Shown here: in pieces, positions 1 to 64,000 of the stretch | Layout: each line of letters opens with the position of its first letter | Position numbering within the stretch: position 1 is the stretch's first letter | NCBI RefSeq assembly: GCF_024749285.1 | Contig: NZ_CP087196.1 | Span: forward strand, 1,798,001-1,862,000 | Source of the DNA: Pseudomonas sp. B21-015 | GTDB lineage: Bacteria; Pseudomonadota; Gammaproteobacteria; Pseudomonadales; Pseudomonadaceae | DNA: 64,000 nucleotides | Direction of reading: 5' to 3' | Translations under genes and position numbers: made by a program | The notes under the pieces: generated by a model | What the model was told of the DNA's origin: nothing | Databases searched by the model: none | The model's input: the letters and a program-made list of their open reading frames with translations, nothing else

Positions 1-186
1 TAGGCGTCCGGCCGTGAGGCGGGAAGTGCTGTAGGACCTGTTGCGGCTGCCGAGGGTAGCGTTGAAGGGTGTTGTGGGCGTGTCGTGTATGTATCGGGCT
101 CGACACAATTGGTGAAAGGACTAGTCTTGGCTGAGCCGACTCGACGATTTACCGATCATCGGGTCCCGCAGCGTCGCTGGTTCCGC

Positions 187-192
187 TACAAT
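187..192 (+). promoter_or_regulatory. putative pyrF -10 element
   Basis: TACAAT followed by a GCGCGCC discriminator lies 34 bases before the chosen pyrF start. No good -35 hexamer is visible 16-18 bases upstream, so this is only a suggestion. It does argue against starting translation at the in-frame ATG at 191, which overlaps this box. Bases 1-186 show no recognisable gene. Confidence 0.35.
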
Positions 193-226
193 GCGCGCCG
201 ATTTCGACTTGCCTGAGAGCCCACTC

Positions 227-925
227 ATGTCCGCCTGCCAGACGCCTATTATCGTCGCCCTGGATTTCCCCTCCCGTGACGCCGCACTGAAGCTGGCCGA
301 TCAACTGGACCCGAAGCTGTGCCGGGTCAAAGTCGGTAAAGAACTGTTCACCAGTTGCGCTTCGGAAATCGTCGGCACCTTGCGCGACAAGGGTTTCGAA
401 GTGTTCCTGGACCTCAAGTTCCACGACATCCCGAACACCACCGCCATGGCCGTCAAGGCCTCCGCGGAAATGGGCGTGTGGATGGTCAACGTGCACTGCT
501 CCGGCGGCCTGCGCATGATGGCTGCGTGCCGCGAGGTGCTCGATCAGCGCACCGGCCCGAAACCGCTGTTGATCGGCGTGACCGTGCTGACCAGTATGGA
601 ACGTGAGGATCTGGCGGGTATCGGCCTGGACATCGAGCCGCAGGAGCAGGTGCTGCGCCTGGCCGCGTTGGCAGAAAAAGCCGGGATGGACGGTCTGGTC
701 TGCTCGGCCCTCGAAGCCCAGGCCTTGAAAGCCGCTCACCCGTCGCTGCAACTGGTGACCCCGGGGATTCGCCCGGCGGGCAGTGCTCAGGACGATCAGC
801 GCCGCATCCTGACCCCGCGTCAGGCGCTGGATGCCGGTTCCGACTACCTGGTGATCGGTCGTCCGATCAGCCAGGCGGCGGATCCGGCGAAGGCGTTGGC
901 CGCCGTCGTCGCAGAACTCGCTTAA
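227..925 (+). CDS. pyrF: orotidine 5'-phosphate decarboxylase
   Basis: This 232-residue protein decarboxylates OMP to UMP, the last step of de novo pyrimidine synthesis, in the cytoplasm. The TIM-barrel signatures are visible: IIVALDFPS at the N-terminus, KVGKELFT, the catalytic [12 protein letters not shown] motif (Lys/Asp charge network) near residues 58-69, and the phosphate-gripper PGIRPAG followed by DYLVIGRPI near the C-terminus. Length matches bacterial PyrF. I start at ATG 227 (MSACQTPII) because the upstream in-frame ATG at 191 falls inside a likely -10 box and would add a non-conserved tail. The gene is monocistronic here and faces curA across a REP inverted repeat that probably ends both transcripts. 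Confidence 0.96.
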
Positions 926-936
926 ACGCCACTAAA

Positions 937-1029
937 CCTGTGGGAGCGGGCTTGCCCGCGATAGCGGTGTATCAGAAACATTAATGTTGACTGACACGCC
1001 CCTATCGCGGGCAAGCCCGCTCCCACAGG
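937..1029. repeat. REPIN (paired REP inverted repeat)
   Basis: Two perfectly complementary 28-base arms (937-964 and 1002-1029) contain the Pseudomonas REP core GTGGGAGCGGGCTTGC and flank a 37-base loop. This is the classic doublet arrangement. It lies between the convergent pyrF and curA genes, where such hairpins can act as transcription barriers. Confidence 0.9.
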
Positions 1030-1055
1030 GTTTTGTGGTTTTTTCAGATATCGGG

Positions 1056-2060
1056 TTAAACCTTCAACACCAACTTCCCGAAATTCTCGCCGCTGAACAA
1101 CTTCATCAGCGTCTCCGGGAAGGTTTCCAGCCCTTCGACGATGTCTTCCTTGCTCTTGAGCTGCCCCTTGGCCATCCAGCCGGCCATTTCCTGCCCGGCA
1201 GCGGCGAACTGCGCGGCGTAATCCATCACCACGAAACCTTCCATCCGCGCGCGGTTGACCAGCAACGCCAGGTAGTTGGCCGGGCCTTTGACCGCTTCCT
1301 TGTTGTTGTACTGGCTGATGGCGCCGCAAATCACTACCCGCGCCTTCAGGTTCAGACGGCTCAGCACGGCATCGAGAATATCGCCGCCGACGTTATCGAA
1401 ATACACATCGACGCCTTTCGGGCACTCACGCTTGAGGCCGGCGTGTACGTCTTCGTTTTTGTAGTCGATGGCACCGTCAAAACCCAGCTCATCGATCAGG
1501 AACTTGCATTTGTCCGCGCCGCCGGCAATGCCGACCACCCGACAGCCTTTGATCTTGGCGATCTGCCCGGCGATGCTGCCCACCGCACCGGCCGCGCCCG
1601 ACAGCACGACGGTGTCGCCGGCCTTTGGCGCACCGACATCGAGCAGGGCGAAGTAGGCGGTCATCCCGGTCATGCCGAGCGCGGATAAATAGCGCGGCAG
1701 CGGTGCCAGTTTCGGATCGACCTTGTAGAAACCTCGTGGCTCGCCGAGGAAGTAATCCTGCACACCCAAGGCACCGTTGACGTAGTCACCCACTGCAAAG
1801 CCCGGATTGTTCGAGGCGATGACTTTGCCGACACCCAATGCACGCATGACTTCGCCAATGCCGACTGGCGGGATGTAGGACTTGCCCTCGTTCATCCAGC
1901 CACGCATGGCCGGGTCCAGGGACAGGTATTCGTTCTTGACCAGGATCTGACCCGCCGCCGGTTCGCCGACCGGTACTTCTTGATAGGTGAATGTCTCACG
2001 GGTAGCCGCTCCCACGGGACGTTTGGCGAGCAGGAACTGGCGATTGGTCTGGGTAGTCAT
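1056..2060 (-). CDS. curA: NADP-dependent MDR oxidoreductase (CurA-like)
   Basis: A 334-residue zinc-independent medium-chain reductase of the leukotriene B4 12-hydroxydehydrogenase / curcumin reductase type, expected to reduce the C=C bond of enones with NADPH. Visible features are the opening NRQFLLAKRPVG, DPAMRGWM near residue 50, GMTGMTAYFALLDVG, and the nucleotide-binding VLSGAAGAVGSIAGQIAK (about residues 149-166), then YFDNVGGDILDAVL. Length fits the family. The start MTTQTNRQ at 2060 is preferred over an ATG nine bases upstream. The physiological substrate cannot be told from sequence. It is divergent from the SDR gene at 2297, and the region between them holds two dyads. Confidence 0.85.
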   Translation of the reverse strand: MTTQTNRQFLLAKRPVGAATRETFTYQEVPVGEPAAGQILVKNEYLSLDPAMRGWMNEGKSYIPPVGIGEVMRALGVGKVIASNNPGFAVGDYVNGALGVQDYFLGEPRGFYKVDPKLAPLPRYLSALGMTGMTAYFALLDVGAPKAGDTVVLSGAAGAVGSIAGQIAKIKGCRVVGIAGGADKCKFLIDELGFDGAIDYKNEDVHAGLKRECPKGVDVYFDNVGGDILDAVLSRLNLKARVVICGAISQYNNKEAVKGPANYLALLVNRARMEGFVVMDYAAQFAAAGQEMAGWMAKGQLKSKEDIVEGLETFPETLMKLFSGENFGKLVLKV

Positions 2061-2153
2061 GACAGGCACTCAAGATGAATGAAGTCTTGTTGATAGACCT
2101 TCATGGGCGATGTCGCAAGGTTGGCTGACGCTGCGAATGCACATCGATCCAGT

Positions 2154-2187
2154 GCAGTGATAGTCAGGTCGCCCGTTCTATCACTGC
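2154..2187. promoter_or_regulatory. perfect 10-bp inverted repeat, candidate operator
   Basis: GCAGTGATAG (2154-2163) and its exact complement CTATCACTGC (2178-2187) are separated by 14 bases in the divergent curA/SDR intergenic region. No T-run follows, so it is unlikely to be a terminator. A looser dyad (2079-2087 with 2095-2104) sits next to curA. Regulator unknown. Confidence 0.4.
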
Positions 2188-2296
2188 GACTCATGGGGGC
2201 CCAACCGGCCTTTTGATAGTGCTGCCGTGCGACACGCCCCTGTGACTAGACTGGGCACACGCGATCCCCCGCATTCTTGCCTTCGAGGACATAACA

Positions 2297-3058
2297 ATGA
2301 GCATGACGTTTTCCGGCCAGGTCGCCGTTGTGACGGGCGCGGCCAATGGTATTGGCCGCGCGACCGCTTTGGCGTTTGCCGCCGAAGGTTTGAAAGTGGT
2401 GGTGGCCGATCTGGACGCAGCCGGAGGTGAAGGCACTGTGGCGCTGATTCGCACCGCTGGCGGTGAAGCGACCTTCGTGCGCTGCAACGTCACTGTGGAA
2501 AGCGATGTAAAAAATCTGATGGACGAGGTGGTGAATACCTACGGCCGTCTCGATTATGCCTTCAACAATGCCGGCATCGAAATTGAGAAAGGCAAACTGG
2601 CCGAGGGTACGGTCGATGAGTTCGACGCGATCATGGGTGTCAACGTCAAAGGCGTCTGGTTGTGCATGAAGTATCAGTTGCCGTTGCTGCTGGCCCAGGG
2701 CGGTGGCGCGATCGTCAACACCGCTTCGGTCGCCGGCCTGGGGGCTGCGCCAAAGATGAGCATCTACGCCGCCTCGAAACACGCGGTGATCGGCCTGACC
2801 AAGTCGGCGGCCATTGAATACGCCAAGAAAAAGATTCGTGTGAATGCGGTGTGCCCGGCGGTGATCGACACCGACATGTTCCGTCGTGCCTATGAGGCGG
2901 ACCCGAAGAAAGGCGAATTCGCCAATGCCATGCACCCGGTCGGGCGCATCGGCAAGGTCGAAGAAATTGCCAGCGCGGTGCTGTACCTGTGCAGCGACGG
3001 CGCGGCGTTCACCACCGGTCATTCGCTGGCGGTGGATGGGGGTGTTACCGCGTTTTAA
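2297..3058 (+). CDS. short-chain dehydrogenase/reductase
   Basis: A 253-residue classical SDR that should oxidise or reduce an alcohol/ketone pair with NAD(P). It shows the cofactor motif TGAANGIG (residues 12-19), the adenine-pocket residues VVADLDAAG, the NNAG motif, the catalytic Ser in NTASVAG, and the active-site YAASK. The C-terminal FTTGHSLAVDGGV tail is also typical. The Asp after the second beta strand (VADLD) favours NAD over NADP. A GAGGA ribosome-binding site lies just upstream of the ATG. It is divergently transcribed from curA, and the two may answer to the same signal. Substrate unknown. Confidence 0.85.
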   Translation: MSMTFSGQVAVVTGAANGIGRATALAFAAEGLKVVVADLDAAGGEGTVALIRTAGGEATFVRCNVTVESDVKNLMDEVVNTYGRLDYAFNNAGIEIEKGKLAEGTVDEFDAIMGVNVKGVWLCMKYQLPLLLAQGGGAIVNTASVAGLGAAPKMSIYAASKHAVIGLTKSAAIEYAKKKIRVNAVCPAVIDTDMFRRAYEADPKKGEFANAMHPVGRIGKVEEIASAVLYLCSDGAAFTTGHSLAVDGGVTAF

Positions 3059-3104
3059 TGTTTTAGGTCGCGATGCCGGGACCCTGCCTCTTCAGGCATA
3101 TCTA

Positions 3105-3204
3105 CCTTTGTGGCGAGCGAGCTTGCTCGTGCTGGGCTGCGCAGCAGCCCCAAAGTTCTATGAGTGCTGCGCACTCAAGCGCGAGCAAGCTCCCTCGCCA
3201 CAGG
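3105..3204. repeat. REP-like inverted repeat
   Basis: The outer arms read CCTTTGTGGCGAGCGAGCTT and its near complement ending CCCTCGCCACAGG. They enclose a second, GC-rich inner dyad. This is a variant REP subtype (GTGGCGAG... rather than GTGGGAGC...), lying between the SDR gene and the next gene. Confidence 0.75.
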
Positions 3205-3342
3205 GGCATCGGTTCCCTGAAGACGCCGGGCAATGTGTTTCAAATGGTTAGAACCGACGGTTTTGGCGGTTTTGTCGCACATCCCCTCGAGCACTCCTGT
3301 GATTAACTGTTTCCCGCAAAACAGACAGGAGTTTGCTTGCTC

Positions 3343-4733
3343 ATGGAGTTGAGAATCGATCGACAGGCATTGGTGCCGGTCGTGCAGCAAATCGTCGACG
3401 CGTTGGCCGACTGGCTCCGTTGTGACGAGGTGCCGCCGGGGACGCGTTTGCCGTCCGTTCGGCAAATCGCGCGGATCAATCTGCTTAGCCAATCCAGTGT
3501 CATCGAGGCTTGCGAACGGCTGGTGGCGCAAGGGGTGCTGGCGACGCGCAATGGGGCGGGTTTCTTTGTCGCGACAACGGCGCTGGCTGATCAGGGGCAA
3601 CGGGATTTTCCCTGGTTCGAGGGGGCTGAGGAGAATCAGAGCGGCCACGTGGGCAACTGAAGCTGGGCTGCGGCGGCTTACCCGAAAGCTGGCGCGAAAC
3701 TGACGACCTGAGCTATGCCATGCGCCAGGTCAGCCGCACCGACATGGCCGGACTGTTCAACTACAGCACGCCACTGGGCCTGCTTGCCCTGCGTCAGCAG
3801 ATCCTCAAACGGTTGAAACAGCTGAATATCGCGGTGGACGAAAGTCGAATCCTGACCACGGCGGGAGCCACTCATGGGCTCGACCTGATCGTGCGCACTT
3901 TGTTTAACCCGGGCGATTGTGTGGTGGTAGAGAGCCCCGGTTATTCGATGCTGTTCGATCTGCTCAGGCTGCACGGGGTCAGCATGATCGAGGTGCCACG
4001 AACGCCTCACGGACCCGACACCGAAGCACTCCAGACACTGTTGTTGAAGTACAAACCCCGTGGCTTGTTCATCAACAGCTTTTATCACAACCCCACCGGC
4101 AGCTGTTTGACCTTGGGCGTGGCTCAGCAGGTTCTGCAACTGGCCAGAAAACATGGCGTGCTGGTGATCGAAGACGATGTCTATGCCGATTTGCACAGCG
4201 GCCCCGGTACGCGTCTCGCGGCATTGGGCATCGATGACAACGTGATCTATGTCGGCAGCTACTCCAAAACCCTCAGCAGTTCGTTGCGGGTCGGCTTTGT
4301 CGTGGCGGGTGCCGATGTCATATCGCGTCTGGCCAAGGTCAAGATGATCAGCAGCATGGGCGCTTCACGGTTTTGCGAATCGGTGCTGGCGCGTCTGTTG
4401 GCCAGCGGCGCCTATCGCAAACTGGTGCAGCGCCAGCGCCAGCGTTTGAGTACCGACAGAGAGGCGGCCTTGCAAGTGCTCGAGGACGCGGGCTGGGAGG
4501 TCTTCGGCAAACCTGTGGGTGGCCTGTTCATCTGGGCGCGATCGCGCAAGTCCGATCACACTCAGGTGCGGACACAGGCGCGGCGTTTCGGTGTCCTGCT
4601 GTCTTGCCCGACGGCATTCAGCCCCACCGGTGAAACCCATGACTGGCAGCGCATCAACGTTGCCTATGCTTGTGATCCTCGCGCCCGGGCATTTTTTCAG
4701 GCCACCGCTCGGGATCGACCTCAAACATTCTGA
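3343..4733 (+). pseudogene. frameshifted MocR/GntR-type PLP-dependent regulator
   Basis: This locus encodes a GntR winged-helix domain fused to a class-I aminotransferase domain, a MocR-type PLP-responsive regulator. The first frame runs from 3343 to a TGA at 3658-3660 and contains VVQQIVDALADW and PSVRQIARINLLSQSSVIEACERLVAQGVLATR. The second frame picks up directly at CTG 3657 (LKLGCGGLPESW) and runs to 4733, with GDCVVVESPGYSMLFDLLR, NSFYHNPTGSCL, the EDDVYADLH turn and the PLP-lysine motif GSYSKTLSSSLRVGF. The frames overlap by one base at GGCAACTGAAG, which becomes continuous if one C is restored (AACCTGAAG). Domain content on both sides is intact, so this is either a recent -1 mutation or a sequencing error. 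Start could also be TTG 3337. Confidence 0.82.
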
Positions 4734-4841
4734 AAACGACGCGGGCGTAGCTTTTTGCCATTATTCCGACGCCAGAGACTTGTGTTGGCACAAGCCCATT
4801 GCGAATCTGCATCAACAGACAATGGCAGGGGACTAAGTGCA

Positions 4842-6806
4842 ATGATTTCGGCCGTGCAAGGACGTTTTGCCAACCTCGGTATGGCGAAAAAACTGGGTGT
4901 CGGGTTTGTACTGGTGCTGCTGTTGACCGCCCTGGTGGCGGCCATTGGCGTATGGTCCCTGCAAACCATCAGTCATCGCTTCGACGGGCTCAAGCAGATG
5001 TCGTCGCTCAACAGCGGTTTGCTCAAGGTGCGCTTGCTGGAGCAGGACTACGCTTTGCGCGGTGACCCGAAAACCGCGGATGCCCTGCACGCGGGGGTGG
5101 ACGCGCTGATCGCTCTGGCGACCGAGCTCCAGGCTCAGTCCTCCGCCAACGTGCCGGTCATGAATGACGTCGAACAGTCTCTGGGAGCCTATCGCAAGGC
5201 TTTTGACGAGTTCGTCTCGCTGAGCCAGGCCAAGGACCTGGCGCTGGAAATGGCCAGTTGGTCGGTGTCCAGCGTGGCCAATAATCTGGATGTGCTGCAG
5301 GCCGGGCTTGCCGACGATGGCGCCTATGCCTTGAAGGAGTCCGAGGGCAAGGACGGCGGGCAATTCATCGAACAGGCGAATCAGGTCAGCCAGGTCTCGC
5401 GGCTGATGTTGCAGGCCATGAACGAAGCGCGGGTACGCCTGGACCAGAGCCGCAAGGGCGACGACAGCGCCGGGCAGGGCAAGATCGAGCAGGCCGACCA
5501 GGCGTTGACCCAGGCCGAGCAGCTGAAAACCACGGTCAAGGATGAGGGTTACCAGACAGTCCTCAATGAAGTGTCCGGGCACATTGCCAGTTTCAGTGAA
5601 AAACTCGCCGAGTACACCGGCCTGTTGGCGCAGGAAAAGACCGTCTCCGAACAACTCCACCAGCGCGCCGCCCATGTGGTGGAGCGGGTGGATCAGGCCT
5701 ACGTTGCCGAAGACCGGTCGATGCAGGCAGAGCTGAAAAAGAACTCGCTGTTGATCATTGGCTCTTCGGCACTGGCCTTGCTGGTCGGGCTGATTGCCGC
5801 GTGGGTGATTACCCGGTTGATCGTCGCACCGCTGCGCAGTGTGATCCGGGTCGCTCAGCAGATCGCCGCGGGCGATTTGAGCGCGACGATTGAAGTGACC
5901 CGTCGGGACGAGATCGGCCAGTTGATGCAAGCCATGCAGCAAATGGGCGCGGGCCTGAGCAGCATCGTCAGTGGTTTGCAGGCGGGTATCGAACAGCTGG
6001 CAAGCTCTGCTCAATCGCTGTCGGCGGTCACCGAGCAGACCAACCTTGAAGTCAGCAGCCAGAAGGAAGAAACCGAGCAGGTCGCCACCGCGATGAACCA
6101 GATGACGGCCACGGTGCATGACGTTGCACGCAACGCGGAGGAGGCCGCCCAGGCGGCGCAGACCGCCGACGGCAAGGTGGAAAGCGGTCAGCAGGTGGTG
6201 CGTCAGAGCATGGCGCGGATCGAACAGCTGGCGGATTCGGCGACGTCGGCCAGCTCCAGCATCGAAAGCCTCAGTGCGGAAATCCAGAACATCGGCACGG
6301 TGCTCAGCGTGATCAAAAGCGTGGCCGAGCAGACCAACCTGTTGGCGCTCAATGCGGCCATCGAGGCGGCGCGGGCCGGTGAGCAGGGCAGGGGCTTTGC
6401 GGTGGTGGCGGATGAGGTCAGGGCACTGGCCAAGCGAACTCAGCAATCGACAGAGGAAATCGAACGGCTGGTCAGCGCCTTGCGCTCGGCGGCGCAGTCG
6501 TCGGTGCAGCAGATTCAGAGCAGTGGCGAGTTGGTGAAGATGGCGGTGAGCGATGCGTTGCAGACCGAGAGTGCGTTGGGGAGCATTGCGGCGGCGGTGT
6601 CGTTGATTCAGCAGATGAACCAGCAGATTGCGGCGGCGGCCGAGGAGCAGAGTTCGGTGGCCGAGGAGATCAATCGCAGTGTCACCAGTATTCGGGCCAG
6701 CGCGGATCAGTCTTCGTTGGCGATGCAGGGGAATGCGGCTTCCAGTAATGAGCTGGCGCAGTTGGGGGTTGAGTTGAAGGGGATGGTGGGGCATTTCAGG
6801 CTGTAG
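4842..6806 (+). CDS. methyl-accepting chemotaxis protein
   Basis: A 654-residue transmembrane chemoreceptor. A first membrane segment (about residues 17-40, [20 protein letters not shown]) is followed by a long helical periplasmic sensor with [15 protein letters not shown] and TELKK-type heptads, resembling the helical-bimodular/HBM-like class. TM2 lies near 301-323, a HAMP domain near 324-376 ([17 protein letters not shown]), and the conserved signalling hairpin near residue 497 ([20 protein letters not shown]). It signals to CheA/CheW in the polar array. I chose ATG 4842 because AGGGGA sits eight bases ahead of it and TM1 then falls close to the N-terminus. The ligand is not deducible with confidence; HBM receptors of pseudomonads often sense organic acids. 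Confidence 0.9.
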
Positions 6807-6925
6807 AAACTGCCGAAGGCTGTGATCTTATGATCCTGGCGGCTGGATGTACTCGCCCGTCCATCAATCCCAACGCAAAAAAAAGCCACCTGATCCGGTT
6901 GATGCCAGTCAGTTAAACGCAATCC

Positions 6926-6956
6926 ATGTGGGAGCGAGCAAGCCCGCTCCCACAGG
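6926..6956. repeat. single REP hairpin
   Basis: GTGGGAGCG and CGCTCCCAC form a short self-complementary hairpin around AGCAAGC. It is a single REP rather than a doublet, between the convergent chemoreceptor and the gene ending at 7016. Confidence 0.75.
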
Positions 6957-7015
6957 TTTCGTTCCTTAACTGACAGACATAAACCTGACCCGGCGGCTTT
7001 TCAGCATTTGCATGA

Positions 7016-7786
7016 TCAGTCGTAGATCACTTTCTTCTTCCAGTCGGCATCAGCTTCAACGTCTTTGAGGCCTTCAGTCAGTTGGTTCACCTCGCCTTCA
7101 ACCGGCGCGATCTTGTCCATGACCTGGGCGTTGGCACGGGCCAGGAGTTTTTCCAGGTATTCGAGTTGTTCGCTGTAAACCTGAGGCTCCGGTTGTTTGC
7201 GCAGGTATTGCGCGCCGCGTTCGAAGGCCAGGCGGGCCTGGCCTGGCTGATTCTGTTGCAGGGCATGCTGGCCGAGGTTGTTGAAGAATTCGATGTGCAG
7301 CAGGACCAGGATGTGGCGCACTTCGCGGATCCAGCGCTTGGCTTCGTTGGGCGGCAGGAAACCGTCCTGTGCGGCGCGGGTGATCTGGCCATGCAGGGCT
7401 TCGAGCAGGAAGCGCACGTCTTTGGCTTTGGCTTCGGTCTGGATCGGTGCCGGCGGGTTGTTGACCGGGATCGATTCGCCCTGGGCGGCCAAGGTACTCA
7501 GTTCGGCAATCCGTGCCTTTAGCGTGGCGCTGGACTTTTCCAGGTTGAACAGGCGCTGGCAGACGTTCAGTTCCAGGCGGGTCAATAGCAGCTTGAGCGC
7601 GGGTGTCATGAACTGACCGGGGAAGGTCTCGGTGATTTCGCCGCAGCGACGCAAGCGGTCGTTGAGTTCAACCTTGGTGCGGGCCTTTTCCAGCTTGTTG
7701 TTTTCCACCACATGGTTCATGTAGCCAATGGCGATCAATAGTGCGATCCCGGCTACGACTAGCAGGGTGATCATGAGTGGTGTCAC
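7016..7786 (-). CDS. conserved membrane-anchored hypothetical protein
   Basis: About 256 residues. One N-terminal membrane helix (MITLLVVAGIALLIAIGYMNHVV) is followed by a long helical cytoplasmic domain with many charged residues, including KLEKARTKVELNDRLRRC, QHALQQNQPGQARLAFERGAQYL (TPR-like) and YLEKLLARANAQVMDK. The GTG at 7786 is preferred because AGAGG lies about eight bases ahead; the ATG at 7774 is the alternative. I recall similar proteins in many pseudomonads without an assigned role. The single TM plus TPR-like helices suggest a scaffold, but this is inference. Confidence 0.7.
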   Translation of the reverse strand: MTPLMITLLVVAGIALLIAIGYMNHVVENNKLEKARTKVELNDRLRRCGEITETFPGQFMTPALKLLLTRLELNVCQRLFNLEKSSATLKARIAELSTLAAQGESIPVNNPPAPIQTEAKAKDVRFLLEALHGQITRAAQDGFLPPNEAKRWIREVRHILVLLHIEFFNNLGQHALQQNQPGQARLAFERGAQYLRKQPEPQVYSEQLEYLEKLLARANAQVMDKIAPVEGEVNQLTEGLKDVEADADWKKKVIYD

Positions 7787-8167
7787 CGGTAAGACCTCTT
7801 TATAGGGTTCGCGTGCGAGTCGAGTGTAGTGGCTTGGCATTTGGGCGCATAGGGCCGCTCGACGAGTGAAACGGCTACAGCTCTGCTTATATCGGCCGCA
7901 ATGCCGCATCTATAAGTAAATAGCGTGCGATGTGCACATTGCCATCATCTCGGCATGGACTATAGCGTCTCGGCGGATGCCAGAATATAGGCGCCAAAGG
8001 TCAGGCGACGGAAAAGCCTGAATCTCTGCCGAAAGCAGGGCGAAGTCATTGATTTAAATAAATTTATATCTGGGGGTTGACGACCCCTCAATCCATCCAT
8101 AGAATGCGCGCCACTTACAGCGTAAAGCACACAGCGAAACGCGGTAGGGAGTGAATGTTGTACGTGT
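7787..8167. other. intergenic region upstream of the tRNA cluster
   Basis: About 380 bases between the membrane-anchored hypothetical gene and the first tRNA. Apart from the tRNA promoter at 8077-8105 and the ribosome-binding site of the leftward gene, I see an AT-rich stretch around 8050-8070 that could act as an UP element. I see no coding signal. Confidence 0.5.
8077..8105 (+). promoter_or_regulatory. sigma-70 promoter of the tRNA cluster
   Basis: TTGACG (8077-8082) and TAGAAT (8100-8105) are separated by exactly 17 bases. They are followed by a GCGCGCC discriminator, as expected for stringently controlled stable-RNA genes. The AT-rich run at 8050-8070 sits where an UP element would be. 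Confidence 0.85.
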
Positions 8168-8243
8168 GTCCCCTTCGTCTAGTGGCCTAGGACACCGCCC
8201 TTTCACGGCGGTAACAGGGGTTCGAGTCCCCTAGGGGACGCCA
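8168..8243 (+). tRNA. tRNA-Glu (TTC), copy 1
   Basis: A 76-base cloverleaf with acceptor arm GTCCCCT pairing with AGGGGAC, anticodon loop CTTTCAC (anticodon TTC), T-loop GGTTCGAGTCC and encoded GCCA end. It is identical to copy 2 at 8426. Confidence 0.97.
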
Positions 8244-8245
8244 AT

Positions 8246-8321
<76 letters not shown>

Positions 8322-8425
8322 ATTTTAAACAGCGTTGCTTTCGGGCAAAGCTGAGTGAAACCAGAACCAAATCTTCGGATGCGGATCTGGGCACCGAAAC
8401 ACACACCATGTGTTCCGGGCAGCGT

Positions 8426-8501
8426 GTCCCCTTCGTCTAGTGGCCTAGGACACCGCCCTTTCACGGCGGTAACAGGGGTTCGAGTCCCCTAGGGGACGCC
8501 A
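8426..8501 (+). tRNA. tRNA-Glu (TTC), copy 2
   Basis: Sequence identical to the tRNA-Glu at 8168. The 104-base spacer before it (8322-8425) is not repeated elsewhere in the cluster. Confidence 0.97.
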
Positions 8502-8504
8502 TTT

Positions 8505-8580
<76 letters not shown>

Positions 8581-8585
8581 AATTC

Positions 8586-8618
8586 AAAAAACGCCGCTCA
8601 TTTGAGCGGCGTTTTTTT
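8586..8618 (+). terminator. intrinsic terminator of the tRNA cluster
   Basis: The stem ACGCCGCTC / GAGCGGCGT is preceded by an A-run and followed by seven T's. The symmetric A/T runs mean it can also serve the leftward araC-type gene ending at 8638. Confidence 0.92.
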
Positions 8619-8637
8619 ATGCGCGTAAAAAATTGCC

Positions 8638-9504
8638 TCAATTCCCAAGGCTCTGCACCAGGCTCTCGAGCACGTCAGCGGTTGTATCCTCCATCGCCGG
8701 TTGCGCGGCTACCGCTCTGAGTTGGCAGGTCAAACGGTATTCGCTGGGCGTGCAGTTGACGAACTGTTTGAAGGCGCGAGCGAAGTAGGAAGGATCCTTG
8801 AAACCGGCCTCATAGCCGATACTGGTAATCGGCATTTGGCTGTTGTCGAGCAGTTGCTTGGCGAAGTTCATGCGCTTGTCCAGGATGTAATCGGTGAAAC
8901 CAACGCCATTGGCTTCCTTGAACAGGCGGCTGAAGCGAAAGGTCGTCATGCCGCAGCGCTTGGCCAAATCCCTCTGATCGATGCTGTCCCGAAAGTGCTG
9001 ATCGATGTACAGCATGATATTGCTCAGCGCCTGGTGTTTTTGGTGCCCCGAGGTCAGGCGGATGCTGTCCGGCAGGGTCGGAGAGTGATCGATCAGCGAT
9101 GTCTGGCCTTGGCCGTTGATGTTTCGGCGCAACTCGCACAGCTGCACCACTGCCGTCAGGTAACGCTTTCTCTCAGTGCCTGAGAGCGGAAGCACCATGT
9201 ATTCCCAGACACTGGAACGCATGGCCCAGACCGCCAATTCTTCGGAGTGCTGCACGGTGAACATGGTGATCGGGATGGTGGGAGTGGTGCGTTTGATCTC
9301 CAGCAACAACCTCAAGCCCGCTGTGTCGGGGCGGTCGAAGTGGATGCAGATCATGTCTGCCTGTTCCCCGTGGGGCAGCACGGAGTTTTTCGTCAATTTG
9401 CAGTCGCAGGTACCCTCGAACTGCGCGATGAGTTCCTTCGTGGAACGATCGTGAGTCAGATCGAACCACAGTAGCGATGGCCTTCTGGTCAAGTTGGACG
9501 TCAT
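8638..9504 (-). CDS. AraC-family regulator with degenerate receiver domain
   Basis: A 288-residue DNA-binding protein. The C-terminal third carries a double helix-turn-helix AraC domain: DQRDLAKRCGMTTFRFSRLFKEANG and ITSIGYEAGFKDPSYFARAFKQFVNCTPSEYR. The N-terminal ~130 residues have the beta/alpha rhythm of a response-regulator receiver (LLWFDLT, DMICIHFD, ITMFTVQHSEELAVWAMR, EYMVLPLSGTE). However, the position of the conserved Lys before Pro reads Leu (LPLS), and the acidic pocket is reduced, so ordinary phosphotransfer is doubtful. It is divergent to flp and is the obvious candidate regulator of the Tad locus, replacing the PprB regulator used in P. aeruginosa. Confidence 0.85.
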   Translation of the reverse strand: MTSNLTRRPSLLWFDLTHDRSTKELIAQFEGTCDCKLTKNSVLPHGEQADMICIHFDRPDTAGLRLLLEIKRTTPTIPITMFTVQHSEELAVWAMRSSVWEYMVLPLSGTERKRYLTAVVQLCELRRNINGQGQTSLIDHSPTLPDSIRLTSGHQKHQALSNIMLYIDQHFRDSIDQRDLAKRCGMTTFRFSRLFKEANGVGFTDYILDKRMNFAKQLLDNSQMPITSIGYEAGFKDPSYFARAFKQFVNCTPSEYRLTCQLRAVAAQPAMEDTTADVLESLVQSLGN

Positions 9505-9913
9505 GTCTCTACTCTGCGGTTCTTCGTGCCCCTCTTCGCTGAGTAGTATTGCTAAGGTGCTATCGCTTTGCAGACTAAATGCTGATAAGAAAGTCGAAAG
9601 TTAGCTCTATTTGCTCTATGTGTTGCCTGAAGTCGGTCTAGGACAACTGTTTGTTGACGTGGTTTGGCACATGCGGCGTCAACCGCTCGTCGCTTGTGAA
9701 GCAATAGCAATCTCCTTTGCCTGCCACCCCTCGTTTTACCCCTCTTTATATCTCTTCAAAGGCCAATGACCCGTATTTGGCACCCCCGCAAAAAAGTCCT
9801 AGTGATGTGCAAAATCTTCCTAACGCCTATGCCTTGCCCCTGACTAGTGTTGCATCCAGGCAGAGCAGAACGCACTGCCTCCGAAAAAACAACATTCGAG
9901 TGAGGTGGGCAAA
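9505..9913. promoter_or_regulatory. divergent regulatory region araC-type gene / flp
   Basis: About 400 comparatively AT-rich bases. A perfect 7-bp inverted repeat GTTGACG (9653-9659) and CGTCAAC (9677-9683), 17 bases apart, is a candidate operator for the neighbouring AraC-type protein. I could not fix convincing -35/-10 pairs or a sigma-54 -24/-12 pair for flp. Confidence 0.4.
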
Positions 9914-10105
9914 ATGATCATGCAAACAATCAAGGCTTCGGTAGTGAAGTTCGCCAAAGACGAAGACGGCCTGACCATTGTGGAGTACGCGGTGGCAGGT
10001 GGGTTGATCACGGTAGCTGTTGTCGGGGCGTTCACGCTTCTCGGCGGGGTTGTGGATACCAGAATCAGGGCTATTTGTAACGCCATTGTTCCTGGTTCTT
10101 GCTAA
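9914..10105 (+). CDS. flp: Flp/type IVb pilin
   Basis: A 63-residue major pilin subunit of the Tad pilus. A short charged leader (MIMQTIKASVVKFAKDEDG) is followed by the prepilin site after Gly19, the Flp motif LTIVEYAVAGG with the essential Glu at mature position 5 (Glu24) and the adjacent Tyr, and a hydrophobic helix AGGLITVAVVGAFTLLGGVV. Two Cys near the C-terminus (AICNAIVPGSC) could form a disulfide. The start at ATG 9914 has GAGGTG upstream; GTG 9905 and ATG 9920 are possible. It should be processed by the TadV peptidase encoded next and assembled by TadA/B/C. Confidence 0.93.
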   Translation: MIMQTIKASVVKFAKDEDGLTIVEYAVAGGLITVAVVGAFTLLGGVVDTRIRAICNAIVPGSC

Positions 10106-10131
10106 TAACAACTCTGTTAGGGAGATACGCA

Positions 10132-10662
10132 ATGTCCATGGAACAGCTGGTTGCGACCGTTGTGCTGATAGGACTGCTGGGCGTGGCGGTGGTGAGCGAC
10201 TTGCGTCGCCACCGCATTCCCAACCTGCTGATCCTGGTAGGTCTGGCCTTGGGATTGGCCGGCCAGACTTATTCAGGTGGGATCAACGGGATGGGGGATG
10301 GCCTGATGGGCCTCCTGATCGGTTTTGCGCTGTTCATGCCTATGTATGCCCTGGGTGGCATGGCGGCAGGCGACGTCAAGCTGATGGCCATGGTTGGCAG
10401 TTTCCTACCCCCCCATTACGCCTTGTGGGCTGTGTTCTTCAGTCTGCTATGGGGAGGCTTGTGCGGTTTCCTGATCGTGCTGATGCGCGGTCAATTATTG
10501 CAGACCCTGGGACGTTATCGGTTGATGCTTCGGGCGCGGTCCTATATGGCCCCGAGCTCGGACGAGGTGGCCGGTAAGCCCTTTCCTTATACGGTTGCGA
10601 TCCTGCTCGGGACGTTGAACAGCGTCTACTGGCAACTCGTTGCCGGTGGATTTGGAGGTTAG
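10132..10662 (+). CDS. tadV: prepilin peptidase (TadV/CpaA type)
   Basis: A 176-residue membrane A24-family aspartic peptidase that removes the leader of Flp and possibly the TadE/F pseudopilins. It has about six hydrophobic segments and both catalytic aspartates: Asp23 in VVSDLRRHRIPN and Asp81 in the GxGD-like AAGDVKLM. It lacks the methyltransferase domain of PilD, as usual for the short FppA/TadV class. Start ATG 10132 is preceded by AGGGAGA. It lies 26 bases after flp, in the same operon. Confidence 0.9.
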   Translation: MSMEQLVATVVLIGLLGVAVVSDLRRHRIPNLLILVGLALGLAGQTYSGGINGMGDGLMGLLIGFALFMPMYALGGMAAGDVKLMAMVGSFLPPHYALWAVFFSLLWGGLCGFLIVLMRGQLLQTLGRYRLMLRARSYMAPSSDEVAGKPFPYTVAILLGTLNSVYWQLVAGGFGG

Positions 10663-10664
10663 TC

Positions 10665-11999
10665 ATGCACGTCATCGTCGATAGTGATGCCTACCCCAGT
10701 GATCGAGAAGCGGTGCAACGACTGGCTCCTCAGCCGTGCAGTATTCGCGAAACTGGTCTGTCAGACAGTTTTCTCGGTGAGTTGGTGTGCAAGCATTTGT
10801 ATGACGCCGGCGTGCTGGACATGCCGCGGCTGGTGGAGCGCCTGGCACTGACCGGCGCTGTACTTGAAGAAGTCCTGGCGTTCTTGCGCAAGGATGGTCG
10901 TGTCGAAGTGCTGGGCCAGATGGGGCCGCAAACGACGAGTGGGCAGATGTTGCGTTATGGCCTGACCGAGCGCGGTCGCAGTTCCGCCCGAGATGCCTTG
11001 TCGCGCAGTGGCTACATCGGCGCGGCACCCTTCCCGGTGAGTTCTTACCGTTCCTTGATCAAAATCCAGACCATTCACCATGGTCGCATCAACTCCAACG
11101 ATATGCACAACGCCCTTGCTGGCGTGGTACTTGCCGAAGGGATGCTCGATCAGTTGGGCGTGGCGCTGAACTCCGGACGGGCAATCATGATTTATGGCCC
11201 TGCGGGTACCGGCAAGACGTATGTCAGCAGTCGGCTGATTCGTCTGTTCGCCGAGGCCATCTGGGTACCTCATGCCATCGTCATCAACGAATCGGTGATC
11301 GAGATCTACGATCCGCAGGTACATCAGCGGCTCGATGAAAGCAGTCAACAGAACAACCTGATGCTCAACGAAGGGATCGACCGTCGACTGCTGTGCTGCA
11401 AACGCCCGATCGTTATTACGGGTGGCGAGCTGAGCATGGAACAGCTGGACGTTCGCTATGACCCCTTCACCCGTCAGTACCAGGCCGCCTTGCAGCTCAA
11501 GGCCAGCAATGGCCTGTTCATCATCGACGACATGGGACGCCAGCGCATGGCACCCGCCGAGCTGTTGAACCGCTGGATCGTACCGATGGAAGAGAAACGC
11601 GACTTCCTCAATCTGGGCGGCGGTCGGCATTGCGAGCTGCCGTTCGATCTGATTCTGGTGTTCTCCACCAACCTCAATCCCCTGGAACTGGCCGATGAGG
11701 CCTTCCTCCGCCGGATTGGCTACAAGCTGCAGTTCGGTTACCTGAAGCCTGAGGAGTACGAAAAGATCTGGCGTCAGGAAAGCGAGCGCCTGGGCATTCC
11801 TTTTGACCCGCTGCTACTGCGTTATGTGCTGCAAAGGCTTTATGCAAGTGAAGGCATGCCCCTGGTGCCTTGCCATCCCCGCGATCTCCTGAACATGGCG
11901 CTCGATCGTCAGCGTTATATGGGTGGTTCCGGACCACTGTCACCGCAAGAGTTGGAATGGGCCTGGCACAACTACTTCGTCCAGCTCGACTTTCTTTGA
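10665..11999 (+). CDS. AAA+ ATPase of the Tad locus
   Basis: A 444-residue ATPase. The N-terminal ~120 residues look like a winged-helix region (LVCKHLYDAGVLDMPRLVERL, VLEEVLAFLRKDGRVEVLG, YGLTERGRSSARDAL). The AAA+ core follows, with Walker A GPAGTGKT at 178-185, Walker B LFIIDDM at 284-290, sensor-1 FSTNLNP and a likely arginine finger in EAFLRRIGYK. A C-terminal lid helix bundle ends the protein. It is not TadA: it lacks the secretion-ATPase Asp and His boxes, and tadA is present separately at 16436. The start is two bases after tadV, so it is co-transcribed. I do not recall this gene in the P. aeruginosa or Aggregatibacter Tad loci. Role unknown; a remodelling ATPase for pilus assembly is inference. 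Confidence 0.78.
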   Translation: MHVIVDSDAYPSDREAVQRLAPQPCSIRETGLSDSFLGELVCKHLYDAGVLDMPRLVERLALTGAVLEEVLAFLRKDGRVEVLGQMGPQTTSGQMLRYGLTERGRSSARDALSRSGYIGAAPFPVSSYRSLIKIQTIHHGRINSNDMHNALAGVVLAEGMLDQLGVALNSGRAIMIYGPAGTGKTYVSSRLIRLFAEAIWVPHAIVINESVIEIYDPQVHQRLDESSQQNNLMLNEGIDRRLLCCKRPIVITGGELSMEQLDVRYDPFTRQYQAALQLKASNGLFIIDDMGRQRMAPAELLNRWIVPMEEKRDFLNLGGGRHCELPFDLILVFSTNLNPLELADEAFLRRIGYKLQFGYLKPEEYEKIWRQESERLGIPFDPLLLRYVLQRLYASEGMPLVPCHPRDLLNMALDRQRYMGGSGPLSPQELEWAWHNYFVQLDFL

Positions 12000-12014
12000 T
12001 ACGGAGATACTGAC

Positions 12015-12821
12015 ATGAGCTCTCGTACTCTTACCCTGGTAGGCGTTTCCCTGGTCATGGGCCTTGGTGCTGCATGGATGGCCGACTCCTGGCTGAGCGC
12101 CCGGCTCAATGCCAGCCCGGATGATCACCTTCGAAGCGTGGTAGTCGCCACGGTCGAGATTCCATTCGGGCAGATGGTCGAGGCTCAACAAGTCACGACT
12201 ATGCGCATGCCCATAGACACGATACCGGACGATGCTTTCGACTCCAGCGAAAAGGCAGTGGGCAAGATCGCAACGTTCGACATCCTGAAGGGCGACATCA
12301 TGCGCGGCGCGCGTCTGAGTGAGCATTTGGGGGGCAGTACCCTGGCTTCTTTGATTGCGACAGACAAACGTGCCATATCGGTACGCGTGGACGATGTAGT
12401 CGGCGTGGGCGGGTTCCTGTTACCGGGTAATCGGGTCGATGTACTGGCAACCAAACGCACAGATGGCACAGGCAACAACGCCGTGTCCAAGACCATCCTC
12501 GAGAACTTGCGGGTGTTGGCAGTGGACCAGACCGCAGGTACCGACAAGACCCAGCCGGTGGTGGTGCGCGCAGTGACGCTGGAGATGACGACCGCAGAGG
12601 CTGAAACCCTGGTCACGGCGCAAACGGAAGGGAAATTGCAACTGACCCTGCGCAATCCGCTGAACGCCGAGAAAAAAATCGCGCCCGTTGCGCCTGCCGC
12701 ACCGGTCATGGCGTTGGCTGCTGCCCCAGCGCCAAAACGCGTGGTGCGCCGCGGCAATGGCGAGGTTGGTGGGGTTGTCACCATTATCCGCGGGACCCAA
12801 ACCAGTGTAGTCAAACGTTGA
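12015..12821 (+). CDS. rcpC: Flp pilus assembly protein CpaB/RcpC
   Basis: 268 residues with an N-terminal membrane anchor (TLTLVGVSLVMGLGAAWMADSWL), then an SAF-like domain (VVVATVEIPFGQMVEAQQVTTMRMP, GKIATFDILKGDIMRGARLSE). The RcpC/CpaB core follows (ISVRVDDVVGVGGFLLPGNRVDVLATK ... ILENLRVLAVDQ). The tail is Ala/Pro rich with a basic end. It acts in the periplasm next to the secretin RcpA, and an interaction with peptidoglycan or secretin has been proposed for the family. It sits in the forward operon, while its usual partner rcpA is here on the opposite strand 9 kb away. Confidence 0.9.
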   Translation: MSSRTLTLVGVSLVMGLGAAWMADSWLSARLNASPDDHLRSVVVATVEIPFGQMVEAQQVTTMRMPIDTIPDDAFDSSEKAVGKIATFDILKGDIMRGARLSEHLGGSTLASLIATDKRAISVRVDDVVGVGGFLLPGNRVDVLATKRTDGTGNNAVSKTILENLRVLAVDQTAGTDKTQPVVVRAVTLEMTTAEAETLVTAQTEGKLQLTLRNPLNAEKKIAPVAPAAPVMALAAAPAPKRVVRRGNGEVGGVVTIIRGTQTSVVKR

Positions 12822-12895
12822 CACGACGGTAAGGGTGCCTGGGCACCAAGATATTGGCGGAGCCGATCCGGATCAGTATCGGCAATGAGGGCTTG

Positions 12896-14236
12896 ATGAT
12901 GAATCTTCGTATTCGGCAGCCGTTCACTGCGACGCCAAGGCGCCAGGAAGGATCGGTGAGCGTGTTGATGGTAATCGCGTTGGCGGCGATTTTAGTGATG
13001 GCGGGTTTGGCGCTCGACGTGAGTCACATGTTGTTGAACAAGACCCGCCTGCAAAACGCTGTAGACGCCGCCGCTCTGAGTGGTGCCAAAACCCTGCTTC
13101 AGGTGGAAGGTGGTGTCAACATTGCCAGCGTAACACGCACTGCCGCACTCAATACGCTGACGCAAAATGCCAATGCCACGGGTAATAGCGAATTGGCCAC
13201 GGCTATCGGTGGCAACGCAGGCACATTTGCGGTGGTGGAACTGGCAAGCAGCGTCTATGGCCCGTTCGCCTATCCTGGGCCGGCGAATGCCAAATACGTT
13301 CGGGTATCGGTACCAACCTATAGCCTGACGGGATTTTTCTGGAACTTCGTTCAGACCTTCGGCACTAGCGGCCTGGGGAACAAAGCGGTGTCGGCGATCG
13401 CCACCGCAGGCCCGAGCCCTACCAGCCCCTGTGATCTTGCACCTTTAATGGTCTGCGGCGACCCGACTAAATACGACCCGGCCGCCGGCATGTTCTGGGG
13501 TTTTCAGTTTGGTGATTTGCAGGTATTGAAGACGGCTGCCGGCAATTCCTCTCCCATTGGCCCTGGCAACTTCCAGTTGCTCGATTTTGGCTCGGGCGGC
13601 AGTACGGTCAGGGATGACCTGGCCGGAGGCGGCTCGGTCTGCCGCAATGTGGGAGACAACGTGCAGACCGCCCCTGGCAACAAGGTCGGCCCTACCTCTC
13701 AAGGCCTGAATACGCGCTTCGGCATCTACAACGGCCCGGTCAGTGCCTCGGACTATCCGCCAGACCTGGTGACCACGTCCAGCACCCCCGCGATCACTTA
13801 CGACGCCTCAGTTACCCCGCCAACGAAGTACAAGGGGCAGCCCGTCACATCGAGCAACGGCAATCTCACCGCGGGCAGCAACGCGATACTTGACTACAAC
13901 GACTGGCGTGCGAGCACTGCCGCGTGTGTGGCAGGCGGCAGTGGTTGCCAGAGCGGTGGGGTGTTCGAGCGCCGGATGCTGAAAATCGTGGTGGGCAACT
14001 GCACCGGTAAACAGGGCGGTACCACCTCGGTCCCCGTCCTGGGTTTTGGTTGCTATTTCGTGGTGCAACCAATGAGTAATGGCGGCACGGAAGCGCAGAT
14101 CTTCGGCCAGTTCGTGAAAGAGTGCGAAGGCGACAACGTGCCCGGTCCTAATCCGACGAGCGATGTCGGCCCGCAGATCATTCAGCTCTACAAAACCTAT
14201 CTCAACGGCAGCGGCACTCCGAGCACTGACTCATAG
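12896..14236 (+). CDS. tadG: TadG-like pilus assembly protein
   Basis: About 446 residues. It opens with a basic leader and the TadE/TadG-type membrane segment RRQEGSVSVLMVIALAAILVMAGLALDVSHM, followed by the conserved LLNKTRLQNAVDAAALSGAKTL of the TadG/DUF2134 class. A large extracytoplasmic region with several Cys (CDLAPLMVCGD, CRNVGDN, CVAGGSGCQSGG, CTGKQGG, GFGCYFVV, ECEGDN) is Gly/Ser/Pro rich and probably disulfide bonded. No clear von Willebrand MIDAS (DxSxS) motif is seen, unlike longer TadG proteins. The start is ATG 12896 or 12899, with GAGG upstream; a longer TTG start at 12854 is unlikely. Confidence 0.82.
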   Translation: MMNLRIRQPFTATPRRQEGSVSVLMVIALAAILVMAGLALDVSHMLLNKTRLQNAVDAAALSGAKTLLQVEGGVNIASVTRTAALNTLTQNANATGNSELATAIGGNAGTFAVVELASSVYGPFAYPGPANAKYVRVSVPTYSLTGFFWNFVQTFGTSGLGNKAVSAIATAGPSPTSPCDLAPLMVCGDPTKYDPAAGMFWGFQFGDLQVLKTAAGNSSPIGPGNFQLLDFGSGGSTVRDDLAGGGSVCRNVGDNVQTAPGNKVGPTSQGLNTRFGIYNGPVSASDYPPDLVTTSSTPAITYDASVTPPTKYKGQPVTSSNGNLTAGSNAILDYNDWRASTAACVAGGSGCQSGGVFERRMLKIVVGNCTGKQGGTTSVPVLGFGCYFVVQPMSNGGTEAQIFGQFVKECEGDNVPGPNPTSDVGPQIIQLYKTYLNGSGTPSTDS

Positions 14237-14244
14237 GAGGCGTC

Positions 14245-14724
14245 ATGAGACTTCACACGTTTAAACATCCGCGGCGCCAGCAAGGCCTGGCCATGGTGGA
14301 GTTCACCCTCGCCCTGCCGGTGTTGCTGTTGCTGTTGCTGGCCTTCGGTGAGTTCGGCCGCATGCTCTATCAGTACAACGTCCTGCTACAGGCCAGTCGT
14401 GATGCCGACCGTTTCGTCGCCAGCCAGGCCTGGGACTCGACGCTCGGCGCCATCTCCCTGAGCAATACGCTGCAGACCCAGACGAAAAACGTTGCGGTCT
14501 ACGGTGTGCCCAGCCAGAGCGGAGCTGCGGTGTTGTCAGGACTGACGGCCAACAACGTGGTCGTCGCCGCCGTGGGCACCGACCATGTGCGAGTCACCAT
14601 CACTTTTACATTCTGCCCGGTGATTGGCGGTGGCAATTGCACCGGATCGCTTCCCGGGTTTTTCGGTAATCCGATTGCGCTGAGCATTCCGCTGGTCGCC
14701 ACCACTGTCATGAGGGCACTGTGA
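14245..14724 (+). CDS. tadE: TadE-like pseudopilin
   Basis: 159 residues. The leader MRLHTFKHPRRQQG is followed by the pseudopilin-type segment LAMVEFTLALPVLLLLLLAFGEFGRMLYQYNVL. The Glu at position 5 after the Gly is kept, so TadV processing is likely. Then comes a small periplasmic domain with a Cys pair (FCPVIGGGNC). TadE-like proteins are minor pilins or assembly factors. An AGGAGG ribosome site lies ahead of the start, and the gene overlaps the next TadE-like gene by one base. Confidence 0.85.
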   Translation: MRLHTFKHPRRQQGLAMVEFTLALPVLLLLLLAFGEFGRMLYQYNVLLQASRDADRFVASQAWDSTLGAISLSNTLQTQTKNVAVYGVPSQSGAAVLSGLTANNVVVAAVGTDHVRVTITFTFCPVIGGGNCTGSLPGFFGNPIALSIPLVATTVMRAL

Positions 14725-15218
14725 TGAATCGCAAACGCATGCAAGGCACCTATGTGGTGGAGTTCGCCATCATCGGCGCGCTGATATTCACGCTGTTGTT
14801 CGGCGCGTTGGAAATCGGCCGCCTGTACTTCACGATCAATGCGCTAGATGAAGTCGTGCGCCGTGGTGCGCGCCTGGCGTCGGTGTGCAATATCAGTGAT
14901 CCGGTGGTGTTGCGGCGGGCGATCTTCAATGCCGCGACCGACGCCGGTGCGAGCCAGATCATCACCGATCTGGCCACCACCAACTTGACGTTGACCTATC
15001 TGGACGTAAACGGTGCTCAGGTGGCCAACCCCTCCGACACGAGTGGGGTCAACGGCTTTCGTGCCATCCGCTACGTCCGGTTGAGTCTGCAAAACTTCGT
15101 TTTCAATCTGTTTATTCCCGGGATTGGCGTGCCCATTACCCTGCCCACATTCAGGGCAACCTTGCCACGCGAAAGCCTCGGGCGTCATTCCGATTCCGGG
15201 GAGATCACACCATGCTGA
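14724..15218 (+). CDS. second TadE/TadF-like pseudopilin
   Basis: 164 residues. The short basic leader MNRKRMQG is followed by TYVVEFAIIGALIFTLLFGALEIGRLYFTINALDEVVRRGARLA, again with Glu5-type chemistry expected of TadV substrates, and a compact periplasmic domain. It occupies the place of TadF in other loci, but sequence alone does not separate TadE from TadF here. Translation is coupled: its ATG overlaps the TGA of the previous gene, and its own 3' end overlaps tadZ. Confidence 0.8.
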   Translation: MNRKRMQGTYVVEFAIIGALIFTLLFGALEIGRLYFTINALDEVVRRGARLASVCNISDPVVLRRAIFNAATDAGASQIITDLATTNLTLTYLDVNGAQVANPSDTSGVNGFRAIRYVRLSLQNFVFNLFIPGIGVPITLPTFRATLPRESLGRHSDSGEITPC

Positions 15219-16432
15219 ATATGAAGGAAACGCCGGTGTCCAGTTCGACTGGCAAAGCCGGGCTCCGGTTGCTGATCAGCAGCCGTGATGCCACCTCTTT
15301 GCGCGATCTGCAGAGCGTCTGCCAACGCATGCCTTGCCTGGAGGTGAGCACTCGCCTGGTGAGTAACGGGCATGTCGACCCGCTCTACGGTCTGGACCGC
15401 ATGCCCGATCTGTTGCTGTTACGCGTCAGCCACCTGTGGCGTGAGGAGTTGGCGGCGCTGTTGCTGCACCCAGCCCATGAGCGTCCGCCGATGTTGGTCT
15501 GCGGCCTGCTGAGCGATCAGGAAGGCATGAGAATGGCGATGCAGGCCGGCGCCCGTGACGTATTGCCCGAACCCATTGCCGAGACAGAACTGGTCGCCGC
15601 CTTGAATCGGCTGGTCATGGAGGTTCGGATCGGTAGCGGAGCAGAAGGCAAATTGATCGCCGTGATGAGCGCCAAGGGCGGCTCCGGCGGAACCCTGGTG
15701 GCCTGCAACCTGGCCCAGCAGCTCAGTGCCAAGGGCGGCAGTACCCTGTTGCTGGACATGGACCTGCAATTTGGCAGCGTGACGCATTATCTGGATGTGG
15801 CGCAGTCGCACAGCCATCTGGAGGTGTTGCACCAGATCGACGGCATGGACAGTGTCGCGCTACGCGGTTTTTGCAGTCACTTCAGCCCCACCTTGCATGT
15901 GCTGGGTGGTCGGGCCGGTGAGCTGTGTCTGCCGCAGGATGCCCAACCCGAACAACTTGACGCCCTGTTGAAGTTGGCCCGCGCCAGTTATGACTGGGTG
16001 GTGATCGACCTGCCGCGGCAAATCGACCACCTCACCGGCTCCGTGCTGGAACAGGTGGATCGGGTGTACGTGGTGGTGCAACAGAGCGTCAGCCATCTGC
16101 GCGATGCCAGCGCCCTGGTGCGGATTCTTCGCGATGACCTGGGCGTGCGCGGGGATCAATTGCAGATTGTGGTCAACCGCTATGACAAGGCGGGAGCGAT
16201 CAGCCTCAAAGATATCGGCGAGGCGTTGCGCTGCACCAATCTGTCGAAATTACCCAACGACTTCAACCTGGTCAGCCAGAGTCAGAACACTGGCGTGCCG
16301 TTGGGGCTGCATGCGCCGAGGGCCGCGATTACTGCTGCCTTGCGCGACATGACCGAGGACCTGGTCGGTCAACACGTGGCCGGGAACAAAGGCTTACTCA
16401 AACGCGCCTTCAACCGTTTTTTCGGGGGATGA
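15212..16432 (+). CDS. tadZ: TadZ/CpaE-like ParA-family protein
   Basis: 406 residues. An N-terminal atypical receiver domain (about 17-135, LRLLISSRDATSLRDLQ ... GARDVLPEPIAETEL) is followed by a MinD/ParA-like domain beginning KLIAVMSAKGGSGGTLVACNLA. TadZ localises the Tad machine, usually at the pole. The deviant P-loop reads AKGGSGGT at 154-161: the signature Lys near the start is present, but the usual Lys of GK(T/S) is replaced by Gly. Switch regions LLLDMDLQFGSV and DWVVIDLPRQIDHLTGSVLEQVDRVYVV are recognisable. The start overlaps the previous gene, and GGGGAG precedes it. Confidence 0.88.
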   Translation: MLNMKETPVSSSTGKAGLRLLISSRDATSLRDLQSVCQRMPCLEVSTRLVSNGHVDPLYGLDRMPDLLLLRVSHLWREELAALLLHPAHERPPMLVCGLLSDQEGMRMAMQAGARDVLPEPIAETELVAALNRLVMEVRIGSGAEGKLIAVMSAKGGSGGTLVACNLAQQLSAKGGSTLLLDMDLQFGSVTHYLDVAQSHSHLEVLHQIDGMDSVALRGFCSHFSPTLHVLGGRAGELCLPQDAQPEQLDALLKLARASYDWVVIDLPRQIDHLTGSVLEQVDRVYVVVQQSVSHLRDASALVRILRDDLGVRGDQLQIVVNRYDKAGAISLKDIGEALRCTNLSKLPNDFNLVSQSQNTGVPLGLHAPRAAITAALRDMTEDLVGQHVAGNKGLLKRAFNRFFGG

Positions 16433-16435
16433 CCC

Positions 16436-17869
16436 ATGATCAGCGACTTTCGTAACCGCTTGCGCAAACAGTCCGGTAAACCCACCGCTGCCCAGCTGAG
16501 CGACGACCTGCTGGACCCGGCAGAAGAAATAATGGCGTGGGAGCGTGCAACACCGGACGTTCTTTACGAAACCAGAAGCCAGGTCACCCCGGTGGAAGCC
16601 GAATGGCGGGAAAAGATCTACCAGCAGTTGCTCAAGGTCATGGACCTGTCCTTGCTGGACTCCCTGGAACAGGCCGAGGCCACGCGGCAGATTCGCGATA
16701 TTTGCCTGCGCCTGCTCGATGAGCATTCGGCGCCGGTGAGTACCGCCAGCCGCCAGTTGATCATCAAGCAGATCACTGATGAAGTGCTCGGTCTGGGGCC
16801 TCTGGAACCATTACTGGCCGACCACAGCGTGTCCGACATCCTGGTCAACGGCTATGCCTCGGTCTATGTCGAACGCTTCGGCAAACTGCAAAGGACCGAT
16901 GTGCGTTTTCGCGATGATCAGCATTTGCTGAACATCATCGACCGCATCGTGTCCAGCCTGGGTCGGCGTATCGACGAGTCTTCACCGTTGGTGGACGCCC
17001 GGCTCAAGGACGGTTCGCGGGTCAACGCGATTATCCCGCCGCTGGCCATTGACGGTCCGAGCATGTCGATTCGCCGCTTTGCGGTGGACCTGCTCAATAC
17101 CGACAGCCTGATCCAGGTGGGGACGTTGACTCCGGCCATTGCCCTGCTGCTCAAGGCGATTGTCCGCGGGCGCTTGAACGTGCTGATTTCCGGCGGTACC
17201 GGCAGCGGCAAGACCACCATGCTCAATGTGCTGTCCAGTTTCATCCCGCACAACGAGCGGATCGTCACCATCGAAGACTCGGCCGAGCTGCAACTGCAGC
17301 AACCTCATGTAGTGCGTCTGGAAACCCGGCCTTCGAATATCGAGGGGCGTGGCGAGGTGAGTCAGCGGGAGTTGGTGCGCAACAGCCTGCGGATGCGCCC
17401 GGACCGCATTGTGATCGGCGAAGTGCGCGGCGCCGAGGCGCTGGACATGCTGACCGCCATGAACACGGGCCACGATGGCTCGTTGACCACCATCCACGCC
17501 AACACCGCACGCGATGCGTTGGGGCGAATCGAGAACATGGTGTCGATGACCGGGGCGACCTTCCCGATCAAGGCCATGCGTCAGCAGATCGCTTCGGCCA
17601 TTGATGTGGTGATTCAGCTGGAACGTCAGGAAGACGGCAAGCGTCGCCTGGTCAGCGTGCAGGAGATCAACGGCATGGAGGGCGAGATCATCACCATGAC
17701 CGAAATCTTCTCTTTCGCGCGCCAAGGCATGGGCGAAAACGGCGAAGTGCTCGGCGACTATCGCCCCAGCGGCATGATCCCGGCTTTCCGTGATGTACTG
17801 GCCAAACGCGGCATCGAATTGCCGCTTAATATGTTCAGGCCTGAATGGATGGAGGCACGGCAGCCATGA
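16436..17869 (+). CDS. tadA: Tad pilus secretion ATPase TadA/CpaF
   Basis: 477 residues. This cytoplasmic hexameric ATPase powers Flp pilus assembly (and perhaps retraction). The N-terminal helical domain leads into [19 protein letters not shown]. The ATPase core follows with Walker [14 protein letters not shown], the Asp box [13 protein letters not shown], Walker [20 protein letters not shown], and the His box [21 protein letters not shown]. Length and motif order match TadA. It starts three bases after tadZ ends and overlaps tadB by ATGA. Confidence 0.95.
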
Positions 17870-18852
17870 ACCACATTCCCAGTGAATTCATTCTGATGTT
17901 CCTCGGCATGGTGTTCATTGCCGTATTCCTCCTGTCCCAGGGCGTGGTGGTGCCGGTGTTCGGCGAGGCCGGCAAGATGCGCAAGCGCATCCGCGGCCGT
18001 TTGCATGTACTGGAGAAAGCCAACAATCTGCCCAACATGCAGACGGTGTTGCGGCAGAAATACCTGACACGTTTGTCGCCACTGGAGGCCTGGCTTGAAC
18101 AGCTGCCCTTTATGGCGAACCTGACACAGATGATCGAGCAGGCTGGCCATGAATATCGTGCCTATCGGGTGATAGTGCTCGGGCTGTTCCTGGGTGCCTG
18201 TGCGGGCATCTCGATCTGGATGATTTCGTCGGTCTGGTGGATGGCGCTGCTGGTGGGCTTCGTAGTGTTCTGGGTACCCCTGCTGAAAATTTCTCGTGAC
18301 CGTGGCAAACGTTTCGCCGAGTTTGAGGAAGGCCTGCCGGATGCACTGGATGCCATGTGCCGTGCCCTGCGCGCCGGGCACCCGTTCAATGAAACCCTGC
18401 GCCTGGTCGCCGAGGAACACAAAGGGCCAGTTGCCCATGAGTTCGGCCTGACCTTTGCCGATATCAACTATGGCAACGATGTGCGTCGGGCCATGCTCGG
18501 CCTGCTGGAGAGGATGCCGAGCATGACGGTGATGATGCTGGTGACCTCGATCCTTATTCATCGCGAGACCGGCGGTAATCTGACCGAAGTGCTGGAGCGT
18601 CTGAGTCGCCTGATCCGCGGGCGCTTTCGCTTCCAGCGCAAGGTCAAGACCCTGTCGGCCGAAGGGCGGATGTCGGCCTGGATACTGGTGGCCATTCCCT
18701 TCGTGCTGGCGGCAGTGATCGTGTTCACCAGCCCTAACTATTTGCCGCTGCTGCTCAATGACCCGATCGGCCATAAGCTTATATTCGGGGCTTTTGGTTC
18801 CATGTTGATCGGGATTTTCTGGATTCGCAAAATCATCCGGATACAGGTTTAA
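17866..18852 (+). CDS. tadB: Tad platform protein TadB
   Basis: 328 residues. An inner-membrane platform protein of the type II secretion GspF class, pairing with TadC. It has an N-terminal TM ([25 protein letters not shown]), two central TMs ([39 protein letters not shown]), the cytoplasmic GspF helices ([25 protein letters not shown]) and a C-terminal TM pair. The ATG at 17866 overlaps the tadA stop, and GGAGGC precedes it, so translation is coupled. Confidence 0.93.
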
Positions 18853-18881
18853 GCCTTATTCACCATGTGGAGGTGCAGGTC

Positions 18882-19847
18882 ATGGACTATTTGCTGGGGT
18901 TGTTCAATCGAGTGACAGGCAATGAGGAGATGGCGCGCCTGTTGTTTGTCGGTGCGATGAGTCTGAGTGCAGTGCTCGCGATCGTTACCGTGGTGCTACT
19001 GCTGTTGGGGCTGCAGGACCCCGTACAGCGTCGTCTGGCGCTGATCAAACGCGGTCATTCAGGGAGTACAGCCGGGCAGGACGTACCGGGTAATCTGCAA
19101 TTATTGCTGGAACGGGTCGGCCAACGCTTTGGCTCGACTGATGGGGCTCAAACGTCTGCCACCCAAACCCTGTTGACGCACGCTGGTTATCGCTCACAAT
19201 CGGCTGTTCAAATGTACTGGGCGGTGCGTTTGCTGTTGCCATTGATATTGGTAGGCCTTGCGCTATTGGTGTTGCCGATAATCCCCAAACTTTCTCTGAT
19301 TACGGGGTTGTTGCTAGTGTTAGCGGCTGCTGCTGTCGGTTGGCTGGCACCCGCGCTGTATGTTGGAAAACGCAAGCAGGCTAGACAGGGCAGACTGCGT
19401 GCGGCCTTTCCGGATGCCCTGGACCTGATGGTGGTCTGCGTGGAGTCGGGCCTGGCCTTGCCCCTTACGATCGAGCGGGTGGCTGAAGAGATGTCGGTCA
19501 GTCAGGTTGAACTGGCTGAAGAGCTGGCCCTGGTCAATGCGCAAATCCGTGCGGGTATTTCCAGTACCGAAGCGCTCAAACAACTGGCTGTGCGCACCGG
19601 TCTGGATGACGTCCAAGGGTTAGTCAGTCTATTGGCGCAGAGCATCCGCTTTGGTACCAGCGTGGCCGATACTCTGCGCATCTATGCCGATGAGTTCCGT
19701 GACCGGCGTACGCAGGCCGCCGAAGAGGCGGGGGCGAAAATTGGTACCAAACTTATATTCCCGCTGATTTTCTGTCTGTGGCCGAGCTTCTTTTTGATAG
19801 CCATAGGCCCCGCCATGATCGGAGTACTCAAGACGTTCGGGAAGTGA
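18882..19847 (+). CDS. tadC: Tad platform protein TadC
   Basis: 321 residues. The second GspF-like inner-membrane protein, partner of TadB. TM1 is LLFVGAMSLSAVLAIVTVVLLLLGL. Central TMs span LLLPLILVGLALLVLPIIPKLSLITGLLLVLAAAAVGWLAPALYV. The cytoplasmic domain has FPDALDLMVVCVESGLALPLTIERVAEE, and the final TM is KLIFPLIFCLWPSFFLIAIGPAMIGV. Start ATG 18882 follows GGAGGTG. It ends the forward Tad operon and meets the leftward DUF3613-tadD-rcpA arm. Confidence 0.92.
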   Translation: MDYLLGLFNRVTGNEEMARLLFVGAMSLSAVLAIVTVVLLLLGLQDPVQRRLALIKRGHSGSTAGQDVPGNLQLLLERVGQRFGSTDGAQTSATQTLLTHAGYRSQSAVQMYWAVRLLLPLILVGLALLVLPIIPKLSLITGLLLVLAAAAVGWLAPALYVGKRKQARQGRLRAAFPDALDLMVVCVESGLALPLTIERVAEEMSVSQVELAEELALVNAQIRAGISSTEALKQLAVRTGLDDVQGLVSLLAQSIRFGTSVADTLRIYADEFRDRRTQAAEEAGAKIGTKLIFPLIFCLWPSFFLIAIGPAMIGVLKTFGK

Positions 19848-19888
19848 GCAGGCATGATTTGCTATTGAACGGGATGGCTGTACTGCAT

Positions 19889-19965
19889 CAGTACGAGGTG
19901 GAGCAGGCGAGCGGAGGGGCATTCACTCCCATCGCCTGCTTCACCTCGTACTGATTTGTATTTTT
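19889..19965 (+). terminator. long hairpin between convergent Tad arms
   Basis: Two 22-base arms (19889-19910, CAGTACGAGGTG...; 19932-19953, ...CACCTCGTACTG) differ at one position that can form a G-U pair. The 21-base loop contains GGAG/CTCC. It is followed by TTTGTATTTTT, fitting a strong terminator for tadC. Confidence 0.75.
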
Positions 19966-19981
19966 CTGCACGCATGATTAA

Positions 19982-20001
19982 GCCTGGCTTATTAGCCAGG
20001 C
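19982..20001 (-). terminator. small hairpin downstream of the DUF3613 gene
   Basis: GCCTGGCT and AGCCAGGC form an 8-bp stem with a 4-base loop, 43 bases past the end of the leftward operon. There is no strong T-run, so termination is only a suggestion. Confidence 0.4.
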
Positions 20002-20043
20002 CACTCTGGACTACGCCAGAGGCTGATCACCCATTGACGTATC

Positions 20044-20316
20044 TTAGTTGCTGCTGCTGGTGGCGTCGCCGCCTACATCCTGATCAAAAAACTCTGGAAT
20101 CGGGTATAGGAAGCTGTTCAGCCAACGCTGCATGGCCAGGTCACGTTCGGTGGCCGAAGCGGTTTGCAGTATAGGGGAGGCAACCACACCACGAATCTGT
20201 AGCTGCATCCACTGTTCGGTGCCTTTTTGCGGCGCCGAGGAGGGACCCGGCTCAATAGCCCAGGCACTGGTGGACAGGCAAGCCATGCACACAATCAACA
20301 GCCTTTTGGTATTCAT
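20044..20316 (-). CDS. DUF3613-like secreted small protein
   Basis: 90 residues with a Sec signal peptide (MNTKRLLIVCMACLSTSAWA). The mature part contains GTEQWMQLQIRGVVASPILQTASATERDLAMQRWLNSFLYPIPEFFDQDVGG, the pattern I associate with DUF3613 proteins in Tad loci of Pseudomonas and Burkholderia. The conserved QRWLNSFLYPIPEFF stretch suggests a peripheral helix. It lies 18 bases after tadD in the same leftward operon. Function unknown; it is likely periplasmic. Confidence 0.75.
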   Translation of the reverse strand: MNTKRLLIVCMACLSTSAWAIEPGPSSAPQKGTEQWMQLQIRGVVASPILQTASATERDLAMQRWLNSFLYPIPEFFDQDVGGDATSSSN

Positions 20317-20334
20317 CTCGACTCCTCGTACGTT

Positions 20335-21051
20335 CTACTTGATCGCAGCGCCGGCTGAGGCATCGACGACTGCCTCAGTCTTGCGATTCCCCTCCGAAGC
20401 CACCGCTTTTTTGGCAGAGGCCTTGAGTTTTTCCGCGCGGTTTTGAGCCTCTGCGACTTGTTGGGGGCTCAAGCTGGCGCGGTTCGCGAGTTCGGCAGCC
20501 GCCTTCCAGTTATCCTGATAGATCAGCAGCGTCACCATATTGAGTGCCGCCAGTGAATCTGACTGCTTGAGCTCCATGGCCGTCATGAACTCGAAGCGTG
20601 CCTCAGGGATCCGTCGCTGATTGAGGTAGACCACCCCCAGGTCGTTGCGCATCCTGTCGTCGGTGGGGGCCATCTTCACTGCACGCTCAAGGTGAGTGGT
20701 AGCAGTGGCGTAATCATTTTTGGCCGCGGCCAACTGGCCCAGACCATGTTCCCCGTCAGCGGCCAGGCAGGTGCCGAGCAAGCTTTGATACAACGGCTCC
20801 GCGTCTTTACGTCCCATCAAGCGCAGTACCCGAGCCTTGCGCAGGCGAACCTGGACCAGGCTGTCGGGCAAACCTTCCAGATTCGCCAGGCTGGCATACA
20901 AACGGCCTTCGTTGACCATGTTGTCGGCCAGGTTCAAGGCCAACTCTTGATCCGAACCGGGCTTGGCACACTCAGCCGGTCGCGAAGACAGGCCATTAGT
21001 TGCACAACCTGTGAGCATTAATGTCGCTGCTATTGCAATGACTGCTTTCAT
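20335..21051 (-). CDS. tadD: Tad pilotin-like lipoprotein TadD (TPR)
   Basis: 238 residues. The lipoprotein signal MKAVIAIAATLMLTGCATN has a lipobox LTGC. The mature part is TPR repeats, visible as ALNLADNMVNEGRLYASLANLEGLPDSL, GLGQLAAAKNDYATATTHLERAVKMAP and NDLGVVYLNQRRIPEARFEFMTAMEL. TadD is thought to act as outer-membrane assembly factor for the RcpA secretin, fitting its place 120 bases downstream of rcpA. Start ATG 21051 is chosen for the lipoprotein signal and AGAGGA just upstream. The C-terminus is Lys/Ala rich. Confidence 0.88.
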   Translation of the reverse strand: MKAVIAIAATLMLTGCATNGLSSRPAECAKPGSDQELALNLADNMVNEGRLYASLANLEGLPDSLVQVRLRKARVLRLMGRKDAEPLYQSLLGTCLAADGEHGLGQLAAAKNDYATATTHLERAVKMAPTDDRMRNDLGVVYLNQRRIPEARFEFMTAMELKQSDSLAALNMVTLLIYQDNWKAAAELANRASLSPQQVAEAQNRAEKLKASAKKAVASEGNRKTEAVVDASAGAAIK

Positions 21052-21170
21052 CGAGTGTCCTCTGGCTACAACACGTTGAACGCCGGGCCAATGGCAGTAA
21101 AGCTGGCTTGGCAAGCGCTCAAGATCACCGTTACGAGTGAGGGCGAGGCAAGTCTGATTCAGGCTCTGGC

Positions 21171-22400
21171 TCATTGCGAGAGCCCGGAACGACTGTCGAA
21201 ATCGCCATTTTCGAGGAAGAACATACGGTAGAAGTTCGGGTCGTAATTACGCAGCTGCTCGCCAGGCAATGACGGTAGTTGTGCATTGGCAGCCAAGGGC
21301 TGGACCAGATGTGGGGTGACGATCATCAGCAGTTCGCGCTCTTCACGGTTGATGGAGTTATCACGGAAGAACGCGCCCAGAATCGGGATATCGCCCAGCC
21401 CCGGAAACTTGTTCACCTGGGAATTGTTGCGGGTGCTGATCAGGCCGCTGATGACGAAGCTTTCGCCGTCGGCCAGGGAGATGCTGGTGTCGGTACGGCG
21501 TATGGTCAGCGCCGGGACTATGGTGCCGGCGATGCTCACAGCGTTGGTGAAGTCCAGTTCACTGACTTCCGGCGCCACCTTCAGCGCGATACGGTTTTTC
21601 CCGACGATGGTTGGCGTCAGGGTCAGGCGGATACCGAATTCCTTGTACTCGATGGACACGTTATCGCTGCCTGAACTGGGCACCGGAATCGGTACTTCAC
21701 CGCCGGCCAGGAAGCTCGCACTCTGCCCGCTGAGCGCCACCAGGCTTGGCCGCGCCAGGGTATAGGCGAAACCGCTGCCTTCCAGCGCGTTGATCGCCAC
21801 CAGGGTATTGCCCGTCGCAAAATTGAGGTTGAACGTGCCGTTGTCCACCGGCACCGACGGCGTGACAATGCCGCCGATGGTGGGCAAGGTTCTCGGCGAG
21901 CCGAACAGGAAGTTGCCGCGAGTGCCGAAAATAGACGCTGAGGCTTCCTTGAGTTTGGTCCGGCTGACTTCAACGAAGCGGATATCGGTCTGCACCTGGC
22001 TTGGCAGCAGCGGGTCTTCGGAAGGCCCCGTCGACACGCTGGTCAGCGCCGCAGTGGCCCGGCCCTTGACGAACACCATGCTTTGGCGCGGCGTTTTCGA
22101 ACAGGCGGTCCAGACCATCAGGCTGGTGGCTCCCGGTGTCAGACCGGTGAGTATGAAGGCGTTGGTGTTGTTGCCGCTGGGTTGCACGTCGGCAATTTTC
22201 GGGTCGCCCACCGCCAGCTGCGTCACTGGAACAGGGGTGCGCAGTTCATTCTGAAGCCCCTGACCGACCTCGAACGTTGTCGGCAAACTGTCCATTTGCG
22301 AACAATTTGCCGGCGCGGCCTGAGCCGCATCCACGCTGAGGCCTATCCAGAACAGGCCATGGATAACTCGCTTGAAAGCGGGCACGGTACGATAGCTCAT
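21171..22400 (-). CDS. rcpA: Tad secretin RcpA/CpaC
   Basis: 409 residues with a Sec signal (MSYRTVPAFKRVIHGLFWIGLSVDAAQA). An N-terminal pilus-secretin domain has FEVGQGLQNELRTPVPVTQLAVGDPKIADVQPSGNNTNAFILTGLTPGATSLMVW. A BON-like bridge leads to the secretin pore: VQTDIRFVEVSRTKLKEAS, VALSGQSASFLAGGEVPIPVP, YKEFGIRLTLTPTIV, and GLISTRNNSQVNKFPGLGDIPILGAFF then ELLMIVTPHLVQP. It forms the outer-membrane channel. Start ATG 22400 is preferred over 22427 because GAGG sits nine bases ahead. It heads a leftward rcpA-tadD-DUF3613 arm, unusual because rcpC and rcpA are normally adjacent. Confidence 0.92.
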   Translation of the reverse strand: MSYRTVPAFKRVIHGLFWIGLSVDAAQAAPANCSQMDSLPTTFEVGQGLQNELRTPVPVTQLAVGDPKIADVQPSGNNTNAFILTGLTPGATSLMVWTACSKTPRQSMVFVKGRATAALTSVSTGPSEDPLLPSQVQTDIRFVEVSRTKLKEASASIFGTRGNFLFGSPRTLPTIGGIVTPSVPVDNGTFNLNFATGNTLVAINALEGSGFAYTLARPSLVALSGQSASFLAGGEVPIPVPSSGSDNVSIEYKEFGIRLTLTPTIVGKNRIALKVAPEVSELDFTNAVSIAGTIVPALTIRRTDTSISLADGESFVISGLISTRNNSQVNKFPGLGDIPILGAFFRDNSINREERELLMIVTPHLVQPLAANAQLPSLPGEQLRNYDPNFYRMFFLENGDFDSRSGLSQ

Positions 22401-23267
22401 TAAGTGCATCCTCGCTGAATAGGCCATCTTTGAGGCTAACTGAGTTGCCTCGGATCACTACACGGGGCCTGGGTCGGCCCTCTACCCCGCCAGAGCAATG
22501 GATTCATGGCCCCGGCAACATTCTTTGGTGCTACGCACAAGCGGGTCCAATACGCTGGCCTGACTGCACAGCGAGCGACCTTCGCTAAAACGGTTTTTAG
22601 TGATCCAGATGCCTGGCTTGCCGAGCAGAGCGATAGCCTCGCCTCGACGGCAATAGCAGCTAAGGACGGCATTGTCCGCCGACCTGACTCCCCTAAAAAG
22701 CAACCGGCAATCTGCGCACAGCGCCGCAAAACGCTTGTCAGGACCATAGTGAGGTAACTCCTTTTGCCAATCCGCTATCTGATCGCTGAACCTAATGTGG
22801 AAATTCAAACTGTTATGACTTCTTCTTGCTTGAAAGGTAGTTCAACCGAAGCAAAGCGCCATGCTTCAAAAAAAACTTTCAGTCAACTACGGGGTTGTTT
22901 CTGAAAAAAAACGGGGGGAGGCGACGTAAACATTGGCATGACGCCCGGACGCTGTATGAAACAGTGGGCTATGTGTAGTGCTGCAAGTAATTCTGTGCAA
23001 TTCATGCTGCATATCTCATCAACATGGCCGGTCATTGAGCGGCGTTCCTGCCTGTATGCCGGTTCGTACGTTTCCAAGGCTGCCCGTCTTGTGACACTTC
23101 GGGAGTAGCTGCAATCGATACAAATTTCCTACAGCGAAATAGTAAAAAACAGAAATGTCTGACTGCCAGGGAGCAGATTTTTTGGGATAAAGATGGGCTT
23201 GCCGATCTGCACTCTGGCAGTCGCCGGATCTGCAGAAAATCTTTCTAATCCCAAGGATATCCCTCCG
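22401..23267. other. long intergenic region rcpA / MATE
   Basis: About 870 bases. Next to rcpA lies a near-palindrome at 22432-22451 (GAGGC-T-AACT-G-AGTTGCCTC, one base out of perfect), a candidate operator. A possible Cys-rich reading frame lies at 22482-22808 (listed separately). The remainder (22810-23190) is AT-richer, with no frame or RNA structure I can support, and may hold the promoter of the MATE gene. Confidence 0.45.
22482..22808 (-). CDS. possible Cys-rich hypothetical protein
   Basis: An open frame of 108 codons reading toward rcpA, with only a TTG start at 22808 and no clear ribosome site. The translation has CADC, CYC, and a CC pair, plus many basic residues. Third-position composition is only moderately GC, unlike neighbours. 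I do not recognise it. It could be a short protein at the head of the rcpA arm, a decayed gene, or chance. Confidence 0.25.
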   Translation of the reverse strand: MNFHIRFSDQIADWQKELPHYGPDKRFAALCADCRLLFRGVRSADNAVLSCYCRRGEAIALLGKPGIWITKNRFSEGRSLCSQASVLDPLVRSTKECCRGHESIALAG

Positions 23268-24632
23268 ATGTCTCACGATTTGCCGCCACGTTCGTTCGTT
23301 CAGGAAACCCGCTCCACCGCTGTTCTGGTTCTGCCGTTGGTGATGGGGCATGTGTCGACCGGATTGATTGCCTTCGTGGATAACATCATTGCCGGCCAAC
23401 ATGGAACCGATACGCTGGCAGCGGTCACCGTCGGCACTGCGTTGTTGTGGTTGCCGATGCTGGTGCCGATTGGCACGTTGATCGCCTTGACTGCTTACGT
23501 GGCCCGTTTGCACGGGGCCGGTCAATACGAGCAGGTCGGCCCCGTATTTCGCCAGGCAATCTGGCTGGCGCTTGGACTTGGCTTGATCATGTTCGTATTC
23601 CTCAGCGTAGTACCGACGTTGCTTGGCGTTGCGGGCATTGCAGAGGAGATCATTCCGGGGGCACAGGCATTTTTGCATGCGGTCCGCTGGGGCAGCCCGG
23701 CGCTGACAGTGTTCTTTTGCATGCGTTATCTATGCGAGGGCATGCACTGGATGCGGCCTACCATGCTCTTCGGGTTTGGTGGCCTGCTGGTGCTGGCTCC
23801 GTTGGGCTATGTCTTGACCAACGGCAAGCTGGGCTTTCCCGAACTCGGTGCACAGGGGCTGGGTATCGCTTCGGCGATTATGATGTGGCTGCAGGCGCTG
23901 GTTTTTGCGCTCTATCTTTGGCGAACGCCCCGCATGGCACATTTGCAATTGTTCGCTTGCTTCGAGCTGCCGAATCGGGCCGCTATCGGCGATTTGCTGA
24001 GAGTTGGGCTGCCGATCGGAATCTCGATTCTGATGCAGGGCAGCCTGTTCATTGTCACCTCCTTGCTTATCGGGCGCCTGGGCGCGGCTTCCCTGGCTGC
24101 ACATCAGATAGCGATCAATGTGGCGCAGTTGTGTTTCATGATCCCGGTTGCCGTAGCGGAAGCAACCACCGTGCGTGTCGGTCATGCCTTGGGTCGTGGT
24201 GATCGGCATGGAGTAAGGCGAGCTGCATGGGCGGGGTATGTTCTGGTCGCATTCACTCAAACGTTGTCGACCTTGGCGCTACTGTTGGGACACGAAGCGA
24301 TAGCCGGTCTTTACAGTCGGGACCTGGCCGTGACGGCGTTGGCCTCGACACTGCTTTTGTACGCCGCCGCACTGCAATTTCCCGATGGTTTGCAGATGCT
24401 TTCGGCAGGGGCGTTACGCGGTTTGCAAGATACCCGCGTGCCCATGATGCTGGCGATATTTTCCTACTGGGGGATCGGGCTGCCGCTGGGTGTCAGTTTG
24501 GGGTTTGGCCTGGGCTGGGGGCCACAGGGTGTATGGCTGGGGTTGATCACGGCGTTGACGGTTGCCACTCTGTTGATGGGTTGGCGCTTTATTCACAGGA
24601 GCAAGACCAACCTGGATCAAGGCGTTCCTTGA
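23268..24632 (+). CDS. MATE-family multidrug/metabolite exporter
   Basis: 454 residues with 12 predicted membrane helices in two MatE halves. Typical features are VLPLVMGHVSTGLIAFVDNIIAGQHGTDTLAAVTVGTALLWLP in the first half and LRVGLPIGISILMQGSLFIVTSLLIGRLGAASLAAHQIAINVAQLCFMIPVAVAEATTVRVGHALGRG in the second. It exports drugs or metabolites using a Na+ or H+ gradient. Start MSHDLPPRS at 23268 has AAGGAT upstream; the longer in-frame start at 23193 is unlikely. It is alone in its unit, convergent with the hydro-lyase gene. Substrate unknown. Confidence 0.9.
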   Translation: MSHDLPPRSFVQETRSTAVLVLPLVMGHVSTGLIAFVDNIIAGQHGTDTLAAVTVGTALLWLPMLVPIGTLIALTAYVARLHGAGQYEQVGPVFRQAIWLALGLGLIMFVFLSVVPTLLGVAGIAEEIIPGAQAFLHAVRWGSPALTVFFCMRYLCEGMHWMRPTMLFGFGGLLVLAPLGYVLTNGKLGFPELGAQGLGIASAIMMWLQALVFALYLWRTPRMAHLQLFACFELPNRAAIGDLLRVGLPIGISILMQGSLFIVTSLLIGRLGAASLAAHQIAINVAQLCFMIPVAVAEATTVRVGHALGRGDRHGVRRAAWAGYVLVAFTQTLSTLALLLGHEAIAGLYSRDLAVTALASTLLLYAAALQFPDGLQMLSAGALRGLQDTRVPMMLAIFSYWGIGLPLGVSLGFGLGWGPQGVWLGLITALTVATLLMGWRFIHRSKTNLDQGVP

Positions 24633-24707
24633 AAGGAGACGCGTGCAAAGGTCGAAGCTGTAGTTGAACGGGACGCGGTTGGCCGCTCAACTTGAGCCTG
24701 CGCGCAT

Positions 24708-25511
24708 TTACAAAGCGCTATTCCACAAATCCGTTACCAGCATGCAGCCCGGAGCATGAGTGATGCACAAGGGCGGGCGCGAGGCTTGTACTACCGATTG
24801 AGGCGTCACGCCACAGGCCCAGAACACCGGAATTTCGTCGGCTTCGACTGGCACGGCATCACCGTAATCCGGTGCGTCCAGCGAGTGGATGCCGATCAGC
24901 GATGGGTCACCGATGTGCACGGGGGCGCCGTGGACGTTGGGCATGCGTGCGGTGATCTGAATCGCCTGAATCGCGGCGGCGGCTTTCATCGGCCGCATGC
25001 TCACCACCAGTTTGCCGCTCAGGCGAGCGGTAGGGCGGGTGTCTATGTTCGTCTGGTACATGGCGACATTGCGCCCCAGATCGATGTGCTTGAGGGCAAT
25101 GCCGGCGTCCAGCAGGGGTTGTTCGAAGGAAAACGAGCAGCCGATGGCGAAGGCCACCAGGTCGTCCTGCCAAAGATGCTCGATATCCAGCGGTTCTTCG
25201 CTCAGTTCCCCATGGCGATAGACTCTGTATCGGGGCACATCATGGCGAATATCGATGGCGGTGCCGAGGTTGCGAAAAAACGGATCCCCAGGCTCGGTAA
25301 CGTCGAGCAACGGGCAGGCCTGCCGATTGAGGGTGCAATACCGGAGGAACTCATTCGCCCAATCGTTGGGCAGAATCACGATGTTGGCTTGCACCCGGCC
25401 CTGGGCCAGGCCGCTGGTGTGGCCCTGATAGTGTCCGGCGGCGATGTGTTGGCGCAGGGCCTGAGGGGCGCGCTGCTGTAATTGTTCAAAGGACAGGGCT
25501 GACTGATTCAT
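24708..25511 (-). CDS. putative hydro-lyase (UPF0317/DUF1445)
   Basis: 267 residues matching the length of the UPF0317 family. Characteristic stretches are [68 protein letters not shown] and [34 protein letters not shown]. Bacterial members are annotated only as putative hydro-lyases; a mammalian relative (DGLUCY) is a D-glutamate cyclase, so a role in D-glutamate or 5-oxoproline metabolism is possible but unproven. It is 91 bases downstream of a LysR gene on the same strand, and divergent from the MFS and porin genes that may bring in its substrate. Confidence 0.82.
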
Positions 25512-25602
25512 CACGGCATCTCCACAGGTTCGTGGGTTCTTTTTAAGAAACCGAGACGCTGGCGTCCAACAAGGAATGTTGTTACCCCCGGACAACTAAA
25601 AG

Positions 25603-26550
25603 TTATTCAAGAGACCGTCGGCCGTTGAGACCGGGTGCCGGAACCATTCGAAGCGGGCCGACATCCGCCGCATATTGGGAGACCACTTGGCGGCTCATGT
25701 CGACGATGCTCTCGATCAATTCCAGACCGACTCCGGTGCGCCACGAAGCCACGACATCCAGTTGCGGCAAGCGGGTGCCCGGTTCCAGCTGAATCAGCTC
25801 GCCGCTGGCCAAGGGCTTGGCCACCAGCGCGGCCGGCAAGGCACCAATACCGAAGCCGTCACGAATCAGCCGGGTCATGGCCGACACCGAGTTGACGCAA
25901 CTGACCCGTGGCGTACTGATGCCATGGGCGTGCAGCAGGTTGAGTACGTCCTGATGCGGCCGGGAGTTTTTAACGAAGGTGATGATGCGCTCACTGGCCA
26001 TGTCGGCCAGTGAGGCATAGGGGCGGGCATAGATCGAATTGCTGGCGGCAATCCAGTGCATGGGATAGTGCGCCAGTTCGAGGTTGCGCACACTTTCGTG
26101 GCGGATCAGGTCCGTCTGGAAAACGATGTCCAGATAGCCCTTTTGCAGCTGCTCGCACAGATTGCGTGCGGCGTCGGCCGTGATCTCGATTTCCACGGCG
26201 GGGAAGGTCTGCATCAAGGTCGACATCAACGGGCTGAGCCAGGTGTGGATCACCGTATCCATCACGCCGATGCGCACCAGGCCCTGTTGCGGATTGGTGT
26301 TGTCCAGCGAGTGTTTCAACGCTCTCTGGACCTCAAGCATCTGCTCGGCGTAGTCGAGCACCTTGAGACCTTCGAGCGTCAGCGACACCCCGCGCGAATC
26401 GCGCACGAACAAACGCAGGCCCAACTCTTCTTCCAGCGAGGCAATCCGGCTGGAGATAGCGGCCTGAGTGCTGAACATCTTCTCGGCGGTGAGGCTGAAG
26501 CTTTGCAGGCGGGCGACCCAGACGAAGGTTTCGAGGAATTTGAGGTTCAT
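25603..26550 (-). CDS. LysR-family regulator
   Basis: 315 residues. N-terminal winged helix NLKFLETFVWVARLQSFSLTAEKMFSTQAAISSRIASLEEELGLRLFVRDSRGVSLT is followed by a periplasmic-binding-like effector domain (LVRIGVMDTVIHTWLSPLM ... RIITFVKNSRPHQD ... GFGIGALPAALVAKPL). The start at ATG 26550 keeps the canonical N-terminus; in-frame codons further upstream extend into the intergenic region. It is divergent from the MFS gene at 26822 and co-directional with the hydro-lyase, so it probably controls both arms from the 271-base gap. Confidence 0.9.
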   Translation of the reverse strand: MNLKFLETFVWVARLQSFSLTAEKMFSTQAAISSRIASLEEELGLRLFVRDSRGVSLTLEGLKVLDYAEQMLEVQRALKHSLDNTNPQQGLVRIGVMDTVIHTWLSPLMSTLMQTFPAVEIEITADAARNLCEQLQKGYLDIVFQTDLIRHESVRNLELAHYPMHWIAASNSIYARPYASLADMASERIITFVKNSRPHQDVLNLLHAHGISTPRVSCVNSVSAMTRLIRDGFGIGALPAALVAKPLASGELIQLEPGTRLPQLDVVASWRTGVGLELIESIVDMSRQVVSQYAADVGPLRMVPAPGLNGRRSLE

Positions 26551-26821
26551 GGCGGTTCTCGTGGCGCTCGTGGAGAGGGGGGCACGGTTTTCCACAGAAA
26601 ACCATGGTCGGCGCACTGCAATTGTTACTCCAGAGTTCGTCGCCGGGGGTATCAAATTTTCTTATGTATAACCTCGTTTTTTTCCCGTTTGACGCCGTTT
26701 GGCCTTGGCGCGAAGAATCCACTCCACGACGCAGCCACTGCGTCTGCCCCCCACGACAACGCCTTCACAAAAAAATAATGAGGCGTGTCCGTCATCTTCG
26801 CTTGCTGCCGCAGGAACCCCC

Positions 26822-28117
26822 ATGGAAAAGACCATGACTGACCACGTGCTTTCAGGTTCGGGCCGCACCGGCCCGTTCAGTTGGTACGGCCCCCTGTCGA
26901 AAAATGAAAAGCGTACCTTCTGGAGTTGCAAGATCGGCTATGCCCTGGATGGCATGGACACCCAGATGCTGAGTTTCGTCATTCCTACCCTCATCGCCAC
27001 CTGGGGCATCTCAAAGGGCGATGCCGGGATGATCGGCACCTGCACGCTGCTGGCCTCGGCGGCGGGTGGCTGGATCGCCGGAATACTGTCCGACCGCATC
27101 GGCCGGGTGCGCACCTTGCAACTGACGGTGCTGTGGTTCGCCTTCTTCACCTTCCTCTGCGGACTGGCACAGAACTACGAGCAACTGCTGGTGGCCCGGA
27201 CCTTGATGGGGTTTGGATTCGGAGGTGAATGGACAGCGGGTGCGGTGCTGATCGGCGAGGTGATTCGCTCCCAGGATCGCGGCAAGGCAGTGGGCATGGT
27301 GCAGGCCGGATGGGCGCTGGGGTGGGGGCTTACGGCATTGCTCTATGCCGGGTTATTCAGTTTTCTGCCACCGGAAGAGGCCTGGCGGGCGTTGTTCATG
27401 ATCGGGTTGGTACCAGCGCTGTTTGTATTGGTGGTTCGCCGACTGGTCAAGGAGTCGGACACCTTCGAGCAGGCCTGCATTGAGCGCAAGGCCAAGCCGG
27501 AGAAGGATTCGCGTTGGGCCTTCTTCGAAATCTTCGCGCCTCGGATGCTCAGTACCACCTTGCGCGCTTCGTTGCTGACCACGGGCGCGCTGGGTGGTTA
27601 TTACGCGATCACCACGTGGTTGCCGACTTACCTGAAAACCGAGCGCGGCCTGAGCGTGCTCGGCACTGGCGGCTATCTGGCGATGGTGATCGTCGGCTCC
27701 TACATCGGCTATGTGACCAGTGCATTGCTGACCGATGCCATCGGCCGCAAGAAGAACTTCATCCTGTTTGCCATCGGCTCCATGGCGATCGTTCTGGCCT
27801 ACACCCAACTGCCCATCGACAACACCTGGATGCTCTGGCTGGGCTTTCCGTTGGGTTTTTTCGCCTCGGGCATTTTTGCCGGTATGGGCGCTTTTCTGAC
27901 CGAGTTGTTTCCGACCCGCATGCGCGGTTCGGGTCAGGGCTTTTGCTATAACGCCGGGCGCTCCATCGCGGCGCTGTTCCCGTTGTTCATTGGATTGTTG
28001 AGCGACAGGCTGCCGATGGGTACGGGGATCGGCATCTTCGCTGCCGGTGCCTACGGCGTGGTGATTCTGGCCGCGTTAAGCCTGCCGGAAACCCGTGGTC
28101 GACAACTCGAGTCCTGA
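26822..28117 (+). CDS. MFS transporter, SHS (sialate/lactate symporter) type
   Basis: 431 residues with 12 membrane helices. N-terminal GYALDGMDTQMLSFVIPTLIATWGISKGDAGMIGT and the loop motif GILSDRIGRVRTLQLT are seen. GFGFGGEWTAGAVLIGEVI is typical of the sugar/organic-acid SHS and AAHS branches. The second half has LLTDAIGRKKNF and the end LPETRGRQLES. It likely takes up a carboxylate by proton symport. It is followed 123 bases later by an OprD porin, suggesting an outer-plus-inner membrane uptake path for one compound, regulated by the adjacent LysR. Start MEKTMTDH 26822, with AGGAA upstream. Confidence 0.88.
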   Translation: MEKTMTDHVLSGSGRTGPFSWYGPLSKNEKRTFWSCKIGYALDGMDTQMLSFVIPTLIATWGISKGDAGMIGTCTLLASAAGGWIAGILSDRIGRVRTLQLTVLWFAFFTFLCGLAQNYEQLLVARTLMGFGFGGEWTAGAVLIGEVIRSQDRGKAVGMVQAGWALGWGLTALLYAGLFSFLPPEEAWRALFMIGLVPALFVLVVRRLVKESDTFEQACIERKAKPEKDSRWAFFEIFAPRMLSTTLRASLLTTGALGGYYAITTWLPTYLKTERGLSVLGTGGYLAMVIVGSYIGYVTSALLTDAIGRKKNFILFAIGSMAIVLAYTQLPIDNTWMLWLGFPLGFFASGIFAGMGAFLTELFPTRMRGSGQGFCYNAGRSIAALFPLFIGLLSDRLPMGTGIGIFAAGAYGVVILAALSLPETRGRQLES

Positions 28118-28240
28118 GCCCCGACACGTCTGGGCAATTGTGCTCAGACGTCGCTGATCCATTGCTAATCGACAACAAACATCGGTTGCGATCGCAACGC
28201 CCCCGAGAGGGCTCGCTCGCGTCCGAAACAGGAGCATGGC

Positions 28241-29482
28241 ATGAACTTTTTGTTTTCCACCCAACGGTTATACATCCCGATCGGCACATTGCTCGGCTTG
28301 AGCTTGCTCGGCGCACCGGCCGCTCAGGCGGATTTCATTGCTGACAGTAAGGGCAGCCTGGAGGCTCGCAACTTTTACTTCAATCGCGATTTTCGCCAGG
28401 AAGGGGCGCGAGACAAAGCCGAGGAATGGGCGCAGGGTTTCCTGTTGCGAATGGAGTCCGGGTATACCGCTGGCACGCTGGGGTTTGGTCTGGATGCACT
28501 GGGCATGGCCGGTTTTAAACTGGACTCCGGGGGCGGCACGGCGGGCACCAATCTGTTGCCGCCGGATTTGTCGGGCGGCTCTCAGGATCGCTATGGCGAG
28601 TTGGGCCTGACGGCCAAAGTGCGTTTGTCCAACAGCACCCTGAAGCTCGGCACTTTGCAGATCAAGGATCCGGTGGTGAACGCCAACGACACGCGCCTGT
28701 TGCCCGGAACGTTCAAGGGGGCACTGGTCAATGTTCAGGAAGTTGACCGATTGAAGCTGACGGCCGGGCAACTCACGCAGATCAACTTCGTCGATTCCAC
28801 CGACTACCAGGACATGACCGCCAACCGTATCGGCGGGAAAAGCGACAAGTTCCAGTTCGCCGGGGCTGACTATCAGTTCCTGCCGAACCTGACAGCGCAG
28901 TACCGCTACGGCAAGCTGGAAAATATTTACCAGCAAAACTACCTGGGTTTGGTGCACCTGCTGGATCTGGGTTCTGGCCAGTCACTCAAGAGCGATGTGC
29001 GCTATGCGCGCAGCACCGAAGATGGCAACTTTCGTGCGCTCGATAACCAGGCTTTCGGTGCGTTATTTACCTACAGCCTCGGCGGTCATGCGCTAGGCTT
29101 CGGCTACCAGCGCATGAGCGGCGACGATCCGTTTCCGTACATCGGCCGCAGCGATCCGTACCTGGTCAACTTCGTGCAGATCGGGGACTTCGCCAACGTT
29201 GACGAACGCTCCTGGCAAACGCGCTATGACTATAACTTCGCTGCATTGGGTGTGCCGGGGTTGAGCTTTATGACCCGCTACATCTCGGGCGATAACGTGC
29301 AACGCAGTGCTCCGGGTGAAGGCAAGGAGTGGGAGCGCGACACCGATATCGCTTACGTGGTGCAGGACGGTACCTTGAAAGGCCTGGGCTTCAAATGGCG
29401 CAATGCGTCGGTGCGTTCGAACTTTGGCAATGATCTGGATGAGAATCGCTTGATCGTCAGCTATACCCTGGCGCTTTGGTAA
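28241..29482 (+). CDS. OprD-family outer-membrane porin
   Basis: 413 residues with a signal peptide ending AAQA. OprD features follow: DFIADSKGSLEARNFYFNRDFR, AEEWAQGFLLRMESGYTAGTLGFGLDALGMAGFKLD, GELGLTAKVRLSNSTLKLGTLQIKDPVV, and the C-terminal strand ending in aromatic-rich LIVSYTLALW. Members form 18-strand barrels for amino acids, carboxylates or aromatic acids. This one is nearest in style to the OccK/Opd carboxylate class, but the specificity is inference. It follows the MFS gene and probably shares its transcript. Confidence 0.9.
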   Translation: MNFLFSTQRLYIPIGTLLGLSLLGAPAAQADFIADSKGSLEARNFYFNRDFRQEGARDKAEEWAQGFLLRMESGYTAGTLGFGLDALGMAGFKLDSGGGTAGTNLLPPDLSGGSQDRYGELGLTAKVRLSNSTLKLGTLQIKDPVVNANDTRLLPGTFKGALVNVQEVDRLKLTAGQLTQINFVDSTDYQDMTANRIGGKSDKFQFAGADYQFLPNLTAQYRYGKLENIYQQNYLGLVHLLDLGSGQSLKSDVRYARSTEDGNFRALDNQAFGALFTYSLGGHALGFGYQRMSGDDPFPYIGRSDPYLVNFVQIGDFANVDERSWQTRYDYNFAALGVPGLSFMTRYISGDNVQRSAPGEGKEWERDTDIAYVVQDGTLKGLGFKWRNASVRSNFGNDLDENRLIVSYTLALW

Positions 29483-29513
29483 AGGCCTGGGCTATCGAGC
29501 AATAAATGACACC

Positions 29514-29549
29514 GACGGCCCGCCAGTCAGACTGTGTGGGCCGTTTGTA
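29514..29549 (+). terminator. possible terminator after the porin gene
   Basis: ACGGCCC and GGGCCGT arms with an inner AGTC/GACT pair are followed by TTTGT. The hairpin lies between the convergent porin and LysE genes. Confidence 0.45.
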
Positions 29550-30188
29550 TTACATCGACAGAATCAACCGACCGGCGAACAGGATCAGAATCACCCCCAT
29601 GGTTCGTTCGAACCAGTGCCCCATGCGCATGAACAGCAATCGCACCCGCGCGCTGGAAAAGAACAGCGCCACGATCACGAACCACAAGGCGTTCACGAAA
29701 CACATCCATAGCCCGTACAGCGCCTGAATCTGCAGCGGTGTCGAGGCGCTGATGATGGTCGTGAAAATGGCCAGAAAAAACAGCGTGGCCTTGGGGTTGG
29801 TGGCGTTGGTCAGAAAGCCTGTGCTGAAGGCCTTGAACAGGGACTGCTGTTCAGTTGACGCTTCTGCATCCTTATCGCCTTCAATCGCCGATTTGGGTTT
29901 GCTGCGCAACAGGCTTACGCCGAGGTACAAGATGTAGGCACCCCCCACGACCTTGGCCGCCGTCAACAACCAGGGCGTGGTGTGCATCAACGCGCCGACG
30001 CCGAGCAAGGTGTAAAGCACATGCACGGAAATACCCGCGCCGATGCCCAGAGCCGTGCAGATACCCACCAACCGGCCGAAACGCACGCTTTGGCGGATGG
30101 TCACGGCGAAGTCCGGTCCAGGTGCGACTACGGCCAGGAAGTGGATGGTTGCCAGCGCCAGAAACTCGCCCAGATAATTCGAAAACAT
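29550..30188 (-). CDS. LysE-family amino-acid exporter
   Basis: 212 residues and about six membrane helices. It opens FLALATIHFLAVVAPGPDFAVTIRQSVRFGRLVGICTALGIGAGISVHVLYTLLGV, the LysE/RhtB signature with the APGPDF motif, and ends with RLLFMRMGHWFERTMGVILILFAGRLIL. Such proteins export amino acids (Lys, homoserine, threonine, cysteine or derivatives) by proton antiport. The start at 30188 (MFSNYLGEFL) lies one base past the stop of the dioxygenase gene, so translation is coupled and CTGGAG inside that gene serves as ribosome site. It is the last gene of an AlaX-dioxygenase-LysE operon. Confidence 0.9.
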   Translation of the reverse strand: MFSNYLGEFLALATIHFLAVVAPGPDFAVTIRQSVRFGRLVGICTALGIGAGISVHVLYTLLGVGALMHTTPWLLTAAKVVGGAYILYLGVSLLRSKPKSAIEGDKDAEASTEQQSLFKAFSTGFLTNATNPKATLFFLAIFTTIISASTPLQIQALYGLWMCFVNALWFVIVALFFSSARVRLLFMRMGHWFERTMGVILILFAGRLILSM

Positions 30189-30189
30189 C

Positions 30190-30960
30190 TCAACTCCAGA
30201 AAGTAAGGGGTGAAGCATTGCCGCGATAGCCGACAAAGAAGGAAAGGCTCAATCGCGGATCGTCCACACCCGGCGTCACCGAGTGCATGCGGCGTGAGTT
30301 GAACATGATGAAATCACCCGGCTCAGGGCGAATCTCCAGGGTCGGAGGGCCGAGCAGGGCCGGATCGATGCCGTAACTGTCGCCGCGCATTTCGTCGAAC
30401 TGGTCCGGGGTAATGTCGTGGTCCCACATCTGCAACGCGCCGCCCTCGGTTGGCATGTTCAGGTAAACATTGCAGGCGAATTGCGCTTCCAGGCTTTTGG
30501 CCTGGAAGCTGTCCGGGGCGTCCTTGGCGAAAATGTCGTGATGGGCGAGGAAGCACACCCCGGGTTTGACGACCCGGGACAGCCCCACATACATCTTGCG
30601 GCCATAGAGGTTTTCCAGGTGCGCGCCTGCCGGCCAGGACTCGTCGAGCATGCAGCGCAGGGTGTCGACAGGAGAGGAGTAGGGCGCGCAACGGCTGCGC
30701 AATTCGGCGATGTTGCCGGTGGCGCGCTCGAAATAGTCCTCGATCAGCAGCGGCTGGTTTTCCGCTTCATAAAACGCCATGCCGATGCGACCGATGCTCG
30801 GTGCATTGATGTAGCCTTCGAAGCCCGGGGCGAGAATCTTGTCGCCGATCTGGATCGCCAGCGGCTGAGGCAACAAGCCTTTGACGCGGATGGCGAGGAC
30901 TTCTTCGTTGGCCAGTTTTTGTATGCACGTCTCATCGAGACGATTGACGTCAAGCATCAT
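30190..30960 (-). CDS. 2-oxoglutarate/Fe(II)-dependent dioxygenase
   Basis: 256 residues with a double-stranded beta-helix oxygenase fold inferred from motifs. HxD is at His140-x-Asp142 (FLAHHDIF), the prolyl-hydroxylase-like NMPTEGGALQMWDHD is near 168-182, the distal His226 is in RRMHSVTPGVDDP, and a 2-oxoglutarate-binding Arg236 follows in PRLSLSFF. It should hydroxylate a small molecule with O2, Fe(II) and 2OG. Gene context (AlaX upstream, LysE one base downstream) points to a free amino acid as substrate; this is inference, though an amino-acid hydroxylase coupled to an RhtA exporter is known in Bacillus thuringiensis. The start is ATG 30960 or 30957. Confidence 0.85.
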   Translation of the reverse strand: MMLDVNRLDETCIQKLANEEVLAIRVKGLLPQPLAIQIGDKILAPGFEGYINAPSIGRIGMAFYEAENQPLLIEDYFERATGNIAELRSRCAPYSSPVDTLRCMLDESWPAGAHLENLYGRKMYVGLSRVVKPGVCFLAHHDIFAKDAPDSFQAKSLEAQFACNVYLNMPTEGGALQMWDHDITPDQFDEMRGDSYGIDPALLGPPTLEIRPEPGDFIMFNSRRMHSVTPGVDDPRLSLSFFVGYRGNASPLTFWS

Positions 30961-31052
30961 GTCTTAGGTCCATCTATCAGATAGTCAACAGAGCCCGCGA
31001 ACGCAGGCTCCCCCGGCGTCAGGCGATGACGGGGTCGACATCGCCCAAATGC

Positions 31053-31679
31053 TCAATCCACGTGGTAGTGGACTGACAGCGTTCCCTTTTTCTGCGAAAG
31101 GGAAGCAATCGTGACGGTGCCCAAATCCTTCAGGCTCCGTACATGGGTGCCGCCACAGCCGTAGGCGGGCAATTCACCGAAACCGATTTCCCGGGCACCT
31201 TCGCGCAACGACGTCAGGCGCGGCAGGTCATGGGCGATCCATTGCTTGATGCCGTACTGAATCGTCTGGGCATCAACGTCCTGCGCACTTTCGCCCGGCT
31301 TGAACTGCACACGTCCTTCATCCGGCCAGTGATGGGCCTTGGTCGGCATCCAGCCCAGGGCCTGGACGAAGTGACCAATCAGGTGCCCCGCCGAATGCAT
31401 GCGCGTATTGAACTGACGGCGTTGCTGATCGACCCGAATCTGGGTCATGCCGAGTCTTACCGGGTGATCGACGAAATGGATGATCCGGTCCGGATCCTGA
31501 ACCACGCGCAGCACCTGGCTTTCGCCGATCCAGCCGGTATCACAGGGTTGCCCTCCGCCTTGGGGGTGAAACAGTGTGGCGCGCAGCACCACGGCGAACT
31601 CGTTCTCGTGGGGGGTGCAATCCAGAACTTCCACATTGGCCTTGAGGTCATCACTATGGAAAAAGAGGCGAAGCGTCAT
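31053..31679 (-). CDS. AlaX-type alanyl-tRNA editing protein
   Basis: 208 residues. A free-standing homologue of the AlaRS editing domain that deacylates Ser- (or Gly-) tRNA(Ala). Visible motifs are ATLFHPQGGGQPCDTGWIG, the zinc ligands HSAGH (HxxxH) and CGGTH (CxxxH) near the C-terminus, and SLSQKKGTLSVHYHVD at the end. It lacks the long AlaRS C-domain, as expected of AlaX. The start at 31679 (MTLRLFFHSDD) has GAGG nine bases upstream; 31694 is the alternative. It is first in an operon with the dioxygenase and LysE exporter, which suggests it protects the tRNA pool from an unusual amino acid made or handled here. Confidence 0.9.
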   Translation of the reverse strand: MTLRLFFHSDDLKANVEVLDCTPHENEFAVVLRATLFHPQGGGQPCDTGWIGESQVLRVVQDPDRIIHFVDHPVRLGMTQIRVDQQRRQFNTRMHSAGHLIGHFVQALGWMPTKAHHWPDEGRVQFKPGESAQDVDAQTIQYGIKQWIAHDLPRLTSLREGAREIGFGELPAYGCGGTHVRSLKDLGTVTIASLSQKKGTLSVHYHVD

Positions 31680-31710
31680 ATTCCATGTCCTCATTAAAGT
31701 TTCTTTTTTT

Positions 31711-31739
31711 ATTATATGAATCGTGGAATTGCGTGATAA
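31711..31739 (-). promoter_or_regulatory. promoter of the alaX-dioxygenase-lysE operon
   Basis: Read on the minus strand: TTATCA (31739-31734), 17 bases, TATAAT (31716-31711). The region is only 90 bases wide and shared with the divergent LysR gene, whose own -10 (GATAAT, 31735-31740) would overlap the -35 of this promoter. That is typical of LysR-controlled divergent units. Confidence 0.65.
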
Positions 31740-31769
31740 TCCGTTCAACCATCAAAGGACTGTTGCGCT

Positions 31770-32768
31770 GTGAGCATAAATCTTCCCCTGCCGCTGCTCG
31801 GTGAAATGGCGATTTTCGTCAAGGTTGTCGAGACCGGCAGTTTCTCCGAAGCCGCTCGCCAGTCAGGCTCTTCGCCCTCGGCGGTCAGTCGCAGCATTTC
31901 ACGCCTGGAGAAGGCGCTCGCCATGCGTCTGTTGCAACGAACCACGCGCAAGCTGCGTCTGAGCGACGGTGGCGAAGAGGTGTTCAAGCGTTGCCAGGAA
32001 ATGGTCAGCGCGGCGAAGTCGGTGATGGAAATCAGCGGTCAGTTCACCCAGGAAGCGGAAGGGCTGGTGCGCGTCAGCGTGCCTAAGGCTGTCGGACGGT
32101 TCGTGATTCATCCGCATATGCCGGAATTTCTGCGGCGTTATCCCAACGTGGATGTGGAGTTGTTACTCGAGGACCGCCAGGTGGATTTGATCGACGACAA
32201 CGTCGACCTGGCGATCCGCATTACCGATCGCCCGCCCGCGGGACTGGTGGGGCGGCAGTTGCTGACCATCGATCATCTGCTCTGCGCAACGCCGCAGTAT
32301 CTGGCCGAGCACGGCACACCGACTCATCCCCACGACTTGCTCAACCATAGCTGCATCTATCTGGGGGAAACCCCAAGCGATGCGCGCTGGAAATTCAAGA
32401 AAGGCACCAAAGCCGTGACCGTCGGTGTGCGCGGACGTTATGCCGCCAATCACACGGGTGTACGACTGGGCGCGGTATTGCAACACATCGGGATCGGCAG
32501 CCTGCCGTACTTCACCGCCCGTTATGCTCTGGAACAAGGGCTGATCGTGCAGGTACTGCCGGACTGGACCTTTCTGGCCTCCTATCACGGAGGCGCCTGG
32601 CTGCTGCATTCGCCAACCCGCTATCTACCACCCAAGTTGCGGGTATTCATCGACTATCTGGTGGAATGCCTGGAGAAGGAGCCGACCTTGAGCAAGCCGG
32701 GCAAGCCAAGTGATTCGGGCAAGGTCGCGGCGGAGTATGAGTTGCCCGAGAGTGATGGGTTGCTCTGA
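31770..32768 (+). CDS. LysR-family regulator
   Basis: 332 residues. Winged helix GEMAIFVKVVETGSFSEAARQSGSSPSAVSRSISRLEKALAMRLLQRTTRKLRLSDGGEE is of the CrgA/AaeR-like type. The effector domain contains LVRVSVPKAVGRFVIHPHMPEFLRRYPNVDVELLLEDRQVDLIDDNVDLAIRI, HPHDLLNHSCIYLG and a C-terminal TRYLPPKLRVFIDYLVE. It is divergent from the AlaX-dioxygenase-LysE operon and, by position, its likely regulator; the small-molecule ligand could be the amino acid that operon handles. The C-terminal ~30 residues are low-complexity. Confidence 0.9.
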   Translation: MSINLPLPLLGEMAIFVKVVETGSFSEAARQSGSSPSAVSRSISRLEKALAMRLLQRTTRKLRLSDGGEEVFKRCQEMVSAAKSVMEISGQFTQEAEGLVRVSVPKAVGRFVIHPHMPEFLRRYPNVDVELLLEDRQVDLIDDNVDLAIRITDRPPAGLVGRQLLTIDHLLCATPQYLAEHGTPTHPHDLLNHSCIYLGETPSDARWKFKKGTKAVTVGVRGRYAANHTGVRLGAVLQHIGIGSLPYFTARYALEQGLIVQVLPDWTFLASYHGGAWLLHSPTRYLPPKLRVFIDYLVECLEKEPTLSKPGKPSDSGKVAAEYELPESDGLL

Positions 32769-32777
32769 AGAGCCCTT

Positions 32778-32870
32778 TCGCGAGCAAGCCCGCTCCCACA
32801 GTGGATTTCTGCCATACACAGAATCTGTGTCCACTGAAGATCAAATGTGGGAGCGGGCTTGCTCGCGAAG
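32778..32870. repeat. REPIN
   Basis: Perfect 24-base arms TTCGCGAGCAAGCCCGCTCC... (32778-32801) and the complement (32847-32870) surround a 45-base loop with an inner GTGGA/TCCAC pair. Same REP family as 937-1029 with TTCGCGA rather than CTATCGC ends. Confidence 0.9.
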
Positions 32871-32908
32871 ACGGTGGCCCAAACACCCCATCACTCGGCA
32901 ATTGCCAC

Positions 32909-32945
32909 AAAAAAGGCCCGCATGATTAACCATGCGGGCCTTTTG
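32909..32945. terminator. bidirectional terminator
   Basis: AAAAAAGGCCCGCATG / CATGCGGGCCTTTT forms a strong stem with A and T runs on either side. It serves the leftward gene ending at 32962 and the LysR transcript from the other side. Confidence 0.9.
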
Positions 32946-32961
32946 CGTTACTGACCGGGGA

Positions 32962-33369
32962 TCAGTGCTTGCTGTCCTGGTTCGACATCGCCAGCAGCTG
33001 TTTTTCCTGATTCCAGTCGAACGGTTCATCGTTCTGTTCGGCTTCGAAGCGACGTTCTTCCAGGGCCTGGTACAGGTCGATTTCATTATCGGGCATGTAA
33101 TGCAGGCAGTCACCGGCGAAGTACCACAGCAGGTCGCGCGGAACCAGATGAGCGATTTGCGGATAGCGGGTGATGACCTGGCACAGAATGTCCTGGCCCA
33201 GGTATTGGCTTTCGATCGGGTCGACCGGCAGCAATGCACGCAGTTCGTCGAAGCGCTCCAGGAACAAGGCATGGCTTTCTTCGGGAACCTGTTCGGCCTC
33301 ACCCACGGCGACCAGGATGCTGCGCAGGTGGTCGAGCAAGACGAGGTGATCGGCAACGACATTGGACAC
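32962..33369 (-). CDS. PA2817-like conserved protein
   Basis: 135 residues, mostly helical and acidic. Recognisable stretches are DHLVLLDHLRSILVAVGEAEQVPEESHALFLERFDELRALLPVD, YLGQDILCQVITRYPQIAHLVPRDLLWYFAGDCLHYMPDNEIDLYQALEE and the tail NQEKQLLAMSNQD. I recall this as the PA2817 family, located near the acyl-CoA dehydrogenase PA2815 in P. aeruginosa, without a known function. I use the GTG at 33369 with AGGACT upstream; no ATG is in frame at that position, and the longer frame to 33525 runs through the terminator of the neighbouring gene. Confidence 0.75.
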   Translation of the reverse strand: MSNVVADHLVLLDHLRSILVAVGEAEQVPEESHALFLERFDELRALLPVDPIESQYLGQDILCQVITRYPQIAHLVPRDLLWYFAGDCLHYMPDNEIDLYQALEERRFEAEQNDEPFDWNQEKQLLAMSNQDSKH

Positions 33370-33386
33370 GAGATAAGTCCTCAAGA

Positions 33387-33427
33387 GCAAAACGGGCGCA
33401 GGAGTATAAAGCTCCTGCGTCCCTTTT
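33387..33427 (-). terminator. terminator of the fadE-like gene
   Basis: GGGCGCAGGAG and CTCCTGCGTCCC form the stem around TATAAAG. On the minus strand it is followed by GTTTTGC, 40-odd bases beyond the stop at 33470. Confidence 0.65.
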
Positions 33428-33469
33428 ACACATGGTAAAGAGCCCCGTGGAAGACCAGGGTACGCTGGA

Positions 33470-35926
33470 TCAGCGGACCTTGCCTTTGCCCAGCACCAAC
33501 ACCTGTTTGTCGAAATCATCGACATCGATCACTTTGCGCCGCGCCACTTCTGCCTCGCGCAAGGTCTGGGCCTCAACCGGTTGCAAGACGCCAGCCTCCA
33601 GCGCGGCATCGATGACAGACTCCCCGACAGTGGGTTTGACCTGACGACTTCTCAGTGCCGTATTGAGTTTTTTCTGTAGCGGCTTGGCGGCGTTCAGCAA
33701 GTCGCAGGCGTGCTGCAGCGCGCCGACCGGATCCTCTGTCGATTGCGGGCGATAGCAGCCCGCCAATAACTCCTCAAGGGTTGGATCGCCCTTGGCGCGG
33801 CCGAGGACTGCGGCGACTTTGGCCGCCAGTCTGTCCGATGGGCCTCTGTGCCAGCGACCGAACGGGAACACCATCACCCGCAGCAGGCAGCCGAGTACCT
33901 TGTTCGGGAAGTTGGTCAGCAGTTCGTCCAGCGCACGTTCGGACTGGCCGAGGCTCTCTTCCATGGCCCAGGCGAACAGCGGACGCATATGCTCCGGCGA
34001 ATCGAGATCGTGATAACGCTTGAGCGCCGCGGAGGCCAGATACAGGTAGCTGAGCACATCGCCCAGACGTGCGGACAAGCGTTCGCGGCGTTTCAGTTCG
34101 CCGCCCAGCAGCATCATGCACTGGTCTGCAAGCATGGCAAAAGCCGCGGCCTGCCGGTTGAGGGCACGCACGTAGCGTTGGCTGAGCTTGTCCCCGGGCA
34201 CGTGTTCGAAATGCCCAAGGCCAAGGTTCAGCACCAGGGTGCTGGCGGCGTTGCTCACGGCAAAACCAATGTGTTTGAGCAGCAGGGCGTCGAATTCGAT
34301 CAGCGCCTGTTGTTTGTCTTCGCGGTGCACAAGGGCCATTTCCTTGAGCACGAACGGATGGCAGCGAATAGCGCCCTGGCCGAAGATCATCAGGTTGCGT
34401 GTCAGGATGTTCGCACCTTCGACCGTGACGGAAATGGGCGCACCTTGCCAGCTACGCGCCAGGTAGTTGTTCGGGCCCATGATGATGGCCTTGCCACCGT
34501 GAACATCCATGGCGTGGCTGATGCACTCGCGACCGCGTTCGGAGAGGTGGTATTTGATGATGGCCGAGGGCACCGACGGCTTTTCGCCGAGGTCGACCGC
34601 GTTGGCGGTGAGCATTCGTGCGCTGTCCATCAGCCAGGTACTGCCGCCGATCCGCGCCAGTGCTTCCTGAATCCCTTCGAAGGCTGACAGCGGTGCGTTG
34701 AATTGCTCGCGAACCTGCGCATATTGGCCCGTCACCAGGCTGCTGAACTTGCCCGCGGCGGTACCGATGGCAGGCAGCGAAATGGAACGCCCGACCGACA
34801 GGCAGTTCATCAGCATCATCCAGCCTTCGCCGAGCATCTCCTGACCGCCGATGATGAACTCCAGCGGTATGAACACATCCTTGCCAGCGTTCGGGCCGTT
34901 CATGAAGGCGGCGCCCAGCGGCAGGTGACGGCGGCCGATTTCCACACCGGGGGTCTGGGTTGGAATCAGTGCGAGACTGATCCCCAGGTCGACTTTGTCA
35001 CCCAATAGATGATCCGGGTCATAGGCCTTGAAGGCCAGGCCGATCAAGGTCGCCACCGGACCGAGGGTGATGTAGCGTTTTTCCCAGTTCAGGCGCAGGC
35101 CTAGGGTTTCCTTGCCTTCCCATTCACCTTTGCAGATCACTCCGGTGTCGGTCATCCCCCCGACGTTGGAACCCGCCATCGGGCCGGTCAGGGCAAAGCA
35201 GGGGATATCGTCGCCACGGGCCAGCCGTGGCAGGTAATGATTGCGTTGTTCGTCGGTGCCGTAATGCAGCAGCAGTTCCGCGGGGCCGAGGGAGTTGGGC
35301 ACCATGACGGTGGAAGCCAGGTCGCCGCTGCGGGTCGCCAGTTTCATCGCTATCTGGGAGTGCGCATAAGCCGAGAAGCCCTTGCCGCCGTATTCCTTGG
35401 GAATGATCAGGGCAAAAAAGCCATGCCGTTTAATGTGATCCCAGGCCTGGGGCGGCAGGTCCATCAACTGGCTGATCTGCCAATCGGTGACCATCGCGCA
35501 GAGCTCTTCGGTCGGACCATCGATGAACGCCTGTTCCTCTTCGCTCAGTTGCGCTTTTGGATAGGCCAGCAGCTTGTTCCAGTCCGGACGGCCGGTGAAC
35601 AGCTCTCCATCCCACCAGACTGTGCCGGCTTCAATGGCTTCACGCTCGGTTTGCGACATGGGCGGCAGGTTTTTTTGAAACCAGTTGAATATGGGCGCCG
35701 TGAAGAGTTTTCGGCGCAGGTCCGGCAGTAACAGGAAGGCGGCCACAGCCGCAAGCATCACCCAGAAAATCAGCAGCAGCCAGACGGGTGCATGGCTCGC
35801 ATGTCTGAAGATGCCCATCGCCAGCAGATAGACAGCGATGATGCCCAAAGCGGGCAGAGGCGCGGTGCGGCGATGTGCCAGATAGGCAATCCCGACCAGC
35901 AGAACCAGTATCCACAACAGCAGCAT
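33470..35926 (-). CDS. fadE: acyl-CoA dehydrogenase, FadE type
   Basis: 818 residues, matching the size of the long FadE class. Two to three N-terminal membrane helices (LLLWILVLLVGIAYLAH, LPALGIIAVYLLAMGIF, PVWLLLIFWVMLAAVAAFLLLP) anchor it to the inner membrane. The dehydrogenase core follows: WDHIKRHGFFALIIPKEYGGKGFSAYAHSQIAMKLATRSGDLASTVMVPNSLGPAELLLHYGTDEQ, CFALTGPMAGSN (FAD site), and MDVHGGKAIIMGPNNYLARSWQGAPISVTVEGANILTRNLMIFGQGAIRCHP with the catalytic-Glu region. It performs the first oxidation of fatty-acid beta-oxidation. Start ATG 35926 has GGAG eight bases ahead. It corresponds in context to PA2815. Confidence 0.9.
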   Translation of the reverse strand: MLLLWILVLLVGIAYLAHRRTAPLPALGIIAVYLLAMGIFRHASHAPVWLLLIFWVMLAAVAAFLLLPDLRRKLFTAPIFNWFQKNLPPMSQTEREAIEAGTVWWDGELFTGRPDWNKLLAYPKAQLSEEEQAFIDGPTEELCAMVTDWQISQLMDLPPQAWDHIKRHGFFALIIPKEYGGKGFSAYAHSQIAMKLATRSGDLASTVMVPNSLGPAELLLHYGTDEQRNHYLPRLARGDDIPCFALTGPMAGSNVGGMTDTGVICKGEWEGKETLGLRLNWEKRYITLGPVATLIGLAFKAYDPDHLLGDKVDLGISLALIPTQTPGVEIGRRHLPLGAAFMNGPNAGKDVFIPLEFIIGGQEMLGEGWMMLMNCLSVGRSISLPAIGTAAGKFSSLVTGQYAQVREQFNAPLSAFEGIQEALARIGGSTWLMDSARMLTANAVDLGEKPSVPSAIIKYHLSERGRECISHAMDVHGGKAIIMGPNNYLARSWQGAPISVTVEGANILTRNLMIFGQGAIRCHPFVLKEMALVHREDKQQALIEFDALLLKHIGFAVSNAASTLVLNLGLGHFEHVPGDKLSQRYVRALNRQAAAFAMLADQCMMLLGGELKRRERLSARLGDVLSYLYLASAALKRYHDLDSPEHMRPLFAWAMEESLGQSERALDELLTNFPNKVLGCLLRVMVFPFGRWHRGPSDRLAAKVAAVLGRAKGDPTLEELLAGCYRPQSTEDPVGALQHACDLLNAAKPLQKKLNTALRSRQVKPTVGESVIDAALEAGVLQPVEAQTLREAEVARRKVIDVDDFDKQVLVLGKGKVR

Positions 35927-36174
35927 ATTCAATTCTCCGTCAAGCCAAGGGCCAAACCACTTTCAGAGCTTAGACGGCATCCATAAAAGTGGGTGGTCAG
36001 AGCGATCGGTTTGAGCTTGTAGGAAGCAACGGCTGAAATTCGTCAGTTATTTCGATGCGGACGGTTGAACGCTTCCGTCAACAGGGCGGCAAGCGCTGAT
36101 ATTTGGCCGAAACGTCGTTATCTCTATGCTGAAGGCATCGCTAGACTCGTGGCTTCCCTCAGGAGGTTGTTCTC

Positions 36175-36834
36175 ATGCACGCATGTCTGAGCCCCGGCCG
36201 CTTCATCGACAGTGACCATCCCTCGGTGGTGGCGTTCGCCGAAAAACACCGGGGCGCCCGGCGCGATCCGCTTGAACAGGCGATCAATCTCTATTACGCG
36301 GTGCGCGAGGCCGTGCGCTACAACCCCTACACCTTCAGCCGTGATCCAGAGACCTTGCGCGGCAGCTATGCGCTGGCGGCAGGGGAGAGTTATTGCGTGC
36401 CCAAAGCCACGCTGCTGGCAGGTTGCGCCCGGCATTGCGCGATCCCGGCGCGTATCGGTCTGGCGGACGTGCGTAATCACCTGTCGACGCCGCGCCTGCT
36501 CGAACTGCTCAAGAGCGATGTGTTCGCCATGCACGGTTACACCGAGTTGTATCTGAACGATCGCTGGATCAAAGCCACGCCGGCCTTCAATCAACAACTC
36601 TGCGAACTGTTCAATGTCGCGCCGCTGGAGTTCGACGGGATCAACGACAGCGTGTTCCATCCCTACAACCGTGATGGCGAGCAATTGATGGAATACCTGG
36701 TCGATCATGGTCAGTTCACTGATGTGCCTGAAGCGTTCTTTTTCGAACACCTGGAAAAGTGCTATCCGCATCTGTTCGGCGAGCAATTGCCGCTGCAACT
36801 GGGTGACATGCAGAGCGATTTGAGTCGCGCCTGA
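36175..36834 (+). CDS. transglutaminase-like protein
   Basis: 219 residues with a papain-like transglutaminase core. Catalytic Cys is in GESYCVPKATLLAGCARHCGIP-like sequence (AAGESYCVPKATLLAGCAR), His in DVFAMHGYTELYLNDRWIKATPAFN, and a following Asp/Asn-containing strand EFDGINDSVFH. Members are often proteases or amidases rather than crosslinkers. No signal peptide is seen, so it is likely cytoplasmic. A strong CAGGAGG ribosome site precedes the ATG. It lies between fadE and the GST gene, the order I recall around PA2814. Substrate unknown. Confidence 0.8.
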   Translation: MHACLSPGRFIDSDHPSVVAFAEKHRGARRDPLEQAINLYYAVREAVRYNPYTFSRDPETLRGSYALAAGESYCVPKATLLAGCARHCAIPARIGLADVRNHLSTPRLLELLKSDVFAMHGYTELYLNDRWIKATPAFNQQLCELFNVAPLEFDGINDSVFHPYNRDGEQLMEYLVDHGQFTDVPEAFFFEHLEKCYPHLFGEQLPLQLGDMQSDLSRA

Positions 36835-36877
36835 TCCGGCGTATGCTGCCTGCGCATTTATTCAAAAAGAGGCGGTC

Positions 36878-37501
36878 ATGCTGAAGATCTGGGGTCGGAA
36901 AAACTCGTCGAATGTCAGAAAGCCGTTGTGGGCCGCCGAAGAACTGGGCCTGGCCTATGAAGCCATCGATGCCGGCGGTGCCTTTGGCGTGGTCGATACG
37001 CCTGAGTACCGTGCGATGAATCCCAACGGCCGCGTGCCGGTGATCGAAGACGACGGCTTCGTGCTGTGGGAATCCAACACGATCGTGCGTTACCTGATGG
37101 CCCGTCATGCCAGCGGCACTGCCTGGTATCCGACGGACCTGCAGGCCCGTGCTTGTGCCGAAAAGTGGATGGACTGGACCACTTCAAGTTTTGCCGCGCC
37201 GTTCCGCACCGTGTTCTGGGGCGTGTTGCGCACCCCGCAAGACCAGCAGGACTGGCCAGCCATCAAGGCCGCGATCAAGGAGTGTGACAACTTGCTGTCG
37301 ATGGCCGATCAAGCGCTGGCGGCTAAACCGTACCTGTCCGGCGATGAGATCGGCATGGGCGACATTCCCTTGGGCAGTTTCATTTATGCCTGGTTCGAGA
37401 TGCCGATCGAGCGCGCGTCACAGCCTCATCTCGAAGCCTGGTACGCGCGGTTGAAACAGCGTTCGGCCTATCGCAAAGCCGTCATGACCGCGTTGACTTA
37501 A
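36878..37501 (+). CDS. glutathione S-transferase
   Basis: 207 residues. The thioredoxin-like N-domain carries the active-site Ser in RKNSSNVRKPLWAAEELGL, the cis-Pro and glutathione-gamma-Glu site GRVPVIEDDGFVLWESNTIVRYL, and then the all-helical C-domain (CAEKWMDWTTSSFA, YLSGDEIGMGDIPLGSFIYAWFEM). The Ser at the start of helix 1 places it with the bacterial beta/theta-like classes. It conjugates glutathione or acts as a peroxidase; the substrate is not predictable. It lies 43 bases after the transglutaminase-like gene, with AGAGGCGG upstream. Confidence 0.9.
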   Translation: MLKIWGRKNSSNVRKPLWAAEELGLAYEAIDAGGAFGVVDTPEYRAMNPNGRVPVIEDDGFVLWESNTIVRYLMARHASGTAWYPTDLQARACAEKWMDWTTSSFAAPFRTVFWGVLRTPQDQQDWPAIKAAIKECDNLLSMADQALAAKPYLSGDEIGMGDIPLGSFIYAWFEMPIERASQPHLEAWYARLKQRSAYRKAVMTALT

Positions 37502-37633
37502 TACTCACTATCGACACGCTTGACTGTACTTGTGTGGCGGCGACAAGCACCATTGCGCTCATGCGCCGCGGTTGCATTGTTCGCCGCCCGCTCTTATTTA
37601 TTCCTTTCTCCCTTCTTGGTGCGTAAATCCGAT

Positions 37634-38566
37634 ATGAGTTCCGCTCTGTCCATCCGGCAGCTAACCAAAACCTACGGCAACGGTTTCCAGGCCTTGAGTG
37701 GTATCGATCTGGACGTTGCCGAAGGTGACTTTTTCGCCTTGCTCGGCCCCAACGGCGCCGGCAAATCCACAACCATCGGCATTCTCTCGACCCTGGTGAA
37801 CAAGACCAGCGGAACAGTGAATATCTTTGGTCACGACCTGGACAAGGAACCGGCGGCGCTCAAGCGCTGCATTGGTGTGGTGCCCCAGGAATTCAACTTC
37901 AACCAGTTCGAAAAGACGTTCGACATTGTCGTGACCCAGGCCGGTTACTACGGCATCCCGGCGAAAATCGCCAAGGAACGCGCCGAGCAGTACCTGACCC
38001 AACTGGGCCTGTGGGACAAGCGCGATGTGCCGTCGCGCTCCCTGTCCGGTGGCATGAAGCGCCGACTGATGATCGCCCGTGCGCTGGTTCACGAACCGCG
38101 CCTGCTGATCCTCGATGAACCGACGGCGGGGGTGGACATCGAATTGCGTCGCTCGATGTGGACCTTCCTCACTGAACTGAACAAGAAGGGCATCACCATC
38201 ATCCTCACCACCCACTACCTGGAAGAGGCTGAGCAGTTGTGCCGCAATATCGGCATCATCGACCACGGCACCATTGTCGAGAACACCAGCATGAAGCAGT
38301 TGCTCAGCCAACTGCATGTCGAAACCTTCCTGCTGGATCTGAAGAACACGTTGCAAGTGGCGCCGCAGTTGCTCGGTTACCCGGCCAAACTGATCGACAG
38401 CCATACCCTGGAAGTCCAGGTCGACAAGGCCATGGGCATTACCGCGCTGTTTACCCAATTGGCGCAGCAGAACATCGAAGTGTTGAGCCTGCGTAACAAA
38501 ACCAATCGCCTCGAGGAGTTGTTCGTGTCTCTGGTGGAGAAAAATCTGTCGAAGGTGGCGGTATGA
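37634..38566 (+). CDS. ABC-2 exporter ATP-binding protein
   Basis: 310 residues of the YadG/NodI type. Walker A GPNGAGKST, Q-loop VPQEFNF, signature SLSGGMKRRLMIARALVHEP, Walker B LLILDEP, and the switch His in LTTHYLEEAEQL are all intact. The C-terminal tail (ALFTQLAQQNIEVLSLRNKTNRLEELFVSLVEKN) is typical of ABC-2 exporters. It dimerises and powers the permease encoded next, overlapping it by four bases. The start is at ATG 37634 (MSSALSIRQLTKTYG). It corresponds to PA2812 in the remembered P. aeruginosa order. Substrate unknown. Confidence 0.92.
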   Translation: MSSALSIRQLTKTYGNGFQALSGIDLDVAEGDFFALLGPNGAGKSTTIGILSTLVNKTSGTVNIFGHDLDKEPAALKRCIGVVPQEFNFNQFEKTFDIVVTQAGYYGIPAKIAKERAEQYLTQLGLWDKRDVPSRSLSGGMKRRLMIARALVHEPRLLILDEPTAGVDIELRRSMWTFLTELNKKGITIILTTHYLEEAEQLCRNIGIIDHGTIVENTSMKQLLSQLHVETFLLDLKNTLQVAPQLLGYPAKLIDSHTLEVQVDKAMGITALFTQLAQQNIEVLSLRNKTNRLEELFVSLVEKNLSKVAV

Positions 38567-39342
38567 GTTCCGAGCTGCAACCCAACCTCGTTGCCCTCAA
38601 TACCATCGTTTACCGTGAGGTCAAACGCTTCACCCGGATCTGGCCGCAGACCCTGCTGCCGCCGGCCATCACCATGGTTCTGTACTTCGTGATCTTCGGC
38701 AATCTGATCGGTCGGCAGATCGGCGACATGGGTGGCTTCACTTATATGGAGTACATCGTGCCGGGGCTGATCATGATGTCGGTGATCACCAACTCCTACG
38801 GCAACGTGGTGTCGAGTTTCTTTGGCAGCAAGTTCCAGCGCTCCATCGAAGAATTGATGGTGTCGCCGGTGTCGCCGCATACGATTCTGATCGGCTACAC
38901 CCTGGGCGGCGTGCTGCGGGGGTTGATGGTCGGGATCATCGTGACCCTGCTGTCGCTGTTCTTCACCAAGCTGCAGGTGCATCATCTGGGCGTGACCGTT
39001 CTGGTGGTGGTGCTGACGGCGACGATCTTCTCGCTGCTGGGCTTCATCAACGCGGTATTTGCGCGCAACTTCGATGACATCTCAATCATCCCGACCTTCG
39101 TGCTGACACCGCTGACCTACCTGGGCGGGGTGTTCTACTCGATCAGTTTGCTGCCACTGTTCTGGCAGACCGTGTCGCTGGCCAACCCGGTGCTGCACAT
39201 GGTCAACGCCTTCCGTTACGGCATCCTCGGTGTGTCGGATATCAAGATCAGCGTGGCGATCACCTTCATGCTCATTGCGACCGTTGTGCTGTACATCGGT
39301 TGTGCGCGGCTGCTGGTGAGTGGGCGTGGGATGCGTACCTAG
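38563..39342 (+). CDS. ABC-2 type permease
   Basis: 259 residues with six membrane helices. It opens NTIVYREVKRFTRIWPQTLLPPAITMVLYFVIFGNLIGRQIGDMGGFTYMEYIVPGLIMMSVITNSYGN. The ABC-2 signature EELMVSPVSPHTILIGYTLGGVLRGLMVGIIV and LTPLTYLGGVFYSISLLPLFWQTVSLANPVLHMVNAFRYG follow, as in YadH. It pairs with the upstream ATPase, and the ATG overlaps its stop (ATGA), so the two are translationally coupled. Corresponds to PA2811. Confidence 0.92.
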   Translation: MSSELQPNLVALNTIVYREVKRFTRIWPQTLLPPAITMVLYFVIFGNLIGRQIGDMGGFTYMEYIVPGLIMMSVITNSYGNVVSSFFGSKFQRSIEELMVSPVSPHTILIGYTLGGVLRGLMVGIIVTLLSLFFTKLQVHHLGVTVLVVVLTATIFSLLGFINAVFARNFDDISIIPTFVLTPLTYLGGVFYSISLLPLFWQTVSLANPVLHMVNAFRYGILGVSDIKISVAITFMLIATVVLYIGCARLLVSGRGMRT

Positions 39343-39362
39343 GAGCGACCGCGTCGCCTGCT

Positions 39363-39452
39363 TCGCGAGCAGGCTCGCTCCCACATTGGTTTTGTGTCGA
39401 TCGCAAAATAGGTGGGCAACGCCAATCAGTGTGGGAGCGAGCCTGCTCGCGA
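39363..39452. repeat. REPIN
   Basis: Perfect 23-base arms TCGCGAGCAGGCTCGCTCCC... (39363-39385) and complement (39430-39452) with a 44-base loop. Here the core reads GAGCCTGC instead of GGGCTTGC, so it belongs to a sub-variant. Confidence 0.9.
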
Positions 39453-39479
39453 TGGCGTCAGCATAAACACCGCAAAAAG

Positions 39480-39510
39480 AAACGGCCTCCCAAGCGGAGG
39501 CCGTTTTGCT
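39480..39510 (-). terminator. terminator of the DUF2062 gene
   Basis: ACGGCCTCC / GGAGGCCGT stem with A's on one side (AAAAAGAA) and TTTTGC on the other. On the minus strand it follows the stop of the gene at 39514 and gives a T-rich exit. Confidence 0.75.
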
Positions 39511-39513
39511 TTC

Positions 39514-40029
39514 TCACATTCGACTTTGCTTACGCCGCTTCCACTGCCGACTCACCCACCAGCGCCAATACATCATCACCAGGCAATAGGCCAGCGCCCC
39601 AAGCACCAACCCCGTTACCACCGAGCCAAGCAAGAACGGTTGCCACAGGCTCGAGAGTTCGCCGCTGATCCATTCCCAGGTCAGTTCGTCCGGCAGGCTC
39701 CTGGCGGGGACGTCCATCAGCCAGGCGCCAGTCTGGTATGTGCAGAAGAACACCGCCGGCATGGTGATCGGGTTGGTCAGCCAGACCAAGCTGACGGCAA
39801 TCGGCATGTTGCCGCGCACCACGATGGAGAGGGTGGCCGCCAGCAGCATTTGCAGCGGGATGGGCAGGAACGCCGCGAACAGTCCGACCGCCATGGCCCG
39901 GGCCACGGAATGGCGATTGAGGTGCCAGAGGTTCGGGTCATGCAGCAGGGTGCCGAGAAAGCGTAAGGATTTGTGTTCCCTGATGCTGGTCGGGTCTGGC
40001 ATGTAACGTTTGAATAAGCGCCGGGGCAT
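39514..40029 (-). CDS. DUF2062 membrane protein
   Basis: 171 residues. MPRRLFKRYMPDPTSIREHKSLRFLGTLLHDPNLWHLNRHSVARAMAVGLFAAFLPIPLQMLLAATLSIVVRGNMPIAVSLVWLTNPITMPAVFFCTYQTGAWL contains the DUF2062 signature (GLFxAFLPIPxQ and NPITMP). Two to three membrane helices follow to a very basic C-terminus (RRWVSRQWKRRKQ-like). The function is unknown; members often sit near envelope genes. The start at 40029 keeps the conserved N-terminus; an in-frame upstream extension to 40101 is unsupported. It is divergent from comEC. Confidence 0.85.
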   Translation of the reverse strand: MPRRLFKRYMPDPTSIREHKSLRFLGTLLHDPNLWHLNRHSVARAMAVGLFAAFLPIPLQMLLAATLSIVVRGNMPIAVSLVWLTNPITMPAVFFCTYQTGAWLMDVPARSLPDELTWEWISGELSSLWQPFLLGSVVTGLVLGALAYCLVMMYWRWWVSRQWKRRKQSRM

Positions 40030-40165
40030 AAGGCTTCTCGGTCGGTTAAGGCGGCAAGTATGTCTGGATTCTACGAACCGCCCATTCAGATTTTGTGACA
40101 ATTGTTAACGACGTACGTGCGGCGCGCCGGCTAAGCCTAGGGAGGGGACTCTCAAGGACGGGCTT

Positions 40166-42400
40166 ATGCGCACAGGGATGATGGCGCTGGCGTTGGGTTT
40201 GCTGGCCCTGCGTTTTTTACCGGCGTTACCGCCGGCAGGGTTGTGGCTGTTGTTGCCGGTAGTGGGATTGATGCTGCTGCCGTTTCGCACCTTTCCCCTG
40301 GCATTTTTGTTGTTCGGTTTCAGTTGGGCTTGCGCGAACGCCCAGTGGGCGCTGAATGATCGCCTGCCGCTGAATCTCGATGGCGAGACTCGCTGGGTCG
40401 AAGGCCGTGTGACGGGTTTGCCGCAGCAGGCCGAGGGCGTGGTGCGTTTCGAGCTGACGGACAGTCAGTCCCGTCGCACCAAGCTGCCTCGGCACCTGCG
40501 TCTGGCCTGGTATGGCGGGCCGCCCGTCAACAGTGGCGAGCATTGGCGGCTGGCCGTCAAATTGAAGCGTCCTGCCGGGTTGCTCAACCCGCGTGCGTTC
40601 GATTATGACGCCTGGTTACTGGCCCAACGCATCGGCGCCACCGGGACCGTCAAGGACGGCCAGAGGCTAAGGGAGGCGCAATGGGCCTGGCGCGATGGCA
40701 TCCGTCAGCGCTTGCAAGCAGTGGATGCCCAAGGGCGAACGGGGGCGCTGACGGCGTTGGTGCTGGGGGATGGCGCCGGGCTGAGCCGCGAAGACTGGCA
40801 GGTGTTGCAAGACACCGGCACCGTGCATCTGCTGGTGATTTCCGGGCAACACATTGGTTTGCTGGCAGGGTTGGTGTATCTGCTGATCGCCGGGCTGGCT
40901 CGTTATGGTGCGTGGCCCAAGGGCTTGCCGTGGCTGCCATGGGCGTGCGGGCTGGCGTTCGTGGCGGCGCTCGGTTATGGGCTGCTGGCCGGCTTCGAGG
41001 TGCCGGTGCGTCGGGCCTGCCTGATGATCGGTCTGGTGCTGTTGTGGCGGCTACGGTTTCGTCACCTCGGCGCATGGTGGCCGCTGTTGCTGGCGCTTGA
41101 CGGCGTTTTGCTGCTGGAGCCGCTGGCGAGCCTGCAACCGGGTTTCTGGTTGTCCTTCGCGGCAGTAGCGGTACTGATCTTCACCTTTGGCGGACGATTG
41201 GGGCCGTGGCGTTGGTGGCAAACCTGGACCCGCGCCCAATGGCTGATCGCGATCGGTCTGGGCCCGCTGCTGTTGGTGCTGGGGTTGCCGATCAGTCTCA
41301 GCGGGCCGCTGACGAACCTGTTGGCGGTGCCCTGGATCAGTCTGGTGGTGTTGCCGCCGGCCTTGCTCGGAACGCTGTTGTTGCCTGTTCCTTATGTGGG
41401 CGAAGGGTTGCTGTGGTTGGCCGGCGGTCTGATCGACCTTCTGTTCAGAGGGTTGGTGTTGGTGGCTGGGCAATTACCGGCGTGGGTGCCGGCGGCGGTC
41501 CCGTTGTGGGTATGGGCGCTCGGCACGCTGGGGGCGTTTCTTCTGTTGCTGCCCAGAGGCGTGCCGTTGCGCCCGTTGGGTTGGCCGATGCTGCTGTTGC
41601 TGGTTTTTCCGCCCCGGCACACGTTGCCTGAAGGCATGGCCGAGGTCTGGCAGCTGGATGTCGGCCAGGGATTGGCCATCCTGGTGCGTACTCGCGATCA
41701 CACCCTGCTGTATGACGCCGGGCCACGGTTCGGCGATATCGACCTGGGGGAGCGGGTGGTGTTGCCATCATTGCGCAAACTGGGCGTGGACGGCCTAGAT
41801 CTGATGCTGATCAGCCATGCCGATGCCGATCATGCCGGCGGTGCGCGAGCGATTGCCAACGCAATACCAGTGAAGCAAGTACTGAGTGGCGATCACCTGG
41901 CCCTGCCAGACGAACTGCACGCCGAGGGCTGCGAGAGCGGTCAGCAATGGGCCTGGGACGGCGTGAAGTTCCAACTCTGGCAGTGGCCGTCAGCCAGCGA
42001 GAGTAATCAGAAATCCTGCGTGCTGCAGATCGAAGCCAACGGCGAACGGCTGCTGCTGACCGGCGATATTGATAGCGCGGCCGAGCGGGCGCTGCTCGAC
42101 AGTCCAATGGCGGTGCCGACGGATTGGTTGCAGGCACCGCACCATGGCAGTCGCAGTTCGTCGTCGACGGCATTGCTCAGCGCCTTGCAACCCAAAGCGG
42201 TGCTGATTTCCCGTGGCAACGGCAATTCTTTCGGCCATCCCCATCCCACGGTCGTGGCGCGGTATCAAAAGCGCGGTGTGGCGATCTACGACAGCGCTGT
42301 GCAGGGTGCCATTCGTCTACAACTGGGACGCTTCGCACCGCCGTGGACGATGCTTCAGGAACGGCGTTTCTGGCGCGATCCGCCACCATTGAGCCAGTAA
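40166..42400 (+). CDS. comEC: DNA internalisation protein ComEC/Rec2
   Basis: 744 residues. An N-terminal membrane segment and DUF4131 OB-like domain (WVEGRVTGLPQQAEGVVRFELTDS ... PAGLLNPRAFDYDAWLLAQRIGATG) are followed by the competence domain with many helices (LALVLGDGAGLSREDW-type region and HLLVISGQHIGLLAGLVYLLIAGLARY). A C-terminal metallo-beta-lactamase-like domain has LDVGQGLAILVRTRDHTLLYDAGP, SHADADHAGG, LLLTGDID and APHHGSRSSSS. It forms the inner-membrane channel for single-stranded DNA uptake. All MBL motifs look intact, so the gene seems functional. It is often near exbB/exbD-msbA-lpxK in proteobacteria. Confidence 0.95.
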   Translation: MRTGMMALALGLLALRFLPALPPAGLWLLLPVVGLMLLPFRTFPLAFLLFGFSWACANAQWALNDRLPLNLDGETRWVEGRVTGLPQQAEGVVRFELTDSQSRRTKLPRHLRLAWYGGPPVNSGEHWRLAVKLKRPAGLLNPRAFDYDAWLLAQRIGATGTVKDGQRLREAQWAWRDGIRQRLQAVDAQGRTGALTALVLGDGAGLSREDWQVLQDTGTVHLLVISGQHIGLLAGLVYLLIAGLARYGAWPKGLPWLPWACGLAFVAALGYGLLAGFEVPVRRACLMIGLVLLWRLRFRHLGAWWPLLLALDGVLLLEPLASLQPGFWLSFAAVAVLIFTFGGRLGPWRWWQTWTRAQWLIAIGLGPLLLVLGLPISLSGPLTNLLAVPWISLVVLPPALLGTLLLPVPYVGEGLLWLAGGLIDLLFRGLVLVAGQLPAWVPAAVPLWVWALGTLGAFLLLLPRGVPLRPLGWPMLLLLVFPPRHTLPEGMAEVWQLDVGQGLAILVRTRDHTLLYDAGPRFGDIDLGERVVLPSLRKLGVDGLDLMLISHADADHAGGARAIANAIPVKQVLSGDHLALPDELHAEGCESGQQWAWDGVKFQLWQWPSASESNQKSCVLQIEANGERLLLTGDIDSAAERALLDSPMAVPTDWLQAPHHGSRSSSSTALLSALQPKAVLISRGNGNSFGHPHPTVVARYQKRGVAIYDSAVQGAIRLQLGRFAPPWTMLQERRFWRDPPPLSQ

Positions 42401-42497
42401 CCCGCGTTATTAAAGCCCGACCGGATGCGACATCGCGGTCTTCGGTGCGTCCACCCCCTATGTTAGAGTGGCGCACTTTTTCGAGGGGACTGTCACT

Positions 42498-43133
42498 GTG
42501 TGGGAATTGGTCAAATCCGGCGGCTGGATGATGCTGCCGATCATTCTGAGTTCCATCGCGGCCATGGCGATCGTCGCCGAGCGTCTGTGGACCCTGCGTG
42601 CCAGCCGCGTGACCCCGGAGCACTTGCTCGGGCAGGTGTGGGTCTGGATCAAAGACAAGCAACTCAATAAAGACAAACTCAAGGAACTGCGCGCCAACTC
42701 CCCGCTGGGCGAGATCCTGGCCGCCGGTCTGGCGAATTCCAGGCATGGTCGCGAGATCATGAAAGAGTGCATCGAAGAGGCCGCTGCGCGAGTGATCCAT
42801 GAACTCGAACGCTACATCAATGCCCTCGGCACCATTGCCGCCATGGCCCCGTTGCTGGGTTTGCTGGGTACGGTACTGGGCATGATCGATATTTTCAGTG
42901 CGTTCATGGGCACGGGCATGGGCACTAACGCCGCGGTTCTGGCCGGTGGTATTTCCAAAGCGCTGATCACCACCGCTGCTGGCCTGATGGTCGGCATCCC
43001 GGCCGTGTTCTTCCACCGCTTCCTGCAACGCCGGATCGATGAGCTGGTGGTGGGCATGGAGCAGGAAGCGATCAAACTGGTCGAGGTAGTGCAGGGCGAC
43101 CGCGACGTGGATCTGGCCGAGGGTAAAGCGTGA
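42498..43133 (+). CDS. exbB: ExbB/TolQ/MotA-type proton channel protein
   Basis: 211 residues with three membrane helices. It opens MWELVKSGGWMMLPIILSSIAAMAIVAERLWTLR, with a cytoplasmic loop, then GTIAAMAPLLGLLGTVLGMIDIFSAF and AVLAGGISKALITTAAGLMVGIPAVFFHRFLQRRIDEL, as in the MotA/TolQ/ExbB family. With the ExbD-like partner it uses the proton gradient to energise an envelope process; here the pair is tied to lpxK rather than tonB. The start is the GTG at 42498, with GAGGGG ahead. It overlaps the next gene by four bases. Confidence 0.9.
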   Translation: MWELVKSGGWMMLPIILSSIAAMAIVAERLWTLRASRVTPEHLLGQVWVWIKDKQLNKDKLKELRANSPLGEILAAGLANSRHGREIMKECIEEAAARVIHELERYINALGTIAAMAPLLGLLGTVLGMIDIFSAFMGTGMGTNAAVLAGGISKALITTAAGLMVGIPAVFFHRFLQRRIDELVVGMEQEAIKLVEVVQGDRDVDLAEGKA

Positions 43134-43558
43134 AATTCCGTCGTAAACCGCGGGAAACGGTAGACATCAACCTCGCGTCGCTGATCGACGTGGTGTTTAT
43201 CCTGCTGCTGTTTTTCGTCGTGACCACCACCTTCACCCGTGAAACCCAAATGCGCGTCGACCTGCCGGAAGCGGTCAGCGGTTCCCCGGCCGAAGACCAG
43301 CAGCTCAAGCAACTGGATATCGCCATCAGCGCCGAGGGGGTGTTCTCGGTCAACAACCAGTTGTTACCGAAGAACGACCTGACCAGCCTGATGGAAGCGC
43401 TACAGAAAGAATCCAACGGCGACACCAACCTGCCGCTGTCCATCAGCGCCGATGGCAAGACTCCTCATCAGTCCGTCATCACTGCCATGGACGCTGCCGG
43501 CAAGCTCGGTTTCAGCCATTTGCGCATGACCACTGTCGAGGCGGCGCCAGCGTCCTGA
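43130..43558 (+). CDS. exbD: ExbD/TolR-type protein
   Basis: 142 residues. The short cytoplasmic N-terminus [35 protein letters not shown] contains the single membrane helix with the essential Asp (LIDVVFILL). A periplasmic domain follows ([12 protein letters not shown] ... [38 protein letters not shown]). It forms the proton-responsive partner of the upstream ExbB-like protein. The ATG overlaps both the exbB stop and, at its own end, lpxK, so the genes are translationally coupled. Confidence 0.92.
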
Positions 43559-44568
43559 TGGCCATGTCCGACCGATTGCTCGCCGCGTGGTATGCCGGTC
43601 ATCCGGCCTTGAAGCTTTTACAGCCGCTTGAATGGCTGTATCGGCGTGTGGTCACCGGCAAGCGCAATCGCTTCCTGGCCGGCGAGGGCGAGATCTACCA
43701 ACCGCCGGTGCCGTTGATCGTGGTCGGCAACATCACGGTGGGCGGCACCGGCAAGACGCCGCTGATTCTGTGGATGATCCAGCATTGCCAGCGCAGTGGT
43801 CTGCGGGTCGGCGTGGTCAGCCGTGGCTATGGCGCCAAACCTGCGCAACTGCCGTGGCGGGTCGAGGCGGATCAAGGCGCGGACGTGGCGGGCGATGAGC
43901 CGCTGTTGATCGTCCAGCGCACCGGCGTGCCGCTGATGATCGACCCGGACCGCAGCCGTGCGGTCAAGGCCTTGTTGGCGAGTGAGCCGCTGGACCTGAT
44001 TCTCTCCGACGACGGCATGCAGCATTACCGGTTGGCCCGGGACCTGGAGCTGGTGCTGATCGATGCGGCTCGAGGCCTGGGCAACCAGCGTTGCCTGCCG
44101 GCCGGGCCGTTACGCGAACCGATCGAGCGCCTGCAAAGCGTCGATGCAGTGCTGTACAACGGCGCTGTCAATGATCGTGAAGACGGCTTCGCCTTCCAGC
44201 TGCAACCCACGGCGCTGGTCAATCTGCACAGCGGCGAACGGCGTCCCCTCGACCACTTTCCTGCTGGCCAGGCCGTGCATGCCGTGGCCGGGATCGGCAA
44301 CCCCAAGCGTTTCTTCACGACCCTCGAAACGCTACACTGGCGGCCAGTGCCCCATGCATTTGCCGACCACGCCGAGTACAGCGTGCAGGCCTTGAATTTC
44401 ACACCGTCATTGCCAGTGGTGATGACGGAAAAGGACGCGGTGAAGTGCCGTGCCTTCGCCGCCGCCGATTGGTGGTACCTGGCGGTCGATGCTGTGCCAT
44501 CGCCGGCCTTCGTGGCCTGGTTCGATACGCAGCTGATGCGCCTGTTGCCGGCTCGTCTTTTGCCTTAA
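43558..44568 (+). CDS. lpxK: tetraacyldisaccharide 4'-kinase
   Basis: 336 residues. LpxK phosphorylates the 4' position of the lipid A precursor at the inner membrane. It shows an N-terminal membrane-association helix ([24 protein letters not shown]), Walker A in [42 protein letters not shown] and the conserved [30 protein letters not shown] with catalytic Asp/His. Length matches the family. It is coupled to exbD by an overlapping stop/start (TGATG). It is followed by the Trm112-like gene, kdsB and onward. Confidence 0.95.
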
Positions 44569-44593
44569 ATCCGTTTCTATCCAGGGAATGTTC

Positions 44594-44779
44594 ATGGACA
44601 CCAAATTGCTCGATATCCTCGCTTGCCCGGTCTGCAAAGGCCCGCTCAAGCTCAGCGCCGACAAAACCGAGCTGATCAGCAAGGGCGCCGGTCTCGCGTA
44701 CCCGATTCGCGACGGCATCCCGGTGATGCTCGAAACTGAAGCGCGCACCCTGACCACCGACGAGCGTCTGGACAAATGA
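44594..44779 (+). CDS. ycaR: Trm112-family zinc-ribbon protein (YcaR)
   Basis: 61 residues. [53 protein letters not shown] is the conserved Trm112/UPF0434 fold with a CPVC half of the zinc site. In eukaryotes Trm112 activates methyltransferases; bacterial function is unclear. Start ATG 44594 is preferred over ATG 44588, because AGGGA directly abuts the latter. It overlaps kdsB by four bases. Confidence 0.9.
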
Positions 44780-45540
44780 CTACAGCCTTTACCGTTGTCA
44801 TCCCATCACGTTTTGCCTCCACCCGCCTGCCGGGCAAACCGCTGCTGCTGATCGCCGGCAAGCCGATGATCCAGCACGTTTGGGAACAGGCGAGCAAAAG
44901 CAGCGCCCAGCGAATTGTTGTGGCTACCGACGATGCGCGTATCGTCGAGGTCTGCAAAGGTTTTGGTGCCGAAGTGGTGCTGACGCGCGAAGACCACAAT
45001 TCCGGCACTGACCGTCTGGCCGAAGTCGCGGCGAAACTGGGCCTGGCCCCGGACGCCATTGTGGTCAACGTCCAGGGCGACGAGCCGTTGATTCCGCCGA
45101 GCGTGATCGATCAGGTCGCCGCCAACCTGGCCGCCCACACCGAAGCGCGCATGGCCACGTTGGCCGAGACGATCGAAGACGTGGAAACCCTGTTCAACCC
45201 CAACGTGGTCAAAGTGGTCAGTGACCTCAATGGCCTGGCACTGACCTTCAGTCGTGCCACCTTGCCATGGGCTCGGGACGCGTTCGCCAAAAGCCGCGAG
45301 CAAATGCCGGAAGGTGTGCCGTATCGCCGCCACATCGGCATTTACGCCTATCGCGCAGGTTTCCTGCAGGACTTCGTCACCTGGGGCCCGTGCTGGCTGG
45401 AAAACACCGAATCTCTGGAACAGCTGCGGGCGCTCTGGCACGGCGTGCGGATTCACGTCGCCGACGCGCTGATCGCACCACCCACCGGTGTCGATACGAT
45501 TGAAGACCTCGAGCGCGTTCGTCGCCTGCTGGAGGCCTGA
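44776..45540 (+). CDS. kdsB: 3-deoxy-manno-octulosonate cytidylyltransferase
   Basis: 254 residues. It activates KDO with CTP to CMP-KDO for lipid A-core synthesis. The nucleotidyltransferase signature [30 protein letters not shown], then [23 protein letters not shown] (metal Asp), [13 protein letters not shown] and the [14 protein letters not shown] motif are all present. Length is as usual. ATG overlaps the ycaR stop (ATGA), and the stop overlaps ptpA. Confidence 0.96.
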
Positions 45541-46004
45541 TGCGGGTTCTGTTCGTCTGCCTGGGCAACATCTGCCGTTCCCCCACGGCCGAAGGCGTAT
45601 TGCGGCACAAACTGCATGAGGCGGGGCTGGCCGGGCAAGTCGAAGTGGCTTCTGCCGGCACCGGTGACTGGCACGTCGGCAAGGCCCCGGACAAGCGCAG
45701 CCAGGCCGCGGCGAAACTGCGAGGCTACGACCTGTCCGCCCAGCGCGCTCAGCAAGTGACCCGCGCCGACTTCGCCACCTACGACCTGATTCTGGCGATG
45801 GACAACAGTAACCTGCGCCACCTCAAGGCCTTGCAACCAGCCAAGGGCAAGGCCGAGCTGGATTTGTTCCTGCGTCGCTATCAGTCGCAAATCGATGAAG
45901 TGCCGGATCCTTATTACGACGGCGACCAAGGCTTCGAACAGGTACTGGACCTGATCGAGCGCGCCAGCGATCTACTGGTGATCGAATTGAAGGGACGGTT
46001 ATGA
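45540..46004 (+). CDS. ptpA: low-molecular-weight protein tyrosine phosphatase
   Basis: 154 residues. The P-loop is VCLGNICRSPTAEG (C-x5-R with the nucleophilic Cys near residue 7), and the general-acid Asp lies in DPYYDG near the C-terminus. It dephosphorylates protein tyrosines, in other bacteria often a BY-kinase partner; no such kinase is in this window. It sits in the lpxK-kdsB-murB operon with one-base overlaps, the order I recall as PA2978. Confidence 0.92.
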   Translation: MRVLFVCLGNICRSPTAEGVLRHKLHEAGLAGQVEVASAGTGDWHVGKAPDKRSQAAAKLRGYDLSAQRAQQVTRADFATYDLILAMDNSNLRHLKALQPAKGKAELDLFLRRYQSQIDEVPDPYYDGDQGFEQVLDLIERASDLLVIELKGRL

Positions 46005-47020
46005 GTTTGCAGGTACAACCCCAGGTTTCGCTCAAGCCGTTCAACAGCTTTGGCGTGGACGTTCAGGCGCGGTTGTTTGCCGAGGCTCATAGCGACGCCG
46101 ACGTGCGTGACGCTCTGGCCTATGGGGCGGAACATGAGGTCCCCGTGCTGGTGATCGGTGGCGGCAGCAATTTGCTGCTGACTGCTGATGTCCAGGCACT
46201 GGTACTGCGCATGGCCACACGGGGCATTCGTCTGCTGAGCGATGACGGCAATCAGGTGGTGATCGAAGCCGAGGCGGGCGAGCCGTGGCATCCGTTTGTA
46301 CAACACACGTTGGCGCAAGGGTTGTCGGGACTGGAAAACCTAAGCCTGATTCCCGGCACCGTGGGCGCCGCACCGATGCAGAACATCGGCGCTTACGGCG
46401 TCGAGATAAAGGATATTTTTGCCGGCCTGACGGCCCTCGATCGCCAGACCGGCGAGCTGCGGGACTTCACGCTGGCCGAGTGCAACTTCGCCTACCGCGA
46501 CAGCCTGTTCAAACAGGAACCGGGGCGGTGGGTGATTCTGCGGGTGCGTTTCACCCTCACGCGCACCGCGCACCTGCATCTGGAATACGGCCCGGTTCGC
46601 CAGCGCCTGACGTCGCTGGGCATCGATCACCCGACGCCCACCGATGTCAGCCAGGCCATTTGCAGCATTCGCAACGAAAAGCTCCCGGACCCGGCGGTGC
46701 TCGGTAATGCCGGCAGCTTCTTCAAGAATCCGTTGGTGTCAGCTGCACTCGTGGCGCGACTCAAGGGTGAATACCCGGATCTGGTGGCGTATGCGCAACC
46801 CGACGGGCAAATGAAACTGGCAGCGGGCTGGCTGATCGAGCGGGCCGGCTGGAAAGGCTTTCGCGACGGTGATGCCGGCGTGCATAAATTACAGGCGCTG
46901 GTGCTGGTCAACTACGGCACCGCAACGGGCCTGCAATTGCTGAATCTGGCGCAGCATATTCAAAAAGACATTTCAGAACGTTTCCACGTCGACCTGGAAA
47001 TGGAGCCCAACCGGTATTGA
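46001..47020 (+). CDS. murB: UDP-N-acetylenolpyruvoylglucosamine reductase
   Basis: 339 residues, type I MurB. FAD-dependent reduction of UDP-GlcNAc-enolpyruvate to UDP-MurNAc. Visible motifs are NSFGVDVQARLF, VLVIGGGSNLLL, GLENLSLIPGTVGAAPMQNIGAYGVEIKD, and the catalytic Ser in GNAGSFFKNPLVS. The usual C-terminal domain follows, with a long tail typical of the E. coli class. It ends the cell-envelope operon and is followed by a strong terminator. Confidence 0.96.
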   Translation: MSLQVQPQVSLKPFNSFGVDVQARLFAEAHSDADVRDALAYGAEHEVPVLVIGGGSNLLLTADVQALVLRMATRGIRLLSDDGNQVVIEAEAGEPWHPFVQHTLAQGLSGLENLSLIPGTVGAAPMQNIGAYGVEIKDIFAGLTALDRQTGELRDFTLAECNFAYRDSLFKQEPGRWVILRVRFTLTRTAHLHLEYGPVRQRLTSLGIDHPTPTDVSQAICSIRNEKLPDPAVLGNAGSFFKNPLVSAALVARLKGEYPDLVAYAQPDGQMKLAAGWLIERAGWKGFRDGDAGVHKLQALVLVNYGTATGLQLLNLAQHIQKDISERFHVDLEMEPNRY

Positions 47021-47044
47021 GGCTACGCTTTCAAGGTTGATTCC

Positions 47045-47081
47045 AAAGCCCTGCACAACGTCCATTGTGCAGGGCTTTTTT
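47045..47081 (+). terminator. terminator after murB
   Basis: AAGCCCTGCACAA / TTGTGCAGGGCTT stem, 6-base loop, then TTTTTTG. It closes the envelope operon just before the accessory segment begins. Confidence 0.93.
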
Positions 47082-47265
47082 GTTAATGCTGGGTTAACTT
47101 AGCGATCTAACGATGAAAGCATTTGCTCCACCAAAGGCCCGGTGCAGACGTCACCGTCCGCATAAGAGAGCCTGTTAGCCTGAGTCGATCTGCGTGTAGT
47201 GAACCGCCAACCCCAAGCGGCAGATTGCTCGACCCCATAACCTCTATAACTATGCGGGCGTGCCC

Positions 47266-47736
47266 ATGATTACCCTGAAACTCAATGGTCAAGATCATCA
47301 ACTCGATGTCACCGAGGACATGCCGCTGCTCTGGGCGATCCGTGACGTGGCCGGTTATAACGGCACCAAGTTCGGCTGCGGCATGGGGCTGTGCGGTGCC
47401 TGCACCATTCATATCGACGGCGCGCCGGCGCGCAGTTGCATCACACCAATCGGCTCGGTAGTCGGCCAGAACGTCAGCACCATCGACAACCTGCACGCCG
47501 ACCCGGTTGGCAAAGTCGTCCAGCAGGCCTGGCTCGACAGCGCCGTGGCCCAGTGCGGTTACTGCCAGGGCGGGCAGATCATGTCGGCCACCGCGTTGCT
47601 GAAAACCAACCCGAACCCCAGCGACGAGCAGATTGAAGAGGCGATGGTCGGCAACATTTGCCGTTGCGGCACCTACAACCGGATCAAGACCGCCATTCGT
47701 CAGGCATCCACTCACCTGAAGGAGGCCAAGGCATGA
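47266..47736 (+). CDS. (2Fe-2S) small subunit of molybdenum hydroxylase
   Basis: 156 residues with the two [2Fe-2S] domains of the xanthine-dehydrogenase family: a plant-ferredoxin-like GCGMGLCGACTIHIDGAPARSC (residues about 40-60) and the C-terminal CGYCQGGQIM ... CRCGTYNRI. It passes electrons from the Mo subunit. I start at ATG 47266 rather than GTG 47260. The four-base overlap with the large-subunit gene means a tight two-subunit enzyme (IorA/IorB-like) with no FAD subunit in the operon. Confidence 0.93.
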   Translation: MITLKLNGQDHQLDVTEDMPLLWAIRDVAGYNGTKFGCGMGLCGACTIHIDGAPARSCITPIGSVVGQNVSTIDNLHADPVGKVVQQAWLDSAVAQCGYCQGGQIMSATALLKTNPNPSDEQIEEAMVGNICRCGTYNRIKTAIRQASTHLKEAKA

Positions 47737-50054
47737 ACCCGCTACCGAATGATTTTGCACTGAGCAACCTCAGCCGCCGCGGTTTCCTGAAAGGTGTGGG
47801 CGCCACCGGTGCGCTGGTGCTGGCAGCCAGTTGGGGCTGGCAGGACGCGTTTGCCGCCGAGAAAGAGAAGAAGTTCGGCGCCGATGGCATGCCCAACGGC
47901 TGGATCGATGATCCTAAGGTTTACGTCAGCATCGCCGCCGATGGCAGTGTGACCGTGGTTTGCAACCGCTCGGAAATGGGCCAGGGCGTGCGCACCAGCT
48001 TGACCATGGTGGTGGCCGATGAGCTGGACGCCGACTGGGCGCAGGTGAAAGTGCAACAGGCACCAGGTGACGAAGTACGCTTCGGCAACCAGGATACCGA
48101 CGGTTCGCGCAGCATGCGTCACTGGTACGAACCGATGCGCCGTTGTGGTGCTGCCGCACGGACCATGCTTGAGCAAGCCGCTGCCGAGCAATGGAAAGTG
48201 CCGGTCAGCGAGTGCCGTGCGCAACTGCATAAAGTCATTCACCAACCGACCGGTCGCGAACTGGGCTACGGCGCGTTGGCCGCCGCTGCCAGTGCGCTGG
48301 CGGTGCCGGCCCGCGATAGCCTGCGGCTCAAGCAGCCCTCGGAATTCCGTTACATCGGCAAAGAAGGCACCAAGGCCATCGACGGTGCGGACATCGTCAA
48401 TGGTCGCGCGGTCTACGGCGCCGATGTGCGTTTCGACGGTATGCTCTTTGCCACCATCGCGCGTCCGGCGGTCTATGGCGGCAAGGTCAAATCCTTCGAT
48501 GCCAGTGCCGCGATGAAAGTCCCGGGGGTGATCAAGGTCCTGCAAGTCGAAAGTCGTCCGCTGCCGTCCGAGTTTCAGCCCCTGGGTGGTGTGGCCGTGG
48601 TGGCCAGCAATACCTGGGCGGCGATCAAGGGCCGCGAAGCGTTGACAATCGAGTGGGATGACGGCCCTCACGCCAGTTACGACTCGATCGCCTACCGCAA
48701 GGAACTTGAGGCGGCGTCCCTTGAACCTGGCAAAGTGGTGCGCAACACCGGCAACATTGACCAGGCTTTGAGCGCTGCCGACAGTACCCTGGAAGCATCC
48801 TATTACCTGCCGCACCTGACGCAATCGCCGATGGAGCCGATGGTCGCCATTGCCCGTTTCAAGGACGGCGTATGCGAAGCCTGGGCCCCAAGCCAGGCGC
48901 CGCAGGTCACCCGCGAACGGATCGGCGAGCGCCTCGGCATTCCATTCGATAACGTCACGTTCAATGTCACCTTGCTCGGCGGCGGTTTCGGTCGCAAATC
49001 CAAGCCGGACTTCATCATCGAGGCGGCGATCCTGGCCAAGGAGTTCCCGGGTAAGGCGGTGCGGGTGCAATGGACCCGTGAAGACGACATCCACCACTCG
49101 TATTTCCACACCGTGTCTGCCGAGTACCTGAAGGCCAGCCTGAACAAGGACGGCCTGCCATCTGGCTGGCTGCACCGCACGGTGGCGCCGAGCATCACCG
49201 CGCTGTTCGCGCCGGGTATGAACCATGAGGCGGCTTTCGAGCTGGGCATGGGCTTTACCAACATGGCGTATGCGATCCCCAACGTGCGCCTGGAGAACCC
49301 TGAAGCGGCGGTCCACACGCGGGTCGGCTGGTATCGTTCGGTGTCGAACATTCCCCACGGCTTTGCGATTCAGAGCTTTGTCGATGAACTGGCCCACAAG
49401 GCTGGCCAGGATCCGCTCAAGTACCAGATCAAGTTGCTTGGCCCGGACCGTCAGATCGATCCGCGCACCTTGAGTGAAGAATGGAACTACGGCGAATCTC
49501 CCGAGCGTTATCCGATCGATACCGCACGGATGCGCACCGTGCTGGAAACTGCTGCCAAAGCCGCCGGTTGGGGGCGTGAGTTGCCCAAGGGGCGAGGCCT
49601 GGGCCTGGCGGTGCATTACAGCTTTGTCACTTATGTGGCGGCGGTGATCGAAGTCGAAGTCAAAGACGATGGCACCTTGATCGTGCACAAGGCCGACATC
49701 GCCGTGGACTGTGGCCCGCAGATCAATCCCGAGCGGATTCGCTCGCAGTTCGAAGGCGCCTGCGTCATGGGCCTGGGCAACGCGGTGTTGGGGGAAATCA
49801 GCTTCAAGGAGGGCAAGGTTCAGCAGGACAACTTCCACATGTACGAGGTGGCGCGCATGTCGCTGGCGCCGAAGGAAGTCGCCGTGCACCTGGTCACGCC
49901 ACCGGGCAATGTACCGTTGGGCGGAGTCGGTGAGCCGGGCGTGCCGCCGATTGCGCCAGCGCTGTGCAACGCGATATTCGCTGCCACCGGCAAGCGCATC
50001 CGTAACCTGCCGGTGCGCTATCAGCTGCAAGGCTGGCAAAAGGCTGAAGCCTGA
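47733..50054 (+). CDS. molybdopterin-binding large subunit, IorB-like
   Basis: 773 residues. It starts with a twin-arginine signal ([28 protein letters not shown]), so the mature enzyme is periplasmic. Mo-hydroxylase motifs follow: [69 protein letters not shown], and near the end [17 protein letters not shown] with the catalytic Glu. This is the two-subunit isoquinoline-1-oxidoreductase/aldehyde dehydrogenase branch. The substrate (aldehyde or N-heterocycle) is not determined. ATG overlaps the small-subunit stop. Confidence 0.9.
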
Positions 50055-51037
50055 TGGACAGCGTCGATCTGAACGTCCTGCGCAGCGTGCTGCAATGGCG
50101 CTGCGCCGGTCAGCGGGTGATGTTGTACAGCGTGGTCCAGACCTGGGGCACCGCGCCCCGGGCACCGGGTGCCATGCTGGCCTTGCGTGAAGACGGCGTG
50201 GTGATTGGTTCGGTGTCCGGTGGCTGTGTCGAGGATGACCTGATTGCCCGGCTGCACGATGGCCGTATCCCGGCCGATGGGCCGCCGGTGCAGTTGATTA
50301 CTTATGGCGTCACCCGTGAGGAGGCTGCACGGTTTGGTTTGCCGTGTGGCGGCACGTTGCGCCTGACCGAGGAGCGCGTGGGCGATCCGGCGTGGGTCGC
50401 CGAATTGCTGACACGTTGTGAGGCGCATGAAATCGTTGCACGTGAGCTGAATCTGGCGACCGGTGACGTGGTTTTGCGGCCAGCGAGCAAGACTGATGCG
50501 CTGGTGTTTGACGGGAAGACCTTGCGCGCCATCTATGGTCCGCGCTGGCGGCTGTTGCTGATCGGCGCCGGCCAACTGTCGCGCTACGTTGCCGAAATGG
50601 CGCGGCTGCTGGATTTCGAAGTGCTGATCTGCGATCCGCGCACCGAGTTCGTCTATGGATGGGAAGAGCAACACGGTCGCTTCGTCCCGGGCATGCCCGA
50701 CGAAGCGGTGCTGACCATCCAGACCGACGAGCGCACGGCCATTGTCGCCCTGACCCACGATCCACGCCTGGATGACATGGCGCTACTTACCGCGCTGGAC
50801 TCCAAAGCGTTTTATGTCGGAGCGCTGGGTTCGCGGGTCAACAGCCAGAAGCGCCGGGACAACCTGGCTCAGCTAGGCTTGTCACAACAGGCCATTGAGC
50901 GCTTGCACGGGCCGATCGGTTTGCACATCGGCAGCCATACGCCAGCGGAAATCGCCTTGTCGCTGCTGGCCGAGATTGTGGCGATCAAGAACGGCGTCGA
51001 GCTGAAACTGAAGAGGCCGTTACAGGAGGACGTATGA
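50054..51037 (+). CDS. XdhC-family maturation factor
   Basis: 327 residues. XdhC/CoxI N-domain (VLRSVLQWRCAGQRVMLYSVVQTWGTAPRAPGAMLALREDGVVIGSVSGGCVEDDLI, RFGLPCGGTLRL) plus C-terminal Rossmann domain (LLIGAGQLSRYVAEMARLLDFEVLICDPR ... FYVGALGSRVNSQKRRDNLAQLG). XdhC proteins bind and help sulfurate the molybdenum cofactor and insert it into the hydroxylase. It is translationally coupled to the large-subunit gene (TGATG) and the MobA-like gene. Confidence 0.9.
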   Translation: MDSVDLNVLRSVLQWRCAGQRVMLYSVVQTWGTAPRAPGAMLALREDGVVIGSVSGGCVEDDLIARLHDGRIPADGPPVQLITYGVTREEAARFGLPCGGTLRLTEERVGDPAWVAELLTRCEAHEIVARELNLATGDVVLRPASKTDALVFDGKTLRAIYGPRWRLLLIGAGQLSRYVAEMARLLDFEVLICDPRTEFVYGWEEQHGRFVPGMPDEAVLTIQTDERTAIVALTHDPRLDDMALLTALDSKAFYVGALGSRVNSQKRRDNLAQLGLSQQAIERLHGPIGLHIGSHTPAEIALSLLAEIVAIKNGVELKLKRPLQEDV

Positions 51038-51627
51038 GCGACCCCATCGGCGTTATCGTTCTGGCCGCTGGGCAGGGCAGTCGGTTTCGACAGGTAGCGG
51101 GTGACGACAAGGACAAACTGCTGGTGGACTGCACGGCCCGTGACGGCGTCACCGTGCATTCGATGATCGAACAGGTGCTGGTGAATCTGCCGGCCGCCCT
51201 TGAGAAGCGCGTGCTGGTGACCACGGCGGATCGCCCGCAAGTGATTCGCATGGCGCAGGCCTATGGTTGCGAGATCGTGCGGATCGAGTCGACGGGGCTG
51301 GGCGACAGCATTGCGGCGGGTGTGGCGGCATGCTCGCAACTCGATGGCTGGCTGATCATGCTGGGGGATATGCCGTTTATCCTGCCGTCCAGCATTGAGC
51401 AGGTTGTTGCGAATATTGCCGATGATGCCATCAGCGTGCCGGTACATGAGGGGCAATATGGGCACCCAGTGGGGTTCGGGCGAAGCTTCGGTCCGGAATT
51501 GATGGCGTTGACAGGTGATCAAGGCGCCAAGTCGCTATTCGTACAGGCGAGGGTGGTCGAGGTGGCGGTGGAGGATCCCGGGGTGTTATGGGATGTGGAT
51601 GTGCCTGAGACGCTGGTTTTTCAATAA
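51034..51627 (+). CDS. MobA-like molybdopterin nucleotidyltransferase
   Basis: 197 residues. The NTP-transferase fold starts IGVIVLAAGQGSRFRQVAGDDKDKLLV, with DGWLIMLGDMPFILPSSIEQVV as the metal/nucleotide site and GHPVGFGRSFGPELMALTGDQGAK. It is most like MocA/CTP:molybdopterin cytidylyltransferases that build the MCD cofactor used by xanthine-oxidase-family enzymes, fitting its place after xdhC. The usual LxGKPLL is replaced by DKLLVD. It ends the molybdoenzyme operon. Confidence 0.85.
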   Translation: MSDPIGVIVLAAGQGSRFRQVAGDDKDKLLVDCTARDGVTVHSMIEQVLVNLPAALEKRVLVTTADRPQVIRMAQAYGCEIVRIESTGLGDSIAAGVAACSQLDGWLIMLGDMPFILPSSIEQVVANIADDAISVPVHEGQYGHPVGFGRSFGPELMALTGDQGAKSLFVQARVVEVAVEDPGVLWDVDVPETLVFQ

Positions 51628-51769
51628 CGGTTGTCAGCGGGATTGCATTCGCACTTTCCTCGGAATAATCGGCTCTTCCTTTCGCCCATTCGTATTTATC
51701 GATGGGTGCCAGATATAAAACTCGTTATTCAGCGGGTTCTATCCGACATACGATCATGTGGTGTGTGGT

Positions 51770-51788
51770 GTTCACAGTTGGGGTGAAC
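51770..51788. promoter_or_regulatory. candidate operator upstream of the 51.8-kb operon
   Basis: GTTCAC (51770-51775) and GTGAAC (51783-51788) form a 19-base dyad with a 7-base centre, 34 bases before the ATG. Its position suits a regulator such as the LysR at the far end of the cluster. I could not fix -35/-10 boxes with confidence. Confidence 0.4.
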
Positions 51789-51821
51789 ATCCGGTCAGTA
51801 CTCATTAGAAAAAGAGCCTAG

Positions 51822-53183
51822 ATGATAAAGCACTATATGGATGCGTCGGTCAGTGTCAGTCCTTTGGAGCTGGACAGTGATATTCAGGAGTTGGGGGCAT
51901 TGGAGCGGGCATTAAGTTCTGCAGATGTTTCTCAACCTGTTCCGCGTTATGTCAAAACACTTCGAGAACTTAGAAAAGCGTCGCAAACAATTAGTTGTCA
52001 TCGCGACGAGATCAAGTTCGGGGTCACTTTTGGAGAACGTTTGAAAGAACTGGGTGACGACTTCGGTTTGTCCCCGAAGCACTTTTCGGTCAATACCAGT
52101 GGCTCACCGCTGCTCATCAAGGAGCAGGTCGGAGAACACCTGATTTCGCCCACTCATTTTGAAAACGGTGCGTATTTCAGCCACCCCCATGCCGATCATC
52201 AGCTCGATCACTCGGCGCAGGATTTGCCTTCGATCAAGATTGGACAGTATGTGCGTTTTGGTCGTAACGCTGCGGTCAATGCCGGCGGCGATGTGGATAT
52301 AGGCGATGGTGTCTGGCTATCGCCGGGAAGTCAGTTACTGCGTCAGGACCATGACCCGTATGGTCGGCTCTCCATCGGCTCGCGGACTGTCGCGATGACG
52401 CGCCTGCCACCGGTGCGACTGTGCGATTACGCGTGGGTCGGGCGTGAAGCGATTGTGGGCTGGAACGCGGATTACCTGGGTAAGGCGAGCATCGTCGGAA
52501 TCCGTTCCTTCCTCAATACATGGGTCGGCGATTATTCCATCGTTGGCGATCAGGGAAAGATCCTGCAATATCTGCCGTTCAAGGCTCACCTCATGGAAAC
52601 CTACCAGCCGTCGATCGAGCAGGCGCTGCAAGTCAGCGATTGGGCCGCGATCAATTCGGACTGGTTGATGATCTACCGTGACAGCCCGAAGCGCGAGACG
52701 CCGACATTGCCGGCACCACTGGCGGAGTATCTCGACACGCCGGGCAAAAAGTCCGTATTGCTGATTGCCCCATCCGATAACGCTCAGCTTCAAGCGTTCG
52801 GCCAGCACAGCCTGGATGTCATTTCCAGTTCCCGGCAGCCGTTTGCCCATCACTTGCAGTGGGCTCAGGACTACGGCCATAAGCAGCTCAGGTTGCGCGC
52901 CGATCTGGATTTTTCGAGGTTGCCATTCGCCTCGGCCGGCGACTTTCACTATCGCCGTCGATTGGGTTACTCACTGATTGTCGCCAACAGTTCGCCTGTC
53001 GAGGCCGAGCCTTGCCGAGTCTATGTCAATGAACTGGCCCGGGTGCTGGCGACGCAGGCACTGTTGTTGGTGCCCATTACGGATGTGTTGCAGACGCAAC
53101 TGTCTGTGTATCAAGACTTGTTCCATCTGCAAGGGGAAGTCGAGTTCGACGGAGCCTCTTTCATGTTAATGAAGAAGATCTAA
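51822..53183 (+). CDS. hexapeptide-transferase/Rossmann-like fusion protein
   Basis: 453 residues of uncertain function. Residues ~1-135 have no motif I recognise (FGERLKELGDDFGLSPKHFSVN inside). Residues ~138-250 show left-handed beta-helix hexapeptide repeats (IKIGQYVRFGRNAAVNAGGDVDIGDGVWLSPGSQLL, VRLCDYAWVGREAIVGWNADYLGKASIVGI). A His in RQDHDP (about 177) sits where acetyltransferases of this family have their catalytic His. Residues ~308-453 read like a degenerate class-I methyltransferase or Rossmann domain (SVLLIAPSDN, DLDFSRLPFA, YSLIVANSSPVEAE, VNELARVLATQALLLVPI). No clear GxGxG is present. It is first in a three-gene operon with an EamA exporter and an FAH-fold protein. Confidence 0.7.
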   Translation: MIKHYMDASVSVSPLELDSDIQELGALERALSSADVSQPVPRYVKTLRELRKASQTISCHRDEIKFGVTFGERLKELGDDFGLSPKHFSVNTSGSPLLIKEQVGEHLISPTHFENGAYFSHPHADHQLDHSAQDLPSIKIGQYVRFGRNAAVNAGGDVDIGDGVWLSPGSQLLRQDHDPYGRLSIGSRTVAMTRLPPVRLCDYAWVGREAIVGWNADYLGKASIVGIRSFLNTWVGDYSIVGDQGKILQYLPFKAHLMETYQPSIEQALQVSDWAAINSDWLMIYRDSPKRETPTLPAPLAEYLDTPGKKSVLLIAPSDNAQLQAFGQHSLDVISSSRQPFAHHLQWAQDYGHKQLRLRADLDFSRLPFASAGDFHYRRRLGYSLIVANSSPVEAEPCRVYVNELARVLATQALLLVPITDVLQTQLSVYQDLFHLQGEVEFDGASFMLMKKI

Positions 53184-53194
53184 CGGAGGCGTCA

Positions 53195-54112
53195 ATGCCG
53201 TACTTATTACTTTCACTCGCTGCCGTGTTCTGGGGCGGTAATTATGTCGTCGGCAAGTTGATGGTGGTGGACGTTGATCCGGTGCTGCTGTCGCAACTTC
53301 GATGGCTGATTACCAGCGCTTTACTACTGCTGGTTAACTATAAAGCCGTGATCGCCAGTTTGCCGGCCGCACGTAAGTCATGGTTGACCCTGGTTATGTT
53401 GGCGATCTGTGGCCAAGTTATATTTCCGCTGACCTTATATATCGGTTTGCAATACACCAGTTCGTTGAATGCGGCGATTTACCTGTCGGCCACGCCGTGT
53501 CTGGTACTGGCCCTCAACCGTTTCGTTTTCAGTGATTTCATCTCCAGGTCGAATATGCTTGGGGTGGTCATCAGTACGGTGGGTGTGTTCTGGCTGGTGA
53601 CGATGGGGCATCTGTCCGATTTGAGCTTCCTGGAAGGCTTCAACAAAGGCGATTTCTGGACCATGGCCTCGGCTTCCAGTTGGGCTGTCTATTGCTCCTT
53701 TTTGCGGACGAAGCCAAAAAACATCGCCGGCAATGCGTTCGTGACGTATTGCGCGGTGGTGGGGGCGCTGTGCCTGATTCCGTTCAGCCTGGGTATTTGG
53801 GTGTTGCACCCTGATCTGACGTTCAACCTGGGGCAGGGCGCTGCACCGTGGCTGGGCCTGGCGTATCTGGTGATCTTCCCGTCCTGGCTGTCGTACTTGT
53901 TCTGGAGCAAAGGTATCGGTGAAATCGGTGCCACCCGTGGTGAGATCTTCACTCACTTGGTGCCACTGTCCGGTGGGCTGTTCAGTATCGTGTTCCTCGA
54001 CGTGCAACTGCACGCCTATCACCTGGTCAGTCTGGTGCTGATTGTATTTGGGGTGATCCTCTGTTCCATTAAAAGGCGGGCACCGGTGGTACTGCGCACG
54101 GAGGCGGCTTGA
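53195..54112 (+). CDS. EamA/DMT-family transporter
   Basis: 305 residues and ten membrane helices in two EamA repeats. MPYLLLSLAAVFWGGNYVVGKLMVVDVDPVLLSQLRWLITSALLLLV opens the first, and GDFWTMASASSWAVYCSFLRTKPKN with EIGATRGEIFTHLVPLSGGLFSIVFLDVQLHAYHLVSLVLIVFGVIL closes the second. DMT exporters of this kind (RhtA, YdcZ-like) move amino acids or small metabolites out. It lies 11 bases after the fusion gene with GGAGG ahead and overlaps the next gene by one base, so it probably exports the product of this operon. Confidence 0.9.
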   Translation: MPYLLLSLAAVFWGGNYVVGKLMVVDVDPVLLSQLRWLITSALLLLVNYKAVIASLPAARKSWLTLVMLAICGQVIFPLTLYIGLQYTSSLNAAIYLSATPCLVLALNRFVFSDFISRSNMLGVVISTVGVFWLVTMGHLSDLSFLEGFNKGDFWTMASASSWAVYCSFLRTKPKNIAGNAFVTYCAVVGALCLIPFSLGIWVLHPDLTFNLGQGAAPWLGLAYLVIFPSWLSYLFWSKGIGEIGATRGEIFTHLVPLSGGLFSIVFLDVQLHAYHLVSLVLIVFGVILCSIKRRAPVVLRTEAA

Positions 54113-55008
54113 TGGACAGAATCATCGATTCGGTCGACCGTCACGGTGTGCGGTGGGTGGGGGTTGTGCAGGGCAAGGGGGCATCGGCTACGGTCTGGCA
54201 GGTCGAAGATGCCGAAAGTTCTCAGGTGTTGGCTGTGCGATTCATGCGTAGCAAGCAATCCTGGGAGCAATTCAAAAGCAATTTGTCCTTGGTAGCGGTG
54301 CCGCTTGAAGCGCTTTCATTGATGACCTTTAACGTGCCGCTGCGGCCCGCACGGGATGCCGTGTGCATGGTGAGCGGTTTTGGTTACACGCATCGCTCGG
54401 TCAATGGTCTGCCCATGCCCCAGAGGTCCTCGCCGGACTGGTACTACAAAGGTAACGGCAAAGGGTTGGTGGCCGCTTCCCGGGCGATCAAGTCACCGTG
54501 TCATGCCAGTGGCGCGGGAATCGAGATCGAGTATGCCTGTGTGTACCTCATCGACGACTGCCGAAATCCCCGCTATATCGGTTACACCTTGGCGGTGGAC
54601 TTTTCTGACCCGGTGCTGCGTCACACTCAACCCGGGCTGGCTGGTCTCTCCAAGTTGCGCAATACCGCGTTGTGCCACGAGCTGGTGATCGCAGAACCAC
54701 CGCGCTACTCAGTGGTGAGGAGTTCGATTGTCCGGCGTGGTGAAACCGTGTGGGACAAACAGTCGCTATTAGGGCTGGATCAGTTGATGTTTGCCAAACG
54801 TGAACTCGAAGCCCTGTTGTTCCAGCATGAAGAGCTTTGCGAGCCCGGTACGGTTCACTATGTTTTGCTCGGTGCCTCGTTAAGCACCGACAAGGATGCC
54901 TTCGAGTTGCAGCACGGTGACGTCATTCGGGCGAGCAGCCAGGAGGATGGACTGCAACTGTCCAACCTCTTCGAGGACGAGGTGGTGCGGCAATCGTGTA
55001 ACTGCTGA
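54112..55008 (+). CDS. FAH-fold protein, AraD1-like
   Basis: 298 residues. The C-terminal two-thirds match the fumarylacetoacetate hydrolase / AraD1 (2-keto-3-deoxysugar-acid dehydratase-like) pattern: PDWYYKGNGKGLVAASRAIKSP, the metal-binding ExE at Glu138-x-Glu140 in GIEIEYACVYLIDD, GYTLAVDFSDPVLRH with Asp163, SKLRNTALCHEL and LELQHGDVI-type C-terminus. Members hydrolyse, decarboxylate or dehydrate 2-keto acids using a divalent metal. Start ATG 54112 overlaps the eamA stop. The substrate is unknown; with the transferase and exporter it could be part of a small-metabolite pathway. Confidence 0.72.
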   Translation: MDRIIDSVDRHGVRWVGVVQGKGASATVWQVEDAESSQVLAVRFMRSKQSWEQFKSNLSLVAVPLEALSLMTFNVPLRPARDAVCMVSGFGYTHRSVNGLPMPQRSSPDWYYKGNGKGLVAASRAIKSPCHASGAGIEIEYACVYLIDDCRNPRYIGYTLAVDFSDPVLRHTQPGLAGLSKLRNTALCHELVIAEPPRYSVVRSSIVRRGETVWDKQSLLGLDQLMFAKRELEALLFQHEELCEPGTVHYVLLGASLSTDKDAFELQHGDVIRASSQEDGLQLSNLFEDEVVRQSCNC

Positions 55009-55023
55009 CGGGGGCCCGGCCCG

Positions 55024-55911
55024 TTACCTTTCCGTCAGCGGTAAGCGGGCCGGTTTTTCGAAGTCCAGCACCCATTGCGCAAGCGCTCTGGGGGCTGGTT
55101 TGCCAGGGTGATCGAAAAACACGAATTCGGTGGTCAGCGAGGCATATGAACCACTCAGGAAATATGTTTGCACCTGGTCACTGCGGCAGCACGAATCGAC
55201 CAGTGACAACGGCACCAGGGCAACGCCCACGCCGTTGATCACATTAGAAAACAACAGCGGATAAGAGCCACACTCGATGATTTTTTCCGGGGTGATATTG
55301 CCCATCATGAATAGTTCGTCGAGATTACGTTGCGAAGCGCTGCGCCGGCTGTTGACCAGGAACACTTGGCCACTGAACGCTTTCAGGTCCTGGATGGCGG
55401 GGTGTGCTGCGCTGTAGATCAAGGCCAGCGGATCGTTGAACAGCGTTACCCGGCGATAATGCGAAGGTGCAAAGCCTGCGCCGACAATCACTGCGTCGAG
55501 CTTGCCGGCCTCAAGATCCTTGAGCAGCGACTGTGTATTTCCAATGCTGACATCCACTGCCAGCCCGTCGGGATTGGCAACGATGCTTTGCAACAGGCTC
55601 TGGCGAGTAATAGTGAGGTTTTCGATGACCCCCAAACGCACCCGTGTTTCGGTTTTTGTCTGGCTCAGGCTGGCTTGAGCGCGAGCAACCAGTTCGAGGA
55701 TTTGTGAGGCGTAGGCATAGAGCTCCTTGCCTGGCGCCGTCATCGTGATACCGCGACCGGAGCGTTCAAACAGCTTGGTATCGAGCCGTGATTCGAGTGT
55801 CTTGATGCGGAAGGAAATACTGGATTGAGCGCGGTTTAACCTGATCGCTGCCTGTGTGACGCTGCCGTAGTCAACAATCGCTTTGAAAGCGTCCAGTTCA
55901 GCAATTTCCAT
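55024..55911 (-). CDS. LysR-family regulator
   Basis: 295 residues. Winged helix AELDAFKAIVDYGSVTQAAIRLNRAQSSISFRIKTLESRLDTKLFERSGRGITMTAPG, then the effector domain RVRLGVIENLTITRQSLLQSIVAN ... LDAVIVGAGFAPSHYRRVTLFNDPLALIYS ... GVGVALVPLSLVDSCCRSDQVQ. It is convergent with the three-gene operon (16 bases between stops), so it does not share a divergent promoter; regulation of that operon through the dyad at 51770 is possible but unproven. Start 55911; in-frame codons upstream to 56076 are not supported. Confidence 0.9.
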   Translation of the reverse strand: MEIAELDAFKAIVDYGSVTQAAIRLNRAQSSISFRIKTLESRLDTKLFERSGRGITMTAPGKELYAYASQILELVARAQASLSQTKTETRVRLGVIENLTITRQSLLQSIVANPDGLAVDVSIGNTQSLLKDLEAGKLDAVIVGAGFAPSHYRRVTLFNDPLALIYSAAHPAIQDLKAFSGQVFLVNSRRSASQRNLDELFMMGNITPEKIIECGSYPLLFSNVINGVGVALVPLSLVDSCCRSDQVQTYFLSGSYASLTTEFVFFDHPGKPAPRALAQWVLDFEKPARLPLTER

Positions 55912-56118
55912 AGTCACGCACTCTTTGCTCCATAACGGGCCGAAGGTTTTCGGGCCGTGGCAGGACCTGCTTTGAGCCCTGCACCGCTCTATTCTGCATG
56001 TTGTACGGCTATTTCGTAATACTTGCTTACAAGTATTTAAGCGGGTGTTTAGTGAGGAACGCAATCGCCTCGGCAATAAACCGTTGCCAGGTAGCGACAG
56101 GCTTCAATTTCTATAAGC

Positions 56119-56156
56119 AAAAAAAGCCCCGCCTGGATCACCAGGCGGGGCTTTTT
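56119..56156. terminator. bidirectional terminator beside rne
   Basis: AGCCCCGCCTGG / CCAGGCGGGGCT, 12-bp stem, 4-base loop, with a long A-run upstream and TTTTT downstream. On the minus strand it closes rne 15 bases after its stop. Confidence 0.95.
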
Positions 56157-56170
56157 AGTGGCCGATGGAA

Positions 56171-59100
56171 TTAGACGAGGGGTTTAGGCTCGTGCTCTTT
56201 TTCCTGGGCTTGCTCGTGTTGCTCTACCGCTTCTTGAACGGAGCGCGGTGCTTCGTCGATCACGGATTCAGCCGGTTCGGCAGCGACTTCAGCGGCCGGG
56301 GCAGGGACTGCCTCGACGACTTCAGCAACAACCGGTGCTGGCTCGGCAGCGGCCGGAGCAGCAGCGGCAGCCAGTTCGGCTTCTTTCTGCAGACGCTCGG
56401 CTTCACGCTTGCGACGACGTACTTCACGCGGGTCGTTCGGCGCACGGCCACTTGGGGTCAGAGCGCTGACAGGGGCGGCTTCAGCCACCGGTGCAGCCTC
56501 TTCGGCAACAATCGGCGCTTCAACAACCGCTGGAGCAGGCTCGGCAGCAGCAGCCACAGGCTCGGAGACCATGGCTTCAGCAGCCGGAGCTTCAGCGACT
56601 GGCGCTGGAGCTTCGACCGCTACAGGTGGCTCGGCAACCCAGTTGAACGTGGTTTGTTCTTCGCGAGCTTCACGCACCGGTTCAGCCGGCGCTTCAACCA
56701 CAGGCTCGGTAGCAGCCACTGGTTCAGCGACGACGGCCGGTGCAGCGGCAGCTTCAACTTCAACTTCAGGCTGTGCTTCACGAACCGGTGCCACTTCGAT
56801 TTCCGGAGCGGCGGTGACGGCTACTGGCGTGGTCGCTTCAACCACTGGCGCTTCAACCGGAGCAGTTTCCAGTGTGGCGGCAGTGGCGCGTTCTGCTTGC
56901 TCGTTGGCTTGTGCTTCAGCAGGTGCGCTGATCACGGAGCTGGCAACGGCTGCGGTAACAGCCAGGCCGGCGGCCAGATCGGCAGCGCTTGGCGCTTCGG
57001 CGTTTTCAGCCGATTCGGACTCTTCCGAACCTTCGATCACGTTGCCATTGGCATCGCGTTGACGTTCACGACGGTTGCTGCGACGACGCTGGCCACGGGA
57101 GCGGCGGCGTGGACGATCGCCTTCGGCGCCTTCCTGACCGTCTTCCTGCAGTTGCTCTTCGTTGGCTGGCAACTCTTCTTCGGCAACGGCGGCAGCGGCT
57201 TGTTCGGTGCGTGGTTGACGTTCTTCACGCGGTGGGCGTGGAGCGCGTTCTTCGCGTGGCTGACGGGCCGGACGCTCTTCAGCGTTGGCAGCGGCGGCCG
57301 GAGCGGCATCCAGAGGCTCACGCAGTTCACGAACCGGGCGTTCTTCGCGCTCGCCACGAGGCTTGCGATCTTCACGCGGGGCGCGCGGTGCACGTTCTTC
57401 ACGAGGGGCGCGTGGTGCACGCTCTTCACGTGGAGCGCGTTCTTCGCGGGCGACTGCCGGAGCTTCTTCGCGGGCTTCGCGCGGCTCACGTGGTGCGCGT
57501 TCTTCACGCGGTGCACGTTCCTCACGAGGCTTGCGTTCATCATCGCGGCGACCGTTACGGTTGCGGCTCTGCTGACGACCGTTGCGACGCTCTTCGTTGC
57601 GAGCAGGGCGTTCGGTGACTGGCTTTTCAACCACAACCGGCGCGGCAGGCTCTTCCTTGGTCGCGAACAGGCTGACCAGCGACTTCACCAGGCCTTTGAA
57701 CAGGCTTGGCTCAGGCGCGGCGGCCGGTGCAGCCACCGGAGCGGCGACGACTTCGGTTGGAACCGGAGCGTTGGCGCGGGCCGGAGCGGTCTTGACCGCG
57801 GCTTCCTGGCGAACCAGGGTGCGGGTCGCGGCGGCTGGCTGGACTTCTTCGACTTCGGCAGCGGCGGCAGCGATTTCGTAGCTGGACTGGTTGATGCTGG
57901 CTTCCGGGCTGTCATCGCGCAGACGCTGAACTTCGAAGTGCGGCGTTTCGAGGTGATCGTTCGGCAGAATGACGATGCGGGCACGGGTGCGCAGTTCGAT
58001 CTTGGTGATCGAGTTGCGTTTTTCGTTGAGCAGGAACGCAGCCACCGGGATTGGCACTTGTGCGCGAACTTCGGCGGTACGGTCTTTCAGGGCTTCTTCT
58101 TCGATCAGGCGCAGAATCGCCAGCGACAGCGATTCAACGTCGCGGATGATGCCGGTGCCGTTGCAACGCGGGCAGACGATGCCACTGCTTTCGCCCAGCG
58201 ATGGACGCAGGCGCTGACGGGACATTTCCAGCAGGCCGAAGCGCGAGATGCGACCGACTTGCACGCGAGCGCGGTCGGCTTCCAGGCATTCGCGGACTTT
58301 CTCTTCCACGGCGCGCTGGTTCTTGGCAGGGGTCATGTCGATGAAGTCGATGACGATCAGGCCGCCGATGTCGCGCAGGCGCAACTGACGGGCGATTTCT
58401 TCGGCGGCTTCAAGGTTGGTCTGCAGGGCGGTTTCTTCGATGTCGCTGCCTTTGGTGGCGCGCGCCGAGTTGATGTCGATGGACACCAGGGCTTCAGTCG
58501 GATCGATGACGATGGAGCCGCCGGAAGGCAGTTCGACGACACGCTGGAAGGCGGTTTCGATCTGGCTTTCGATCTGGAAACGGTTGAACAGCGGAACGCT
58601 GTCTTCGTACAGCTTGATCTTGCTGGCGTACTGCGGCATCACCTGGCGAATGAAGGTCAGGGCTTCGTCCTGGGCTTCAACGCTGTCGATCAGCACTTCG
58701 CCGATGTCCTGGCGCAGGTAATCGCGGATGGCGCGGATGATCACGTTGCTTTCCTGGTAGATCAGGAATGGCGCGGAACGATCCAGCGAAGCTTCTTTGA
58801 TGGCGGTCCACAGTTGCAGCAGGTAGTCGAGGTCCCACTGCATTTCTTCGCTGCTGCGGCCAAGGCCGGCAGTGCGAACGATCAGACCCATGTCGGCCGG
58901 GGCAACCAGGCCGTTCAGGGCTTCACGCAGTTCGTTGCGCTCTTCACCTTCGATGCGACGGGAGATACCGCCGGCACGCGGGTTGTTCGGCATCAGCACC
59001 AGGTAACGACCGGCCAGGCTGATGAAGGTGGTCAGGGCGGCGCCCTTGTTGCCACGTTCTTCTTTTTCGACCTGAACGATGACTTCCTGGCCTTCGCTCA

Positions 59101-59374
59101 GGACGTCCTTGATGTTGACGCGGCCTTCGGGGGCTTTCTTGAAGTATTCGCGGGAGATTTCTTTGAGGGGCAGGAAGCCGTGGCGCTCAGAGCCGAAATC
59201 GACAAAGGCAGCCTCGAGGCTTGGTTCGATGCGAGTAATCCGGCCTTTATAGATGTTGGCCTTCTTCTGCTCGCGTGCACCGGATTCGATGTCCAGGTCG
59301 TAGAGGCGCTGGCCATCTACCAGTGCAACACGCAACTCTTCGGGTTGAGTTGCGTTAATCAGCATTCTTTTCAT
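56171..59374 (-). CDS. rne: ribonuclease E
   Basis: 1067 residues. The catalytic half has the S1 domain ([29 protein letters not shown] ... [22 protein letters not shown]), the 5'-sensor, and DNase-I-like catalytic region ([62 protein letters not shown]) holding the two metal-binding Asp. The Zn-link CPRCNGTG joins it to the scaffold. The C-terminal half is disordered and begins with a long Arg/Glu/Pro repeat tract ([16 protein letters not shown]), then an Ala/Val/Glu/Pro-rich region and ends EHEPKPLV. It is the mRNA decay/degradosome organiser. Start 59374 (MKRMLINA). Confidence 0.97.
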
Positions 59375-60016
59375 GTAGTACCGTCGGTTTCCGGGCTGCC
59401 GGAAACGGCGTTCGGCACACACGACTTCTCACGGTCGGTGTCAGGTGCGTCAGGAGTGGTTGGCCACTCCAGTGTCTAGCGAACCCCGGCCAATTGGGCC
59501 GGTGTCGCGACGTACGCGTCCTGCTTGCTGTGGCTACTTAAGCACTCAGTCAGGAGGAGGAATCAACCGGCGGCTGTGGACGAGATGAAGCGTCTTGATA
59601 AAGCCTATTGCTACACAGTCCAGCGGTTGTGCATCTCCACCCTACACGTATCCCTGATAATTCGGGTGCTGCCGCGCGCAGAATCCGCAGCGGGTTGGCA
59701 TTTACCGTGAGCTCCGAAAGGGGAGGTCACGCATCATGGCTAATTTAGGCGTTGTTTCCGAAGCCTTCGCTCGGGGTCGTTCGCAGCTGACTGCACTTTG
59801 TGAACTGGCCGTGAATATTTGCTCGGAAGGCGAGTGAAAACTCTGCTTTGCGGCATGATTCAGGCCTTATGTCACCTGCGCTTGTTACAACTGAAAACTC
59901 TGCCGTTACGTAGCGAAAGCCCCGTAGGACGGCCTCTCGTCCTCGTGAATTGCGTTGGTCAGGGCCGGTTTTTGACCGTTAGTCCGCTGTCCAGGCCACT
60001 TTTGGCGGCGTTCGCG
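59375..60016 (-). promoter_or_regulatory. long rne 5' leader
   Basis: From the predicted start site near 60010 to the rne ATG is about 0.64 kb without a supported gene on either strand. In E. coli the rne leader (about 0.36 kb) carries hairpins cleaved by RNase E for autoregulation; the same role is likely here by analogy. Short open frames inside it lack ribosome sites and coding character. Confidence 0.6.
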
Positions 60017-60045
60017 ACTATAGCAGCAATGATTAAGTGCTTCAA
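60017..60045 (-). promoter_or_regulatory. rne: rne promoter
   Basis: Minus-strand TTGAAG (60045-60040), exactly 17 bases, TATAGT (60022-60017): a good sigma-70 match. It is back-to-back with the rluC promoter. Confidence 0.8.
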
Positions 60046-60058
60046 TTCCATAAAAAAT

Positions 60059-60067
60059 TGTTATCAT
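60059..60067 (+). promoter_or_regulatory. rluC: extended -10 promoter of rluC
   Basis: TG-T-TATCAT (60059-60067) is an extended -10 element with no obvious -35. The normal start-site distance puts +1 at or one base before the A of the rluC ATG (60075), implying a leaderless message. No Shine-Dalgarno sequence exists upstream. Confidence 0.55.
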
Positions 60068-60074
60068 CCGCGCC

Positions 60075-61037
60075 ATGACGACTACTGCCCCTTCGACTCC
60101 AGGCGTACAACTGCTTGAGGTCTCGCCGGAATATGCCGGCCAACGTATTGATAATTTCCTTCTCGCTCGGCTCAAAGGCGTGCCCAAGACCTTGATTTAC
60201 CGCATTTTGCGCAAAGGCGAAGTGCGGGTGAACAAAGGTCGGATCAAGCCCGAATACAAGCTGCAGGCGGGCGATATCGTGCGCGTGCCGCCGGTTCGCG
60301 TGCCTGAGCGCGACGAGCCTGTGCCGCTGGCCCAGGGGTTGCTGCAGCGGCTCGAGGCTTCGATTGTGTACGAAGACAAGGCGCTGATCGTGATCAACAA
60401 GCCTTGCGGCATCGCGGTTCATGGTGGTAGCGGCCTGACTTACGGGGTGATCGAAGCCTTTCGTCAGCTGCGTCCCGATTGCAAGGAGCTCGAACTGGTT
60501 CACCGTCTCGACCGTGATACGTCCGGCCTGTTGATGATCGCCAAGAAGCGCAGCATGTTGCGCCACTTGCACACGGCATTGCGCGGCGATGGCGTCGATA
60601 AGCGATATATGGCGCTAGTCCGTGGTAACTGGGCGGCCTCGATCAAGCAGGTCCGTGCGTCGCTGGGCAAGAGTAATCTGCGCTCCGGCGAGCGCATGGT
60701 CGAGGTCGACGAGGAGGAGGGGAAGGAGTCCGTGACCGTGTTCAAGGTCCTGCGCCGCTTCGGCGACTTTGCCACCATGGTCGAGGCCAAGCCGATTACC
60801 GGCCGGACTCACCAGATCCGCGTCCATACTCTACATGCCGGGCATTGCATTGCCGGTGATACCAAGTACGGCGATGAGGGCTTCAGCAAGGAGATTCGCG
60901 ATCTGGGTGGCAAGCGCCTGTTCCTGCACGCCTACATGCTGACTGTACCGCTGCCGGACGGCGGAGAGCTGAAATTGCAGGCCCCTGTCGACGAGATGTG
61001 GGCCAGGACCGTGGAGCGATTGAGTGCACCCATCTGA
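60075..61037 (+). CDS. rluC: 23S rRNA pseudouridine synthase RluC
   Basis: 320 residues. The N-terminal S4 RNA-binding domain ([51 protein letters not shown]) is followed by the RluA-type catalytic domain with [16 protein letters not shown] (catalytic Asp), KRYMALVRG, and [26 protein letters not shown]. It modifies U955, U2504 and U2580 of 23S rRNA in E. coli. There is no ribosome site, so translation may start from a leaderless mRNA. It is divergent from rne, as in other gammaproteobacteria, and overlaps the HAD gene by 14 bases. Confidence 0.95.
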
Positions 61038-61686
61038 TTACAAACTGCTGATTTTCGATTGGGACGGTACGCTCGCAGACTCCATTGGTCGGATTGTCGA
61101 GGCAATGCACGTGGCGTCCGAGCGCTCCGGCTTCCCGTTACGCGATGATTTTGCCGTCAAAGGCATTATCGGACTCGGATTGCCGGAAGCGATTCGCACC
61201 TTGTATCCCGAGATCGGCGATGGCGAGCTGATGGCGTTCCGTGATTATTATGCGGAACACTACATTGCGGCGGAGGCTGTTCCTTCGCCGTTGTTCGAGG
61301 GCGTGCTCGAGTCGATGGAAGCGTTTCGTGCTGACGGCTATCACCTGGCGGTTGCCACCGGCAAGGCACGGCGTGGGCTGGACCGGGTGCTGAAAGCCCA
61401 TGGCTGGGAAGATTATTTTGATGTCACCCGTGCGGCCGATGAAACGGCCAGCAAGCCCCATCCGTTGATGCTTGAGCAAATCCTCGCCCATTGCGAGGTT
61501 CGCCCGGAGCAGGCGCTGATGGTCGGGGATTCGTCCTTCGATCTGCAGATGGCGCGCAATGCCGGCATGGATTCGGTGGCGGTCAGCTATGGCGCGCAAT
61601 CGATTGACGCGTTGAAACTGTTCGAGCCGCGACTGACCATTGATCGTTTTTCAGAATTGCATGCCTGGCTGAGTCAGCGGGCTTAA
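61024..61686 (+). CDS. HAD-family phosphatase (phosphoglycolate-type)
   Basis: 220 residues. HAD motif I is [13 protein letters not shown] (catalytic DxD), with a helical cap, motif II/III in [14 protein letters not shown], and motif IV in [27 protein letters not shown]. The GTG start at 61024 lies inside the end of rluC (14-base overlap). Likely a nucleotidase or phosphoglycolate phosphatase; exact substrate unknown. It corresponds in order to PA2974 of P. aeruginosa. Confidence 0.88.
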
Positions 61687-61710
61687 CGGTTTTTTGCTGG
61701 GGTAAATGTC

Positions 61711-62700
61711 ATGACCGACGAATGGAAAGCGCCCGCCAAAGCGAGCGCAGAGAGCGGTGAAGAGAAAAGCTGGAAGCTGCTGGAAAAGGCTCTGCTGGCC
61801 AGTGTGCAGGAGCATCGCCGGTCCCGTCGCTGGGGGATTTTCTTCAAGCTGCTGACCTTTGCATATGTGTTGGTTGCGTTGTTCTTGTTCACGCCGCTGA
61901 TGGATGTGGAAAAAAGCGCTACTCGCGGTTCTGGTTACACGGCGCTGATCGATATAACCGGCATGATTGCCGAGAAAGAGCCGGCCAGTGCTGACAATAT
62001 CGTCGGCAGTCTGCGTGCGGCCTTCGAGGACAAGAAGGTCAAGGGTGTGATCCTGCGGATCAACAGCCCGGGCGGCAGTCCGGTGCAGTCGGGTTATGTC
62101 TACGACGAGATCCGTCGTTTGCGCGGCCTGCATCCGGATACCAAGGTTTACGCGGTGATCTCGGATCTGGGGGCTTCCGGTGCCTATTACATCGCCAGCG
62201 CGGCGGATCAGATCTACGCCGACAAGGCGAGTCTGGTGGGTTCCATTGGTGTGACGGCGGCGGGTTACGGTTTTGTCGGCACCATGGAGAAGTTGGGTGT
62301 CGAGCGTCGTACCTACACCTCCGGTGAGCACAAATCGTTCCTCGATCCGTTCCAGCCTCAGAAACCTGCGGAAACCGAATTCTGGCAGGGCGTGCTCGAT
62401 ACCACTCATCAGCAGTTCATCAGTAGCGTCAAGAAGGGGCGTGGCGATCGTCTCAAGGACAAAGAGCATCCGGAGTTGTTCTCCGGGCTGGTCTGGTCGG
62501 GTGAGCAGGCATTGCCGCTTGGCTTGATCGATGGTCTGGGGAATGCCAGTTCGGTGGCGCGTGACGTGATTGGTGAGAAAGAGATGGTGGACTTTACTAT
62601 CGAGGAGTCGCCGTTTGATCGCTTCTCGAAAAAGCTCGGTGCCAGCGTGGCTGAGCATTTGGCGATGTGGATGGGCTTCCAGGGGCCGTCGTTGCGTTGA
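61711..62700 (+). CDS. sppA: signal peptide peptidase SppA (S49)
   Basis: 329 residues, the short single-domain SppA. One membrane helix (FKLLTFAYVLVALFLFTPLMDV) is followed by the S49 protease: LIDITGMIAEKEPASADNIVGSLRAAFEDKKVKGVILRINSPGGSPVQSGYVYDEIRRLR, the catalytic Ser in GASGAYYIASAADQIYADKASLVGSIGV and the Lys in YTSGEHKSFLDPF. It degrades leftover signal peptides in the membrane. It is followed by a terminator. Confidence 0.93.
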   Translation: MTDEWKAPAKASAESGEEKSWKLLEKALLASVQEHRRSRRWGIFFKLLTFAYVLVALFLFTPLMDVEKSATRGSGYTALIDITGMIAEKEPASADNIVGSLRAAFEDKKVKGVILRINSPGGSPVQSGYVYDEIRRLRGLHPDTKVYAVISDLGASGAYYIASAADQIYADKASLVGSIGVTAAGYGFVGTMEKLGVERRTYTSGEHKSFLDPFQPQKPAETEFWQGVLDTTHQQFISSVKKGRGDRLKDKEHPELFSGLVWSGEQALPLGLIDGLGNASSVARDVIGEKEMVDFTIEESPFDRFSKKLGASVAEHLAMWMGFQGPSLR

Positions 62701-62718
62701 TCGCTTGGCTGCATATCG

Positions 62719-62744
62719 AAACCGGCCCTCGTGGCCGGTTTTTT
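62719..62744 (+). terminator. terminator after sppA
   Basis: AACCGGCC / GGCCGGTT stem with CTCGT loop and six T's. It ends the rluC-HAD-sppA transcript. Confidence 0.93.
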
Positions 62745-62775
62745 GTGCGAGCGCCAGCTGCTACACGGATACGGT

Positions 62776-63354
62776 TCAGGGAATCTGCACGCCTTCGGCC
62801 AACAACATGTCGACCAGGCGAATCAGCGGCAGGCCGATCAGGCTCGTGGCGTCAGGGCCTTCGGTGTTTTGAAACAGGCTCACCCCCAAACCTTCGGCCT
62901 TGAAGCTGCCAGCGCAGTCGTAGGGCTGTTCGGCGCGCAGGTAGCGTTCGATGCGTGCCGGGTCGAGCGCGCGCATGTGCACGGTAAAGGGTACGCAATC
63001 GACCTGGCAGTCGCCTGTCTGGCTGTTGAGCAGTGCCAGGCCGGTCAGGAAGGTCACGCTGGCGCCGCTGGATGCCAGCAGTTGTTCGCGGGCCTTTTCG
63101 AAGGTGTGAGGTTTGCCGATGATCCGCTCGCCAAGTACTGCGACCTGGTCCGAGCCGATGATCAGATGGGCGGGATGGCTGGCTGCCAGTGCGCGGGCTT
63201 TTTCTTCGGCGAGGCGTTTTACCAGTTCGATGGCTGACTCGTCGGGGCGATGGCTTTCGTCGATATCCGGCGAGCTGCAAGTAAACGGCAGCTGCAAGCG
63301 GGCCAGCAATTCCCGGCGATAAACCGAGCTTGAAGCGAGTAATAAAGGCAGCAT
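62776..63354 (-). CDS. maf: Maf/YceF nucleotide pyrophosphatase
   Basis: 192 residues. MLPLLLASSSVYRRELLARLQLPFTCSSPDIDE, the conserved catalytic region LIIGSDQVAVLGERIIGKPHTFEKAREQLLASSG, and CAGSFKAEGLGVSLFQNTEGPDATSLIGLPL identify a Maf protein of the YceF subtype, which in E. coli prefers m7GTP. It removes non-canonical NTPs. Start ATG 63354 is chosen because GGAG lies six bases ahead; ATG 63360 would directly abut that site. It is divergent from yceD, with the usual yceF/yceD-rpmF arrangement. Confidence 0.92.
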   Translation of the reverse strand: MLPLLLASSSVYRRELLARLQLPFTCSSPDIDESHRPDESAIELVKRLAEEKARALAASHPAHLIIGSDQVAVLGERIIGKPHTFEKAREQLLASSGASVTFLTGLALLNSQTGDCQVDCVPFTVHMRALDPARIERYLRAEQPYDCAGSFKAEGLGVSLFQNTEGPDATSLIGLPLIRLVDMLLAEGVQIP

Positions 63355-63422
63355 GCGCATCTCCAAAGGGCAGGGGCGAATTCTAGCGAGGCTTCCAAGT
63401 GACGGACAGGGCTGAATTTCCT

Positions 63423-63450
63423 TTGACATGGCCGGGGGCATCCCTATAAT
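63423..63450 (+). promoter_or_regulatory. consensus sigma-70 promoter of yceD-rpmF
   Basis: TTGACA (63423-63428), 16-base spacer, TATAAT (63445-63450): both hexamers perfect. The expected start point falls about 0-3 bases before the ATG at 63460, so the message should be leaderless or nearly so. Confidence 0.85.
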
Positions 63451-63459
63451 GCTGCGCCT

Positions 63460-63987
63460 ATGTTGAATGACCCGATTCCACCTCACGTTGACCCGCGCAA
63501 ATTGGCTGACCGTGGCACCACCCTTCAAGGTGAAATGCTGCTGGCCGATTTGGAGAGACTCTGCGACCCGCTTTCCGACAATGTCGGTACGGTGCAGGCT
63601 AAATTCGTTTTTGAACGAGATGAACGTAAGTCTGTGGTAATCCACAGCTTTATCGACACCGAAGTCAAAATGGTTTGCCAGCGTTGTCTTGAGCTGGTCA
63701 CCCTGCCGATCCATAGCGAATGCAGTTATGCTGTGGTGAAGGAGGGTGCGAATACCCAGTCGTTGCCGAAAGGTTATGACGTGCTGGAACTGGGCGAAGA
63801 TCCTTTGGATCTGCAGTCACTGATCGAGGAGGAGCTTCTGCTCGCCTTGCCCATTGTGCCTGCTCATCATCCGGAAGAATGCCAGCAGCCGGCGGGAGCA
63901 GATGAGCCCGAACCGAGCGAGGACGAGGTAACGCGGTCCAACCCGTTCAGTGTATTGGCGCAGTTAAAGCGTGACCCAAACGTTTAG
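63460..63987 (+). CDS. yceD: YceD/DUF177 protein, 23S rRNA accumulation factor
   Basis: 175 residues. An N-terminal MLNDPIPPHVDPRKLADRGTTLQGEM and the DUF177 core KFVFERDERKSVVIHSFIDTEVKMVCQRCLELVTLPIHSECSYAVV with a CxxC (CQRC) are seen, followed by the acidic tail DEPEPSEDEVTRSNPFSVLAQLKRD. It is placed upstream of rpmF in most proteobacteria and linked to 50S/23S assembly. No Shine-Dalgarno site precedes the ATG, matching the leaderless reading from the promoter. Confidence 0.93.
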   Translation: MLNDPIPPHVDPRKLADRGTTLQGEMLLADLERLCDPLSDNVGTVQAKFVFERDERKSVVIHSFIDTEVKMVCQRCLELVTLPIHSECSYAVVKEGANTQSLPKGYDVLELGEDPLDLQSLIEEELLLALPIVPAHHPEECQQPAGADEPEPSEDEVTRSNPFSVLAQLKRDPNV

Positions 63988-63990
63988 GAG
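63986..63990 (+). promoter_or_regulatory. ribosome-binding site of the next gene (expected rpmF)
   Basis: AGGAG overlaps the yceD stop, and the following ten bases reach the window end. In all relatives I know the next gene is rpmF (50S protein L32), whose ATG should begin immediately beyond position 64000. Confidence 0.7.
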
Positions 63991-64000
63991 TTAATCAATT

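Follow-up and report, generated by a model that had tools for sequence, protein, structure and literature searches.

An AlaX, 2OG-Fe(II) oxygenase and LysE operon in Pseudomonas as a candidate cassette for a non-standard amino acid

The window analysed here, a stretch of 64,000 nucleotides from Pseudomonas sp. B21-015, contains three minus-strand genes that lie to the left of a divergent LysR gene and are read leftward; they encode, in this order, an AlaX-type editing protein, a 2OG-Fe(II) oxygenase (DIOX) and a LysE/RhtB-type exporter (Table 1). This layout, given in a preliminary description of the DNA, is borne out by sequence and domain matches, and the sequence likewise confirms that the LysE ATG lies one base past the DIOX stop. 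The claim that all three genes are tightly packed holds only for DIOX and LysE, since AlaX and DIOX are 92 nt apart. A GGAG within the last DIOX codons is probably the ribosome-binding site of LysE, and the two genes may be translationally coupled. The promoter had rightly been called near-consensus; it sits, however, within the 75-base gap between AlaX and LysR and not over the LysR start codon. Sites of this quality number two in 2.6 kb, against 1.0 expected from shuffled sequence.

Table 1. Genes and sequence features of the AlaX-DIOX-LysE locus (positions within the window).
Feature	Position	Strand	Remarks
LysE/RhtB-type amino-acid exporter	29550..30188	-	212 aa
DIOX, 2OG-Fe(II) oxygenase	30190..30960	-	256 aa; proposed maker of a non-standard amino acid
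Last DIOX codons, F-W-S-stop	30190..30201	-	sequence
AlaX-type aminoacyl-tRNA editing protein	31053..31694	-	213 aa
Sigma-70-type operon promoter, TTATCA-17-TATAAT	31739-31711	-	10/12 consensus matches
Probable LysR operator, GTCCTTTGATGGTTGAACGGATTATCAC	31733..31760	-	shared across gene-content states
Divergent LysR-type regulator	31770..32768	+	332 aa; start codon GTG; PF00126 and PF03466

AlaX resembles AlaX-M in carrying both zinc-site motifs, HSAGH at 100–104 (HxxxH) and CGGTH at 180–184 (CxxxH), together with the GG motif, and it matches the AlaX-M structure 2e1b with an E value of 9e-13; AlaRS chains were also matched. Its scores stay under the curated cut-offs of PF07973 (20.8 against 24), PF01411 (24.5 against 30.3) and, by far, the NCBIfam AlaXM equivalog NF040865 (68.7 bits against 300), which makes it a diverged member. 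It further differs from AlaX-M in its setting, a unit linked to LysR and shared with DIOX and LysE. Among the homologues listed, 119 of 120 have a length of 208 aa, which fits a start at the internal ATG at position 31679 (208 aa). Characterised AlaX proteins clear Ser and Gly from tRNA(Ala) (PMC11295145). In the segment following HxxxH, the commonest full Pseudomonas groups carry HFVQ or HFIQ and the AlaX-only groups N-x-G-E; a DIOX-specific AlaX signature was considered and dropped, as this difference may only track the tree.

DIOX matches PF13640 with 38 bits (cut-off 27). In an alignment of 66 sequences H140, D142 and R236 are invariant and H226 nearly so, and the HxD...H...R set is thus intact, as had been proposed. 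The model of DIOX has an overall fold of the WelO5/SadA type, with 16–18% identity to such enzymes; closest to it in fold are WelO5, a carrier-free enzyme, and SadA, a dioxygenase acting on N-substituted L-amino acids (PMC3665795). Against PF22814, the family of WelO5-type halogenases, DIOX scores 19.7 bits, below the cut-off of 27, and some of its homologues bear a precomputed label of this family. WelO5-type halogenases are not known to have an Asp at the iron. DIOX has an iron-binding Asp, the invariant Asp142, and halogenase activity was rejected on this ground despite the similarity of DIOX in fold to the alkaloid halogenase WelO5. A Streptantibioticus cattleyicolor match considered as BesD was dropped because no solved structure matched this protein at E 0.001, and no link to lysine chlorination is therefore claimed. 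With the model of the L-isoleucine 4'-dioxygenase HilA the score is 20.3, below the equivalog cut-off of 500.

The exporter reaches 122.6 bits with PF01810 (LysE/RhtB exporters; cut-off 25.6), while 156.1 bits with TIGR00949 (homoserine/threonine efflux) and 98.8 with the RhtC model remain below the respective cut-offs of 183.95 and 288. The LysR gene adjoins all four gene-content states found in Pseudomonas, and its product may bind the operator GTCCTTTGATGGTTGAACGGATTATCAC, the sole site in the genome at three or fewer mismatches. Counted by locus, so that one genome can appear twice, the operator is present in 119/119 full loci, 61/61 with AlaX only, 7/7 with LysE only and 12/14 labelled AlaX+LysE. 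The two operator-less entries (L253 and L256) are one locus from another genus, which does carry DIOX (64%).

Across 298 Pseudomonas genomes, AlaX, DIOX and LysE occur together in 62, AlaX and LysE in 12, AlaX only in 62, LysE only in seven and none of them in 155. DIOX is never found missing either partner (0/62), and the order AlaX-DIOX-LysE is identical in all 62 genomes that bear it. The order FadE-ORF-LysR is likewise conserved within Pseudomonas; given shared descent and what is partly plain synteny, the 62 are not independent cases, and Fisher p-values for gene co-occurrence overstate the case. A few of the counted genes are damaged: AlaX is truncated after about residue 62 in one of the 12 AlaX+LysE genomes (G222), its frame is broken in two of the 62 AlaX-only genomes (G106 and G030), and one genome with the full set (G034) has a frame break in AlaX, where FadE is broken too and an assembly error is thus likely. 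Left out of the counts were five genomes with AlaX in distant or fragmentary form only (G134, G231, G077, G031 and G051), second AlaX pieces or matches, 22 LysE rows at 49–53% and 24 rows of DIOX paralogues at 27–37%, 18 of which were inspected in their genomic context.

Trees that sampled roughly one third of the 80 named full loci were used to follow DIOX through the genus. Its state changes at least seven times (starred branches of the FadE tree), the midpoint-rooted FadE+LysR tree has eight maximal DIOX-less clades, and on neither tree does a change leave DIOX with a single partner. Among seven independent starred pairs, an average of 4.9 have LysE following DIOX, 0 have it opposed to DIOX and 2.1 show no difference in LysE; the median p of the sign test is 0.0625, and this association is therefore not significant alone. 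A clean absence was seen in five of the six locus pairs compared, of DIOX alone in L107/L153 and L046/L161 and of DIOX together with LysE in L050/L159, L243/L162 and L238/L158; in the remaining pair, L057/L155, divergence sets in past AlaX. Directly 5' of LysE, L153 still reads ACC TTC TGG AGT TGA and L235 CCC CTT ACT TAC TGG AGT TGA, in both cases the final codons of DIOX and its stop. These scars indicate that DIOX was lost while LysE, and in one case also AlaX, remained. In the pairs that could be scored, dN/dS without DIOX is 0.10–0.20 for AlaX (three of six) and 0.07–0.10 for LysE (three of four); as judged from these sequence ratios, both genes are under purifying selection where DIOX is absent.

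The arrangement extends to other genera. At all seven non-Pseudomonas loci examined with DIOX at 48–68% identity, the three genes adjoin in the same order; FadE was not found in the stretches examined around them, and one of these loci sits on a 6.4-kb mobilizable plasmid. At 23–36% identity AlaX adjoins DIOX at four of 29 loci, in each case with DIOX ahead of AlaX, opposite to the order in the window, and a LysE homologue was not found at these four; AlaX was not found nearby at the other 25. The expectation that the genes stay adjacent elsewhere thus stands for DIOX at 48% or more and fails for most distant homologues.

Taken together, these data lead us to favour, with moderate confidence, a reading in which DIOX would make a toxic non-standard amino acid, LysE would expel it and AlaX would clear it from tRNA. 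DIOX would oxidise a free L-amino acid, an aminoacyl-tRNA synthetase would mistake the product for its own amino acid, the LysE/RhtB protein would export the compound and AlaX would hydrolyse what has leaked onto tRNA, while LysR would sense the compound and, via one shared operator, induce the protective genes along with DIOX at loci that have it. Our inferences are that the DIOX reaction yields the compound instead of destroying it, that this compound is toxic and that AlaX edits it. The RhtB/RhtC-like exporter suggests, as a weakly held first guess, a small hydroxyl-bearing (threonine-like or serine-like) amino acid. The preliminary description had rested the functional link on gene order; to this are now added the dependence of DIOX on both partners, the common operator, the scars of DIOX loss and the recurrence of the trio in other genera and on plasmids, all of which speak for an amino acid that is made, exported and trans-edited. 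Purifying selection on AlaX and LysE at DIOX-less loci and the likeness of the DIOX fold to those of WelO5 and SadA count in its favour as well. Counting against it are the distant DIOX homologues without AlaX nearby, the broken frames of the Photobacterium copies and the best fold match, WelO5, whose ligands are alkaloids and not amino acids.

The main rival to production, unlikely in our view, is detoxification: a toxic amino acid from outside (plants, fungi or neighbouring bacteria) would be sensed by LysR, cleared from tRNA by AlaX, expelled by LysE and oxidatively destroyed by DIOX. The LysR gene and operator are retained where DIOX is absent, so that the system can answer a compound that does not come from the cell's own DIOX, and CtdA, encoded near canavanine-degradation genes and beside a catabolic operon, offers a precedent (PMC10018355). 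A destroying enzyme should, however, help alone or with one partner, a combination absent from the genomes above, and DIOX is the gene that is lost while protection stays. Still, if DIOX were merely the most dispensable of the detoxifying genes, the same nested pattern could arise.

We regard as improbable an ordinary fidelity and overflow locus, in which AlaX edits Ser- or Gly-tRNA(Ala), LysE exports excess amino acid, DIOX is unrelated and the promoter is common. It would suit the predominance of AlaX alone among the DIOX-less states (62/81), and homologues are named Ser-tRNA(Ala) deacylase in some databases, but it leaves unexplained both the constant company of DIOX with its two partners and the fact that, at some distant loci, AlaX sits beside a DIOX homologue in a different context and in reverse order. 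Least probable is a tRNA-tethered biosynthesis in which DIOX modifies a tRNA-bound amino acid and AlaX releases the product for export. AlaX is indeed the partner kept at the four distant AlaX-linked loci, and at least one DIOX paralogue (L115, 34%) adjoins a gene with a cyclodipeptide-synthase domain; cyclodipeptide synthases use aminoacyl-tRNA. However, AlaX and LysE are retained without DIOX, and the folds nearest to DIOX act on small molecules.

An editor paired with an exporter is not, as had been suggested, a wholly new kind of self-protection. In Streptomyces cattleya and Streptomyces sp. MA37, the tRNA deacylase FthB and the exporter FthC are encoded with the genes of fluorothreonine biosynthesis (PMC7408626). 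Here, a candidate deacylase and an exporter lie beside DIOX, the putative maker, a gene content that would fit such a scheme; the differences are that the fluorothreonine product is fluorinated and made via another pathway, and that a review places FthB near ProXp-ST1 (PMC11295145), so that we rejected it as an AlaX protein, whereas the present editor is AlaX-like. CtdA of Pseudomonas canavaninivorans, a standalone canavanyl-tRNA(Arg) deacylase, offers a Pseudomonas example of trans-editing directed at a non-proteinogenic amino acid, but it has a B3/4 domain, is described without a biosynthetic enzyme and guards against an outside compound, near the genes for the degradation of that compound (PMC10018355). 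The IDO operon of Bacillus thuringiensis and the Hil operon of Pantoea ananatis and others encode oxygenases acting on free amino acids, accompanied in some instances by an RhtA-type exporter; Hil has a LysR-type regulator, and HilA belongs to PF13640 (PMC3684760). The operon genes named there include no tRNA editor, but a reductase-like dehydrogenase and a PF10014 dioxygenase (PMC3684760), neither of which is among the operon genes here. The ambABCDE cluster of Pseudomonas aeruginosa, for the toxic non-proteinogenic amino acid AMB, includes a LysE-type transporter together with two 2OG oxygenases, but needs two peptide synthetases, and the text concerned names no editor (PMC4357302). An AlaX-DIOX-LysE cassette was not found described in the open-licence PubMed Central literature among the matches listed; relative to FthB/FthC and CtdA, it differs in its AlaX-type editor, single oxygenase and minimal, portable form.

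Going beyond the production reading, we tentatively consider, as possible but doubtful, that the cassette is an amino-acid counterpart of a bacteriocin, in which the oxygenase would convert a common amino acid into a diffusible translation poison, AlaX and the exporter would confer immunity and the whole would be portable on small plasmids and integrons. If so, fluorescent pseudomonads would divide into producers, sensitive strains, and resistant non-producers in which the same LysR switch still governs AlaX and/or LysE. Should the production reading be right, one oxygenase would be enough for making an antimetabolite amino acid, tRNA proofreading would act as immunity able to spread and endure by itself, and a group of bacterial AlaX genes with no role assigned so far would gain one. 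A search for oxygenases linked to tRNA editors could then lead from genomes to new non-standard amino acids, and the loci with and without DIOX provide natural test pairs. In the wider searches, matched genomes numbered, the own included, four of 369 for the class, three of 322 for the order and four of 398 for the phylum, with G301, G560, G593, G722, G1286 and G1233 as new ones. At the protein level, homologues of DIOX were found in Xenorhabdus, Photorhabdus, Pectobacterium, Halomonas and Chromobacterium.

The 2OG-Fe(II) oxygenase of the operon (DIOX) behaves like a toxin maker, with the tRNA-editing protein AlaX and the LysE exporter as its putative immunity: DIOX was never seen without both protectors, it repeatedly goes while AlaX/LysE stay, and it travels with both on small plasmids. 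Given that the three genes encode an oxygenase, an exporter of amino acids and a tRNA editor, the toxin would most simply be a non-standard amino acid, with DIOX as its proposed maker. Published accounts describe editor plus exporter protection for fluorothreonine (PMC7408626, PMC11295145), oxygenase plus exporter for hydroxyisoleucine (PMC3684760) and LysE plus oxygenases for the toxic amino acid AMB (PMC4357302). In the literature searched, we found no description of the combination of AlaX, 2OG oxygenase and LysE, its portability or its loss pattern.

In the window, which belongs to a 6.59 Mb single-contig genome, a promoter (TTATCA-17-TATAAT) lies in the gap upstream of AlaX. The exporter's apparent ribosome-binding site, GGAG, falls within the last codons of DIOX, which suggests coupled translation of the two. 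Terminator-like hairpins were not above chance (three found vs 2.6 expected). LysR, AlaX, DIOX and LysE are all present in 80/80 named Pseudomonas loci (the best 80 of 140 relatives in the collection scan); OprD and MFS genes lying farther leftward adjoin the operon in 6 of these 80, some of which are short, and are not counted as part of the unit. Among 298 Pseudomonas genomes, 62 carry AlaX, DIOX and LysE, 12 AlaX and LysE, 62 AlaX only, 7 LysE only and 155 none, counts that are not independent because much of the synteny is shared descent. All 62 DIOX-bearing genomes keep the order AlaX-DIOX-LysE, with gaps of 60-110 and 4-10 nt separating the matched stretches.

DIOX-less loci (87 seen, 81 in the census, the other six being distant AlaX loci or second hits) occupy the same genomic place as full loci, since LysR (at least 70% identity) is found in 81/81 census loci and the flanking gene FadE in 80/81. 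On a FadE tree of 107 rows, 10 changes of DIOX state are needed, at least 7 on starred branches; over 7 independent pairs LysE tracked DIOX in a mean of 4.9 and never opposed it (sign test, median p 0.0625). A midpoint-rooted FadE+LysR tree of 114 rows needs 8 changes and gives 8 maximal DIOX-less clades. Six comparisons of a full locus with a DIOX-less relative show DIOX alone cleanly gone in two, DIOX and LysE in three, and divergence downstream of AlaX in one. Immediately before LysE, locus L153 retains the last four sense codons and stop of DIOX, and L235, where AlaX is truncated too, the last six and stop; these remnants, with a weaker trace in L164, are read as scars of DIOX loss. AlaX and LysE in DIOX-less loci have dN/dS of 0.07-0.20 (scorable in 3/6 AlaX and 3/4 LysE pairs); such purifying selection indicates that the protective genes are useful without DIOX, which itself was not found without them.

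The leading alternative is that the operon detoxifies, a role with a precedent in CtdA, a canavanyl-tRNA editor of a Pseudomonas (PMC10018355). This alternative accounts well for a shared switch. A putative operator, GTCCwTTGA....TGAnCGGATTATCAC, lies between LysR and the first operon gene; at up to three substitutions it is present in 119/119 full loci, 61/61 AlaX-only, 7/7 LysE-only and 12 of the 14 labelled AlaX+LysE, although other genomes may, like the two misses (L253 and L256, a single locus of another genus with DIOX at 64%), be entered twice. Elsewhere within the scanned loci it occurs a single time in 4.4 Mb of strand, and the window's genome holds one site within three mismatches. 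Chimaeribacter has a form with three mismatches and a Klebsiella plasmid a possible, weaker one with five. The putative operator is common to all gene-content states; most simply, AlaX and LysE would both respond to one compound. Detoxification, however, leaves the strict dependence of DIOX on both partners unexplained.

Outside Pseudomonas DIOX is rare in searches of class, order and phylum. All seven further loci seen whose DIOX is 48-68% identical (genomes G560, G667, G1233 and G1286, the Acinetobacter johnsonii plasmid L135 and two Photobacterium plasmids) have AlaX, DIOX and LysE adjoining in the same order. The Photobacterium frame breaks may reflect either assembly error or decay. A second A. 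johnsonii plasmid, L148, is a candidate immunity-only cassette. The layout of L135 is like that of a bacteriocin plasmid; its ORF list additionally holds a transposase-like and mobilization-like ORFs, and a record of the same length is filed under Achromobacter (H24).

Features of the operon in the window and of related loci
Feature	Location	Strand	Remark
AlaX	window, 31053-31694	-	read leftward; 92-nt gap to DIOX
DIOX	window, 30190-30960	-	between AlaX and LysE; one base from exporter
LysE/RhtB exporter	window, 29550-30188	-	
LysR gene	window, 31770-32768	+	read rightward
rne-II cis-regulatory RNA	window, 59384-59651		Rfam RF01756, 281.8 bits
tRNA array	window, 8168-8577		similar to the tRNA pair
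tRNA pair adjoining cassette	L050 7527-7936; L107 7528-8090; L243 2024-2433		Gly-GCC/Glu-TTC, by eye
Mobilizable plasmid	L135, NZ_CP068209.1, A. johnsonii, 6362 bp		annotated: mobilization gene, AlaX, DIOX, LysE
LysR, AlaX, LysE; no DIOX	L148, NZ_CP065663.1, A. johnsonii 15-kb plasmid, 2986-5276		
AlaX-DIOX-LysE	L142, Photobacterium sp. GJ3 plasmid		frame break in DIOX
AlaX-DIOX-LysE	L136, Photobacterium sp. GJ3 plasmid		frame breaks in AlaX and LysE
Distant AlaX-DIOX pair	L134 (G593:C4), 5239-6852		
attC-like repeats	L134, 1863-1942, 2342-2421, 4335-4414, about 6940-7030		
Integron-type integrase	L134, 327-1313		type by eye
DIOX paralogue and neighbour	L115 3256-4785; L121 3240-4757; L125 3298-4812		

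Where DIOX identity is 23-36% (29 loci), AlaX adjoins it in four (G593, G722, Caballeronia and Undibacterium); DIOX comes first in each of these, and no LysE was found there; in the available stretch of the other 25 there is no AlaX (for L254, only about 1.5 kb each side). The G593 pair appears to lie within an integron cassette array.

DIOX paralogues in L115, L121 and L125 (34-36% identity) directly adjoin a 244-249-aa protein, which in L115 scores 30.4 bits against the cyclodipeptide-synthase domain PF16715 (cut-off 27) and in the other two is 41-42% identical to that of L115. Nearby are genes for TonB receptors, periplasmic-binding proteins or MFS transporters; this is a natural-product locus of its own, perhaps dependent on tRNA. 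Among the Pseudomonas loci scanned for tRNA, the three other than the window have the cassette beside a repeated tRNA pair; in the window the array is about 21 kb off, so the intervening block may be an insertion or a rearrangement.
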